From: Leucocoprinus leucothites
Lineage: Eukaryota > Basidiomycota > Agaricomycetes > Agaricales > Agaricaceae
Direction: 5' to 3'
Length of the DNA: 64,000 nucleotides
Assembly (NCBI GenBank): GCA_013368445.1
Contig: JAACJO010000002.1
Location: forward strand, 3,038,001 to 3,102,000
Shown here: in pieces, positions 1 to 64,000 of the stretch
Numbering within the stretch: position 1 is the first letter of the stretch
Layout of the letters: every line of letters starts with the position of its first letter
Translations under genes and position numbers: made by a program
The notes under the pieces: model-generated
Databases searched by the model: none
What the model was told of the DNA's origin: nothing
Seen by the model: only the letters and a program-made list of their open reading frames with translations

Positions 1-508
1 CGGGTCGGCATGTATCTATTTCGGCGCCAGATGTGCGCCAGCCGGACACGACCACGCGCTCATTTGCACCTTGCCCGTCGACTCTGGTATTCATTAGAGC
101 AGGCCGATCATTGCCGGCGGGTTTAGGTGGGAATGAACTTGTACTCTCCTTTCTATCTCACAAAGTGTTCCTCTCTGTAAGCACTTTATTTCTTCCCGAC
201 ATCGGCCTCTCTCCAGGTACCTTCCTCTCTCCAGACACTCTCCTCTCTTCGACGTCTTCACTCAGCACATGAGAAGGCAACACTGACGGAAAGCTCGAGG
301 ACCTAGCAGCCAGCGGAGGTGGAACTGCTAACAAACTCGATCCACTCCCACTCGGTCTCCTAGCCAACAGCGCCGAAGCGTTCGCATTACTCCTCATCGA
401 CGAAGATGTGTTCCCAAACATCATTGTCATTGTCGCGGTAGGCGTCGCACTTCCACTTCTGCGTGATAGTGATAATGAAGCTGATAATGCCGAGTTTGGG
501 CGAGGGCT
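1..508 (-). pseudogene. Truncated copy of the AGC-kinase 3' exon
   Basis: Bases 1-508 match 5355-5844 almost base for base apart from an 18-nt length difference; 5355-5844 lies inside the last exon of the kinase gene at 5170-8299. On the minus strand the copy reads in the same frame as the kinase tail from about 430 down to 158 (Ser-rich, including the [16 protein letters not shown] stretch). It then meets a TGA at about 158-160 where the intact gene has GGA. Homology stops sharply at 508, so the kinase domain exons are absent from this side. The copy runs off the left edge of the window. I read it as a recent segmental duplication fragment with no function of its own. A complete paralogue to the left cannot be excluded, but the internal stop argues against it. 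Confidence 0.85.
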
Positions 509-3242
509 TTCGGTTCTATACTTAACACTTCACGCGATATGGGAGGCAGGTTATGGGCTCTCACTATCTGGGGTAGAGGAGGTAAGTACATTATACTACT
601 GTTGCTCCAGAACCTCCTTCTCATGATTCACGCCGTAGCAAGTGGCGGGCGGTACGCTGCAATCTCATCCTTGACCAACATTGCAGGAATGGCAATCGCA
701 GCATTACTCTACGAGCTGTTCATGGCTGACTCACGAAGAGTCGTCAACCTCGAGTCAATGGAGCACATTCGGCTACTATCAAACAAACTTGACCGGACCG
801 GGACCAATGCTATGCTTTTTGACTCATCATTCAAGAGAACACTATGATCATGTTCATTGCGTTCGCAGGATTTTCAGCGGAATCTGGTTTCAAGGCACGT
901 TTTTAGGGTGACTGGCAATGCCTTGATCAATGATCACATAGCATGTAAGTGCCAATACTTTCTTTCCTCCTAGGCATGCGGTCATTCGACCAGGGACTGC
1001 AACTTTGATACCAGAAAAAGGTATATTGGCAGAACCACGATCTCCAGATAAATGGAAAGTGAGACTTCCAGACCAGCAAGTTTCGGAAACGCTAACGCTA
1101 CAAAGTACGGCTCGTTTGTGTCTTTAACAAAACCCGTGTTATAAGATAAAAGCGCTGGACGGCGGCCACTCTGGCCAAGCGTTAACAAAGGTCTGAGGAG
1201 TGCTGTGGGAGGGAGAAGCGGCGTATGGAGGATAGCAGTGGCTTGGAGCTTCTTAGAAGCTTCATAAGGAACATTACACTCTGATGACAATCATCGTGTA
1301 AGACGTTGAGCCCTTCTACAGTGTCAAGATCCAATAACCGACATTTCGTAACCTGCAGCCCATCCACTTGACCAAAGTTTCTGCGCTCACAGTATGGGAT
1401 GGGTGAGGAAATCTGCTGGGTTGGATCTAAGAAGACCGAAGAGAGGATCGTCGAGTTTGTTGAAGTACCGCTGAGCCATCGAGACCAATTCTCCACACCG
1501 GCCGCCCTTGATCAAGATTGATGAAAGGTTGATAGTCACCATTAGGAGTAATAATGACCAAGGTTCGGACGGCGGAAATGCTGGCGGATGTGCATCCCTG
1601 GTATAAGAAGAGATGTATGTAGAATCGAGTTGGCTGCGAGAACTGTCAGCTCGAAAAATAAAAGACAATAAGCAGTATTTCGGCGCCGAGAACATCCGGA
1701 CGAATCAGCTCAGCGCGTCCACCCAAGTATAAAAGCGTAATGGTAATGAAGCAATAGAAGGTAGTTTTAATCACTGAGCACAATATGCGCACCAACAGTC
1801 AGTTATTGAGCGGAAGAGGAAGGTGAAGATTCCGATCTTTAAGCGGCTTGGGAAGGTTCAGTAGTTCGTTGGATCGCTTGAGTTTACATTTGTTTGAGCA
1901 ACCGTTGCTTGTTTCAAACCTGAAGAAATACACAACTGAACCAAATAACTGAATCATAGGTCGGTATCAACGGTTGTTGCAAGCGATTCATGGCACGCTC
2001 TAACTTCGTATGTACTCTTTGTCTTTCCTCCCTATTCAATGCTTCCACTTGGATTCCAAGTCATGATTGTATCATTTCGCCCCTTGGCGTTAGTCCGAGT
2101 CCCACCAAGGCGACCATTGCGGTGTCTTGTACTTAATAATAAATTTCCTTAGGATGCCCACCACGTCTCCATCTACATCAAACAAATCATGATCAGCTCT
2201 TGGCGTTCACAAGTCTTCAGAAGCCCATGGCATGAATTCAGAATGAGGTTTTTGGCTCCACGGTGCATTCTTATCATGATCGCTCGTATTATGATGCGGT
2301 ATTCGAAGATACGAAGGGGCCCTGGAACAACTCCCACCCTAGAGAGCTGATTTTCTTTCTACGCCCCCATCAGGTCTCAGTAATACCCTTATTTGGCAGA
2401 CATCCGCTTGGTTATCGTTTTCATATCCCCAAATACTAACCATGTTTTAGACGAATATTGTGCGCTTCTTGAACTCTTTCCTCTTGGTACTGCAGAACAC
2501 AGAACGATATGAAATAACCCCCAGAGTTAGCAAAACTCAAATGCAGCGTGTGCCCTTCTTGGAGGAGCTCCTCTGTCATGTGCTATTTTCTGCGAACAAT
2601 CAAAACGCTCCGAATCCTCTGATACCCCAACACTGGCGCTGGACTTCTTTTTTCGATTTCTCTCTGGGCCTTAGCAATCGCTAAACTTCCATCCTGGCCT
2701 TTCGCCTCCATGCATGTTCTCTCGCAATAAAATATGCTTTTACTGCTGGTGTATTTTGACTTTCAGGCTACTCTATGGGTGCTATCGTGAAACGGGGAAA
2801 CTCAGTATTCCCATTGTACCCAGCTTACTTGCTTCCCGACTCGAAATAGCTGCCTAATCCCTTGTCCCGTTGTATTTTTTTTTGGTGGATTTCCAGCATC
2901 TTCTGAGAATCCGAAGCAGGTTGACAAAATATATGGGTAGTTTTGCCCAATCTCATGACACACAAGCAATCGCGGGCATCAAATTCTGTCCTCTTCTGGT
3001 CAGATATCTGGGAATCCATTCTCTGCGAATATACCAGTATCAGCATCATGGAAATCAAAGATCGATTTCTCTGGAGCCATTGAATATAATGTTGAAGCTG
3101 ACTCCCATGCATGATTAAAGCATCTCTCCTGGCCGAGTATCGAAGGCCAAAGTGTGAAGCATATGCTCGGGACGACAGGATAGGAAAGTCCAATCATCAC
3201 CGGAGATATCTAATTCTCTCACATAACATTTGCATATAAACG
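509..3242. other. Gene-poor stretch with short ORF debris
   Basis: No multi-exon gene could be assembled here. Three pieces look protein-like but have no recognisable domain: 539-847 (+, a hydrophobic helix followed by an amphipathic Leu/Glu/Arg stretch), 982-1695 (-, three overlapping frames that may be parts of one broken gene) and 3000-3200 (-, a 66-codon frame). None has a convincing start, splice sites and stop together. Relics of old genes are possible. Confidence 0.4.
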
Positions 3243-5013
3243 ATGGACCTGGAGCTCTTAAGAGATCATACATTTTGCTGGCCCCTTATGTGTCCTGGCC
3301 CATCTCTGCCGGAGAATAATCCCACTACCACTTCACTTCCGTCCGAAATATGGCACCACATCGCAACTTTTATTCCATGGTTTGAGTTCAAGCAATCCCG
3401 GCTGTTCGCTCTCAACACCGTTTTTCTCTCATATTATCTTCGAAAAAAATATAAGACCCTACGATTTCGGTTTGGACCCGCATTCGCATATCGTAATGAC
3501 TCAGCCCTCTTCGAACAACTGAAACTCATGAGGTGACGTGATCATCTCCCCCTACATCGGCATCATCACTGATAGAAGTCGAAATATAGAAGTGTCCCAA
3601 TGATGGCAGGGATAACAAGGCATTTAGAAGTCCTCTCCACAGAGTATTACTCTGAGGCAAAGTCTGTCGAAACAGGGTTACTCGCTTGGGCAGCGAGACT
3701 CATCCCGTTCGACTTTTTTGGCTTATCGCGACTTAAACAACGTTCCTTCCCATCCGTACAGGACATCGCTGCAGCTTTCTCGCAGCTCGACTATCTAAGT
3801 TCAGTTCGTTACAGCTTCCTGAATACTATTTCCGACAAGCCTATCGCACCTGTCGACCATATCCTGCTTTCTGCTGTGGCAGGGGCCTGGAGTGCCTCGC
3901 GCCTTACAATAACTCAACTATCATTCACCCTTGAAGCAGCGCTGCTACCAGAGCTTTGGGTAGACGACATAATATTTCCGAACCTCACAACCTTTGAGCT
4001 TGTTGTGCGGTGCCACAATGACATGATAGATGACCATTTCGGGCAGACTTTGAGATCGTCTAGTTCCCCCCTTGTCTCTTTCATAGAAAGGCACAAGAAA
4101 ACACTGGAGTCCTTGTCGCTGGCACTTCCACGATGTCAGTTCTATTCTGATGTTCTTGGCTCCATACCCTGCCTCTCTGCTGTGAGGAGTCTATCATTGG
4201 CGTTAGAACGTAGCGTCTACGACGATGGATATATCAAGGGGCTACTATGGTCTCTTATAGTAGAGCAGACGTTGCATCCCGAGTGTCAGTCATTCCGGGT
4301 CGAGTCATCGACTTCAGAGGAGTACAGATGGAATTCGTTCCGCTCATCATTCCCTTCTGTTCATGACCTTTTTCTCGATATCATGGAAGATACAACGATG
4401 GAAGATTACGTGGACGAGATTAATTGGGCAGTGAGCGTGACTTTTTCTCGAGCTTTGAATTCATTGTTATTGATTCACATGTTTCCCAGGCCATTGAACC
4501 TCGTCCATACGAGATACAGCCTCGTCTGCCTCCATTGCTTGAGACCAAATCCCTATTAGGTTGCCATCTCCGCACATTAGGCCTGGCGGTACACACGCTC
4601 ACTCCAGAAATCTTCGGTATCCTAGCAGCAAATTTTCCGTACCTGGAAAATCTTCACCTCCGGCATATTCATGTCGGGATTCGACGATCCATCGAAACAG
4701 AAGTCCATCATGATTTTCTCAAAGTGGGTTGGGAACTGGTCTACATTGAATGTCTACTCATGTTTTGTGACAATTATAGGCATGTAACCAACTTTCGGCT
4801 ACACACCACCAGAACTGGAATCTCGAAAAGATCTGGCTCTATAACCATGTTTGCAATCCGAATCGTGATGGCAAGGCATTCAGAAGAGCTGTTGTCACTG
4901 CACTGTCCAAAGTAAAGTATTTTAATGGGTTCCCCAGAAGCAAGTTTGTAGAGGCAGGAAGCTGTCGAGGATACTGGGTAGCGTGGCCAAACGTAACTTT
5001 GAAGAAGAGGTAG
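3243..5013 (+). CDS. F-box/LRR-like protein, WHHIA subfamily (copy A)
   Basis: Predicted 532 residues in four exons: 3243-3532, 3590-4430, 4490-4723, 4780-5013 (intron phases 2, 0, 0). The N-terminal region carries an F-box-like motif (LPSEIWHHIATFIP, about residues 31-44), which in this class binds Skp1 and makes the protein an adaptor of an SCF ubiquitin ligase. The rest is a run of hydrophobic, leucine-rich segments of irregular length, as in divergent fungal LRR F-box proteins, and would be the substrate-binding part. Near the C-terminus is a motif shared with the other copies, VKYFNGF. Exon lengths and phases match the copies at 8765, 21212 and 25273. The second exon reads on past its donor for a short way, which could mislead an automatic caller into ending the gene at 4559. 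No break was seen. The target is unknown. Confidence 0.8.
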
Positions 5014-5169
5014 CAGATGAGCATCCAGTCACTGGAGCTGTGATATATATCCAATACAAATTTGTTTTGGGCATCTCAGTTATAGCTTACGACAACATTG
5101 AATTACTATTTGTCACCTATAAGACGGAAGGTTGGGATAGGAAGACTCAACAAAGGGAAACGATATACT

Positions 5170-8100
5170 TCATCGAAGGCCAAGTTTCACTTTCGTGAGC
5201 TTCTCCTCTATGTCACCAATTTCCTCCATGAGTAAATACAATCTCTTCTCCAACTGTTTGTAGTCGTCATCGCTGTTACCAGGCCGGGTTTCCTCCTCCT
5301 GTAACCCTCCTCCGCTTCCTAGACGGACTCGCTCAACGGATGTGATGGAAGTAACGGGTCGGTGTGTATCTATATCGGCGCCAGATGCACGCCAGCCAGA
5401 CACGACCACGCGCTCATTTGCACCTTGCCCGTCGACTCTGGTATTCATTAGAGCAGGCCGATCATTGCCGGCGGGTTTAGGTGGGAATGAACTTGTACTC
5501 TCCTTTCTGTCTCCAGAAGCGCTCCTCTCTACAAGGACTTTATTTCGTCCTGACCCTGGCCTCTCTCTAGGTGCCTTTCTCTCTTCAACTTCTTCATTCA
5601 GCAAATGCGAATGTAACACTGACGGGAAGCTCGAGGACCTAGCAGCCAGCGGAGGTGGAACTGCTAACAAACTCGATCCACTCCCACTCGGTCTCCTAGC
5701 CAACAGCGCCGAAGCGTTCGCATTACTCCTCATCGACGAAGATGTGTTCCCAAACATCATTGTCATCGTCGCGGTAGGTGTCGCACTTCCACTTCTGCGT
5801 GACAGTGATAATGAAGCTGATAATGCCGAGTTTGGGCGAGGGCTCGGACTGGGGGGCCCCTCTGATTCTGTAATTTCAGTATCGGCTTCCGAGGCTGAGT
5901 ATGGGACGTCACTGCCGTCAACGGTGCTAAGGTTGTGGGATGGAACAGGAAGTGGAGAGGGGCGACGAGCTTGAGTTTGATTATTTGGGAAATTCGAGTT
6001 ATCGAGCGGGTTAGAGTTGCTGACGGCGTGGCTGTCTCGTGGGACATTGCTCCCCGAGGGCATGGACGAAGAAAGTGAAGTAGAGGCATTGGAGAAAGAT
6101 CGATAGTCAGGCATAGGTATAGGATCCCCAACAAATCTCAACTCCTTCCTCGACGATCCGTACCCTGACCGCGATCGAAGGGATGCAGGGTTGGTCAGGA
6201 CCTTGGGCTTCCTTCCACTCTCGAGCACACGCTTCCTCGCACTCATGCCAACGCAATCAACCAGTTGTTTCATCGCTTCTCTATCCGAGAGATCACGACG
6301 TTGAGCTGTACGAGGTGCACTGCGGGGCAATGTGTTGGTTCGGAACGGAGTGAACATGTAAGGGCGATTATTGGGAGTACTAAAAGTATTGTATCGTGGT
6401 TGTGGTGTAGTCAGGTGACGGGGCGTAGTAGATGGAATGACTGGCGTCAAAAGGTGTGATGGCGCGCCGAGTATCGTAAACTGGGGGGTGCTAGGAATAG
6501 GAAGCTGTGTGGGTGGAGAAATTGTGTTTGAGGCCTCAGGTGCTGATGAAAGAAATGCATCGGGCGTAGGGCCCCAGGAAAATCCAATAAAAGCCGCCGA
6601 GGGATCCTCCTGCATTGCTGATTTTGCAGGAGTCGAAGGCGTTTGTCGAAGGATAGAAAGCCCAGGGGAGGAACCCGCAGCAAGGGGAGAAGACTGGAAT
6701 AGGGCTGAAAAGGCGAAACCTTGAGATAATGACTCTTCGTTTAGTGATTTTGCAAGCGGTTCAGATTGAAGCGCCGGTTGTTCATTGTAGGTGAACTGCG
6801 GAAGGTGCAGGCCTTCAGGCGCTTGCTCTGTTGAGCGTGATGAGCTGGCAAACAGGAGTGATCTGGTGTGTTAACGTACGCTCGTGCAGGTTCATCCAAT
6901 TGACGGCTTCAAAAAGTGGATGATCCGTGATTTCCATGATGTTACGGCGGCCAATGCGGCGCTCAGGGCGTGTTAGTAATCTAGATGCAAACATGAGCTT
7001 ACAATGGCATGCACGGGCAATGATGAATCCATACTTGCGGATGAAGTCCTTATACACTGACGGTACGGGTATACTGTCATCAAAACGAAGACTACGCTAG
7101 AGGTCCTCGTAAATCCAGGCAACGGGGAGATTCAGCTGGGAATGCTTACTTCGTGGTTCATTATCTTTTGGTAAGTATGCCGGATCTCGCTGGCGAAAAA
7201 CGGGGCGACACCATAACACATCTCGTATAACATCGCGCCAAAACTCCACCAATCTGTTTCGACCCCATATCCGCGATCTTCATCGCCATTCCTCGACGAG
7301 CGGAGGCTCAGGAGTTCTTCCTCATCCTCCATTTCCATTTCAAGTGCCACCAATGCCGCTTCGTGGGCTTGAAGAATCTCCGGCGATATATAGTCGCAAG
7401 TACCGCAAGGGACAAGGCAATAGCGCTTGGGAAGCAGTCGAGAGCCATCAGGGCCCGGTGGGAGGAGGGGAGCAGCAGAACCGAAGTCAATGAGGAGGAG
7501 GTGTGCATCCTGTTTGAGGACGAAATTTTGCGGCTTGATGTCACTGCCAAAACATCAATGCGCAAGGACTTATCAAGGTTTGAGCTTACTCACCGATGTG
7601 CAAAGCCTTGGGTATGGCACCAGTGGATGGCGCTAACAATCTGGGGTATCCACCATTGTAGATCAAGCTCGAGGAGTTTCCCATGGGTAGTCGACTCAAG
7701 AACGTCCCAGAGCGAGCCAGCTTCGGCATAGTCCATTATGAGATTTAGATGTGTGTGCGTTTGGAATGCACAAAGAAGATGTGGTGCCCACTTGGATTCT
7801 GTTTTCAATGCTTGGAGTAGGATATCACGCTCGAATTGCGGGAAGCATTGCTGGGAACATGATCAGTGACTTTTAATAACAATGAAAAGTGCTCGCAGCT
7901 TACATCGCGTGTTCGTAGGGCAAAACGTTTCTCAGTGGTTTTGCGGACGTAGGTTCGCCCGTCGAGGCGGCAAGTGACAACATCGACCTGGTCGAGAATC
8001 AACTTCAATAATGCATGTTCTGAAGCACCATGTCCTTACGACGCCGAATTGTCCATATTCCAGGGTTCCGACGATGTTCAGATCTCTATCCTGGAACCGT

Positions 8101-8299
8101 AACGCGTCGATTTCGACCGTCTTGGCTAATTTTTGTGAGAGCCAAGTTGGGATGAGTTGAAGAGATCCTTACGCGTTTTCCCGATGACGTTTTGACCGTG
8201 AAGCAGGCGGTCCAGGGCTATTCCATCTGCGTCTTCGTCTCCTTCGCTCTTGAGTAGCGTAGAGAGCTTGGCTTTGCGTTGCAGCCATAAGAGAGACAT
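5170..8299 (-). CDS. AGC-family Ser/Thr protein kinase, DMPK/ROCK-like
   Basis: Predicted 922 residues from eight exons: 8173-8299, 8040-8125, 7904-7987, 7594-7850, 7150-7543, 7035-7096, 6880-6980, 5170-6827. Phases agree throughout and exon 1 starts at the ATG at 8299. The kinase domain spans about residues 50-370. The glycine loop is unusual (EYGQFGV). The catalytic loop is HRDIKPQN (184-191), DFG is at 204-206, SPE replaces APE (238-240), and [12 protein letters not shown] begins at 282. The DWW..YEM and KIMNHE signature resembles the DMPK/MRCK/ROCK/citron branch. About 40 acidic or polar residues are inserted between SPE and DWW. Residues 371-922 are a disordered Ser/Pro-rich tail ending in a short coiled coil (about 893-922). 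All catalytic residues seen suggest an active cytoplasmic kinase. Part of its last exon is duplicated at 1-508. Confidence 0.88.
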
Positions 8300-8764
8300 G
8301 CATCAGGTCGTAAGGAAGGAGAAACTAGTCAAGAAAGATGCCCGTCATGATTATTCCAATTTCCCACGGTTAATGAAATATGACAGACATGACAAACCCG
8401 TCGTTATGTGGTTCATCTGCCAGGGAGTCTTATGTTTATAAAATGACATTCCCGAATATTTTTGCAGCTCAAGACTATAGTTTGTAATCGACGTGTGCTG
8501 GAATATAATTTAAACCGAATCCACAGGTTTCTCACAGTTTCTGCACTGATCACTACTTCCCGTAACTAGGCATGCTCAACATTATAAAATGATTATCCGC
8601 GATTACAAACAGCGAGTTTGCCGGTCCACTTGAGCTTTCTGAACACCTGCTGAGCCCTGTTGACCGCTAGGATTCAGGTTGTCAACATTATGAAAGAAAC
8701 GAAAGGAAGATGTTGAACATACTAGCGTCTGATTCTTCAAGCATTCAAGAGTTTAGGGTCACTA
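8300..8764. other. Intergenic: kinase 5' side and F-box copy B 3' side
   Basis: This 465-nt gap lies upstream of the kinase start (8299, minus strand) and downstream of the stop of F-box copy B (8765, minus strand). It would hold the kinase promoter. I see no TATA box, repeat or further gene that I would defend. Confidence 0.5.
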
Positions 8765-10574
8765 TCAACACATACAACCGCCTGAATTGATGTATTCTCT
8801 CTGCCCCACTCCATTGATACATTTGACAGACGGAAGCGCATGTACGACTGCAGTACGGAATGAAACCTTGCAATGACCGACTTCCCGGCGATTATCCAGA
8901 TTAAGCACCTCGAGCGACCAATCCGGATAGGGATGCGAAGAAATAGACTCGCATGCCTGTAGTTCGCACAGTTGAGTAGGATCTCCACCGAGAAATAATT
9001 ACATGACGTACCTGCATCAAAGCAGAAATGGATATTCGAGGACGTTCATCAACCCCAATGCCATAATGTGAAAGATCAAGAATCTTCAAATGTGGTGTGC
9101 CGTTGACAAGGAGTTTCAGAAGGACTGTACTGAAAGCCTGCGTGAAAATACGGAGCGTGCGTAGATGCTTGGAGCTCTCCAACACCGCGAGCAAACGTTC
9201 TAACTCGGGATATATGACATACGACTGTAATTCAAGCTCAACAAGCTGTATTGCCGGAGCCGTAAAGCGTAAGTATGAGACTGTTGAAGGCTTGAGGATC
9301 CAGGAAACTCACTGTTTCGCTGAGGTTCGCGAGACGCCACAATGTTAATGACTCCATGATTGGGGTATAGCGAAATGATAGCTGTCTCAAACTTGGATAC
9401 GATACGTTGAAAATCTCTTGAGTTTTCCACCACTCACTACTACTTTGGACACGCAAGTGAGTAGACATTGTTCCACTGTTGTCCGCCACGGGGGGTACAT
9501 ATGGATCTAGTGCTAAATCGGGCTTGAGCCTTCGAATATTATCCGAATGACGGGTAAGGAATGTTGAGAGAGGCCGCAGGGTTGGCGTATTAACCCCGGC
9601 ACACAGGGTGAAAGCCAGGTCTTCGAGTCGGGAGAAGTGGGGCATGTTGTTCAAAAAGTCAACTAGGAACCGTGATGCTGGAAATCCAAAACTAAATCTC
9701 GTGATTTGATCTTTATGCCTAGAGAGAAATTGGAGAAGTGGATCCCCGGTACTTTCGAGGCTCCGCGCCAGAGGACCATCTGGCAACATTGTGCTTGAGA
9801 GGGGTGAGACGGTGATGCGAAAATCATAGAGTTCTGGGAAGTAGACTCCGTCAAGGGAAAGTGACGGAATGGTTTTTAACTTGAAAGATAGGTTAATCGT
9901 TGTTAAAGAAGCATTCGAGGCAGTCCATGCTAATGAAATAACGGATGGAAAGATGGTCGCGAAAGGTAGGGTGGGCGTTTCCTCGAAGGAGAACAAACAG
10001 CATTCGATCGAAGTCAAGTTACAAAGTTTCGAGAAGACTGCTTTTAGATTTCCCACAGGGAAGACGACTGCATTAGCTTCTGCCCTTATTGAGCGGTCTG
10101 GAGAAGTTTTGAGCCGACGGAACGAATTGAGGTGTTGGGTTATAAATCGAAACTTTTGAGGAGGGGACAAAGGAGGCTGGTAGAGTGCTGGTACAGATGC
10201 ATGTTCGCGGACGGATATTTCCAAGGAACGTGGGAAGTCGAAAATTAATGGAGCACATCTATGGGTCCTGGTCCGTTGCATTCAAAAGCTGTGGACTCAG
10301 GAGGTACGCACTGCAATCGTTTCAGTTGCTCGGAGAACTGCACTCCTGGTGAGCTCTCGCGCGACCCATAAACAAAAGAAAGCGAGATGTTCCGGTACTT
10401 CTCGTTGAGGTAATATCCGAGTAGATAGCGATTTATAGTGTATAGTCGAGAGGTTTGGAAATATGAGAATGGAATGAACAATGCGATATGATGCCATATT
10501 TCTGCTGGGAGGGACGGAAATGTACCCGATGCCTGCGATTTACGAGTTAATATACCAGGTAGTTTCGGATACAT
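8765..10574 (-). CDS. F-box/LRR-like protein, WHHIA subfamily (copy B)
   Basis: Predicted 544 residues in four exons: 10312-10574, 9313-10258, 9012-9245, 8765-8956. Intron phases are 2, 0, 0, the same as copies A, C and D although this gene is on the opposite strand. The F-box-like motif is LPAEIWHHIALFIP (about residues 23-36). The remainder is leucine-rich with irregular repeats, and the C-terminal family motif appears as LPSVKCING. Exon 1 uses a donor beginning GTGCGT, three bases before a second possible GTAC donor; only the first keeps the phase of the paralogues. The third exon is exactly as long as exon 3 of copy A (234 nt). No frame break was seen. It is a likely SCF substrate receptor with unknown target. 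Confidence 0.8.
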
Positions 10575-10766
10575 TACGAGTAACTCGGGTTTGGAACAAT
10601 GAGTCGGGTAAAGGTGAGAGAGGATATATAGTCAAACTGAGTTGAAGCAACAATCGATATCAATTCCCACAGGTATCGTGACCTTGTAACAGCCTCCTCA
10701 GAGCCCTTACTAGATGGGAGTGTACTATATCCAACAAAGTTAAACAACTTCATGCTCGCCTACATC

Positions 10767-12367
10767 CTACAACCAGTAGACACAATCATTATTATTTCCT
10801 ATGACCACTGCCAAGCCCTCTTTGCTGAGCCTTTGAAGCTCAATCATATGTGCGTCTGTCATAGCCCACGACAATTGATTAACCGCCGGAGCCCAAAGGA
10901 CCATTTCCTCCAGATTCGCGCCTGACACTCGGAGCTCCGTCCTCACATTCAGCATGGCTATCAAGTTATCAAAACAACAACCAGCAGCTGGATGGGTGAA
11001 GTTCAAGTCGTTAGCGCGGACGTTTAAGTGCGTTAGTTGTGGTAAAAAATGTTGCCTGTCCGTTAGACGCTCGAACAACTGGCTCAAGGTACAATAATTC
11101 GTCTGACCACCACTAATGGTCAGAGATTCGGCGGATGGAAGAAAAGCGAGGGCATCCGCTGTACTCGAATTAAGGTTGCATTCCACTACTTTGATTGCAG
11201 TCATGCTTGCCCGCAAGGGTTTGAAATTGTCAAAATGATGACGGATAGGTAGCTCCACGTAAAGTTCACGAACGAAGGGGAGGCAAATATACTGCAAGGA
11301 GCTAGTATCATCTGCCTGCTTCGAGTGCCGCCAGGTAAACTTTCTGAGGCTGGAGAAGGTTATCTGTTCATCCAGCTTTAGAGCCGGAAGTGACTCCACC
11401 GCAGCGAGGCCTCCGGGCCCATCGTAGTCCCTCGTCAAACTAAAGTCTACGAGGTGAGGTGAACGGGTCTTAATGCGAATTGCTTGTGCTGGGCAGGTGT
11501 TGATTAAGTGAAGGCGAGTGATATTCATAAGCGGGAGGTTGTACTCGATGTTGATTGGCGGACGATGGCATCGAGGTGGGGCATCTGGGACATGATCTGC
11601 ATGTCGACAAAAGAGGAATGTTTCGGGGTGAATGAAAGTTCAAGATTATGTAAGTTGGTGAATTCGGATTTAGCGATATGTGGGATGATTAGGCGCCAAG
11701 CCGATTCATCAATCAAGGCTAGCTTGAAGTGATGAATGTTCCCAGCGCGTCTATGTAGCATGCGATCCATTATTTGCGAGACGATGTCAGAACCGAACCG
11801 CCCGTTCAGAGGGAGAGCGAACGTAAGCAAAGAATTTCGTGCGTTGGTGAGGTACAGGTCTAGCAACCCCGGTGTGTCTGCCCCTCGTCGAAAAGTCCCA
11901 CAATCGATATTGGCCCACAGGTGGGCTGTAAACCAAATCACATCGTGCCAGTGGTTACAAACGGCGGAGATGGCTAGTTTTTTCTTGAGGCAAAAGGACT
12001 CTGTTTTCATGCCAGCACAAGCTAGCTCGAATATTTCTGTCAACACTTCCACAGGGAGAGCATGTATAGGCGCTCTCAGGGCGTTAACACGTCGGCAGAG
12101 GCGGGCTTGTTGGGAGAGAAGGGATTGTATCGTGGTATGAATGTCGGAATTGCTGTGTCGAGAAGAGCGAGGTCGCGGGTGTCTGCAGGCTTCATCGATG
12201 TTGTGAGCCCGTATGAGCGGCCAGGAGTGTGGCAGTGGTGGTGTGGATGAGCTAAAGCCACCAGAAGCAAGCAGTAGGATGATATTAATTACTATAACGT
12301 CCCACGGCGATACGATCGTTAGTGATATATCTGGCTGACCACGAAATGTTGCGTTTGCCTCTGGCAT
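10767..12367 (-). pseudogene. F-box protein with a single-base frameshift
   Basis: The minus strand carries two abutting frames, 11525-12367 and 10767-about 11560, which together make one F-box protein of about 530 residues. The first half has a Gln/Arg-rich helix and then a canonical F-box, HALPVEVLTEIFELAC (about residues 102-117), followed by the W/H pattern usual after basidiomycete F-boxes (AVCNHWHDVIW). The second half is leucine-rich and ends in Tyr-Trp-Leu. The frames fail to join by one base at about 11540-11560 and no intron of realistic size fits there. Either the gene is freshly broken or a base is missing from the sequence. It belongs to a different F-box subfamily from the WHHIA copies. 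A hydrophobic stretch at residues 22-36 suggests that the true start may be further in. Confidence 0.7.
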
Positions 12368-12984
12368 ATTGTGCCAGAGAAGAGTTAGAAATGGGTTGAT
12401 CGTTGTGGTATTGAAAAATGTCAGTCACATAAGCTACTGCCATATCGAGAATATATTTTGTAAATGACCCTAATCACTTTCCTGACATAGACGGCAAGAG
12501 ACTGAATTGCATCCCCTCAATCTGGCGGATATCAAAGAAGTCTCTTTGAGTTTTCGTTAGCTGCATATGCCAATATTATGCTCCCAACTCGAGGAAACTT
12601 GCAGTAAGCCAATATAATCCCGTCCGACAAGAGTTACCGACGCTCGCTGCCATACGTTCGCTCATGTTTATGTGCCACGGACCTCCAGCCATATTACTTT
12701 TTTGATGTATTAAGGGTCATTCAACCGATTCATGCTCCTGAAGCATCACCAATTTTCAGTAGATACAGGAACCTCGGCAACCACCCCTGGGCCCCGGGAA
12801 CATTTGATCGACTGATGTCGTGCGACACATAGAATGGCGCCAGTCACCGGACAGTTCCTGTAATGTTTCTAAATATACTCTGATCTTTCAACGGGACAGA
12901 TGCCATCTTTTAAAATTTCAGCCAATGGTTACAGCGTTGAACATCGCTTCAGAACATTCTTGTCTCCTCCCTTCATCTTGACTC
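12368..12984. promoter_or_regulatory. Divergent intergenic region
   Basis: This 617-nt gap separates the start of the minus-strand F-box gene (12367) from the first ATG of the plus-strand DUF6535 gene (12985), so both promoters should lie here. I see no clear TATA box or repeated element. Confidence 0.35.
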
Positions 12985-15468
12985 ATGAACCATTTCTTCA
13001 AATCGGTATGTCCAGCCTAACATATGGTTTGAATCGTGTTTAATTTTAAAGATTTTGAATGAATACATTAGCCCAGACAGAGAGCTCGCAGGTACCGCTC
13101 TGAGGATACAATAACTTATGCGGTAGGGAAACGCGCTATATTTTATTTGGGAAACCTAAAGTTTCCTTTGTGTTGTAGCACCCCAAGCCGCGCCGTCGCT
13201 CTGCCACCACAAAACGCTCGATGCTTCCAATGCATTTGCAGGTCAGTGATGTGTTTGGTTTTTTGTCCATACCACTTATTTATCCCTTGGAGATAGGAAA
13301 AATGGACTTCGGATGATGAGCCGTACATTTACTTTGACATCGACGAAGGAGAAGCGCCTAAAGATGTGTGGAAACATTGCTACGATACTGTTGATAAGAG
13401 AGATGAAGAACTCTGCAGAGACCTGCAGGATGAAATCAGCTCCCTCCTGGTCATTGTAAGTGCGCATCCTTTGTTTTGAATATCCCTCCCCTTAGATCTG
13501 TCTTTTCTCATAGGCAGGCCTGATCTTGGGAATTATTACTGCATTTACAGTTGAGTCATACAAGTGGCTTCAGGAAGATCCTACGCAGAGTGGGGCGGAA
13601 CTTCTCAAGCAAGTTGTCACCCTGCTCAATAACACGGCCACACAAGGAAGCATCACGTTACCTCAGCCATTTTCCCCGAGCCACTACCAAGTAATCGTCA
13701 ACCAGCTATGGTTTCTGGCCATGGTCGTGAGCCTGAGCGCTGTTTTCATTGGAACTCTTTGCTTCCAGTGGCTTTCCGCATATCGTCGTTCCGATGCTAA
13801 ATATACTTCAAGTCCTGATGCCCTAGCCCTTCGCCAGGTGCGACTGGAGGGACTGTTAGGCTGGGGTGTTCCATTCATACCAGCCCTCCTCATAATGGCC
13901 GTTCAAGCAGCCTTATTTCTCTTTGCCGCTGGGTTACTATATCTCCTTTGGAACATAAACGAACGTGCCGCCCTTCCGATTGCCGCTGCTGGTGGAGTGT
14001 CAGTGTTTGTTCTAGCTTCAATGGTGCTGCCTGCGGTCCTACCAACGCTTTCCCTCCTACTTCCGAGCGGGGTTCGTGTCATTCCCCAATGTCCCTTCAA
14101 AAGCCCGTGGACCTGGATTGTCGTCCGCGCCGTCGCACTCCTTGTCATCCCATGTAGCTACGTCCTCTCTTTGATCCGAGTCTTTGATCAAGAGTTTATT
14201 AGAGGGTGGAGAAAAGCCCAGATTGGCCTTCTCAAAGGCTTTCAATGGGAACATTATGACGGGATGTGGCGGAAACAGTGGGAAAACCGCAGAGTTCAGA
14301 GATTCTCCTATTATCTCTTGCGCGGGCTCACATCCGTCCTGGAAACCCTAGGCTCGCACCCAACCACAGGACACATTGTTAAAACTGGTCTTCAGGAATT
14401 TCAAGGAACTTCGATGGAGGTAGCCGAGGTTGAGACATTCGAAGAGCTTCTTCGCAAGGATTTCACGACAATAGAGAAAAAGCTGCTCTCCGGAGTTGAT
14501 CCTAACAAGTCTGAGGATCCCAGAGCCTTAGCTTTCAATGCATTACGGGATAATTTTCTAAATGCTCTCATGCTCCAATACCTTGTCGGTCCAAATTTGG
14601 CTCTCAATCGCAATGTTCTTTCTCTTCGAGTTGAGCTCTATATTAGAATTCGGAATTCTGGGACACCCGATATGTACACACTGGTTGATAATATGGCCCG
14701 CGGTGATCTCTTCAAGACTCGCACACTTTCATTCCGAGGAGTTCCCAAAGATAGAAGTTACATTGGCGCGTCACTCAAGTGTCCAGTCCGGACATTACGA
14801 GAGGCCAAGTCCCTACCGTTTGGTATGTCACATCCGTTAACTGATTTCAGGTGATAATTCTAATCCCCCGCTTAGAGATAGAAATCCAGTTTTTGCGATG
14901 TGTCGAGCCCTTTGTTGGGACAGTGTGGTTCAATGACCGCGAGATATACGCGACTGCACTTGTTTTGCAGGCGTCTCGCGAGCAGTTGACCTTGCTGTTA
15001 GAACGCCATGAAGGGAAAGATAGATCTTTTGGAGATGTCATGCCGACGTACTTTGATAAGACTACGACTACACCGGTGGGAGAAGATGATCTTCCAGAGA
15101 TTAACAATCAGCCAGTACACGCCGTCACTGCCGATCTCAACGCTCTACACGATCGCGTTCAGTCTAAAATGAATAAAATATGCTCTGGTCACTATGGCGA
15201 TTGGCTCGAGACCTGGAGGGGATTCAAGAAATGGACTCTCTCCGACTGGAGGAGAAAAAAGCAGGAAAATCGTCGCGGGTTTGATGAAGGGGATGCGGGA
15301 GAGGTAACAGAGATAACAGAGCGAAGGGATGAAATGGGGGAGAACAGAGACACGAACGGAGAGAGCAAGGGAGGAGAAGGTGGACAGGAGGACGCCAGCG
15401 TGAGGAAGACGTCAGAGGGAAGGAAAACACGGCGCTCTTCCTTAGAGGCAGGAGCAGGATTAGTGTAA
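12985..15468 (+). CDS. DUF6535-family multi-pass membrane protein
   Basis: Predicted 731 residues from six exons: 12985-13005, 13072-13122, 13179-13241, 13297-13455, 13514-14822, 14876-15468. The first three exons are tiny (21, 51 and 63 nt). They are proposed because each is open, phase-0 and flanked by good GT and AG sites, and because no ATG in the correct frame lies between exon 4 and them except in exon 3. Exon 4 gives the typical acidic lead-in (DKRDEELCRDLQDEISSLL). It runs into the DUF6535 core with about four membrane segments: AGLILGIITAFTVESYKW near residue 99, then around 156-182, 213-247 and 252-285. The long C-terminal part is soluble and ends in a charged Arg/Lys/Glu tail. DUF6535 proteins are abundant in mushrooms and their role is unknown. 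The gene appears intact. Confidence 0.82.
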
Positions 15469-16869
15469 CGCATCGCAGTGCTTTATTGGGTAATTCTTCC
15501 CCCGAGTTACGCGACAGGCTCATCAGCTGGTGCTTTCCTCGCCTACATCTTCGGACAATACCCCATTGCACTTAAAATCGAATAAGGCACTGCAAAGGTA
15601 CCTACGGTCAACCTATCATTGTATATCAAATAAAGCTTTTCATTTATTACAGCCTTCCCTCTGGCTATACCCCAATTGTACGGGTGGACGTACGTTACAC
15701 TGATGAACTGTGTATGAGACTGGGCTTTGCACATGCGCGAGATGAGCAGCGAGCACTGATGACGAAAATGATGGTTAGTACTTGAACACTCATACAGATG
15801 CAAGCAAATGTATTATTGTTCACGAAGCTAGCGGTACCAGCTTCCTCGACATCTCTCAGGTCGCAAATACTATTGTTTGCAGATGATTGGTAGGTGATGC
15901 AAATGTTACTAGAAAAAGGGCCTCGGTTTTTACGAACCTCTGAATCTCTCCCTGTCTCTCGCGTAGATCCACCCGAGGCCCCTCCTCATTTCGACGAGAT
16001 CCTCCCCCAGAATTGATTGAACATCTCTCAATTCCAACGAAACAAGGTCGCCCGCGTCATCAGAGGGCTGAGCCAACGTCAAGAGGTCATCGCACCCTCC
16101 TACTTTTTTGAGGATTGGTTCGTGTCTCGTAGTGCACCGGACATCGTGAGTGGAATTTAGCGGTTTTAGTAGCCCGGCCTCGGGATCATGGTAGTCGAGG
16201 CGGAGAAGGAATTTGGTTAAGTCTTAATTATCTACATATGTCAATATTATGCTTTCTGGTGTAGTGAACCAATAAGGCCATATACAACAATGATTAGTCC
16301 TTGCCAGCACGCTAGTGCTCCTGCGATAAACAGACAGAACACTCGAAGTGAGGCCACCATAATTTGCGCTTCTCAATCCGTTGATTCTTGACGGAAACTT
16401 TCTGTTGACCAGATGGAGCCCCTGCGGATATTTTGTCCCACATCAGAGCCGACGTTTTCTTATAAAGCCAAAGACCCCTGGAAACTTGGCCTCTAACGCA
16501 GTAAAACAAAATAGCCAAGATTACGAAGGGTATGAGGTGCATAATCTCAAAGGGTTGAAGAATAACACGAGACTAGAACCAGAAAAAAGCCCCGAACGGT
16601 GTCATCGACTGAGGTTGTGCGCCCGCCTAGTTCGCCGGGTCAGCTGAGTGCCACCTTGAATAAACGTAGAGAATAATTGAGACGAGTCAAGCTAGACGGA
16701 TTAATAAAGGAATTGGAGTCATCGTGCCAGTCGGTGGCAGGCAGGAGAATGTACAAATTAAGGGGGAAGCTCGGATCTAAATATTTCCCACCACGTGATC
16801 TTGCCCTGCAAACCGTGTGATCACTCTGATTGGTTTGTTGGTTAACGCGCTTAGACTTGGACTACACAA
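15469..16869. other. Intergenic, with one small possible gene
   Basis: Apart from the 71-codon candidate at 15930-16144, I find no gene in these 1.4 kb. 15469-15650 should hold the 3' end of the DUF6535 gene; an AATAAA-like signal occurs near 15630. The last 100 bases are the promoter side of the F-box gene at 16870. Confidence 0.45.
15930..16144 (-). CDS. Small hypothetical ORF, one base short
   Basis: From ATG at 16144 to TAA at 15930 the minus strand is 215 nt, one short of 72 codons. A run of six T (A on the minus strand) at 16104-16109 puts a TAG directly after SSKK. With one more base in that run the frame would be open to the end and give a 71-residue acidic protein. Its C-terminal half is helical and charged (EDLVEMRRGLGWIYARDRE). 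The exact length agreement and the protein-like composition are the only evidence. No family is recognised. Confidence 0.3.
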
Positions 16870-18613
16870 ATGAGTTCCCTTCCTCAAACCATGCACCGCG
16901 TTCTAACTATACCAGAGCTCCTCGACACCATATTTAAAAGCCTAGACAATAACTCTAACCTCACAAATGCTCTTGTCTGTCGCTCTTGGTCGGAAGTCGC
17001 GCTAGACGCCCTCTGGAGGCATGTTGATGACCTTCACCGGCTCTTCAATCTACTGGCGCCTTTGAGGGTGAAGGAGGGAGACTTGAAACAAGTTGTGCGT
17101 ATCTTCGCTCTTATGAATTGCTCATTTATTAATCCAAATCAATACCAGGAATTTTCACGTCTCCCAGAGTCTAGTGATTGGAAGAGGTTCCAGAAATACT
17201 CGAAACGCGTCCGCGAACTCGAATACGACGAGAGCAGACATAGTCCTACTCTGTGTCAGTCGGTTTTCGATGACATTGGTCGAACAAGAACGTCTTTTGC
17301 CATACTCCCAAGCGTACACACGATCAACTGGAGAGCTCCTCTCCTACTGTGCGTCATGTTCATGTATACGAACGTCAAACGGTTTTCCATCCATCTTCCG
17401 GACATGATTGCAGATGTCTCGCCGCGCCCCTTCTTTGAAGATATCGCAAATCGAATGCCGCGACTTACCCACATCGATATTCGCACCAACATACCCATAC
17501 GCAAACTGGAGAAGGACATCATTCGACTCCTATCTTCTCTCCCAAATCTGCAGAAAGTCACCACACCTCGCTTCTACTTCACAGCCTCTGTCGCCACGTG
17601 CCTCTCCCACCTCCCCAAGCTTGGGTGCATCGAGTTTCAGTACTACGACGAACAAGGGGCTGGTGACCCAGCCGATGTAACCATTTTTCAGCCGCAGCTT
17701 GACGAAGGGGCCTTCCCCTCTTTGTGGGACCTTTCCGTGACAGCGAGCTATTCAGACGTCCAGCGCTTCCTCACCATCCCATTTGCTCCAACAAACCTCA
17801 CTATGCTCTACATAGAATCACCCCATCTCGAATCACCATCCGATATTCATCAACTTCTCACCGCCATCTCCGAAAACTCTCAAATGCTAAAGCAGCTCGT
17901 CCTCATATCCCCACGCCGAGTGGACGGGGCCTCCTTAATTCCCGCGGACGGTTCGCATCGGGTAAACATGAATACACTCAAACCGGTGCTCGCATGCGGC
18001 AACCTCATATCACTCGAAATCGTCCACCAATATCCCCTTGTGCTCAGCCAGCAGGACTTGGAAATCTTCGCGAAACGATGGTCCTCGCTTGAAACACTTA
18101 ACCTCAACACTGAACCCACAACTTCGTCTCTTCCGATTTGACCCTCGAAGCCCTTTTCCCTTTGCACAACACTGTCCTTATCTCGTTTATCTCGGGCTCT
18201 TCCTCAATGCCTCCGTCGACCTCATACCCCCATCCTCTGCGAGCTCCGTGTTCCCCATTTTCAGGCGCCTCCAAAAACTTGCTATGGGTCTCTCTGTCAT
18301 CGACGAGCACACACCCGTGGCTAGTTTCTTGAGCCAGATTCTCCCTTCCGGATGTCAAATTGACAGCGGCATCATTTGGGATGAGACGTTTGAACTCGGG
18401 TCGGGTCATACAAACATTGTTGGGCGACGGTATGAAACCTGGACAAAGGTTAACGACCTGTTGCCGACTTTGATTCAAGTGAGAGCGGAGGAGCGACAGA
18501 GAGCTGAGGAGCTGAGACGGGAGTTGAACGAGGTGAAGGAACGGGTACGGAAATTGACGGAAAAGTGGGATATTATGGTTGGGTCGGGTGACAACTACAG
18601 TATCTCGCTGTAA
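16870..18613 (+). pseudogene. F-box protein with frame breaks near 18.12-18.17 kb
   Basis: Starts at ATG 16870 with an F-box (TIPELLDTIFKSLDNNSNLT, about residues 13-32, followed by ALVCRSW). A leucine-rich body continues in one frame to about 18120. The frame then stops at 18141, while the C-terminal part (AQHCPYLVYLGLFLNAS and on to a Glu/Arg coiled coil) continues in another frame to 18613. A short middle piece (SDLTLEALFP) is in the third frame, so two separate one-base losses within about 50 bases fit best. They fall in or beside T and C runs at about 18128-18165. The protein would have about 580 residues. Apart from these sites it looks complete, with no other stops, so it is either very recently lost or wrongly sequenced. 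Confidence 0.72.
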
Positions 18614-19267
18614 TATCTTTTTTGGTGCATTTTTATGTCTAACTATATATTTCTAGTTTATTTATATCAATTGTCCATCCATCTTGTTTGTATTGTCTGC
18701 GCTCCAGAGGAAGCGAATGTAAATTTTTGCTCTGTACTTGATCCACCCCACCCACGAGTCACTCGCCAACGGAGACAGGCTGGTTGGTGATCACATGGCG
18801 CACACGGACCCATCGTCTGCTCTCGCACGGTTGGACAAGCCGAAGAGTAGGCTAGACCAGGCGGGTCTACTCCATCAGGAGACTATTCAGACAGGTCTCT
18901 CAGAAAAATAATCAACAAGCTTTGAACATGATCATCACGAGGGACAGGGTATTTGTGCGATGTTTGTGCTAAAGCTAACGAGAGCTTAGTGCTGCCGTTC
19001 GGATAACAAACAAGAAAACAGAACGAGCAGCAAAGCAGCGAGATGAAGAGCGCAATCTAAGTTCAAACGTTCATGATAATGGAAATAGCCGATTTTCCAT
19101 ACTCTATTCACCTTCCTTGACTTTCATGATCGAGAAAAACGTTAAGGCAACATCATTCACTAAGAGGCAAAGTCCGAAAAAAATCGTTATTCAGCATTCT
19201 CAAAACAACAATCAACTCGATACAGTGATGGTCCGTGCTAGCAAAAAGCTTTATCTCTCATATGCTT
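18614..19267. other. Convergent intergenic region
   Basis: 654 nt between the end of the F-box gene at 18613 (+) and the end of the secreted-protein gene at 19268 (-). It should contain both 3' untranslated regions. No repeat or gene is evident. Confidence 0.5.
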
Positions 19268-20090
19268 TCAAGCAGAGTCAGTAGTAGCATCCCTGAGGAT
19301 CCATACTTGAGCTTGAGTATCGTCCGCATCCGTTTCCTGGGCCCAGACCTGAAAGACCTGTTGAGAGATTGGCAAAAGTAGGAAGGGAAGAACTTACGAC
19401 TTCGTTACCGATATCGGCCGTCCAGAACAAGGATGGGGGTTGGTGGCATCGGGAAATGCGATCTGGAGAGAACACTCGTGGATTAGAGATGCACGAGGCA
19501 AGAGACAGAGGGGGAGTGAGGTCACAAACCTTGTATTGATTTTCCCCATCAGCAGGAATGATGATCCAGGCAGTATGATCAGTCTCTGAGGTCGAGTTAG
19601 TAGTGTAGACTAGTGACTATTCGAGGCAAATATTAGTTCAGCTTCGAGGAGACTTCAGGTGAACAGTTACGTACTTGAGGCTTGTTTGTCCATAATTCAG
19701 TCTGGGGGTTTTGGATAGTGAATCCATCACCTGAAGGCTGGATATCCCACTAGATACGGCAAGGGTATAAGTCAGTACCGCGTAGAAAATCTTTCATGAG
19801 TACCATTTGACGTACAGTTGCAAAGGGACTGAATTCGTCGTCCGGACCCATGACACTGGCAAAGGTGAGAGGTTGCTGGGGTTCTTCGAGCGTCCGAACA
19901 TATTCGGTGTCGTTCCTGCTCGATATGATGTAGTAGTGGCCAGGTGTGATTCCGCCAGCAGTCTAAGCACGAAAGCGAGGGGCTAAAGTCAGCATATGCT
20001 GTAGGCTACATATCCGGCAGAACATACCTGAGCAGCGACTAAGGTACTGAATCCGAACAGGGAAAAGATCGCGAGAGGAGAGTACATCAT
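19268..20090 (-). CDS. Small secreted protein, beta-trefoil-like
   Basis: Six exons: 20028-20090, 19816-19962, 19675-19749, 19530-19616, 19398-19462, 19268-19348. Together they give about 172 residues. Exon 1 is a signal peptide (MMYSPLAIFSLFGF..AAQ). The mature part has spaced PGHYYI, LTFAS, WDIQP, FTIQN, AWIII, LFWTA and QVWIL segments. These are short hydrophobic strands with Trp at regular intervals, as in small beta-trefoil proteins such as ricin-B-type lectins or I66 protease inhibitors; the assignment to either is inference. Exon 5 is 65 nt, whereas both neighbouring introns are phase 0. The missing base fits the G5 run at 19435-19439, and one more base there would make 22 whole codons. 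It would act outside the cell, perhaps as an inhibitor or sugar-binding protein. Confidence 0.6.
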
Positions 20091-21211
20091 GATAGTCGTC
20101 GATGAAGGTCGGGGGAGAGCCTGGATGAAAGCTCGTTTGACTGGTCTTGGCCTTTTAAGTGCTTCATAAAGTGACGGTATGAGTGTTTGTGTTTATTGTC
20201 TGTGGAGCAAGGAGTCAACATTTCATGCATCCCGTCGACATGCGCCGAGCGGCGCACTAAAAGTTGCGCTATGACACTTGTTCAGGGAAGGACCCACGCT
20301 AGAAGCTGACCCTAGAGCTAATAAGTTAAAGGGTGCTTCAAGGCGGCCTGTCAGGTTGAAAGCATGCGCACAACTGTGCAGATAACTTGTCCGGTAGAAA
20401 AAGCCATCCTCGACCGCATCTGAAGCTGTAGAACGAGTGAGTTGAGTCACTGTCAGGGACTAGGTATAAAACTCACGACGTCCAACTCGCTGACAGTGTG
20501 CGATGTCACTAACAGGCGCTGGTAATGCGAGTAAGATTATGGCACAAGGCATGAGACCAACATGAAATGCAGGGGCGGAAAACAAGGACCTTGGCACACT
20601 GGGTGGCTTTGACGTCAAGGACGCATGACAATACGCGTCGGGAACCACGTGTCAATGTCATTAACATAAATTAAAACATCTCTGGCGCTGACTTGAACTC
20701 GAGGCCATTTAGCACGTTGTTGCACTTAGCTGTTTTAGTTCTCGGTCAGAGGAGCCTGTAAACGAGAAAGGGTCTTCCACCTCATCTCTTGTCGTTATAT
20801 CCCCGCACCCCGCACTAGCCGCCGCTTCCGCCTTGTGCATGCCAGAGGATCAGCAAGCTCTCGTGAAGACAGTGTCTAGGCTAGTCCTCCCTAAATACCA
20901 CGAACAGTGCTTCATTTATTTATGCGCAACAAGAGAAGTCCAAGAAGTCGATTATCTACACATCTCGTGGTCCTGACTTGCCGAATTGTAGCATCAGTTA
21001 GCTGAGTGATGGCAGGTAATAGAGCCTCTAATCCAGTATAATTAGTATGGTACGTAAGGTCGAGTGGTACTTACAGCCTGCCTGACCAATAGATCAATAA
21101 GTCGTTTTCTTCTTTAACCACAACTACGGACCTCGACGTCCTCACTCATCTCCCTTTAAGCAGTTGCGACCAGAAGTTGACTCGGGATCACCTCTGATCG
21201 CCAAGCTGGGC
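20091..21211. other. Intergenic
   Basis: 1.1 kb between the divergently placed secreted-protein gene and F-box copy C. The sequence GGCCTTTTAAGTGCTTCATA lies just upstream of 20090 in the minus-strand promoter. From about 21140 the sequence resembles the 5' flank of copy D (compare 21204-21326 with 25172-25275). No other gene is visible. Confidence 0.4.
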
Positions 21212-23118
21212 ATGAGAACCGGATCAACTCCGGCCCGTAGAAAGCGTCCTGTAACTGGGAAAAAGTCTGTGCTTAGGGGTGCGTCTCACGGTTGCGCATC
21301 AACCTACTCTTACCTATACCACAATGCGACGCGACCTCCAGGAATCCTTTCGACCCAGGCCTTGGAAAACCAATTTCGAGAGGCTCCCGCTCTGCCCCTA
21401 GAGATCTGGCATCATATCGCTTCATTCATTCCCAGTTATGACTTTCGTATCTTGAAGCTGTATACCCTCAACAGCGCATTTCTCTATGCCTATCTTGCAC
21501 AGGAATGCCGAAGCTTTTCCCTGGTGTACTTTCGTGGGGACCGTGTGAAGTCAGATGTCAAGCTGCTTAGACGATTAAAATATCTTCGGTGAGTGTGATT
21601 CATACATATGCTCGTCCTTAATAGTTAAACTGTGATGAAGGAGCGCGCCAATGACATCCCGGTTCCTCAGGCACCTTGAAGTTAGGATTTCAAATTACGA
21701 CAATAGCAGGATCAGTTTAACGAGCGCACAGCTGTATACGAAGACATTGTGTGACAAGCTTGTAGCGGGATCATCGGCTATTGGGCTGTTAAAGTACCTT
21801 GCAATATACTGGTACGTACGAGGTGCACTTTCACAGTTGGACAAGTTGACTTCCATTACCCTGGATTGGACGTCACCGCTTCCACATCATGGTTTCCTCT
21901 CCGTCATTTCACTGTCCTCATCCCTTACCTCGAGCCTACCTGTTGCGTGCAGGTCATCCAAGGATACCTTAACAAGACTAATCCTTGCCTTTCGCCCCGC
22001 TTATCTTGACTTGGATTTACTCAAGCTTAAATTCCCAAATCTTCAGGAATTTGTTCTCGAGCTAGATGCTCGCCCTCTTTCTTACTCCCTTGGTTCACCT
22101 TCCGACCACAACTTTAGTCATGTGGGGCGCGAATTAGTCACGTTTCTTTCCTCCCACGCGCACTTGCTCCAGACGCTTGGTCTGTTACTCCCATCGGGTC
22201 TATTCGCAGCCAAGGTTTTGGATGATTCGCCGTATCTTACCTCACTCACTAGTCTCTCCCTCTCGTTTATTGTATCCGAACCGCTCGTCTTCTCTTCGGT
22301 GAATCGATTTATCAAGCAATATTCCAAAAATCTCCGGAGCTTTGGATTTCGACTCGAAGACTTAGAGTCAAAGCTAATCCATTATAACGTCCTGCACGAA
22401 TCGATTTTGCAATCCCCGAGGAGCATTTTTCCACAGTTGGAGTACTTATCCCTCTCCTTCAACGACTTTTTGCTCTCTTTTATGTCTAAAAGCAATATAA
22501 AGGTCAGATCGTAAACCATGACATTGACACATCCACGTTTTGATGGGCATGTCGTGCAGGTTAAAACACTCTCTATTGGAATGGATCGATCCCTATCAAC
22601 TAGCGAGGTTCTAGATCTCGCTGGGGCAGTAGAACGAGGTGGCGGACACGAGCGCCTTCAAAATCTGTACTTGCCCATTTGTCTCCACTTCTCTACACTG
22701 GTGGTGATAGCAAAAGCGTTTCCCTCCCTTAAAAGTCTTTATGTTATATACAGGGATCCGAAAATAGATGACCTGACCCTTATCTACCTTAAAAATGTAA
22801 GTAATTCATCCTGCTCCTCATTTCAAATGATTGCGGTTCACACTGACATTGATTTAAATAAAGCCACCTCGTAATAATCCCCTGGCTACCTGGGGGCTGG
22901 AACACCTCATTCTTGTGCGAACCGATGGGAGCTGGTTGCACAACCGTGATGCCGAGTTACTCTACCTCTGGTTGCCTCCATTCTTCCCCGGGGTTCGGTA
23001 TTTCAACGGGTTGGAGAGAGAGCGGAATTGGTTGTACCATAGAGTTGACATGTCGGAGACGCCATGGCTCTTTGAGGGCTATCCAAGCAGACAAAGGACT
23101 CATCGATTTGATGTCTAA
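21212..23118 (+). CDS. F-box/LRR-like protein, WHHIA subfamily (copy C)
   Basis: Four exons: 21212 (or 21324)-21588, 21641-22502, 22560-22796, 22864-23118, with phases 2, 0, 0 as in copies A, B and D. The F-box-like motif is LPLEIWHHIASFIP and the C-terminal family motif is FPGVRYFNGLE. The start is doubtful. The ATG at 21324 matches the start of copy D (25273), but it is one base out of frame with the F-box because CC at 21360-21361 replaces the CCC of copy D. An in-frame ATG at 21212, in what is 5' flank in copy D, would give 576 residues with a non-homologous N-terminal extension. Exons 2-4 are intact and closely similar to copy D, so the two arose by tandem duplication. Confidence 0.7.
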
Positions 23119-25272
23119 AGGAGCATTTATTTGTGACGTAAAATATCATAGCATCGGCATAAGTACTTGTTATCCTTAGGTTTCTATGTCTTGACCAGTT
23201 GTTCTCGGGATGGAGAAAAGTCTCGAACACTAGACCGAGAAGGAGATATCCTTGCCATAACCACACGCGAAATGCCTATATGCCCATGCTGAGTTCTCGT
23301 AATCGTAGCGTCCCAAGTCCTACCGAATACTGCGAATACAACTTCCCTTATTTACGCTCGCGGAGATGAGACTCAACCTTCAAGGGGTCGAGTCTTTCTG
23401 AAATGTACATGATACGGCGGGAGAGCTACGAGAGCAGAGCGAGGTGTAATGCAATTCATTTGAGTGGCGACTGCTGAGGCGATGGATGATGGGGAAACGA
23501 CAATGGTAATGATTCGCCATGTATGGCGAGCCTAGAAACAACGCGTGGTTAATCGAGTTATGCGAAAACTATATGTGTGGATTGCTCACTTGAGTCTATA
23601 TCGTACATGCTCATTGCATGATCAGTGAAACAACGTGTTTGCGTCTATGCTTGACACAGAAATTACCAGTCTTAGTACGCATTGGCTCACGGCTCAGCCA
23701 TAGCGGTAACCCGACTCTCATGCCATGGTTGAAGGACGAGGAGCCCTTTCAAGGCTAGAAGGGTTGTTCCCTGCCGGAGTAACACTGGAGGTTTCCTGTA
23801 AACGGGCATGGTTTTCAGCCGGCACGGCTAGCTATGACTAAACTAGAAACTCACCGTGACTTTGTTACATCATTAACTCGTCCGACAGACCATTCATCTA
23901 TCACTCAGCACCCAGCGGGCGTAGAACCATGGCGAGGTGGCAGCCTAGTGGTATTCTAACCATCTCCAGAAATCCTCTTTTGAGTTTCCTTGTACGATAA
24001 AATCGTGGTATCAGGATATCGCCGAAGAATTATCTTGTGATATTCGTCGTAAACACTCGGTAAGTGATTCCGCGCTGCGAGATACATGCCAAGCGTCTGA
24101 TTTAAAGCTAAGATCATGATCAAGATTATCAACGGATGGCATAGGGCTTCGAATATCTTCTTCCAAGAGCCTGGAATCGTCGAGGTCAGCGGATTTCAAG
24201 AAATTTATGAATTCCTGAGCAACCTTGAGTTTCCAGTGGACAGTGAAGGGATTGCGGTCAGGGATGATTTAGCCATCCTCAGGAGGATGGAACTCGGGTG
24301 TCGAGGGGGTGAATGAAAAAGACTGCGGTGAACCTTGCATTCACGGCGTCTCTTGGCTCGCATCATAAAACCTGTCAGAGGTTTGCAGTCGTATGGAAGA
24401 TTGTTCTCGAAGTTGCCTCCTGCTGCCACTCCGGACATACTAAACAGTCCGTTTATCTATTTTTGTGAGTTTTTTGAGGGAAGAACACAAGAAAAAAACA
24501 CACCGAGTTGCTGCTGCCACCATGGCCACTATTCAGGCCTTGTCCATTGCTGTGACTACTCTTGTGCTGACCTCCTGCAGGTATGTGGACCGGCAAAGGC
24601 TATACGTCAGCGTCAACCCGGTTTCTCTTCCGTTCTGTGTTTCTTCCTTCTGTCGAGCACGCTCTAGCTGTTTTTCGCCGCTTCTAGCCTTGGTTGTCGC
24701 GCGTTTGGGGTTATGGTCGAAAAACATGTGTTTTGGTATTTCCTTCGAGATTCTCCCCCACAGATACCGCGCCGTTTCTTGCAATTACACCAATATCTAC
24801 CCCACGAATCGAGGCTGCGCTGCGTGGGTGTGTATGCATCCATAGTATCACTCGAGGAAGACAGGTGAAGAAAGGAGATGTATTTAGAATACGTGTTACA
24901 GCAGTGTAATACATCTGGAACGCATCCGTTTGGGCAGGTGAGATGGGACGAGACGAGAGAGGTTGGAGGGATGACGCAATCAGCTGGTAGCAAGTTGGTG
25001 ACAAGAGCAGGAGCAAGAGACCGTGGGAAGGTCAGTTATATACAAGTGCGATGATATCAGCTGTCAACAAACAAATACAACCAGGCACTCTCAGCCTTGA
25101 GCTTACTTCAGCTGCGACCAAGGATCAATCAATCACGTCTGATCACCAAGAATTTCCGGGATTCTCATTGGGCGTAAGAACTGGATCAACTCCGGTTTGT
25201 AGAAAGCTCGTAACTTTGTGCTTAGTGGTGCGTCTCACGGTTGTGCATCAACCAACCCTTACCCATACCACG
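23119..25272. other. Intergenic with two doubtful ORFs
   Basis: 2.15 kb between tandem F-box copies C and D. On the minus strand an open frame of about 80 codons (about 24011-24256) is acidic and protein-like (LLEEDIRSP, FKSDAWHVS) but has no start or splice partner. On the plus strand an ATG at 24522 in good context opens a signal-peptide-like stretch (MATIQALSIAVTTLVLTSC), after which the frame is uncertain. Neither is called as a gene. The last 100 bases are the 5' flank shared with copy C. Confidence 0.35.
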
Positions 25273-27077
25273 ATGCGACCTGACCTCCAAAAATTCTTTC
25301 GACCCAGGCCCTTGGAAAACCAATCTCGAGAGGTTCCCGTTCTGCCCCCAGAGATCTGGTATCATATCGCTTCATTCATTCCCAGCGCCCACTTTCGTAT
25401 CTTGAAGCTGTATACCCTCAACCGCGCGTTTCTCCATAGCTATCTTGTGCAGGAACGCCGAAGCTTCTTCCTGATATATTCACATATGCACCGTGTGGAG
25501 TCAGATATCGCGTTACTTAGACGATTAAAATATCTGCGGTGAGTGTGATTCATATATTCGCCTGTCCTAGATAGTTAAGCCACGACAAAGGAGTGCGCCA
25601 ATGATACCCCAGTTCCTCAGGCACCTCGAAGTCAGGATTTCCAGATATGATGATAGCAGGGCATTATCCTGGATCAGGCCAACAAGCGCACAGCTGTATA
25701 GAAAGACATTGCGTGACAAATTCGGTGCGGCATCATGGGCTATTGGGCTCTCAAGAGACCTTCCTGTACACAGGGATATACGAGGTGCGCTTTCACGGTT
25801 GGACAAGTTGACCTCCGTTACTGTCGACTGCCAATTATCACCGCCTTCACAACGTGGTATCCTCCCCGCCATTCCCCTATCCTCATCCCTTACCTCGAAC
25901 CTACCTGTTGTGTGCAGGTCATCCGGAGATACCATAACAAGACTAATCCTTGCATTTCGCCCCACCTATCTTAACTTGGGTTTATCCAAGCTCAAATTCC
26001 CGAACCTTCAGGAGTTTGATTTCGAGCTGGACGTCCGCCCTCTTCCTTACTCCCGTGGTCCACCTCTTGATCTCAATAACTATGGTTTTGATCATGTAGA
26101 GCGGGAGCTGTCGCTGTTTATTTCCAGTCATAGGCACTTTCTCCAGACATTTGGTCTGTCATTACCATCGGGTCTTTTCGCAGCCAAGGTTTTGGATGAT
26201 TCGCCATACCTCACGTCACTCACTGGTCTCTCCCTCTCATTTATCGCGTCCGAACCTCATGTCCTCTCTTCGATAACTCGATTTATTGGGAGATATTCTA
26301 AGAATATCCGAAGCTTTGGATTTCGACTCGACGACTTGGAGTCAAAACATTATCAAATGTTACACGAATGGATTGTTCAATTCCCGCTGAGCACTTTTCC
26401 ACAGCTCGAGTACCTATCTGTCTCTTTCAGCGACTTTTTTGAGCTTTTGCTCTCTTTTGTGTCTAAATGTGGTGTAAAGGTCAGATCGTAAACTATGAAA
26501 TTGGAACGTCCATGTTTTGATGGGCATGCGTTACAGGTGAAAACACTCTCAGTTGGAATGGATCGATCCCTGTGGGACGATCAGGTTCAACAGCTTGCTG
26601 CGACAGTAAAACAAGGTGGTGGACAGAAGTACATTCAAAACCTGTACTTGCCCACTCTTCTCCATTTCTATATACTACGGTTGATAGCGGAAGGGTTTAC
26701 CTCCCTCAAAAGTCTTTATGTTAAATGCAAGGATCCAATAGTATATGACCGGGACCTCATCTACCTCGATAGTGTAAGTAATCATCGCGCTCCCCAATTC
26801 AGACGATCGCGGCTCATACTGACGTGATTTAATACAGCCGCCTCGTAATAATCCCCTGGCTACCTGGGGGTTGGAGCACCTCATTCTTGTACGAGCGAAT
26901 GGGGGTTGGTTGCGCAGCGGTGATACTGAGCTGCTCTATGACAGAGTGCCTCAATTCTTTCCTGGCGTTCAGTATTTCAACGGATTAGAGAGGGAACAGA
27001 ATTGGGTGGACCATGATGTCGATATGTTAGACACACCATGGTTCTTTGAGGGCTATCCGAACAGACGACGGAGTTGA
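25273..27077 (+). CDS. F-box/LRR-like protein, WHHIA subfamily (copy D)
   Basis: Predicted 543 residues in four exons: 25273-25538, 25591-26479, 26537-26773, 26838-27077, with intron phases 2, 0, 0. The start ATG follows CACG and gives MRPDLQKFFRPRP before the F-box-like motif LPPEIWYHIASFIP (about residues 26-39). The body is leucine-rich, with segments such as FPNLQEF, FPQLEYLSV and LKSLYV spaced like degenerate LRRs. The C-terminus carries FPGVQYFNGLE and ends in an Arg-rich tail. Copy C upstream is the closest relative, and a headless copy follows only 130 bases downstream. The gene is intact and serves as the reference for judging damage in copy C and the fragment. It is a likely SCF substrate adaptor. 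Confidence 0.82.
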
Positions 27078-27206
27078 TTTCGTGCCTAGAGGAACAGTTA
27101 TTTGTCACGTGAAATACCATAGCATTGTTATCCGGAGGTTTCTGTGAGGTGATACTGAATTCACAAACAATGGAGATTCAGGGGTTGCTGAGGTGTCCTC
27201 ACCAAT

Positions 27207-27926
27207 ATGAAAAACATACAAACCGCACTATTGCGACTGGACAACTTAATATCTCTCACACTCGACTGGATTTCACCACCTTTACAGTACCACGCTCTGC
27301 CCGCTGTTCCATTGTCTTCGCCCCTTTCCCTTGGCCTACCCCTTGCATGGATGTCATCGAAGCACACATTGACAAGGCTGCACCTTGCCTTTCGACCTGA
27401 CTACCTCGACCTTGGGTTATCCAAGTACAGATTAACAAATCTGGGAGAATTCGGTTTTGAGCTTGATTTGCGCTCGCTTGATCCTAGAGATCCACCTCCG
27501 GATTTACTCAATCCAAGTTTTTCCCATATCAAGCATGAATTGATCGCATTTCTTTCCACTCACAAAGCCTCGTTTCACACTCTCGGTCTTTCACTGCCAT
27601 CCTGTCTCTTTGCGACAGTAATTTTAAACGATGCACCATGTATCCCGTCTCTGACAGGGCTCTCGGTTTCAATTATCCTGCACACAGGTGAACCACTTCC
27701 TCTTTATCCAATTTCCCAATTCGTAGCACAGTATTCATGAAATATCCGGAGCTATGGCTTCAGACTCGAGAACCTTTCCTTGAGACCCATATCTGTCCTC
27801 AACCAATTGATACTGCAATTGTTGGCAGTCGCTCGCCCAGAGCTCGAGTACTTATCTATTTCCCTACCGGATCTTGAGCGCCTCTCCGATTCAGACTTTG
27901 ACCAGCTCTTCGACTTCTGTTCATAG
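27207..27926 (+). pseudogene. Headless F-box/LRR fragment next to copy D
   Basis: This stretch aligns with exon 2 of copies C and D from the LDKLTS region (here LDNLIS) to near the end of that exon. It has no F-box exon before it and no exons 3 or 4 after it. The frame is open to 27740, where TGA stands in place of the AAG codon of copy D (the YSKNIRS motif). It then continues with clear homology (SYGFRLENL, PELEYLSI) to a second stop at 27926. Both ends are missing and there is an internal nonsense codon, so it is a dead third unit of the C-D tandem array. Confidence 0.85.
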
Positions 27927-28701
27927 TATAGCTTGTCGCAACCTCGTGGATTCAGCATTCCCAACCACCACGATTAAAAGTTGGCACATCTGCGACATCT
28001 CCTTAAATTGATCTTTGCGGGGGCATGAGCGAATGAGTGGACTTTTTTTCAACATAGAGGCAAAGCTTATTGAAGGGATGAAATGATGGCGAGCATGTCC
28101 GACTTTCACGCATGATGTCACCTCAGTCATCGGACCGTTGGCCTTGAGTCAAATCATTGACCCTCTACTTAAAGTACACGAGGCACAAATGCATTGTCTC
28201 CATTCTCATCACAAAATAATTGAATTGGAGAATAACGGTTGAACCTGTAGTGCCTGCGCATCTTCAGCCGCGAAAGTGAATAAGGTTATTATTAGGCACA
28301 AATTCAATCAATGTGTATAGTACCCGAAACGTTACTCGAATCAATCACCTCTTCGGCGATATGTCAGAAACAGCGACTTTCTGAGAGAAAAGAGAAGTCG
28401 ATCAACCATACTCACCCATAATAGGACCCGTGAGATAATCACAATACCAAGATCTCCGGCGATATTAGAGTTGCGAGTTTACGATAAAACAGAGGGCATC
28501 GCGATAATCTGTGAGAGCCGATGTACCATTTAATGGTGCCTTCCTTGCTGAGCATTCCGGTACTGTTCAAGTCCGGCAATTGTGGGATAGTGAAGTCGCA
28601 GATATAATTTTCCGTTTGCGTGGGGTTGTTCCTCCAAGTCATATAGAAGAGGATGATAAAGGTCCTACCGTTCATCAGGCAAGTCTTCACTCCCAGGTGA
28701 C
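27927..28701. other. Intergenic
   Basis: 775 nt between the F-box fragment and the Cys-rich secreted protein gene. Overlapping short frames occur on both strands at 28439-28756 without supporting structure. The right end should hold the promoter of the gene at 28702. Confidence 0.4.
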
Positions 28702-30052
28702 ATGCATCTCCTCTATTCTGTTTTTGCCCTCCACTTGTCTTCTGTGGTGGTCGCAATAACCAATGAGAGAGCTCTCCCGGTGGCCACTGCTACCAACATA
28801 ACTATTAACTTAAAGTACGTCACTCATCTCTTAAGCGTCTGTTCTTTACTGAGAGTTCTTTAGTTATTCGGAAGGCGCCGGCGAAATAGTTTTGGGATCC
28901 CCCAATAACTGCGGCTGCGACGATCCCAAGTGTAGAGATCCCCGATGTGCGGGGTGCGACTGCCGCAATCCAAAGTGTAAAGATCCCAGGTGCGCCTGGT
29001 GTGATTGTGATGATCCTACCTGTCACGATCCCCAGTGCCCGGACAAGTGCGACTGCAAAGACCCGCATTGCAAGGATACCAGATGCAAGGGATGCGACTG
29101 CACAGATCCCTGGTGCGAGGACCCAATGTGCAAGGACTGTAATTGCCACGACCCAAAGTGCAAAGATCCTATGTGCAGTGGGTGCGATTGTCAGGATCCT
29201 AATTGTAGAGATCCGAAATGCGCCTCTTGTGACTGCCGCAATCCCCGGTGTAAGGATTGTAGGTGTGCTTATTGCGACTGTGACAAACCCGACTGCCACG
29301 ATCCGCAGTGTCCGACCGAGCCTTGTAGTAAGCCGTTCCCTGGTCCCACTACGGTCACCATCCCCACTACGACGACGACTACTCTCACTGTCCCAACCAC
29401 CATCACTGTCCCCACTGGCACTACTACCATATCCACCACCACAACTACGACGGTACCCACTACGACAACAGCCACCGTACCCACTACTGCAACGACCACT
29501 TTACCTTCCACTACAACTACCACCCTCACTACTACCACGTCTTTCACTGTCACGACGACCGTTGGTACAACTTCATCTGAACCGACCGAAACTCCGACTC
29601 CGTGTGGGCCCCGAGAGTGGTCCATAGTTATGCGTCGTTTCTACCATCCTATTTGGCGTGACCACCTCTTAATCTCTTGGAACACCATCGAGTTGAATGA
29701 CGCCATACGCCAAGGATACCAGGAGGAGAGAACTACACTCGGTCGCGTTTGGAGAAATGGAAACTTCCCCCTCTACCGATGCTTTTATCAGGAACCTGTC
29801 TTGGACCATTTCTACACGACTAACAAGACAGAATTCGATGAAGCTGTTGGGCAAGGTTGTCTGCTTCTCTTTCCCCCTGGTATTGTTGGGTGGATATATG
29901 AGAAGCAGGAGTGTGGTTCTGTTCCGGTGTTTAGGTCGTATAACGAAAAGGACCAAGATCACCTTTATACCATTAACAAGCAGGAGCATCAAAATGCGAC
30001 GGAGCATGGATATAAAGATGAGGGGGTCATTGGATTTGTTTTGCCGCCTTGA
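28702..30052 (+). CDS. Secreted Cys-repeat / Thr-rich stalk / DUF5648 protein
   Basis: Predicted 433 residues in two exons, 28702-28814 and 28864-30052 (49-nt intron, phase 2). Exon 1 supplies a signal peptide (MHLLYSVFALHL..VVVA). Residues 54-192 are nine tandem units of 15-16 residues with the pattern C-x-C-x4-C-x4-C-x2/3, usually CDCxxPxCxDPxC. They hold about 38 cysteines and many Asp, a composition suited to metal binding or a disulphide rod. Residues 193-285 are almost pure Thr with Pro and Val, an expected site of dense O-glycosylation. The rest contains three repeats of the DUF5648 type, with the hallmark HFYTTN and HLYTIN. DUF5648 is an extracellular repeat family of unknown function. 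The three-part layout suggests a cell-wall or secreted adhesin or chelator. A start inside exon 2 would lack the signal peptide. Confidence 0.8.
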
Positions 30053-30540
30053 GGGTTGTTGGTATGTGGAAAGCCGGAACCGTGAAATATTAGGGTAAGG
30101 GTTTTCTTTCTATTATTCGGAATCGTTGACATGGATAATGTAAATAAACTGTAAATATGCCTTCTGCGCTTCATGCCTCATTCCATCTTGAGTACCAGCT
30201 ATAGAATGCTTGGACTTCATTTCCCATAAATAAGAAAAGCCTAACTCACATGGCTTTCGACACGTCGGATCAAGGTTCGAACAGGCGGGCTTTGAAAGTT
30301 CATGGATCATCAAACGGCGTCGAAAGGTGGGCTATTATACGTAAGATTAGAGACGGGGACTTATTTATGAGAACAAGGAAGTACTGCGACGTACATGGAG
30401 TTGATGTTACAGGCATATGGGGTGTACTACGCTTGATATATTTGTTGCCTTCTCTGATTGTAAATGTCCTTATGACGAGTATGTTTGTTTTCCATATATG
30501 CCAATGTCGATGTTGTTATTGCGTGTGGAATTCGTATCAC

Positions 30541-31277
30541 CTAAAGGTCGGTAGTGATGTGTGTGAAGAAAAACTTGACTGCCAGGGCCGGACTCTTTGA
30601 GAAATCAAATCTGGACTTGGAAGTAGGGGAATTGCGACTTACTAGGAGATATTATGAGACAAAATTCAGATAGAGAACCCTTGATTATTACTCACATGGT
30701 ATATTCGCCGGGTTGACTCTACCTCCAACCTTGAGCTCCTGGCTCGTCCTGGTCTTATATGAAGCGATATCTTTCGGGCTCAATGGTTCAAACTTGATAG
30801 GTACTGGGGAAAAGAAGTAAAGATACATCCATGACGAAGGGAATGGAGAAGACGAACGGCGGTGAATCAAACACTCCAGTTCACTGATATTACGCTTGAC
30901 TCTCGTATTCATGATTGACCTGTTCCGTAGCTTCCGAACATGCTTCCCCAGCACGTCGTTCTTCCTCGAGACCAGCTTCGATAGCTTTTCTGCATTGCGC
31001 ATCAGTCATGCCACGACTATGAACTTGCCTATACAGCTAGGCGAGGAGAAGATATACTCCATACCTCATGTGAAGGACGCTTGGTAATGATACGAACGTC
31101 TGGTCTACAGAGGCCCGGCTTGGATTCGAGGCCGGAACTGGCAGATCACTACCAAAGTAGTCCAGCCGCGGCTGGTATGGCTCGGGGATAGAGGTACTGT
31201 GGAGTACTGCAAGAGAAGTGACCAATGATGGGATTGACTGGCAAATGGTGGGCGATAGTGTACCCTGGAAGCGACAT
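30541..31277 (-). CDS. Hypothetical multi-exon gene
   Basis: Tentative model read from the minus strand. The ATG at 31277 begins a 14-nt first exon, MSLPG. A 71-nt intron follows, then an exon reading TSIPEPYQPRLDYFGSD and on to SLPSVLHMR, then a helical acidic exon (KAIEAGLEEERRAGEACSEA). A further exon runs IKFEPLSPKDIASYK to NPANIP, and a last exon LSRNSPTSKSRFDFSKS ends at TAG 30541. Each joint has GT..AG ends and the required phase, except the third, where two donor/acceptor pairs are possible. No domain is recognised and the product would be about 150 residues, soluble and charged. The model rests on frame continuity only. Confidence 0.4.
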
Positions 31278-32339
31278 CGGAGAGACTGAGGGATACTTTG
31301 CCCCGCGAAACTAAATTCCAGTTAATATGATGTTATTGAAGTAAGAAGCACACATCGATGGAAGAGATGAGGCCGCTATGACTTGAACATGTCCTCGGCC
31401 AGAATTAATCAAGCGAGTGGTATGACTGAAGTAACGATGTCATATCGATTTTCGACCGGTGGTGGTAAGGCTTAGGATGGGCTCGACGATGTCATCAGTC
31501 ACGTGATCTCAAATCCCGCTGCTTGAGGCAAGCACCAAGCACTTCTGAAGTCTACTGCGCGCTCCAGCAGGGTGTTTGACCTCAGATATAACAACCTCGG
31601 CTCTCTTTACATGAAAACTGCTTATTCAGTACACCCAGCCTTTGACCTAAAATGATCAATCTTTCACTGCTTCCGAATGAATCACACTCGTTACCTTTGG
31701 AAATTAGTTCCTCTCGTGCTGTTATTTATTCTCCGTGATATTATACCCGGAAAAGGACTCCCTCTTCACATTCAAACCGCTCAAATCCACTACTACATTT
31801 CTCGAACACTGTCGCTCCACTCCCCTTCGCTTATCAAACGCGATGGTGCGTTTGTTTCCAGTCGTTCCTAATATTCCATTCACCGAAAATCATTCTGTGC
31901 ATCGCAGGAGCGACAAAGATTAGCCCCACATGTGAGTAATCCAGTAAATTATCAGCCCTTTTACCCCGTCCTCATCATCTCTCGCTTGCCCCAACGCTCA
32001 TCGGACTACTCATCGAGTCTCATTGTCAGGTGCCTCTGCCATTCATTGGCCGCAGCCGAGAGCATTTTTTCCCTAAAATTTCTGATGGCCTTTCTCCTCT
32101 TACACGAGTTTAAGCATCCTTCGAGATAGCGCTTCATTTTTGCGTTGCCGCCGAACAAGAGGCGAAAGAATAAGTGTGGATACCCGACAAACAACTCAAG
32201 GATCTCCTCAACTGAGACAAATTTGGTGAATTTGATTAAAATACGCCTGTCGATTCAATAACATTTTCATAATCATAAAAACTTGCAGCTAATCGACGAC
32301 ACTTCTTTAGACACATCGTTTCCATCCCAGTGGGTAAAG
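31278..32339. other. Intergenic, one possible small ORF
   Basis: About 1.1 kb with no firm gene. 31677-31871 (+) is a 64-codon frame with a hydrophobic N-terminus (LWKLVPLVLLFILRD), resembling a signal anchor, but with no other support. The region lies upstream of both the gene at 30541-31277 and, in the other direction, the 3' end of the gene at 32340. Confidence 0.3.
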
Positions 32340-32792
32340 TCAACTACAATAGGGGTCGTAAGAGAATAGCTGTTTCCCAAAATTGACCCAGCGCATCGAA
32401 ACTCTCTTCACGCAACGGTGAGTTCCCATACCATCCAAGCTTCAAACAATATACGTACCGAAAAACGGCACATCCCACATAACTGATCGTCATATTCTTT
32501 GTTTGTTGCCTGAGAAATCCCAACTCGCTCGACAAATCAATGCAAGAAACAGTCAAGCTCGAAGGGTGGAATGTCGCGCAGCGATTGTTGAAATCACATA
32601 GTACTGCTTCGCCCGCATTAACCTTCTATCATGTATAATGTTATTTTAATATTCGACAATCTGATGAAATAAAAGTTAACTCACTGGCGAGTTTACTACC
32701 TGGATTTGCAAAGGGGCTGTGTGTCCTAACAATGTAGAAGGGTACAGAACAAGATTTATGAAGGCAAGGACGAGGAGTGAAAGTGAGCCCAT
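32340..32792 (-). CDS. Small secreted or anchored protein, unknown
   Basis: Three exons, 32685-32792, 32459-32625 and 32340-32403 (phases 0 and 2), give 112 residues. The ATG at 32792 opens a clear signal peptide (MGSLSLLVLAFINLVLYPST). The mature part has four to five Cys, two possible N-glycosylation sites and an aromatic C-terminus (NFGKQLFSYDPYCS). A TATA-like sequence lies about 40 bases upstream. Frames, phases and splice sites agree throughout, so a real small secreted protein is likely. No family is recognised, and effector-like or fruit-body roles would be guesses. Confidence 0.6.
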
Positions 32793-33438
32793 TAACTCAA
32801 GCACTGTATGGGAGACTTTCTGCGGTGTGTATATAAAGTCGTAGCTAATTTCCAAACCAGGCACAGAAGTGCGGGGCTGATGCGTAACTCTTGCTTTGGA
32901 GAGCTCTATCGTAAATGATCCGACTCCTGACTCTCTAGTTTACTGGACAAAGACCCTCCTTTTGGAGATGAGAAACCTCTCGGCACTGCCTGATATAAGC
33001 GAATAGACACTGGGTCACTATCGATTTCACCAAACTTCGACGAAATAGAGCCTTCGTAGTCTAGGTGGCTGAAAGAAATGGCGTTTGCTTGTAATCAACG
33101 CAAACACCCATTTTCTTTGCCTCCTACATCGATTGTATCATGCATTTAGCACAAGAGCGAGGTATACCTACCAACAACTCGGAGAAGTTCTCTCCAAACA
33201 CCGCAGTCAACCAGATTAGCTTACGTTCAGGCATGGTATTTAGGCCCCATCCGACCATCGGCGGCATAAATTCACCGCGAGAGATCACAGCCTAGCATAG
33301 CCTGCCGCTTCATCAACGGTGATACAGTATCAACGGGAACGGAATGGTATTTCATTTAGCAAGAACTATTTTCACAGTCAAGGCACGAGGTCCCAACATG
33401 CATCCACATCTACATCCGCTGTGAGTGGCGCCGATCAA
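32793..33438. other. Intergenic
   Basis: 650 nt between the small secreted gene and the 3' end of the F-box gene at 33439. Other than the TATA-like box I see nothing definite. Confidence 0.45.
32830..32838 (-). promoter_or_regulatory. TATA-like box upstream of the 32340-32792 gene
   Basis: The minus strand reads CTTTATATA here, about 40 bases before the proposed ATG at 32792. Position and sequence fit a core promoter. The implied 5' leader would be very short. Confidence 0.35.
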
Positions 33439-34837
33439 TTAGCCTTGGAAGACTTGGCAATCGGTCTGCCCTTTTCGCCAAGAACAGCAAACCTTATCAC
33501 ATCTACTGACTCTCCGCGGTGTCACGTACACTTCCGTCGATATACCTTCCTTCTTCATCTTTCCCATGAAGTCACAAAGATCTCGTGGAGGAAATCCGTC
33601 TTCCCCCATTCCGCTAGTCTGAAAATTGGGATTCCAGAGACAGGAACAGGTGAACTCTATGGATAGGTGACGCAGAGCTCGACGTTTGGATAGATTGGAT
33701 AAGGCGTCGCAGAGAGACATCCAGTCGAACAACTGGAGAAAGCGACTCGGCGACGGCAGAGTGTAATTTATGAGTCGGATGTGGATCGCCAGAGGACTGA
33801 AGAGTGACCCTTGTGCGGAGTTGATAGAGTTTATGAGATGGAGGAGGGTGTCGAGCGGATTTCCTGGTTGGTCGCCATCTAAATCAACGAGAATAGTGAA
33901 TTTTTCGAGTGAAGGAAGATTGTCGACGCGTAGATTATCCACTAAGTGTTATTTGCAAGTTAGGACTCGCCTCTCGTCATAGTTGGGGCTTACACAATCC
34001 GTCTGGCCTCAAAGGCCATGTTAACTCCCTCAGTTCCTCTCTACACGTTTCCAGAATCTCAACGGCGAGGACACAAGATAACTCTGTCCACGGGTTATAC
34101 ACCAAATTCTCCAGTCCATCAACTGCTATTGTCGAGGTATTCTCTGTGACATATTCAATGAACTTCCTCAAGGTCCCAGAATCACAAAACTCGAAAGTCA
34201 GCGAGCGTAATCGATTTCGTGAGATTGATGACGACGAATTCCTCTGCGACCAAAACTCACTGGGGATACGCGATGAAGAGGCAAAGAAACAATGCCTGAT
34301 GCACAAGTGCTTGACAAAAGCCAAACAACCAAGCAGGTCAATTGGCAGCTCCAAAATTGAATCAAATACGACACTCTCCAACGTCTCGAGCGAGAGCAAC
34401 GACACCAGTCCCTGTGCTAATTCTTTCCATTCTCCTTCAATCAACGATTCAGATGGAAATTTCGGCAGAGGGAAGTAGGTGATATGAAGGGCCCTCAGCT
34501 GCGAGAAACTCAAGAGGGTTGAAGGTAATAAAGGGTCCCTCGTCACGTAAGACACGTATCCCAGATAATCTGGTAAAGAAATTGTTAGAGTCTTGATGAA
34601 AGAACCCAGGTACTCGGGATGGTGGACCAGCGCTTCATGCAGCGCTTCGAGTCGTCTTGGTAGATATCCACCAGATTCGCTAAGGTCGACGTGGCGAAAC
34701 AAACGTCTTTGACATATGAACAGATATTCGTGACACGTCAATGCGAGTGCCTGGAAAGTCGAACGATTCGTTGATAGTCCCTCGGCGACGATTTCAATAA
34801 TGTCAAGAGGTATGGAAAGTGAGCTCGGCGCCGTCAT
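33439..34837 (-). CDS. F-box protein, third subfamily
   Basis: Two exons, 33994-34837 and 33439-33941 (phase 1, 52-nt intron), encode 448 residues. The N-terminus (SLSIPLDIIEIVAEGLS.., then ALALTCHEYLFICQRRLFRHV, about residues 6-50) is the F-box pattern common in agaricomycetes. A leucine-rich body follows (LVSLLSLETLESVVFDSI, LPSLEKFTILVDLDG). The C-terminal 45 residues are Cys- and Lys/Arg-rich. The frame is clean from start to stop. It is unlike the WHHIA copies in sequence and intron positions, so the F-box genes in this window come from several lineages, not one recent burst. Expected role: Skp1-bound substrate receptor. Confidence 0.75.
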
Positions 34838-35498
34838 CGTACTGAAGTGAAATTGAAAGAATTGTCAACAATGCCGTGATAAAGGAAAGGCGCCTGAGTG
34901 GAGCTGAGGCTGAATGTCTCAGCTTAGTTCGGTGGGAAAACAAGCGAGGGACTCAATTCCTCTTAAAAGCATGGAGAAGGCTGAGATTGGAGCACAACCG
35001 AGCATTAATTAAGAAACAGCTCACTCCACTGCGCCAATGACGTGTCAACACTCATGATGTGATTCATTCGGTAGTCACGTAGAGAACATCATCCATAAGC
35101 GTGGCAGGGCGTTACAAAAATAACCTATGGGTATCACGATTTACAGTTCTTTTCAACATAACGAGAAGGATAAAAATACATGAGTGTGTATTCTTCAAGT
35201 GTGTTGGTATTTGGGGTTGGAACCTGGAAGGGATCGAAGAACGGGCGGGACGGCAAGTGGGGGGGTATGGATGTTCATGGGCGTAGTGAACACCAATTAT
35301 GGAAGCGAGGCACCAAGACTCCAAAAGCATAAACGGGTAAATCATGAAGAATAGAACCATTGATCCACTTGATGAGAAGCCCATTTGTCGAAATAACAAT
35401 AAAAGGTCCGAGGTCGGCTGGACCCTGACAGGAGGGATATTCCTCCACTCTTTTCGAATGTTGTTGATATCTAATGTTACAAGGTATGCCGGTATGTT
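34838..35498. other. Intergenic
   Basis: 660 nt between two minus-strand F-box genes, holding the promoter of the gene at 33439-34837 and the 3' end of the next. No repeat or additional gene was recognised. Confidence 0.5.
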
Positions 35499-37127
35499 TT
35501 ACACAATAAATGGATCCGAGGAGCGTCGATAGCCCTGGCGAGCATTGTTGCGGTTGACCACGGGAGGGTCGACGGTCTTCTCAACCCAAGGGTCACCTTC
35601 AAAGCGGCGATGCCAGATGGAGACTGACGTCAACTGCACTGTGCGCAATTTCGGACAGTATCTATTCCATCCAACAAGATAATCTTTGAGGTCGGCGGGA
35701 TCGAAAAGGGTTGACGTTGCATCAGAAGGCGTCTGAGGTTCCTCCTCCGCGGGTGGCTGATTGAGAGCATGCAACAAAAAGTAGGCGTTATAGTCGGCAG
35801 GAGGTTGTGGTGGTATACAATTGGCGTCCATGGATAGTCTGAGTGTGCGTAATTGTTTCAGGTCCGGTAGGATATCAGAGCCGAGCATAACCATGATGTT
35901 CTGTTGGAAAGTACATTTTAGTTGCGCAGCTGAACAATTGACAGACCAACACCATACCTCAGGCAGAGATCCTTTACCAAAGCGAATAGCGACAGACTCA
36001 ACATCCGGAAAGAGTTGGCGAATAGCAAAGAGAACTTCATTGTCGTATTTTCGAAGTTGCAGATCCAGGGTGCGGATATTTTTTGAAAGCCGCTCAAGCC
36101 CAGCGAGTAAATGGGTTATCTCGAGAGACTCAGTAACGGTTACGTGCTCAACTTCACTAGAAGATCCGGCGAACATGCCGACAACCGGAAGAGGGCCCCA
36201 GAAGGATTTGAGGCCATGCATGGGTACGCTGGTGGACGAAATCTGGTTGTCGGGTACGTTGTGCTTGGTAACGCGAAGTGAGACCCTGGGACCCGCGGTA
36301 CAATTGTTGACGAACTCGACGGCGGAGTCCATCATATCGCGCGTGAGAAGAGCGACATGGAGTTTAAGCTCGGTGAGGTTTGGGAGCTGCCACCGCTGGG
36401 TTCCAAAAAGGAGTGAAGAGGTAGGCGACCAGGTGATTGTCAAGGAACGAAGTGAAGGGCCTGCGAGGCGATGAAGCGGGTGATCGCCGATGTCTGGCGA
36501 CGCTTGATCCCGTGAAGGGGTATTGTTCTGGAGAACGAGGTGGGTAATATTTGAGGTATTCTCGGACTCTGGGAGTGGTGTGAGTCCAGAGGGATCCTGG
36601 TGGACAAACGTGCAGGCGGTGATGTCGAGGAGACGAAGCCTTGGGAGAGAGGCCACGAGTTGGTAGATGATGGGGGTAACATGGGTCCTGGCGAGAAAGA
36701 GCTCCTCGAGCATGGTGAATCTGGAAATCTGCTGGATGACTGCATCATAGAGCCTGTTTGCCGGCGAGAACTGTGCGTGCGTCAGCATGAATGGATCCGC
36801 AGCGCCAGTGCTGTCACTGACCGCAAGCGCCATAGCTCCGGAGAACAAAAACCCGTCAAAGGGGATTCCGAGCTTGAGGCGACGAGGCAGAAAGAGCAGA
36901 TCACTGTGCACAGAGCTCCAATCTGCGAGATTACGGCGTGTCGGATCCTCCTTGGTCCAGACAAGGTGCTTCAGGAGGATTTTGGTACCGAGTTGGTTGA
37001 ACTTGCGGCATGTGAGGACAACCTGGGCGAGATGTGCTGGGTTATCAATGGCCTCGAATATTGTAATCCATATATCGGCGGGTATAGTCTGCAGAAAGAA
37101 CATGGTGTGCAGCGACAAAAGATGCAT
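35499..37127 (-). CDS. F-box protein, long LRR-like body
   Basis: Open from ATG 37127 (or 37103) to the stop at 35499. The F-box is at about residues 12-55 (TIPADIWITIFEAIDNPAHL, then VLTCRKFNQLGTKILLKHL). A leucine-rich body includes LEELFLARTHV, LPRLRLLDI, SLRSLTITW and LRTLRLSMD. A 57-nt in-frame segment at 35901-35957 has a GTATGG donor and CCAACAG acceptor and falls between LPE and NIMVM. I expect it to be spliced out, giving 523 residues instead of 542. The frame extends upstream of 37127 without an ATG, so the start could lie in a further 5' exon. The C-terminus is basic and hydrophilic. Gene intact. Confidence 0.75.
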   Translation of the reverse strand: MHLLSLHTMFFLQTIPADIWITIFEAIDNPAHLAQVVLTCRKFNQLGTKILLKHLVWTKEDPTRRNLADWSSVHSDLLFLPRRLKLGIPFDGFLFSGAMALAVSDSTGAADPFMLTHAQFSPANRLYDAVIQQISRFTMLEELFLARTHVTPIIYQLVASLPRLRLLDITACTFVHQDPSGLTPLPESENTSNITHLVLQNNTPSRDQASPDIGDHPLHRLAGPSLRSLTITWSPTSSLLFGTQRWQLPNLTELKLHVALLTRDMMDSAVEFVNNCTAGPRVSLRVTKHNVPDNQISSTSVPMHGLKSFWGPLPVVGMFAGSSSEVEHVTVTESLEITHLLAGLERLSKNIRTLDLQLRKYDNEVLFAIRQLFPDVESVAIRFGKGSLPEVWCWSVNCSAAQLKCTFQQNIMVMLGSDILPDLKQLRTLRLSMDANCIPPQPPADYNAYFLLHALNQPPAEEEPQTPSDATSTLFDPADLKDYLVGWNRYCPKLRTVQLTSVSIWHRRFEGDPWVEKTVDPPVVNRNNARQGYRRSSDPFIV

Positions 37128-40100
37128 CGCCCATGTCAGAAAACATATCCACACACTAAACCCGGTCTGCTTACTTAACAGATCACGTTTATGAGCACGT
37201 GGACGCAATCAGTGGCTGTGTGGTTTCTGAAGTCATAGCTTCCTGGTTCTTGGAGAAGCTCGATGGCCAGGCGTGGCTCACCACATGTAGATAATCACTC
37301 TTTCTTTCTGCGCAAACGTCATCTCAGCATGTCCTATTACTCCAGTTGCTGTGGCCCCTGAGCAACACAACCGGCTTTCTCGCTCAGGTTCGTCATTTAA
37401 TCGATCTGTTCTCCCCGAGTTACGACCGTGTGATCCGTAACCCCCAGAATTGTGATTGTGATATTCCTCGCAGCACCCTCGACATATTCCTGCAACAATC
37501 CTATTCACTCTGTCGATCTACCCTCAGGCCATCAGACATATACATTATTAATCTCGCTACTCGCTTTGTTTTTTCGGAATCACATCCGCGATACTTCTGG
37601 CTCCCGGTATTCTTGATCCGGTTACTCGGTTCGGGCTGTGACACGGGTCTTATGGAGCTATCGTCATTTTGGGTTTATCTCGCAACGGAAACGGAACCGC
37701 AACCAATCCAAGCCATACCTACACACGTCCTTAGGTCGAGGCTATCATACAGGCTCCCCAGCCAACACGCGAATGTTGGCCCTTGCGATTCGTACCTTCA
37801 TGGGCCGCCACTGAACGAATGGTCTGGTTCTTCGCCATGGTCTTGATCCTATGATAGTAAACCATAGAGAGAGCCATGATGTGCTCTCTTCTTTCATCTC
37901 CGCTGAAAAGAAAGATCTGAAACCAAGTTTGACGAAATGAGGCTCAGACTGTCCTTTATATCCGAAATGTGTTCAAACGATCGCCCAAATCAATCGCCGC
38001 CGCCAACCCGGTATATGTAGATGAATTCACCAAAACCCATAACCCAAACAAAATCCAATCGACACCTTGTGTCATCAATCGTATATGACTCTCCTCCAGC
38101 CTTCCGCTCGAGGACTAGAATGCCCAAACACACTGTAACCTGCTGTTATGCGCCAGATCTCCACATCACCACACCACCGCCGCCGCCCCTCTTCGTCTTT
38201 TCTGTCAATCATTTCATCCATCCATCGATACATCATTCGTCATCAATCTAACAAATATACCTATATCCATATGTAGCGTTCACTCGTCACCTGTTCCACC
38301 GGCTTGCACTTGTAGTTTTCTTAAACCGGATAAATCAATTCACCGCACACTGCAAGACTGCGCGGCGCTGTTTTCTGACAACAACATGACCCAAACTTTA
38401 CATACGGAGGAGCGTGGTGGGTTCCTACGCCATGGCCACTTCAATAACACACCTCTCTTGATTTATACATTCCCGAAAGCACGGTACTAGGCCTGCAGCG
38501 TTCCGAAAACCAGGCATACGGATTCCTTCATCCCCTCCAGCTCTGGCCGCATGATATCTACGTACAATGACATCAAACCTTGGCGATAACCATCTCATCG
38601 TGTTCAAGTAAGTACCATGAGGCAGGCGCTGTCAACTTTGGACCTTCCCAAGTCCAAACCCAACAAGTTACCCTAAGACCTTTCTACAACAAATGACATG
38701 GCTGCGCACGTTCGACGAATGAATAGTTCGGCTATAAAGTCCGAGGAAGGAGACAAGTATGAACGCCTCTATCTCCAGGCAATAACGCCGAGCCAAAGCG
38801 CACACATTCAATGCCGTTCCTATTTGATAGGTTTTGATTGTTTCCTGGATATTCATTGACATTAACTCAAGCCAACATCAGCAATCCCATACGAGGCGTT
38901 CAGCCGCCTCGTTCCTGGATCGATACCTCTCTCCCTTCCGAGTCACCAGTGCTCGTCCGTAGATTTCCGAGGAGGAGACGTCGTTTCACCGCCGGATCCA
39001 CCAACGTACCATACTATTTTTGTGTGCCTCCCATCAGTCATACATATCGGCATCATGCCCACAAGAATGAAATTGAAAGTTACTTGTACGTTGTTCGCTC
39101 TCTGGCAGCAATCTTGACTAAACCGGAGAGAGTAGCGGCCGCGCTAGAAGTAGGCTATAGAATGCGCCTTCACCGAGTTAGCCAGATCAAACCTCTGGCA
39201 TCAGCACATATGACCATCATGACGCCTTTACTGATTTGCAATCCATGAAATCTCTATTCAATCAAAACCAGCCGCGAATTTAATGTGTTCATTTCCTGGC
39301 AACGACCAATGGAGCATCTTCCAGCTATGTATGGTACTTTGAATCAAATATTTCAATCACTCACCTGAACCGTCCATCGCCTTGAAACGCTCACCAACCC
39401 GGACCTTGTCACCATCGGCACAGTGATAGACTTCCCCGGACGGGGTTAGGGTCTAGACGGCAGGCAAGTCAAAAGCAGCACCTCGACAAATGGGCCAAAC
39501 TTTACAATTCTCTTACACCCGCAAAAGACCCTGGCATAGGGATGCTCCTTGGTAAGTGCATACGGTGATGTTGTCTACGTCACCCCCATAAAGAACAGAG
39601 CGACTTCGGCGTGGAAAGATGCGCTGCTGCGATACACTTAGCTTGACGTTTTGTATACTACCACCACACGAACTAAGATGGAAAACAAACGCTTTAGGCT
39701 CGTTTGTATAACGCGTTCAATGATCATTCGGGTATTCTTGCCACGACCCCAGATCAATCAATTATCTTAACCGCTTCTAGCGCCATTAAAGCTCCAGGTC
39801 TTCCACCACCACACAACACAAACTCGTACCAAACGATTATGTCCATATTCTGTTCTCAGTAAGGTTCAAACTGCATTTCGGGTAATGTGTGAACATACGG
39901 GCGCTTTTCAGTCGAAACATTACCCTGGAGATGACAGCTATCTCAAAAGTCAAACAAACCTCCCAGGCTTTTTTTAGTTCCGTCGATAGGGTATCGATGC
40001 TCTCATTTCCGGGGGCGTTTTGACGGAAAAGGTCAAATGAATTCTGGGTGGTGTACCTCCTGTTCGTTTCCGACAACGAGCAATGTCCAACTGCCCAAAA

Positions 40101-41663
40101 AGCTCATGTACTGTGTCCGAGTCCAGGTACAGGAGCACCTCTACTGCACTTTGTGGTTTTTGAGCTATGTCCGTGCCGAGTAATATGCACACATTCCGAA
40201 ACACAGGTGATACGTCGATATTATCGCAGCTAACCACGGAAACCGAGTTAGCGTCACGGCCGAATGGATTTAATACTTGTCATTCAGAGTCAGGAAATGC
40301 TAAACTACACTAATTAGTGGTTAATGCGGGAGACATGTCACTCCTTTACGGGCCGCTCCCGAACAAGAGATATTTCTCGTGCGATCTTGGGAAGGAGAGG
40401 GGGGGTCTTTCTCCATCGCCATAACGGTTCAAGTTTTCCTCTGTACGATATAGCAGTGGACAACCCAAATATCAACCGGCGATGTGTAACTTTCGATAAG
40501 AAAGGCATCACTTCCGAAAACGGGAAGTATATATTTGAACTCCGGGTGCGCACGGACCAACTTGCGAAAGTATAAGATCGGAGTCTGAACTTTTTTTCTA
40601 ACCTTTACAGTCAACTCGAACCCCCATCATCCGAGCAACTCATTTAGCTTTAAGCTGCGTTGCAATGTAAAGGGTATGAGGAGACGGACAGATTCTGGGC
40701 CTGGGCATGCCATTCATCGTTTATTCTCCAATTGATAGAGTGGCTAATCAGATCTAGAGACATTGTATTAGGATTTACACGTAGCAATAGCACTGATGTT
40801 GACAAGAACGCACGAGACCGCATGAGCTTCGCCCGAAAGAAGCCATGGCTACGGAGATTGCGGACCGCGCGATATAGCTTCGGTGACGACTGACGGGCGA
40901 GGCTTTTTGGACAGCTCAGTGACCTGACAATGTCCACTGCCACAGCATTCCGAAGGGTTCTCTTGCACTCCGAGTCTTTCGGTCAGGACTTGAATCCAAG
41001 CCTTCGGACCCTTGCAGCTTTACGCATGCATGTGACGTGTACAAGTCGAATGGATAACCATTGGATGCATGTGCAGGGTGGATGGCGGGGAAGCACAGCG
41101 TGAATATGACGGAATCAGGGTTATAGATATATATATACCAATCGGATTTAACACGGTTCAATGTGCTGAGCTCATGGATCTGGGGATGAGCCTGTGGAAA
41201 CTATTTTTGGGCAAAACTCTCAGTTCTCTTGATCTCATCAAAGACCACATGGACCGGCAGGTCAAACACAAGTTGTTATTTCCAGGAGCAGGATCTCTGC
41301 ATTTACACAGGAGCAGTGGACCAGATATATTTCGCCGAAAACTCAATAGGACGACGTGAAACCTGCCAAGGCTTGGATTAATCCGTGATTACGCGTTGTA
41401 TCACCGGAGGGGGATACGTTATTATCATGACCTGTTTGGTCACGCCCACCGAGTCCTTGTCTGCCGGAATTTACCTAGTTGACTTGCCAAAGCCGCTAGC
41501 TGGATTGAGTTGGTGCCTTATTCGGAGGGGACTGAATTGAAATAGGGTGACATCGCCCCCATAAGACCTTGGCTGCTTGGTTCTACTAAGGTTTGGTCTC
41601 ATGCCCTCCCTCGACAACACTTCCGCTCCTTCCTTCCGTGTGGTTCAGCGTTGACCACACAAA
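37128..41663. other. 4.5-kb gene-poor region
   Basis: The longest stretch without a convincing gene. Open frames such as 37346-37846 (+), 39837-40237 (-) and 40324-40575 (+) lack start context, splice partners or family resemblance. The last (LYDIAVDNPNINRRC, ENGKYIFELRV) is the most protein-like and might be an exon relic. A short TA run occurs near 41127. The right end must contain the promoter of the Zn2Cys6 gene. Confidence 0.35.
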
Positions 41664-43203
41664 ATGCATCACTCCAGGCCGCCAAGAAGCCCGGGTCCTT
41701 CTCGTCCTCCTCCTTCTCCTCCCTCCCGTACTCACCTCCCTCCACCACACACTACCTCACCCCCACCGACGAGTAGTAGTCAGCCGCCACATCCTCCTCA
41801 CCATGGCCAGCATACCTCTCTTCCTCCTATCCGCCAGCTTTACCTCCCCCCACCTGCCCCTAATATGCCGCCGCCTTATCCCTATCCGTCATCTGGTGTT
41901 CCCTATCAACCCCCGCAACATATTGCGCCAGGTCATTCTCGGGAAGCTGATATCTATGGCACCGGCGAGTCTGAGCCGGACGACCTCACCGAGCCCCATG
42001 GACCGCCCAAGAAGAAGAGACGGCGACAAGCTCTCAGCTGTACAGGTGTGTGTCATAGCAAGTCATTTCCTCCACCCACGTTCAGGCCCTGCTGACCTCC
42101 CTGGCTATTCTTCCCTTATCAACGTACTACTATTCCTGATATCCGAATACCCGTCATTATGCGGGGGTCTTGTGACGTCCTATCACGCGTTAGAATGCAA
42201 GCGCAGAAAGATCAAATGCGATAGGTACGTTGATTGATTGTTTGCTCATCTGGACGTCGTGTTTGACTGTTATGATTATCTTGTCTAGATCTCAGCCTTG
42301 TGCGCCTTGTACGCGCCGAGGGGAACAGGCCAAATGTCAATGGCATGTGGTGGAACCCATGTGAGTTTTAGAGTTTCTTCTACGCCTACTCATTAGGTTC
42401 TTCCATCCGGTGTTTTCATTACCTCACACTTTTTGCGTTTTCGTCCCTAGTGAAAAGTATGTAACGAGGGCCGAGTATGACGAGCTCAAGGCGCGTTTCG
42501 ACCAGCTTTCGGCGCTCGTTGACCGTCTTCTAGCCCACATACAGACGCCTGGTGGAGGTGCCGCATTAGGGGCAACATCCGAGGCTGTGTCAACATACGC
42601 CGGAGTGTCACCATCTCAGCCATATCCCCATCATCACCATCCATTGATGCCACCACCACATAGTTATCCCCAACCGCACATTACTACAGCGGCTGGCGAG
42701 ACATCTGCCGCCCAGGCACCACCACAAGCCCATCGGTACAGCAGTAAGGGGGAGCCGTCGGAGGTGGTTGGTATGGGTGGCCATGGTGTCGGTTCACCCC
42801 CGGGGACTGCTGCCAGAGCCCCGGTAACAGAAGGTGCAAGTCCAGCACTAGCAAGTGCGCGACCATCGATGAACAGGTCTCCGACTAGTACGGCAGCAAG
42901 GCCAAAAAGCTCTCCGTTATCTCTCGCAGCAATTACGTCTCCATTCACACCCTCAGACCATGCGGCACAGTCAAAAAACTGCCGCGCGCAGACGTTCATA
43001 CTGGGCGAGCGTCTGCGCCCCGGATCTCGAGTTCTCGGAGACCCAGTGACTCTTACCCCGCGCCTTCGTCGTCAATGCATCCGGAGGAATCATACCCTCA
43101 TGATAGGGATTCCGACTTCCTTTTACACTCGTCTTCGGCGCGCAAGCGCAGGTTCAGCGATCTGACTGGATCTGCGTATCATCAGCGAGAGAGAGAGCAA
43201 TGA
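41664..43203 (+). CDS. Zn2Cys6 zinc-cluster transcription factor
   Basis: Four exons: 41664-42045, 42194-42224, 42289-42360, 42451-43203. The zinc cluster is assembled across three of them with canonical spacing C-x2-C-x6-C-x5-C-x2-C-x8-C (CTECKRRKIKC joined to CAPCTRRGEQAKC). It is preceded by a His/Pro-rich N-terminus and a basic PKKKRRRQ nuclear-localisation-like stretch. After the cluster a coiled coil (EYDELKARFDQLSALVDRLL) should mediate dimerisation. The remainder is Pro/Ser/His-rich. No fungal-specific middle homology domain is seen, so the protein is short for the class. At an A6 run (42973-42978) the frame shifts: as given it ends at 43165, but the next frame continues with a Ser/Arg-rich, more natural tail to TGA at 43203. 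Acts in the nucleus; targets unknown. Confidence 0.85.
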
Positions 43204-43596
43204 ACAGTATTTATCCGACTGTATCATATGCTTTGGTGCACATGGCCTCTCTCAGCGATGGTCGTGGGGTGCATTCCCATTGTGTTCTTTCTGCGTTCTT
43301 GTAGCTTCCATAAGCTATTTCCGACTTTCACGACTTCGAAATTATATTGTGCATCTCGAATTCATGCCCCATATTGTAGCTTTCGTTCTATCGATTTGCA
43401 CCGTACTAATCATCCGATGTTTTACCTCTGGTGAGTTTACCCTCCCCGCACGCTTCTTTCGCATTGTTCCCGAGACTGATGACTCCCAGGCAATAATCGC
43501 GACTCTCATTGACGGACTTTATACCCCTTAGTCGCTCTTTACGGACAAAACAAAGTTATATCTCCGTTGCTCATCTACTTAATGTGATTAATGTCG
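43204..43596. other. Convergent intergenic region
   Basis: About 390 nt between the ends of the zinc-cluster gene (+) and the membrane-protein gene (-). Short hydrophobic frames at 43228-43531 have no support. It probably holds both 3' untranslated regions. Confidence 0.4.
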
Positions 43597-44767
43597 TTAT
43601 TCCCATACCAACTTGCCGCGGTTGTCTACAACCGATGACATTCCCCCACTCGCTTTGCCCTTTTTGCTCGATCGTGACTGTTCCATTATCCGAATCCGTT
43701 CAAGTTCGCGTTTGTGTTTGGCCAGCGTTACGACGCGTTCGGCCTCGGCAGCTGCACTGGCAGCCTTTTGGGCTTCGCGTTTCTTCGCGTTTTGCCGCTG
43801 CTTCTTTGTCATAGCAGAGGGTGGGGCCACGAGGGGCTGTCCTTCTTGTTTCGTAGGCCCTGATCCATCGTGATATGAGATGAGATATGTATATATATTC
43901 AAAGGTAGACTCACGTGGACGCTTGCTCATGACAACACCCCATTCTCCATCATCATCCTCTCCATCAGCATCTGTACCATCGGGGACATGAACGTTATCA
44001 TAATCGCGCCATGAGAAACCCGGCGGGGGTTTTTCATTTGGTAAAGGCTTGACTCGCATCACGCGGGCAAGTGTAGGCCCTGAATCCGGCAACATACTAA
44101 GTAACATCAGTAATAAAGTCAAGCTGAAGATTGGACAACTCAACTCATCAACATCTGTCTTTGGAGGCCTCGGAACAAGCTTTTCGGCGAGGGTAGTGAG
44201 CTTGTCCGTGGATTCTTCATCAACCGGAGACGAATTCTCGGTCACAGAAGATGTTATCCCCGCATCACTCGTCGTAATGACGTCGATGGTGCTTTGCTCG
44301 TCTCCCTTGCCAGCTTTGCGACGAGCTTCAACGCGGGTCCATGAACCGTCGGTGTCTACTGACGTCGTGGGCTTTGGGATAGTGGAAGTTGGAGAAAGTG
44401 GCTTCGTTGGTGGCTGAGGAGTAGTAGCGCTAGGGTCGGTAGTAGAGTGCTGGGGCTTCTTCTTCTTTGACTTCTTTGGTTTGGAGTTGAAGGAATCATC
44501 AAATTGGCCGGGTATAGTGCTGCTGGTACTAGATGAGATGCCGGTTAGTGGTAGTGGTGGTGGTTGTGACTGCGATGGTCCAGTCTTGTCCTTTTCTTCT
44601 GACCCCTTTTTCTTCTTCTTTTTCGACTGTTGTTTAGTGATAGAACTAGACTCTGCGCTGCCAGCAGCATTCGAGGGGTTGGTCGTATACTGGTGGTACC
44701 CGACCCCAACAGCACCGGCAAGGATAACAGTAGTAAGCACAGACTCGGTGGACAGCGTAGCACCCAT
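43597..44767 (-). CDS. Single-pass membrane protein with basic C-terminal coil
   Basis: Three exons, 44145-44767, 43915-44096 and 43597-43859, give 355 residues with consistent phases (2, then 1). The N-terminus is a membrane anchor (SVLTTVILAGAVGVGYHQY, about residues 8-26). A long Ser/Thr/Pro-rich linker with two poly-Lys tracts follows. Then comes a compact region, LARVMRVKPLP and PGFSWRDYDNVHVPD, then GEWGVVMSKR. The C-terminus is a Lys/Arg/Ala/Glu helix (TKKQRQNAKKREAQKAA) ending in GKLVWE. I believe this arrangement recurs in other basidiomycetes, but I know of no function. The highly basic helix could bind RNA or ribosomes at a membrane surface, which is inference. The first intron uses a GTTGAG donor, which is slightly weak. 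Confidence 0.75.
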
Positions 44768-44933
44768 TGATTGGGTATAAAGGAGTGTGTGTCAAAGTTC
44801 TGACGTGGTCGCTGTCGCACGTGTGTGTGCGTGTCCAAAAGACCCAAACACGTACACATGCGCACACAACGCGTACCAATCAATCACAATATCGCAGTCG
44901 AGCTACATAGAATTCACATTAAATTAAAACCAT

Positions 44934-47900
44934 CTAAATAACAGACGTAGATACAGATTCATCGTCCCGAGCCAGCTCGGATAGAGTTTTCGAAAACCTT
45001 AGTTCGTCAGATGGAAGCTTATCGTCCCCTCCAGCAAAATGTAATGTCCCGCCAGCAGCCTCGCTCTTTTCCAACAATGCATCCCACCGATCCGCCTTTT
45101 CCTGTTCCGTCAGGCGCTTCCGAGCAACATTGTCAGTACGTTTTTCGAGCTCGCGGAACGTCATCATCGGTATGCTCCGAGTACTAGAGTCACCATTCTT
45201 CATCACGGGCGGGTATAGCGCTTCATCGCTGAATGAATTTGTCCGAGAGTGAACTAGGACCTTGGGTGACGGTCGTTGTGGACTGCGCGCCGGGCGTGGT
45301 GGTGGAGATTGTGGAGACTTTGGCGAGAGATTAGTAGGGGAAGGAGTGGATGCGTTAAGCGCAGTAGGAGACGTTGGGCTGTTCTTTGATCGTTGATCAG
45401 AAGAGCGTCTAGGAGGGAATGAATTAATTGGTTCAGCTGTCGAAAATGAGGGTATAGGTGGAGATTCGGATCTCTCCATATGAGAACGGGTATGAACATC
45501 GGCGTCGAGTGGTGGTTTGTGTGAGTCTCCCTCGGTATTAGCGTGTATTGTTCGAGGAGAACGAGTGGATGTAGCGGTAGTGTCCTTTGACGCTTTAGTC
45601 TTTGAACGAGAGTCACCATCGTCCGTAGTGTATCTCTTCAAATCAGGTAATGGACTAGGCATCGGTGGAACCTCTTGAAGCGATGTCGCGGATGATCCAG
45701 CTGAATGACTCCGCTGACTCCAGTAAGGAACATCTGAAGACGATCGCGTTGGCGTTGTGGCTGTACTGGGTCGAGGGGGCAGCGTAGTCGGACTTGATTT
45801 TGCGGATCGAGAACGGCCAGGGCTTTTATGCGACGTTCGGGGAGAAGTAGAAGTCGAGTTCAATTTGGCTTGATGTTGTCGTGCGTAAATGGGCGTATAT
45901 ATATCGTTGAGCGCCGAAACATAGTTCTTCGGTAACGCTGGTAGGGGTGGTGGCTTGTCCGTCTTGCGTCCATGCTCGCCTTCAACCACTTCATTCCTCT
46001 CTCTCGATTTCGACCTCCCCCCGCCGAAAAACCTCCGCAACCTTGGAATCATACCATCACTCTCCTTCTCCTTCTCCTTCTCTTCATCCCTCTCCCTTGA
46101 AGACAAATCTGCCTCACTCTGTGCATGCTTCTTGAGGGGATAAAGTGACGGGAAACACCTATCATCAGACTCTCCTCCCTTTTCCTCATCTGTGTATATA
46201 CTCTTCGGCGAATTGGTGCTTGTAGCCATGGCTGGCACACCAGCACCACGAGAGCTCTTCGGCCGCACCCTCCCACGTCCTTGGCCATCCTGCGACGTGG
46301 ACGCTCTCCCTCTATTACCACTGCTAGCACCACCACCACCACCAACACCCACCACTGTTGACGGGTCCTTATTCTCAGGCGACATCTCCCTCTCTTTCAC
46401 TTTTATAAACCTCCCACTCAACTTCCTCGACAAGGACTTCCCAATTGAAGATTTCTCCTTCTCTCCTCCGTCTCCACTCGTATTCGCACGTCCAGCTGTG
46501 ATAGTCGACCTAATACCCCACGTGGCTTTCTCCATGTCCGAATATCCTGCTTCAAACGAATCTCTCGGTCCACCAACGCTGAATACCTGATCGCTTCTCG
46601 TACCGACGACGGTATAATAAGGTGAATGGGATAGCTCGCTCTCGTCTGAAGTATGTCGTGCCTTTCTCAACTTGTTGCTCTTGTTCGTTGTCCGTTGAGA
46701 TGAACCCCATGGTGGTGGGGATAAAGGCGTTAATGAGACCGGTGGTGAAGACAACGGAGGTGGTGACATCGGTGGTGAAGCAAGTGGACTTGATGTCCTG
46801 GATGAGGGCTTCTGGGCGTACGGAAGACTCGCCATCTCCAACCCCACAGCTGAGGTTGACGATGCTGAAGGTGGTGGTGAGTGGACAAGAGACTCCCTAG
46901 CCGAACCTGCAATCGGAGGAGCGTCCTTTTCCCTAGTGACCACTGCATTCCCTCTCGCTTCTCCTGGAAAAGAAGCACGCGACCGCTGTTGCAGCCGTTG
47001 CTGTTGAAGGTTCGGCGGCTCACGAGCTTCTGAACTATTTTCCCCAATAAGACCTCCGGTTTTCTCAGCCACGTCAACCTTATTATTCAAAATGTCGGCA
47101 TAGCTCAGCGCGCTCCCTTCACCACTGGACGACGACGCTGATAGGTGTTTGCTACCTGAGGTCACTAGCGTGCCGGCATCCTGATTCAAATTCGCAGCCG
47201 AATCAGAATTAGAGCTGAGAGCGGAATTGGTATTTGATGGTGCAGGAATGCGATGAGAAGAACTTGGTAAATCGGGATCGCCTACTGTAGGTGGTAGCTC
47301 CGGCGTTAAAGGCGGTCGAGGTGGTCTTGTCGGCGCTATAGCAACTGCGACTAAATTCTCCGCTTTGGCTTGTTGCTGGCGTTTGTAAGCATCGGCGACG
47401 GCGCCAGCCGGGGACATGTTCTTGTTATTGATATCACGGGACTTCCTGCGCGTGTCCGTGCTCGTAGCAGCTAAATGGTTTTAAAAAAATGACCAGTCAG
47501 TTAAATTTGGATCAGGATCAACCACCACACCACCGGACATTTATCAAAGGCAACGATGTCCGAGCGAGAGAACTCTGACTCACATGATCCTGATGAAATG
47601 GTTGACAGTCTCGTCTGCGTGAGTGGTAGGCGGTGACGTTCAGGAGGGATGGTCGACGATAAAGTGGCCGATTGAATGTCCTTAGAAACCGGTGATGATG
47701 AAGAAGGTAGTGCCGCTGAACCGCCGGAGGTGGGAACACCTAAATTTACGTCGTTCCCTATGCGAACTTGTTGGCCGTTGTCAGGTGTTTGATGGTGTTG
47801 GACGGAAATACGGTCGTCGTGGGAAGAGGTGGCTATACATACATCGACAGATGATAAGAAAGAGAGATGAGTTAAAATGAGCGATGGCTATTGGTAGGCT

Positions 47901-49876
47901 AAAGGATCGACGTACTGAGATCATTCTTTGCCATGACTGAATTCCCGGGCGCATCGGATGAAGTTGTAGTGGATTTGGAAGGTGGTATAGGAGACACGGA
48001 ACGACGATTGGGATTGAGAGAAGTGAAGAGGCCGGCGCGTTTGAGAAGTGATGATGCTGAGAGACTACGAGAGAGACGACTTCCAATACCAGACCCACTT
48101 GTCGATTGAGGTTGTTGTAGATCATGAGAATCGGAACCGGATGGTCTTGTCGAGTTACTGGGTCGTCGTTTGAGTACGTTTCGTGGACGGGATGGATCGG
48201 AAGTCTTGTCCTTTTCCTTCCTTTTTCGCTCCATCTCCTCTTCTGGTCGCCAATCTGGCCACCACCCTGAACCCTCAGCAGTCTGTACCCTGACCCTACG
48301 CTCTTTTCCATCATCGTCCTTCACTACACCTGCGCCCGCCCGCCGATAATGATAACTGCCGTCATTGTGCTTACGATCACGAATCACCGAAGAAGCTGAC
48401 TTTGACTTGAAGGGAGTGCGTGGCTGAAGAGCTCGTATGGCAGCCAATTCAATAACGGAGATATCAGAGTTTCGACGAGGGGCTGCAAACTGAACCACAG
48501 AAGAGTCGATAGTTGACGCAGAACGTCTGTGAGCGGCGGAAAACTGATAAGAATTCGACGACGGTCCCCCACCTCCACCATCACTAGCAGACTCACTGCC
48601 GTTAAGAAGCTGAGATGGAACCGCGGGTTTCGCAAGGAGTTGCTTCAGCGGGAGCGTATAATAGTTCGGCTGCTCGGTAGGTATGACTGGGGTCGACGTT
48701 CGTGATGGAAGATTCGGATCAGATGCGCTGGCAGTCGTGAAGGGGGGGAAACTGGGGCTGTGTTCTGTGTGAGGTTTCTTTGATGGCGGGTGCCGATCCA
48801 GCGAACCACGCGGGTAGGTCGTATGTGATACAAGATTAGTATATGTGGGCTTCACGGGCGAGTGCTGCGTAGCATGACGTAGGGGTATAGATGGAACGAT
48901 TGGTGTAGGCGGAGATGGAGAGGACAGTGAGGGGCGATTGTGCGACACCGAACTAGCGCGAGCGGGTAGATTAGATGATGAAGGGGCATTGTGCGTTAAT
49001 GAAGCTGGAACAGATGAATTGCGAGCGAGCGACGATGATAGTTTGGGTGAAAATGATGCAGATGCTGCTGGGCCTGCAGCAGGCTGACCAGCAGAACTAA
49101 CAAAAGGCGACTGAGAAACTTGGCCTTGTGCGGGAGGTGGTGGTGAAGGAGAAGGTGATGACATCGTTCGTTTGTACGACGACGTTGTTGTAGAGGGTCC
49201 TGGCAGTGCTGGCCGGTGTTGTGAAGAGAATGAAATAGAAGTGTCGTGGTGGGAAGTATCACCCGCAGGGAAAGCGACAGTAGTGGGTCCCATGGGAGGA
49301 ACCGGTTTCCGAGCCGCTTTTGGCCTCGGTAGCGATGCTTTTTGCTGCGAGAAATTCCGTGAGCCTTGTAGCGATGCGAGCGCGGCGGCTTCTATATCTG
49401 CAGTACTGGGTGCAGTGTGATAATTTGGCTCAGAATCAGTAAAGTTGAGTCTAGGCATCATCGTGGGGACTAGTATGTCAGAGAACAAAGCCTGAGCGCA
49501 GCGTCAGATAGTCAGCGAACAAAACCCAAATAGCAGAATAAAGACGCACATTTGAGGGAGAAATCGGCGTCTGGCCTATCTCCGAATAGTAGCAAACTGT
49601 GGAGGGTTAACGAGTGTGGCTTGAAGGAGTGAAGGTGCAGAATACTGCGTACGTCGACCAGCGCCGTGTCTTCGTCGTTTCCGTCGTCGAGCACTCGTCG
49701 TGGTCGTTGTATGACCTGTCGACCTCACTGCCATCACTTTTTTCCCGGAATTTATTACGTAATATGCGTAGTGCACGTTTTCCCAGTCGCTTTGACAAGG
49801 AGTTCGGTTCCGAGAGCCACCTCCGCATTTTCTCCGTCTTCTTTCTCCACATCCGCCTCTCTTTCATTGCGCACAT
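44934..49876 (-). CDS. Very large Ser/Pro-rich low-complexity protein
   Basis: Three solid coding blocks join in phase: 47916-49491, 47584-47832 and 44934-47470, about 1,450 codons. They form one gene although each looks like a separate frame. One or two 5' exons upstream (49512-49876) carry a basic helix (ERRMWRKKTEKMRRWLSE) and a Ser/Pro link (GQTPISPSNALFSD), but their joint is uncertain. Translation could also start at 49461 (MMPRLNFTDSEPNYH). Most of the protein is disordered Ser, Pro and Thr with clusters of basic residues. More ordered islands are IRALQPRTPFKSKS, WWPDWRPEEEMERKRKEKD and a conserved-looking C-terminus (MTFRELEKRTDNVARKRL, KADRWDALLEKSEAAGGT). It is perhaps a scaffold of polarity or trafficking. 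No domain is recognised. Confidence 0.75.
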
Positions 49877-50134
49877 TGGTAAAGCATTATGATATTAGCC
49901 TCTGTAATGGGCGCTCATAATATTTATCATGTATCGTCTTCCTTCAATTCAACCTTGTCTTCATTTCGGGCAACAAACTTAGGTTCAATCTCATGATCGG
50001 CATCATTTATCGCCATATATTAATTTTACCATCTCTGTCGTCTCTCCACAAATATCACAGTTTCCAAGGCATTTTCGTCCATTATCTCCGTCGTCGTTGC
50101 TGACGAATTTCACTCCTTTTTCACGCTCCATACG

Positions 50135-50771
50135 ATGGCTCGGCCTGTGTTCTTCAACAAGGATGTTCCTGCAGTGCGCTCATCGCGTACTGACCATGAA
50201 CTTTATCTCTTATCAAGTGGGTTACAGCCCCTGCATTGAAGATGACAGAACCTTGGCGATGATCGAGGTTTCAGTCTCCAAGTTATCATCTGATACTGCA
50301 GGCATTTCTGCGACGGTCTTTATGATAATGAACCTCATCATTGTCAGTACTTCACGTGAGCAATAAATCACCAACCCTCTCTTGACACCTGGTACATATC
50401 TCTGACATCATTTTTGTACAGACCTAAACATCCCAAGACCACTCACACCCCATCAACGTCATTATATCCCCAATAATTCGTCTCAAGAGTCGCGCTATGC
50501 CTGTGTAGTTATTCTTGGTTACGTATCTTTGCAGCTAATCCTAGTTCACAGCGCAACCATCAAGCATCTCTGGCTAATCCACTTCCATTCCGCAGCCTTC
50601 AGACTTGGCTACACAGGATCACCACGCGATATTTTTACCGATAATGTGGGACGACATATCGACTTTGGGCTCCGGAGATCGCTACGGCTGATTTACAGAG
50701 TTCACCTCGTTGTTCTTATCAAGATGTCCAATTTAACCATTGACTCCTGCGAGTGTCACGGCCGTACTTAG
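50135..50771 (+). CDS. Possible small membrane protein
   Basis: The ATG at 50135 opens MARPVFFNKDVPAVRSSRT. Joining across an intron that ends in CTGCAG (about 50301) gives a hydrophobic segment (ATVFMIMNLIIVSTS). A second intron ends in TTGTACAG (about 50422). From there a frame is open for about 115 codons to 50771, with a second hydrophobic stretch (ACVVILGYVSLQLILVHS). Phases agree at both joints. No family is recognised and the last third is less protein-like, so the gene may be truncated or imaginary. Confidence 0.3.
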
Positions 50772-52119
50772 TTCGACCAATATGGAAATATGGTTCTCCA
50801 GCAGTTTGGCTAACACCTATCTCCCGAACGTTCGACCGCTATAGTCCCAAAACGGACTTCCCAAAATATATCGCACCTGTGACTTGAGAGAATCATGGAC
50901 ACTGCAACAGATATCATTCACGCATACTTCAGCCTCATTTCAAAACGACCGCACCCCCAAATTTCCCACTGATGATCTCAATGAGACTACGAAAAGGCCG
51001 TTCTTCTCATCTTTTCTCGTCGCCTACAAGTAAGACACCGGTCGACAGCTGAAATATGATCCCCTGCACCTCTTTGATCCACATCTATGTTCATGCGCAT
51101 TTCGGTTTGTTTCGCCCACCGAGATCGCATCGAATTTTACAAGCACCACAGCGGTAATTCTCGCTCAAGCTTACGACTTTCCGCATTGGTAAACATTAAA
51201 GTGCTAGCAGAGAAAGGTAACCACCATCACATACAAACGATGCCAGCTGCCGATTATTTATCATGAAGTATTCATGCTATTCGTTCGGTGTTCCCCTGCG
51301 GCCTCCACGTAGGTTTCCTCTCCATTTCCGCCAATGGAGTTTATTGTTCAAACTCGATTTCTACTTTACAGCTAATAATTCTAACCTCATTTGGCCCACG
51401 GCCGCCCTGGTAACCAAAATCATATGCTGGATAACTCTGCGTCGCTTCACGCTCCATGGCTCTCCCCAAACATGTCCAGACGGCGGACATCGGTCCCTCG
51501 AACTTGCCTGACCCCCGTCCCTGAGGCCCGGACTGCCTCAGTCAGTTTATGATTACACGCTGGAGATTTAGCCGGACATGTCAATCAGGTCGGTATTTCA
51601 CAAATTATACCTTATGAAGCTGACTGCGGCTTCCCCGAACCCATCAACAGCCGCCGATACACAAATATCCTAGGTTGTATATAAACGCAAGGGGGGGTCA
51701 GCGTACCGCCGATTGTCTTGTCGGTCGGCGCGAGACGGAGAGATATCTTCGATTTAATCATCATGCGGTGTACTAATTCGATTTCTGTCTTTCTTAAACC
51801 ACCAGCAGAGAACTGTTTTTATTCCTGCATGAAACACTTATTTTGCATGTGTTGATATGGAAATACCATCCGTATGTTATTCGAATAATCTGAATACCGA
51901 GGTCGAGGACGACAAGAACGCATCACAACGTCAGCGCACTTGTGCTCCAAGCCCTAGGAATAGGCGTGAAGTCCGTTGTTGTAATATTTACCTCGTTTCC
52001 ACCCACGCGCGCTCCCGAGCCCACTGCTTTAGAAAACCGTCGACAAAACGGACAGTGACACTGCTGAGGAGCCTTTAATAATTCCAGCGAAACCTCACGA
52101 CTTTTGCCAAACATAGTGT
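50772..52119. other. Intergenic
   Basis: 1.35 kb without a supportable gene. Only short frames are present (for example 51263-51511 and 51857-52078, both +), with no splice or family support. Confidence 0.4.
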
Positions 52120-52922
52120 TCATGTGTAACACGGACTGTCAAAAACGGCATAACACACGGACACGATATCACTCTGTAGCAACCGCCTCGAACCAATCAT
52201 CGTCATCGCTATCGACAAAGCTTTTCTGGATATTCCACGCTGGTCAGCTCGCTGATTAGATTGATAATGGAGATAGGATCGTCTCACCCAATGTGATAGA
52301 ATAGCTGTGATTATATCTGGAAACGACTCCTGCGATTTTCTGTCTCCAGTCACTGGACAACAGACACAATTGGAGTGCTTGTGGGAAGCTCCTTCCCCGG
52401 TATTATTTATGTAAAGAACGAAGAAACTCCACTCATAGCCATCGGTGGGGGTTCCATGAATTATCTCTTTCCTTGTGTCACGTTCGGACATGGAAACATC
52501 GAGGCGAAAGGAGCTACTTATTGGACCTTCTTGCCATTTTCGTATAACTAACATAGGGCCCGAGGGAGCTACTTGAACAATGGGCTACTTGTAGCTTCCA
52601 TTATGAAGAAGCCTGATCTAAGTAGCTAGAGTGTCGAGAGACTAGGGTCACTGTGGTATACATCCTAAAGACCGGGTGACCACAACAGGTTTCAAAGTAA
52701 CAGAAAAACTCACCGCCGCGTTGTCCTTTGTTACGACAGCTGTATAGTCTATATCTTCCGAAATGGGACCAAAATCGATGGGTGGACAGGGGATGTGGAT
52801 GTGCTCCGCCGAATGTTGAGAACCATGCGATAGCCTGGTGAAACCATAAAGGAAGCAAGGGAGGAAAAAAAGCTTCAATCCATAAGCGGGCACCTGCTCC
52901 TTTCCGGCGATGATGGTGTCAT
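52120..52922 (-). CDS. Hypothetical gene, unknown family
   Basis: Model: exon 52894-52922 (MTPSSPERSR), exon 52714-52834 (HIPCPPIDFGPISEDIDYTA), exon from 52584 (PIVQVAPSGPMLVIRKW to ITAILSHW, ending near 52289), and a short last exon. The first joint is phase 2 with a good 59-nt intron. The second intron, 129 nt, is long for this window. The last exon is ambiguous. One frame ends at 52169 with an acidic tail (FVDSDDDDWFEAVATE) that looks natural but does not meet the splice phase; the frame that does ends at 52120. A base may be missing. The body has two Cys pairs and a WSFFVLYINNT strand. Function unknown. Confidence 0.4.
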
Positions 52923-52923
52923 G

Positions 52924-53345
52924 TCAATATGTAACCAGCCAATGCAATATGAGACTCGCATCATGAGGAACCAGTTCCTCCAGCAGCTCAAGGTGGTGAT
53001 ATAATCGAGTAGAGTACCAGAGCTCGTCTTCTCCAATAAATTTGCTGTTTCGAGCAAGCTTTTCAATCGCGGTACTGGGTTTAAGAGTCAGATAGCCCGC
53101 TGTGACGATGTTTAGCTTTGTAAGCATATCCGAAATTTGAAGCACCTGAAGGGAATTAGATCCCAAGGATGTAAAGAAATGGAGCTACGCGCCTGAGGTC
53201 CTGTCAGCATCATCCTGGCGATCATCTCATCCAAGCCCCCGAGCGAAATAGTCAGCCGCGTCGCTGACGTCTTCAGCGCCGTCTTCTTCAGCTAAGACTA
53301 GTGATTCTCTCAACCTCCTCAAAGCGTACACTGCTTCCTAAACCT
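52924..53345 (-). pseudogene. Remnant of an unknown helical protein
   Basis: Two exon-like pieces on the minus strand read well. The first (about 53345-53190) is EAVYALRRLRESLVLAEEDG and then EMIARMMLTGPQ. The second (about 53145-52924) is VLQISDMLTKLNIVTAGYL, ending in LEELVPHDASLILHWLVTY and TGA. They are separated by an intron with an unclear donor. The first piece changes frame at a C5 run near 53236-53240, where one base fewer would give ARGLDEM. The stop at 52924 lies two bases before the ATG of the next model. Further protein-like bits occur up to 53660. No family is recognised and the damage suggests a dying gene. Confidence 0.35.
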
Positions 53346-53708
53346 GGAGATTTTGCGCACCTTGGTCATTTCCAGTACAAGTGCGGGGAGTCGGGGACGA
53401 GCCGCATTGGTGTTGCAAGGATTAGGTCAGCGATTTAATTCGCCCTCCCAGTCACAGCTGATTTTCGACGCAAAGATGCAGCTCAAAACAGGCTCTTTTG
53501 CAGTTATAGATAGCGAACAGTCGCCCTTTTGAATGTCATACGCATGCCTATGCGGGGAGCTTAACCTTAATGATCCAGAGGCGAATAAGGGTGTAGCATA
53601 GTTCAATCGATTGATTGGGTTATTCGAGAGATCACTACAGCATCGTCCAGGCCTGCTCACGGCTCGCTTAATCGTCGCACTTTTTCAACGAGGCTATGGG
53701 CATATTAA

Positions 53709-54500
53709 GTAACATTTGATACAATGAAGCCAAACAATAAAAACAGGAAGGATGCTGTTGCGACCAGGGTCCAAAATCCACCAGCGATGATGTGTTTTGC
53801 AGGCGAGGTATACGGCCCGTGCGGTTGGACCGTGGAACCCATTGGTGTCGTGAACGCTTCCTGGAATCACAGAGGATGTGGGGATGGAAACGATGCGGGT
53901 GATGGTGGCATTTTTTGTGCGACACCGGCGACGAGATGAGTGGCCAAGTTGAATAGGAAATTTTGTTGTCGGCGTGTAGTACGCCCTGGTTGACGAGATC
54001 TTTGCTGGCCGTTCGCGAACTTGTTCGACTCTCGGAGCCGAGTTTTTATAACATGCCAGATTTCGCCTACACAAATATGAGACCAGCGTACCAAGAGACA
54101 CTAGATGACGCACCTGAAAGTAAATCTAATCTAGCTGTTCACTGCAAGCTACTCTGTCTCCTATTGCATTTTCATCAATTCCAGCACTTCGTCGAGTATC
54201 GTCTCTTCAGTTTTCCAAAGGCCATGACTGCTATGAGGTGTGAAGGCAGGGTACCCGGAGCCGATCTGCGTCCTTCAACAGTGAAATACGCCAGCTCAAT
54301 CAGAATACAGGCTCGCAGCGCATAGGAAATATTGTCGATCTAGGAAGACACATAGTTCTAAAATTCGGTGGTCAAGCTTTTGTGTGCTGCGGAAACCATC
54401 CACGCACTCACCTGCCTAACCTTCAGTCCCAGGAGCAGTACCTCCAGCGTAATCGTCAGCTGCGGCATCTCTCCCATCTTCGCCTAGTCCATCAAGTCTC
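53709..54500 (-). pseudogene. Decayed VPS74/GOLPH3 (GPP34-domain) copy
   Basis: Pieces of the Golgi phosphoprotein-3 fold appear in order on the minus strand but in changing frames. They are MPQLTITLEVLLLGLK (about 54440-54470), then across a possible intron DNISYALRACILIELA, then ETILDEVLELMKMQ, GEIWHVIKTRLR, VEQVRERPAKDLVNQGVLH, FLFNLATHLVAG, ITRIVSIPTSS and ARAVYLACK. These match the order and spacing of the VPS74 motifs LTLMEEVLLLGLKD, NISYALRGCIIIELA, LLDE, GETWNL, QVRERLAKGLV and LRAVCLVCA. In yeast and animals the protein binds PI4P on the Golgi and retains glycosyltransferases. At least four frame changes and several stops separate the pieces, so this copy cannot make the protein. A working copy should exist elsewhere. 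Confidence 0.7.
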
Positions 54501-54827
54501 AAGTCTCGAGAGTGGTATTCAATCGTGTTGCCGCCTTCGAACGTCGAACTAGCGTAACGGGCCGGTGGCGATATTGTCGAGCCATTGGTAGAGGGAGAGG
54601 GAGCAAGAAACGGCCTTGGGCGATTGTTGACAGCTTCTGCCGGTCTCGTGATTCTCCCACGCGAACGACGCGTCGTAACCGTGTGACTATCTACATAGCT
54701 GCTCTGCTCTTGTGTGCAATGTACTTATCTGATTCGGTGCTCGCCATAGGTACGTGTGCTGATGAGAATTAACAATCATGGACATCTTTGGTCGTCTTCT
54801 TCCTCTCGACCCCTCCTCCCACCACCA

Positions 54828-56374
54828 TGCCTGTGCGCCCCTCCGCAAGCAATGCCTGAGTAATTTCGCAAGTTTCTCCCTAAGCTTTCTTACTACTTTG
54901 ATCGGGCTACAGCTCCCACCAAATCTGAAGTTCCTGCTCCTCTACCTCCTCAGCCTCAGCACCCCCCTCTTCCCCCGCCTCCTATCCCTTTACATCTTCA
55001 ACTTCACACCCCGGCTCTCCAAGCAGCCAGTATCTCCACAACTACTATACCTGCCGTTCCTTCCACGATTGCTACTCCTTTTCTCGCACTTCCTGCTTTG
55101 TCTCCAGTCGCCCTGTCACCTGTACCTTCTCCACCGCCGCAGCATACACCCGAAATGTCCCGAAACGCCCGCCATCTTGTCTTCTATAATCCTCGATTCA
55201 AAGAATCCTCCCCCACAGGTTCTGGTAATAGCACCCTCGAGCTTGACCACTGATCTCATGTGGCGAATAGGCCTTCAATACCTGCTCAAATACTCAATGC
55301 CAGACGCTTTCTACAACTCCAACCCCCACTACCCACCCCCAAAATGCTACCTTGGCACTCGAATGGGCAATATCGCCCTCTTCATTACCGGGGCGCTAGG
55401 AGACTCGGATCAGGAGGAACCCATTCTGCGGAAGCTCGGCCTCTTTGGCGTTGGCAAATCAGCAGTTGCGCGGAGCTGTGCCGAGGCCCTAGCTCCCACA
55501 AAAAACTCGCTGCCACCCTCTTCCTTTCCCGCTCGAATGCAGACTGCGACGATCCTTAATGCATGTTTACGTTGATTTCGCGTTACATTGCTGCAAAATG
55601 CCCTGAAATCACATTGTAGAAACGTACCTCTACCGAGCTCTCTGCTCTCCAAGAATCACCCGCAGATCTTAGTCGCTTTTCTCGCCTCTCGCGCCTTACT
55701 CCTCTAGTCACCGTTCTCCTCGACGGAACCCCTCCCCGAATGCCATCTGCCAGAGATCCATGCTCTCAAAGACGAACTACACGAACTGCGTGAGAAGGGA
55801 AAACGATGTATTCATGATATCGCCGAGGAACAAGGCTCGATTGTCGCTAGAGGAGAGCTGAGGAGGCCCAGGCTGGGTACCTCCAAAAATTGGAGTCGTG
55901 CGCATTGTCATTTGAGTGCCGAGTTCATCTTCTTACGGGAACAGCACCAGTCATTCGAGGTCCTACGAGGCCAGAACCGGTCTCTCGTGGCCAAATTCTC
56001 GTATACCGAAGCTTTCCGGGAAAAAGGCTGCTGAACCTGACGCCGAGCTAATGCAGGCGATATTGCTTACACGTAAACTCTCCTGCCCTTCACACCCTCC
56101 GTCTCCGACACCCAAGCTCTCTCCTTCCTCCTCCTCAAATACGCTTCCCTCCTCGATGTACTCCAATCCATCCAATGGTCGGGAGGTCAAATTTTTGGGT
56201 GGCCTGGTCGCGAGTTATTGAGCCGAAGAAGAGATGGAAGCAGAGGCTAATGACAGGCAGTTACAAGGATAGCTGAATTAGAAGGGCTGGTAGACGAATA
56301 CAAATACACCCTACTAGTACAAGTTGGACACGGCGACTGCCGTCGTCAGGTACTCGCCAGGAAGCCCTTTTAAA
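54828..56374 (+). pseudogene. Proline-rich / coiled-coil protein, broken
   Basis: Two parts probably belong to one old gene. Part one (about 54890-55250, starting after ATG 54828) reads Pro/Ala/Ser-rich and ends RNARHLVFYNPRFKESSP. Part two (about 55626-56374) reads Ser/Pro, then a long charged coil. The coil includes ALKDELHELREKGKRC, LREQHQSFEVLRGQNRSLV, PDAELMQAILLTRKLS, LLLKYASLLDVLQSIQW and RIAELEGLVDEYKYTLL, and ends VGHGDCRRQVLARKPF at TAA 56374. Each block is open, but the frame changes at least three times and part one is preceded by a stop. The NACHT fragment (55258-55618) lies between the parts. No family name is offered. Coils of this kind recur in agaricomycete unknown proteins, in my recollection. 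Confidence 0.5.
55258..55618 (+). pseudogene. NACHT NTPase fragment
   Basis: The piece carries the usual mushroom NACHT entry, YPPPKCYLGTR, then a Walker A motif GLFGVGKSAVARSCAEAL (about 55435-55490, GxxGxGKS intact). An A6 run at 55500-55505 follows, after which the family motif KLAATLFLSRSNADCDDP continues only in the next frame. It then hits TAA, and RYIAAKCPEI carries on to TAG at 55618. The Walker B and sensor regions and all C-terminal repeats are missing. NACHT proteins of fungi act in self/non-self recognition and other STAND-type signalling. This piece is too short to work and is a relic. Confidence 0.75.
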
Positions 56375-56479
56375 TTACTTTCTAACGCATCCAGCCTCAA
56401 GTTATTTGGTGCAAATCTTGATTTTATGTGTAATAAACTTTATTTATCCCGCCCAAAATAAAAGAAAGGAGACCACAGA

Positions 56480-56980
56480 CAATTACGCGCAAGGCCATCG
56501 TCGGGCCATCGCCCTCACTCAACACCACCAATGGGTCTTGCGCAGGCCATAGGTGACGTCGATGGTTTCTACAGCCAACCTCAGCTATCAGTGGTCACAC
56601 AGCCACTGATCCGGCCATCAATGGCCAGTACCAGCGCCATTCCTCTTGACCACTGACCACCATGATGGCCAACAAGCCATCCAGGCCATCCCTCGAGGTC
56701 ACCACCCACGGCCATCGCTCACGCTATCATGCGCCATCCCGGACTCCTCTGTGCCATCGCCAACCATTGCCCGTCAACAATGGCCACTACCACACAGTGG
56801 TCATCCCTCCACCTCGTCAACACGCCATCTTGGCTACCTCCGAGCTACTGCAAGCCACCACTCATTGACTCTTGCCACAACCCCCGACGATGGCCCTTCA
56901 TTAACTACCTCAGCACGCCATCCACGGCCACCTTGAGCAGGTCGGCCCCCACTGCTACAACGCCATGGATAACCACCACC
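56480..56980. repeat. GGCCATC-rich low-complexity DNA
   Basis: The words GCCATC, GGCCATC and their near variants recur well over a dozen times across these 500 bases, at irregular spacing, and the strand is C-rich. Three overlapping open frames here are a by-product of this composition. It may be a degraded satellite or a decayed repetitive protein gene. Confidence 0.6.
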
Positions 56981-57580
56981 CCCCCCCGAAAGAAGATGAA
57001 TCAAGTGCATATAATAACTTAGGTTGTCTACTCGACGCCGCGTGTGAAGAGGCTGAGTACACAGGGAGATCCAATGTACGAATCACACTCGTCTGTACAA
57101 GTACCATTGACCAACCACCACCGCAGACCCTCTAGACGAGCACGCATACAAGCTAATCGCGTGTATTGACTATAACCATCCAATCGACACCTCGCGTGTC
57201 TGTCGGTGCGTATCATCGCTCTTTATACTTGAATCCCGGGTTGACTTTTTTGATAGTTACAAAGCCGGGCGTGATGAAGGATGGACGGCATACACTGATG
57301 TGAAAGGAGATACACTGAGATGGAAGGAAGTTGAGAGGCGGTATTAGATTGACGACGAGATTTGCGTGGAGTGATATGCAAGTATTTTTGTCTCTCGCGC
57401 TCATCTTATTTCTAACCGAAGCCCCAATGAGGACGAAAATGCACCATCGCTCCTTACTCGCCGATTATCCAGTCTAAACGCCTCAAGGCGCTCGTCGGCA
57501 CCAACGGTTCGTACAGCTGGCAGTAAGGGTTATTATAAGATGAATGGAAAGATGACTAGGGATTAGGGTTTTTAGCTTAG

Positions 57581-57729
57581 AGATTGGCCAGGGTGCAACT
57601 AGGGATCAGCCAGGGTGTGACTAGGGATTGACCAGGGTGTGAGTAGGGATCAGCTAGAGTGCAGCTAGGGATCAACCAGGGTGCAACTAGGGATCAACCA
57701 GGGTGTGATCAGGGATTGGCCAGAGACTG
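57581..57729. repeat. 22-bp minisatellite, about 7 copies
   Basis: Tandem unit close to AGGGATCARCCAGGGTGYGACT, repeated about seven times head to tail with 75-95 % agreement among units. Some units have GATTGGCC in place of GATCARCC. Flanks are AT-richer and unique. There is no coding potential. Confidence 0.9.
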
Positions 57730-58090
57730 CATGAGAACAGATAAAGTGGTGGCATAAAATGATGAGCAGGTGGTGAAAAGGTGATATAAAGTGGGTGTAC
57801 TTGATTAGTTGTCATAATACTAATTTAGTACAAGTGTCCCAGAAGACCTCATATCAGCACAGAGTAGGTCCATTCACTGATGTCTTCTTAGAAGACTAAC
57901 ATGTCTCTGAGTGTTATTTCTATTTATATCAGTTGACTGCATTGAGTCTTCCTCGAAGATCACATGTGGACAGCAGTCATTGGTGTCTTCACACATGACT
58001 GTTGTGAGTAAATGATGGTATGGCTTGACAAACTCAAAAAGGTCTCTAGTATACTTAGTAATATATGCAAATTATTGTACCTCTCGACAT

Positions 58091-58189
58091 GGTATACTCA
58101 GTGATGGTGTGCTATCATGTTCAAAGTTACATCGTGTGTATGCACGATGTAACTTTGATCATGATAGTACACCCTCAGTGGGTATACTA
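58091..58189. repeat. Imperfect 45-bp inverted repeat (hairpin)
   Basis: The left arm (58091 to about 58136) and right arm (about 58143 to 58189) are reverse complements at roughly 90 % of positions. The core match, CGATGTAACTTTGA, is exact, and the arms are separated by only about 6-8 bases. Both outer ends carry GTATACT/AGTATAC. This is a strong potential hairpin, as found in foldback elements, MITEs or the centre of a palindromic insertion. It lies 153 bases past the stop codon of RPA3. Confidence 0.85.
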
Positions 58190-58341
58190 GTCAAGGTCAT
58201 TAATGACTCATTATTCCATGTATTCAGTGCATTGAGAGTTCGTCGAAAAGTAGCATCATTACTCTCAACACTTCTTTTGTTATTCAATGAAGAACAATCA
58301 CAATGTATTGTTACAGACATAAATACACAACATCACCAAAC

Positions 58342-58827
58342 TCAGACCCTGCTATGCCCTTCTTCGATTGCGTCGTTAAGCTGTATGAAGTCTATAACTT
58401 ATGAGGGGCATGTCGAAAATGATATAATAAAGTTCACATTTACCAACTGATTCATTAGATGGATGCTGTAGTTCGTCCTTCGCAATCATCGTGAGCTCAT
58501 TTGGAGAATTCACTGTTCCAATGAAGATGACGTAGTCTTGATATATCATTGTACCCTGAGCGATATGAGTGAATAGCACACACAATGAAATATCAACACA
58601 CATCACGAAGAGTGACGAAGACGTATTGCATGTCTGATGTTCGAACTTTGACAGTGTACGCATCATCGGTCTGCAGTAATGCTTTCATTAATCACCAAAT
58701 GAGTGTGTAGTTGGGGCATGATACTTACTGAGACGATTTGACAGGGTAAGCGTACGACCTTGCCTAAGTATTCTGCAAGAAGCCGGCCATTGATCTCGGG
58801 GTAAGTGTCACTGTTGCTGTTGACCAT
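58342..58827 (-). CDS. RFA3: Replication protein A 14-kDa subunit (RPA3/Rfa3)
   Basis: Four short exons, 58729-58827, 58602-58670, 58444-58555 and 58342-58391 (phases 0, 0, 1), give 109 residues, the usual size of the RPA14 subunit (109-122). The chain is one OB fold: PEINGRLLAEYLGKVVRLPC at the N-terminus matches the typical N-x-x-x-L-x-x-x-x-G-K-x-V-R-L-P-C opening. Strands VKVRTSDMQYVFVT and YVIFIGTVNSPNELTMIA follow, then a C-terminal helix (FIQLNDAIEEGHSRV). It would join Rfa1 and Rfa2 in the single-strand DNA-binding trimer used in replication and repair in the nucleus. Two nearby donors for intron 2 are possible; GTGTGT gives the best protein. The gene is easily missed because no exon exceeds 38 codons. 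Confidence 0.75.
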
Positions 58828-59410
58828 GACGGGGATTGTCTGGGTTTGGTACGAGTAATGAAACTAGCAGCTTGTTAATATAGGGGACCAAGGCTTTAGG
58901 GCGGCTAGAGCGACTGGCGATGTAAGCGTCTTGGGCAACAAAATGGATCCCGCGGGGTAGTATGCTCAATGAAAGCAGTGAGAAGAAGGCTAGTAACGAC
59001 GGAGATGAGCGGGGGTCTGGAACGCAATCAGCAAGCAAGGTGCGGCTGTGACTCTAGGTTTACTGGAGGGTTAGTCAAACCTTGATTGCAAAGTATGATG
59101 CTCAGAACAATAACGCGAAATGATATCAAAGGAACTACCTTTGATAAGGATACATCTAGTCCGTAGAAGCCATACTACAATCACCTAATACAAATGCACG
59201 ACACGTCTGTGAAAACCAAAACAAGTCTGTCCGAAAGTACAGGTTCAGCCAAGAAAATATGCGTGTAAGACAAGAAAAGTACAAGAGTCGTCGACGAAGG
59301 ATTATGTGGGAATAGGTGGAGAGAGGAAAATAACAGACTCAAAGAAACAAATAGAAACGACAAAGTTCAACAAGACATACCAAAATCTGTCGCAGAGTAC
59401 CATTTATGGA
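58828..59410. other. RPA3 promoter side / 3' side of the large gene
   Basis: 580 nt between the RPA3 start (58827, minus) and the stop of the large gene (59411, minus). A protein-like frame at 58808-59038 overlaps the RPA3 start and is taken as chance. No clear promoter motif was found. Confidence 0.4.
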
Positions 59411-62230
59411 CTACTCGCTCTCCTCTTCCTCCTCCTCACGTCGCATCTGAGGTGCAGCGCCTGCAACATCATCATCGCCAGGTTGAAATGACGGTCGAAC
59501 GTTCTGCTTGACAAGTATGTGGGGGGCGGGAGCTCGTGAATCACTCAACGGCCAGCGAGTAAAGCCATTTTTTGAAGGCTTCTTTGCCGAAGTAGGCCAC
59601 ATCTTATCAACCTCCGCCTTGGGCATCCAATTCCATTGAAATAGTCGTTTCTTGAACTCCGTACGGATTGTTTCAATAAGCTGTGGGTTGGCGCTGTTCT
59701 GCTCCAGCATCTGCATCCATTTCTGGTAATACGGGGACTGCCGATAGTTCTGGACCGACGTTGACGACCGATGACCGGCAGGAGGAAAGAGCCAGCGAAA
59801 GCTAGTCTCCCATTCCTCGGGCGATGCGTGCTTATACCAAACACCCCTGAATAGCTTGTGAAATCGAAGGTCCTTGTAGAGTTCTTCACTACCGGACTGA
59901 CGTTCAGGGTCGGTAAGTGTGAGATACGATGACTTTGTGGACCCGCGCGGATTAGGTGATTTTGAAGTGAGATCGGAGACGAACTGGCGCCAGAGAAGTG
60001 AGAGCTCAGTGTCAATACTCTCAGGCTCATCATCAGATTGTGGTGTGGGAGGTCTGTCCTCGACGTCCGAGGCATCATCGAAAGTTGGAGGTGGAAGCGT
60101 GTGTCCATCCCGGCCAAGAGTGAAGAGATCTGTCTCGGGGTTGCCGGTCATGTTAACATATTGAGGTAGCTTGCGTTTGTTAGTGGTGGAGCGAGTCTGG
60201 GCCACGACGGTTCGATCCACGAATCCTGCACTCTGATATTTTGCCTGCACTTGGTCGAGGTTCATCCCAAACCAAAACTGGAAGGACTTCAAGGGAAGAA
60301 TAGGCCCCGAAAGACGCAGTCGAGGAGCCTCCCCAGGCACCATACGCCTGAAGAAAATACAGCCGAATGGATTATGAGCGACCCGGCGAAAGTTCTCAGC
60401 ATGGATGGCTACAGGGTACGCTAGTTCTTTGTCGAGGGCCTGGCCTGCTTCAGTGAGCGGAAGCCCAGCGTCCATTAGATCTCTGGATGCAGGTCCATCA
60501 TCGGGGCGAGCGTGCAAGCTATTTGCCAGCCAAACACACCCGGCGGTAAGGAGGAGGGTCTCAGGTTGAAAACGCATGTACGTGGGACCTCCAGCTTGGA
60601 GTGAAAGTACTTGACTGATTGCTAACAGGCGAATCAAGCGGAAGTCCCTAATTTATAAAATGAGAGACAGAAACTTGGATTGAGTAAGATCACGTACCAC
60701 CATTCCTGGCGTGAAAATGAGTATAGGGCGTCTTTGAAGACCTCGTGGTTGAACTCGGTGAGGACATTTGTGGCATGTGCCCAGGGGACTCGGACCTCGA
60801 GCCTTGCATTGGATGAATTTTTCCCTTTCGCTTCTGAGTATATGTCGTAAAGAGCGCCAATGGTCGAGAGCGGGTGATTCTGACCCAGTGCGTCTTTGGC
60901 CCGTAAAAACTTCGCATGGTGTCCTCCTTCCTGGTTATACGTGACCGCCTTGTCTGTAGTATATGCTTGAATGTAGACAGCTTCAAACTCGCCAGTCGCT
61001 TGGCGCCCAGGCTCAATACGATAGCCGCTGACAGCAGCCAGGTGGCTAACCAGGTCCCTCGAATATTTGGACGACGAAAGGGTGGTGATGCGTAAGGAAT
61101 GCTCTCGAGGAATGCGAAGAGTCTCTTCGACGGTTTGACAATGGCCGGCAGTGGACCACTGGAGACAGTTGTTCTGTGAGCTGCTGATCTCGATGCCAAT
61201 GTCGATGTACCAATCGCCAAAGAGATAGTGATTCGGAATGAGTTGGCAGTTTTTTACGAATTCGTTAAGGAAATAGTCCGCAGACCATGCGTCCACTGGA
61301 TGGAAATTGGCATGCTTGACGCCGCGAATAGTGTGTAAAATTATGAAATCAGAGGCCCACTCCTTATCCACATCTTCAATGCGGATGTTCATAGCTAGCT
61401 CATCTCGAATCGCGTCCGCGAGAAGCCCGACAACTTCCTTCGGTATGATCTTGGTAGACCAAGCAGGTGGGCCTCTGGACTTGTTAGCTCGCAACTTCTC
61501 TGTTTCCAGAGTGGCTGGCCAATCAGAGGCAACGCGGTGGCCGAGAAGGGTGACAATGGCGGGTCGGAGTCCGTGTTCGTACCAAAATGCTCGTTTCTCC
61601 TCAGGGATGTACCAAGGCCGTTCATATTTCGAATGGTCGGGCGTCCAGAGTTTCGGGAAAGAGATATTCAAGTGGTGGCGGGTGCCGAAGCGTCCAAACT
61701 CGAAGTTGGGGATGTGGTGAAATGGAACGTCGTGATGGGTCTGAGTGAATGTCAGCTCTGCAGCTATCAGGGTAGAAGATAGAACCTACGCCTTGATACA
61801 TGATTGCATGCGTTATATGGATGGACGATTTGAGTGCGTAGAAATCATGTGGGACAGCCCAGACTGAAATCGGGGCGTCGACGAGAATTTTGCCAGAAAT
61901 GCCGTGAGAGGAATCGATATCGCGTGATACAACAAGCCGCTCCTCGTCATCCAAGCCGTTCCGGTTGGCGTCGACGAACACCTGCAGCTTTTCGTTGTCT
62001 TCAGTGTATTCGCCCGTGAGGGTGACTTGAAGGAAGTCGGCCTGTTGGCCTCTATCATGAGCGGTCGTGCAACGATGATTAAAATCGGCGATGGAATGAG
62101 AGACAAGCGGGAAATTGGAGTACAGGTTGGCCATACGAATGCAGAGGGAGGTGCTGAGAAGGGTAGCTACAAGAATGGTCGATACACAGTATATATATTG
62201 CGTACACTTAAACGCCATCATCATGCTCAT
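59411..62230 (-). CDS. 906-residue protein of unknown function
   Basis: Three exons, 61790-62230, 60698-61740 and 59411-60647 (phases 0 and 2), give 906 residues with no break. The ATG at 62230 is the first of a cluster and opens a hydrophobic segment (YIYCVSTILVATLLSTSLC), a signal anchor or signal peptide. There is no motif I can name. Landmarks are DNEKLQVFVDANRNGLDDEE (an acidic D-x-N-x-N-G-x-D-D calcium-loop-like run, about residues 85-104), VPFHHIPNFEFGRFGTRHH, LWTPDHSKYERPWYIPEEKR, an EFNHEVFKDALYSF region and a long soluble half. The C-terminal 150 residues are charged and end in a Glu-rich tail. Proteins of this look are, to my recollection, present in many copies in mushroom genomes, but I cannot name the family. 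Nuclear or secretory location is unresolved. Confidence 0.75.
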
Positions 62231-64000
62231 ACGCAAGCCATAGGGGAGTAGCACGAAGCTACGATGATCGGCGTATCAGACTCATCGGGCACGACGTCAC
62301 AGGACTGCCAGATAGAACGCGGCTGGTAATAATAGTAAAAATAATCATAATCATTGTCATAATACAACGAAACAGATTTGACACATATCCGTGAACTGTA
62401 GATGATAAGAGAATCAAGGTGATACATGGATCAAGGAGGCGGCTGTAGCAGAGTGAGGATCCAGCAGCGAACCCTAGAACACAAGGACCACAGTGTCAAC
62501 ACGACCACAAGCTAAAAGCGGGATGAATAGCTACCTTAATGACATTGCCCAGTCCAGCCTCCCGCACATTTACAGCGAAGCAAATCATGATATCCGTCCA
62601 TATGGCACCACGTTGACCAGCAATAGTCCCGGAAAACGAGGCCCGCAAAATCCAGATGGCAAGAGTTCGTTCCGGCTGGCGTGGATGAGACGAATAGAAG
62701 CCGGTGAGGAGGCGATACTATCAATATTACGCGCGACCCAGCAGTGTTGATTACTATGAGAGTGGTGTGGATCATGAGAGAAGACGGCTGCACGTCCATG
62801 GTCTCAGTCTCCAGAAGCTACTAGAAACGCCGGCATAAAGTCAGGCGTTCCATGAAGACTGGATTTCACCGACTGTAAAGTCAGGTGAAGTCGGCGCAAC
62901 GGCACGCTGTGGACAATATAGTCACACAGCGCGACGTGCGAACTAGGAGAAGCAGATCCAGGACAGAGCATGATGAACTGATGAGTGAAGGCGTCCAACG
63001 AGAGGGACGGAATTATCGTACGTGGCTCTCGGAGGTAATAGCCAAATAACACCAAATAAGCATATCCGTGTGCGAACCAATTCTTCTAGTCCAACTACAT
63101 GATGCAGATAACCACGTTGTGTGACCGCATCGTCCACAGTGTGCTACTGCATGGATTCCCCCGCTATTCCCCCTGACGGTTACGTCGAGGGACTCCCACG
63201 TTGTGTGACCGCATCGTCCACAAGGCGCTACTGCATGGATCCCCCCTGACGGCTACATCGAGGAAGATCCATCTCCTCTGACGGTTACATCGAGGAAGAT
63301 CCATCTCCTCTGACGGTTGCGTCGAGGAAGATCCATTTCCTCCTGACAGTTCGAGCGTAAGACAGGCTCCACCCTGTCGAGACGTCTTGTCGGACGTAAA
63401 CTGTCAAGTCTACCCGCAGCCAGCCTTTCCATCCGAGCCCTCCCATTTGTCGACGACGCAAATACTGCTCATGAATAGCACGTTCGTACCCCTTGGAATT
63501 CTTCTTGCAGCTCACAGGATCATTCTATCAGTACCATCTTCTCCGACGTGCTGCTCCTATCAGCAACTCTGATGTTCCGACCTACTGGAGATGTTTGGAA
63601 CCATTAAATCGATGATGTGAGTAGCCCCGTTCTGCTGTATTCTACTCGTTGGTTTCCTTACAGCGATTTCCTCAGGCCATCCGCAGTACCACTGTCGCAC
63701 ATTAATTGCGCTTCGAAGTGATACAAGCCCGCTTTTCTAAGTACGAAACGTGAGCACAATTTGCTGGTCCCGTCTCAAGTTCTGAGCATCATTCACATCA
63801 TTTGGTCCACGCATAGTAACTCATCTCCGAGGATAGTATCATTTACGGCCGGAGAAGCCACCCTCATCTTATCGTGCGGAGCGTCTTGTAGTATCGTTTT
63901 GTCAACTACGCACTTAGAACATGACCACACCTTTTTCATATCCACGTTTGAGTATATCTAGAGAGAGGTCTGTTGGTACGCCTTCATCGTCTCTCTCTCA
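62231..64000. other. Right-end intergenic DNA
   Basis: 1.8 kb with no supportable gene. Contents are a TTATTATTTTTATTAGTAAT-like AT stretch around 62330-62370, the tandem repeats at 63112-63345, and short frames without structure. Confidence 0.4.
63112..63345. repeat. Two nested tandem repeats (84 bp x2, 32 bp x3)
   Basis: A block beginning CCACGTTGTGTGACCGCATC occurs at 63112 and again at 63196 (period 84). From 63246 a 32-bp unit beginning CTGACGGYTACATCGAGGAA is repeated three times (63246, 63278, 63310), with a degenerate fourth. The 32-bp unit is also recognisable inside the first 84-bp block near 63173, so the small repeat probably grew out of the larger one. Confidence 0.85.

Follow-up and report, generated by a model that had tools for sequence, protein, structure and literature searches.

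Structure of the gene and its deposited model

The window analyzed here is a stretch of 64,000 nucleotides from the 47-Mb genome of Leucocoprinus leucothites, which is assembled in 110 contigs. Our sequence analysis confirmed that positions 28702–30052 contain a gene with a predicted product of 433 residues, in which a signal peptide is followed by nine Cys/Asp units, a Thr-rich stalk and a DUF5648 head. The features of the gene are as follows:

28702–28814, plus strand: exon 1, putative signal peptide MHLLYSVFALHLSSVVVA (cleavage site judged by eye) and a short N-terminus
28815–28863, plus strand: intron of 49 bases, GT-AG, phase 2 (GTACGT...TTCTTTAG), its joint shared with the deposited model
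28864–30052, plus strand: exon 2 including the stop codon, from the reading frame
28910–29311, plus strand: array of nine C-x-C-x4-C-x4-C units, residues 54–187, with 37 Cys and 28 Asp
29333–29602, plus strand: Thr-rich stalk of 90 residues, 51 Thr, 12 Pro and 5 Ser by composition count
29603–30049, plus strand: DUF5648 head with three blades, from Pfam and an AlphaFold2 model

Of the 19 joints that leave the frame open, the exon 1 joint between 28814 and 28864 has the best splice signals as judged by eye. The original prediction had proposed this joint together with the 433-residue protein, and both hold up: the frame is open and the deposited model of the gene has the identical joint. Exon 1 is similar in the two paralogs, which are located on contigs C21 and C3, and a phase-2 intron of 49–52 bases is possible at the matching place in all three genes, the paralog introns having been picked by us from several candidates. 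The proposed signal peptide also finds support in a hydrophobic N-terminus that, by eye, looks alike in the three paralogs. No GPI anchor is seen, as the last 40 residues of the protein contain no hydrophobic tail. The four neighboring open reading frames that were tested all remained below the Pfam cut-off. Elsewhere in the window, positions 57578–57723 contain a minisatellite with periods of 22–66 bases and about 2–5 copies depending on the period, and positions 63239–63351 contain a 32-base tandem repeat of 3.5 copies with 90% matches.

When the array region was used as a protein query, one of 45 candidates matched. This match, the hypothetical protein D9756_002842 of Leucocoprinus leucothites (P0002 hereafter), is the deposited model of the same gene. 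We were able to regenerate P0002 letter for letter by combining the exon 1 joint with two added GT-AG introns:

28990–29035, plus strand: probable false intron 1 of P0002, which puts the array out of frame
29259–29308, plus strand: probable false intron 2 of P0002, after which the frame is restored

Such splicing destroys eight of the nine units and leaves one intact. If P0002 were correct, most of the Cys array would be an intron or would be read in another frame, and the exact reproduction of the deposited sequence by two extra introns is in agreement with this. We nevertheless find the deposited model extremely improbable and favor the in-frame reading of the array, because it is open across 399 codons, because Cys, Asp and Pro are kept despite varied codons (even the Cys codons of the units are mixed, 22 TGC and 15 TGT), and because the arrays of both paralogs read in the matching frame. 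The protein database thus lacks the array in the case of this gene at least, and the absence of array homologs elsewhere in our searches is only weak evidence.

The DUF5648 head

The C-terminal part of the protein matches the Pfam family PF18885 (DUF5648) with a score of 88.5 bits, well over the curated cut-off of 25 (E 5.8e-25), just as the original prediction of a DUF5648-type C-terminus had it. The best of five AlphaFold2 models of the head, calculated with four sequences, has a pLDDT of 87.4 and a pTM of 0.81, and the pLDDT of the other four is 81.9, 77.9, 67.3 and 59.3. The model contains three E-E-H-E repeats, which correspond to beta-beta-alpha-beta blades with a short last strand in blade 2, and the head is thus predicted to fold as a three-bladed propeller. 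The usual DHFYT motif is kept in blade 2 and appears as DHLYT in blade 3, whereas blade 1 (29603–29740) has lost it and reads DHLLI, which sets this head apart from the usual DUF5648.

Both the Pfam match and the predicted three-bladed beta-alpha architecture are shared with known DUF5648 proteins, such as the (beta3-alpha)3 domain of GH70 enzymes and the C-terminal domain of group-1 BSAPs. Unlike in those proteins, no catalytic or pore-forming partner was found here, the partner of the head being the Cys array. By analogy to pore-forming proteins with a C-terminal DUF5648 receptor binder, one could imagine a defense protein, in which the Cys array would be the effector and the head would recognize a glycan of microbial or animal origin, but we consider this to be very improbable.

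Glycan binding has been proposed for the three-bladed DUF5648 propeller in work on bacterial DUF5648, and the earlier suggestion of a sugar- or surface-binding head agrees with this published link to glycan recognition. A protein search with the head at an E-value of 0.001 retained four of 29 candidates: P0002 itself and three other DUF5648 proteins, whose sequences show no array. Protein scans and pattern scans of viral contigs showed no DUF5648 relatives. In PHROGs, a family of unknown function matched the head residues (E 1.4e-6) and there was a weak tape-measure match on the stalk (E 0.049).

Composition and conservation of the array units

The units of this gene follow the pattern C-[DNG]-C-x-[DNK]-P-x-C-x-D-x-x-C and are separated by spacers of 2 or 3 residues (2–4 across the three genes). 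When array residues 54–187 were shuffled 10,000 times, at most four units were obtained with a mean of 0.56, compared with the observed nine. The original prediction spoke of nine near-identical units. All nine are present, but near-identical is too strong a word, as any two units are on average 63% identical over the 13 positions compared.

We pooled the 49 units of the three array genes for a more detailed comparison. Cys occupies all four of its places in 49 of 49 units, a count to be read with the search pattern in mind, as the pattern itself fixes these places. That the Cys residues are truly invariant follows from the arrays being tiled with 2–4-residue spacers and having no degenerate unit inside. 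Asp10 is present in every unit and is never replaced by Asn, Pro6 is found in 47 units and Pro11 in 40. Place 2 is either Asp (41 units) or Asn (6), which amounts to 47 of 49, and the same two residues account for 41 units at place 5 (28 Asp and 13 Asn). The units are saturated at synonymous places, and these per-site figures, which lie beyond what the method can correct, were used only qualitatively.

Hydrophobic residues (VILMFYW) are rare: 5 out of 134 residues in this array, 23 out of 458 in that of the C21 gene and 1 out of 155 in that of the C3 gene. A hydrophobic core is therefore an unlikely basis for the fold of the array, and something else must hold it. The confinement of length changes to the 2–4-residue spacer would suit autonomous modules. 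After the signal peptide, two of the array proteins contain an even number of Cys residues (42 and 126) and the third an odd number (53).

One explanation for these regularities is that the units are calcium-dependent disulphide modules, in which Asp10 together with Asp2 and Asp5 would bind Ca2+ and stiffen the rod. The constancy of Asp10 and the high frequency of Asp or Asn at places 2 and 5 are consistent with this, as is the case of Blastomyces BAD-1, whose calcium binding is described as low in affinity but high in capacity (PMC3708853). However, no Pfam model matches the array, an Asp next to a Pro may simply form a turn, and the unit loops that bear the Asp residues also contain many Lys and Arg residues. 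We regard calcium binding of this kind as improbable.

Three array genes in one genome

The genome contains at least 10 DUF5648 matches, which we count as at least nine genes because two of the matches share one reading frame. Searches with the present array and with that of a paralog located arrays at three loci, each joined to DUF5648:

gene in the window: 433 residues, 9 units, Thr-rich stalk of 90 residues
gene on contig C21 (L021): 701 residues, 30 units, short Thr/Pro linker
gene on contig C3: 445 residues, 10 units, Asn-Gly repeats, irregular Cys clusters at both ends

The part between the array and the head differs in each of the three genes, and the idea of a fixed three-part design with a Thr stalk is not supported. 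The stalk itself is genuine in the gene at hand, where 51 of 90 residues are Thr, but it is not conserved in the C21 and C3 paralogs. Judging from the three sequences, the shared design is the array plus the head, and the stalk is not part of it. A region of about 15 kb on contig C3 (2505234–2519768; L022 and L023) contains five DUF5648 genes on both strands, one of which is array-bearing.

The order of the units in this gene resembles that of C21 units 1–10, which were chosen after inspection, with only 2 of 5000 shuffles reaching the same agreement. Compared with all 30 C21 units, 575 of 5000 shuffles were as good, which is not significant. The order is not conserved relative to the C3 gene (4224 of 5000 shuffles as good), and the comparison of C21 units 1–10 with the C3 gene is not significant either (1703 of 5000). 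The C21 array has grown via copying of blocks of 8–9 units, and most of its units 11–18 find their best match among units 19–27.

When nine heads were placed in a tree, those of the three array genes and one array-less head were separated from the five others (99/98). The array heads were united by themselves in 4% of 200 bootstrap trees, the inner branches being mostly unsupported, and 136 of 500 label shuffles were as clustered as the observed arrangement. The array heads form no single clade, so the combination of array and head may have come about by one gain followed by a loss or by several joinings.

The three genes also have a short upstream element in common. In the window, it is found in two places:

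28449–28463, plus strand: promoter element AAGATCTCCGGCGAT, 15 bases, exact copy, from the genome search and upstream alignment
28346–28360, plus strand: degenerate copy of the element, some 103 bases ahead of the exact one, from the upstream alignment, with 11 of 15 bases matching as counted by eye

Exact copies of AAGATCTCCGGCGAT occur four times in the 47-Mb genome, always before an array gene (one at this gene, one at the C3 gene and two at the C21 gene), and all four are on the coding strand 253–358 bases ahead of the start codon. With one mismatch allowed, there are six matches in the genome including the four exact ones, compared with one for the reversed control. The two inexact copies, on contigs C4 and C9, have no array within their 3-kb surroundings. 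A search of the window with up to two mismatches gave a second match at 7374–7388, and one of 100 shuffles contained as many as two. The upstream DNA of the array genes aligns with about 64–69% identity in longer pieces, in which AAGATCTCCGGCGAT is unchanged. Common descent would explain the presence of AAGATCTCCGGCGAT at three genes, and its exact retention amid diverged upstream DNA suggests that it is used.

Searches for relatives of the array

Array residues 52–191 matched no Pfam family up to an E-value of 10, with EGF, TSP3, CTDC and metallothionein included, a result in which weak matches can be masked by HMMER filters and composition correction. There was likewise no sequence match among PDB chains up to an E-value of 10, and the sole NCBIfam row for exon 2 is a chance-level one (E 7.2) within the stalk. 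The statement that the Cys/Asp array belongs to no named family is therefore upheld in the Pfam and NCBIfam scans. The original prediction had also allowed for the Cys region being a known domain that always accompanies DUF5648. No known domain matches it, but the second half of the idea fits, in that all three arrays found in the genome accompany DUF5648.

A protein search with residues 50–300 of the C21 array returned none of 106 candidates at an E-value of 10 or better, which is a weak null because P0002 was not returned either. In a DNA search of its own genome, the segment 28702–28960 matched only its own locus. With a degenerate DNA pattern that describes a complete unit, we identified a single stretch in a collection of prokaryote genomes, namely a homopolymer-like Cys-Asp run (L033), and a single match in viral contigs. 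The latter is one unit, CDCGDPNCDDPEC, encoded on the minus strand of L034 at positions 1549–1587 in the linker of a phage protein and followed by a looser Cys/Asp run. Neither L033 nor L034 contains a second full unit, and no relatives of the phage protein were found. By eye, the phage protein has the appearance of a capsid-maturation fusion, with a prohead protease linked to a capsid protein.

The combination of DUF5648 with a Cys array is not described in the open-licence papers searched, in keeping with the original view of the three-part protein as undescribed. Six hexapeptides of the array, used as literature queries, matched only an unrelated conotoxin review.

Disulphides or metal ligands

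We propose, with a probability of about 0.5, that the protein is a secreted, non-GPI multivalent binder, in which a string of Cys-locked beads is connected by a variable linker to a glycan-binding DUF5648 head. The signal peptide, judged by eye, would direct the protein to the outside of the cell. Each unit of 15–17 residues would be a small autonomous bead, with its four invariant Cys paired inside the unit in two disulphides and with Asp-Pro turns capping the two C-x4-C loops. The string of beads may form a rigid and protease-resistant rod, the length of which would scale with the number of beads (9, 10 or 30). The linker, probably O-glycosylated in this gene, would join the rod to the three-bladed propeller, and the propeller would bind a surface glycan, as papers on bacterial DUF5648 suggest. 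The rod may have a role in adhesion or surface coating.

This proposal agrees with the constancy of the four Cys and Asp10 in 49 units with mixed synonymous codons, the restriction of length variation to the spacer, the scarcity of hydrophobic residues (which calls for other support of the fold), the extracellular targeting, the unit order kept relative to C21 units 1–10, and the predicted fold of the head combined with the published DUF5648–glycan link. Several observations do not fit it as well. A single-sequence AlphaFold2 prediction of the array scores just about 37–43 per block, the unit order is not conserved relative to the C3 gene or to the full set of C21 units, the array heads are not one clade, and the glycan binding of DUF5648 is a literature proposal from other proteins. 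Furthermore, the odd number of Cys residues in one paralog is unexpected under full intramolecular pairing, and an Asp10 that never becomes Asn suggests a role for the carboxylate beyond a turn.

The nearest solved precedent for the bead string is BAD-1, a fungal surface protein with separately disulphide-locked repeats. BAD-1 has 41 repeats, among them loops that are each closed by a disulphide of their own, with acidic residues facing outward and hinges that are probably flexible (PMC3708853). A loop spans 17 residues, has one disulphide between its two conserved Cys and contains WxxWxxW. Both proteins have many short Cys repeats, each of them separately closed in our proposal for the array. 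However, the present array has four Cys per 15 residues and contains only 2 Trp in total, and a DUF5648 head is not known from BAD-1. Hence, with two conserved Cys and WxxWxxW in its repeats, BAD-1 is an analogy and the array is not a member of its family.

The Cys content, the C-x-C spacing and the low number of hydrophobic residues fit metal thiolate clusters equally well. In this alternative, the protein would be a secreted store of soft metals. Each unit would bind Zn, Cu(I) or Cd at a Cys4 site with Asp in the second shell, and through the head the load would be parked on a glycan surface, be it the fungus's own wall or a competitor. With four Cys per 15 residues, C-x-C spacing and 0.6–5% hydrophobics, the array has the composition of such a store, and its capacity would be scaled by block duplication up to 30 units. 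The odd Cys count of 53 in one paralog and the strict retention of Asp10, which favors a coordinating role, point in the same direction. So does CDCGDPNCDDPEC, which sits in a phage protein expected to be cytoplasmic, where a disulphide is unlikely, this being one case with no relatives. On the other hand, the secretory route is oxidizing, two of the three mature proteins have even Cys counts (42 and 126), no Pfam metallothionein model matches, and AAGATCTCCGGCGAT is not, to our knowledge, a metal-response site, which we count against the store. We rate the store next after the bead string and consider it somewhat unlikely.

Fungal metallothioneins, e.g. CMT1 and CMT2 of Cryptococcus, resemble this array in being extremely rich in Cys, with C-x-C spacing and few hydrophobic residues, but they are known as cytoplasmic proteins that lack a signal peptide. 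The present protein differs from them in having a signal peptide, hydrophobic and alike by eye in the three paralogs, as well as a glycan-type head, an invariant Asp and Asp-Pro turns. The CTDC repeats of the Dictyostelium extracellular matrix are secreted tandem Cys/Asp repeats, but the Pfam scan of the array up to an E-value of 10 gave no such match.

Taken at its fullest, the metal reading would place these proteins in a new class, that of extracellular metal-thiolate proteins targeted to glycans. In it, the 15-residue C-D-C-x-D-P-x-C-x-D-P-x-C module would be an independent Cys4 site, 9, 10 or 30 modules would set the capacity, the DUF5648 propeller would fasten the metal to the surface of a polysaccharide, and the genes would have one private promoter element. 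Such a class is doubtful in our opinion. The sequence fits disulphides and metal ligands alike, without favoring either of them: the even Cys counts and secretion point to disulphides, whereas the odd count, the few hydrophobics and the Asp residues point to coordination.

Implications

We file the protein with the secreted tandem Cys-repeat proteins that have a binding domain. The metal reading, if true, would make it more than another protein of this kind. In either case, its repeat module has no model in the family libraries searched, follows a strict and testable grammar, and varies from 9 to 30 units in one genome. It also suggests a role for a fungal DUF5648 head that can be put to the test. 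Also, automatic splicing can hide Cys arrays, with the public record of this gene keeping one of nine units, and similar arrays may sit unnoticed in other fungal genomes and proteomes through like intron errors.
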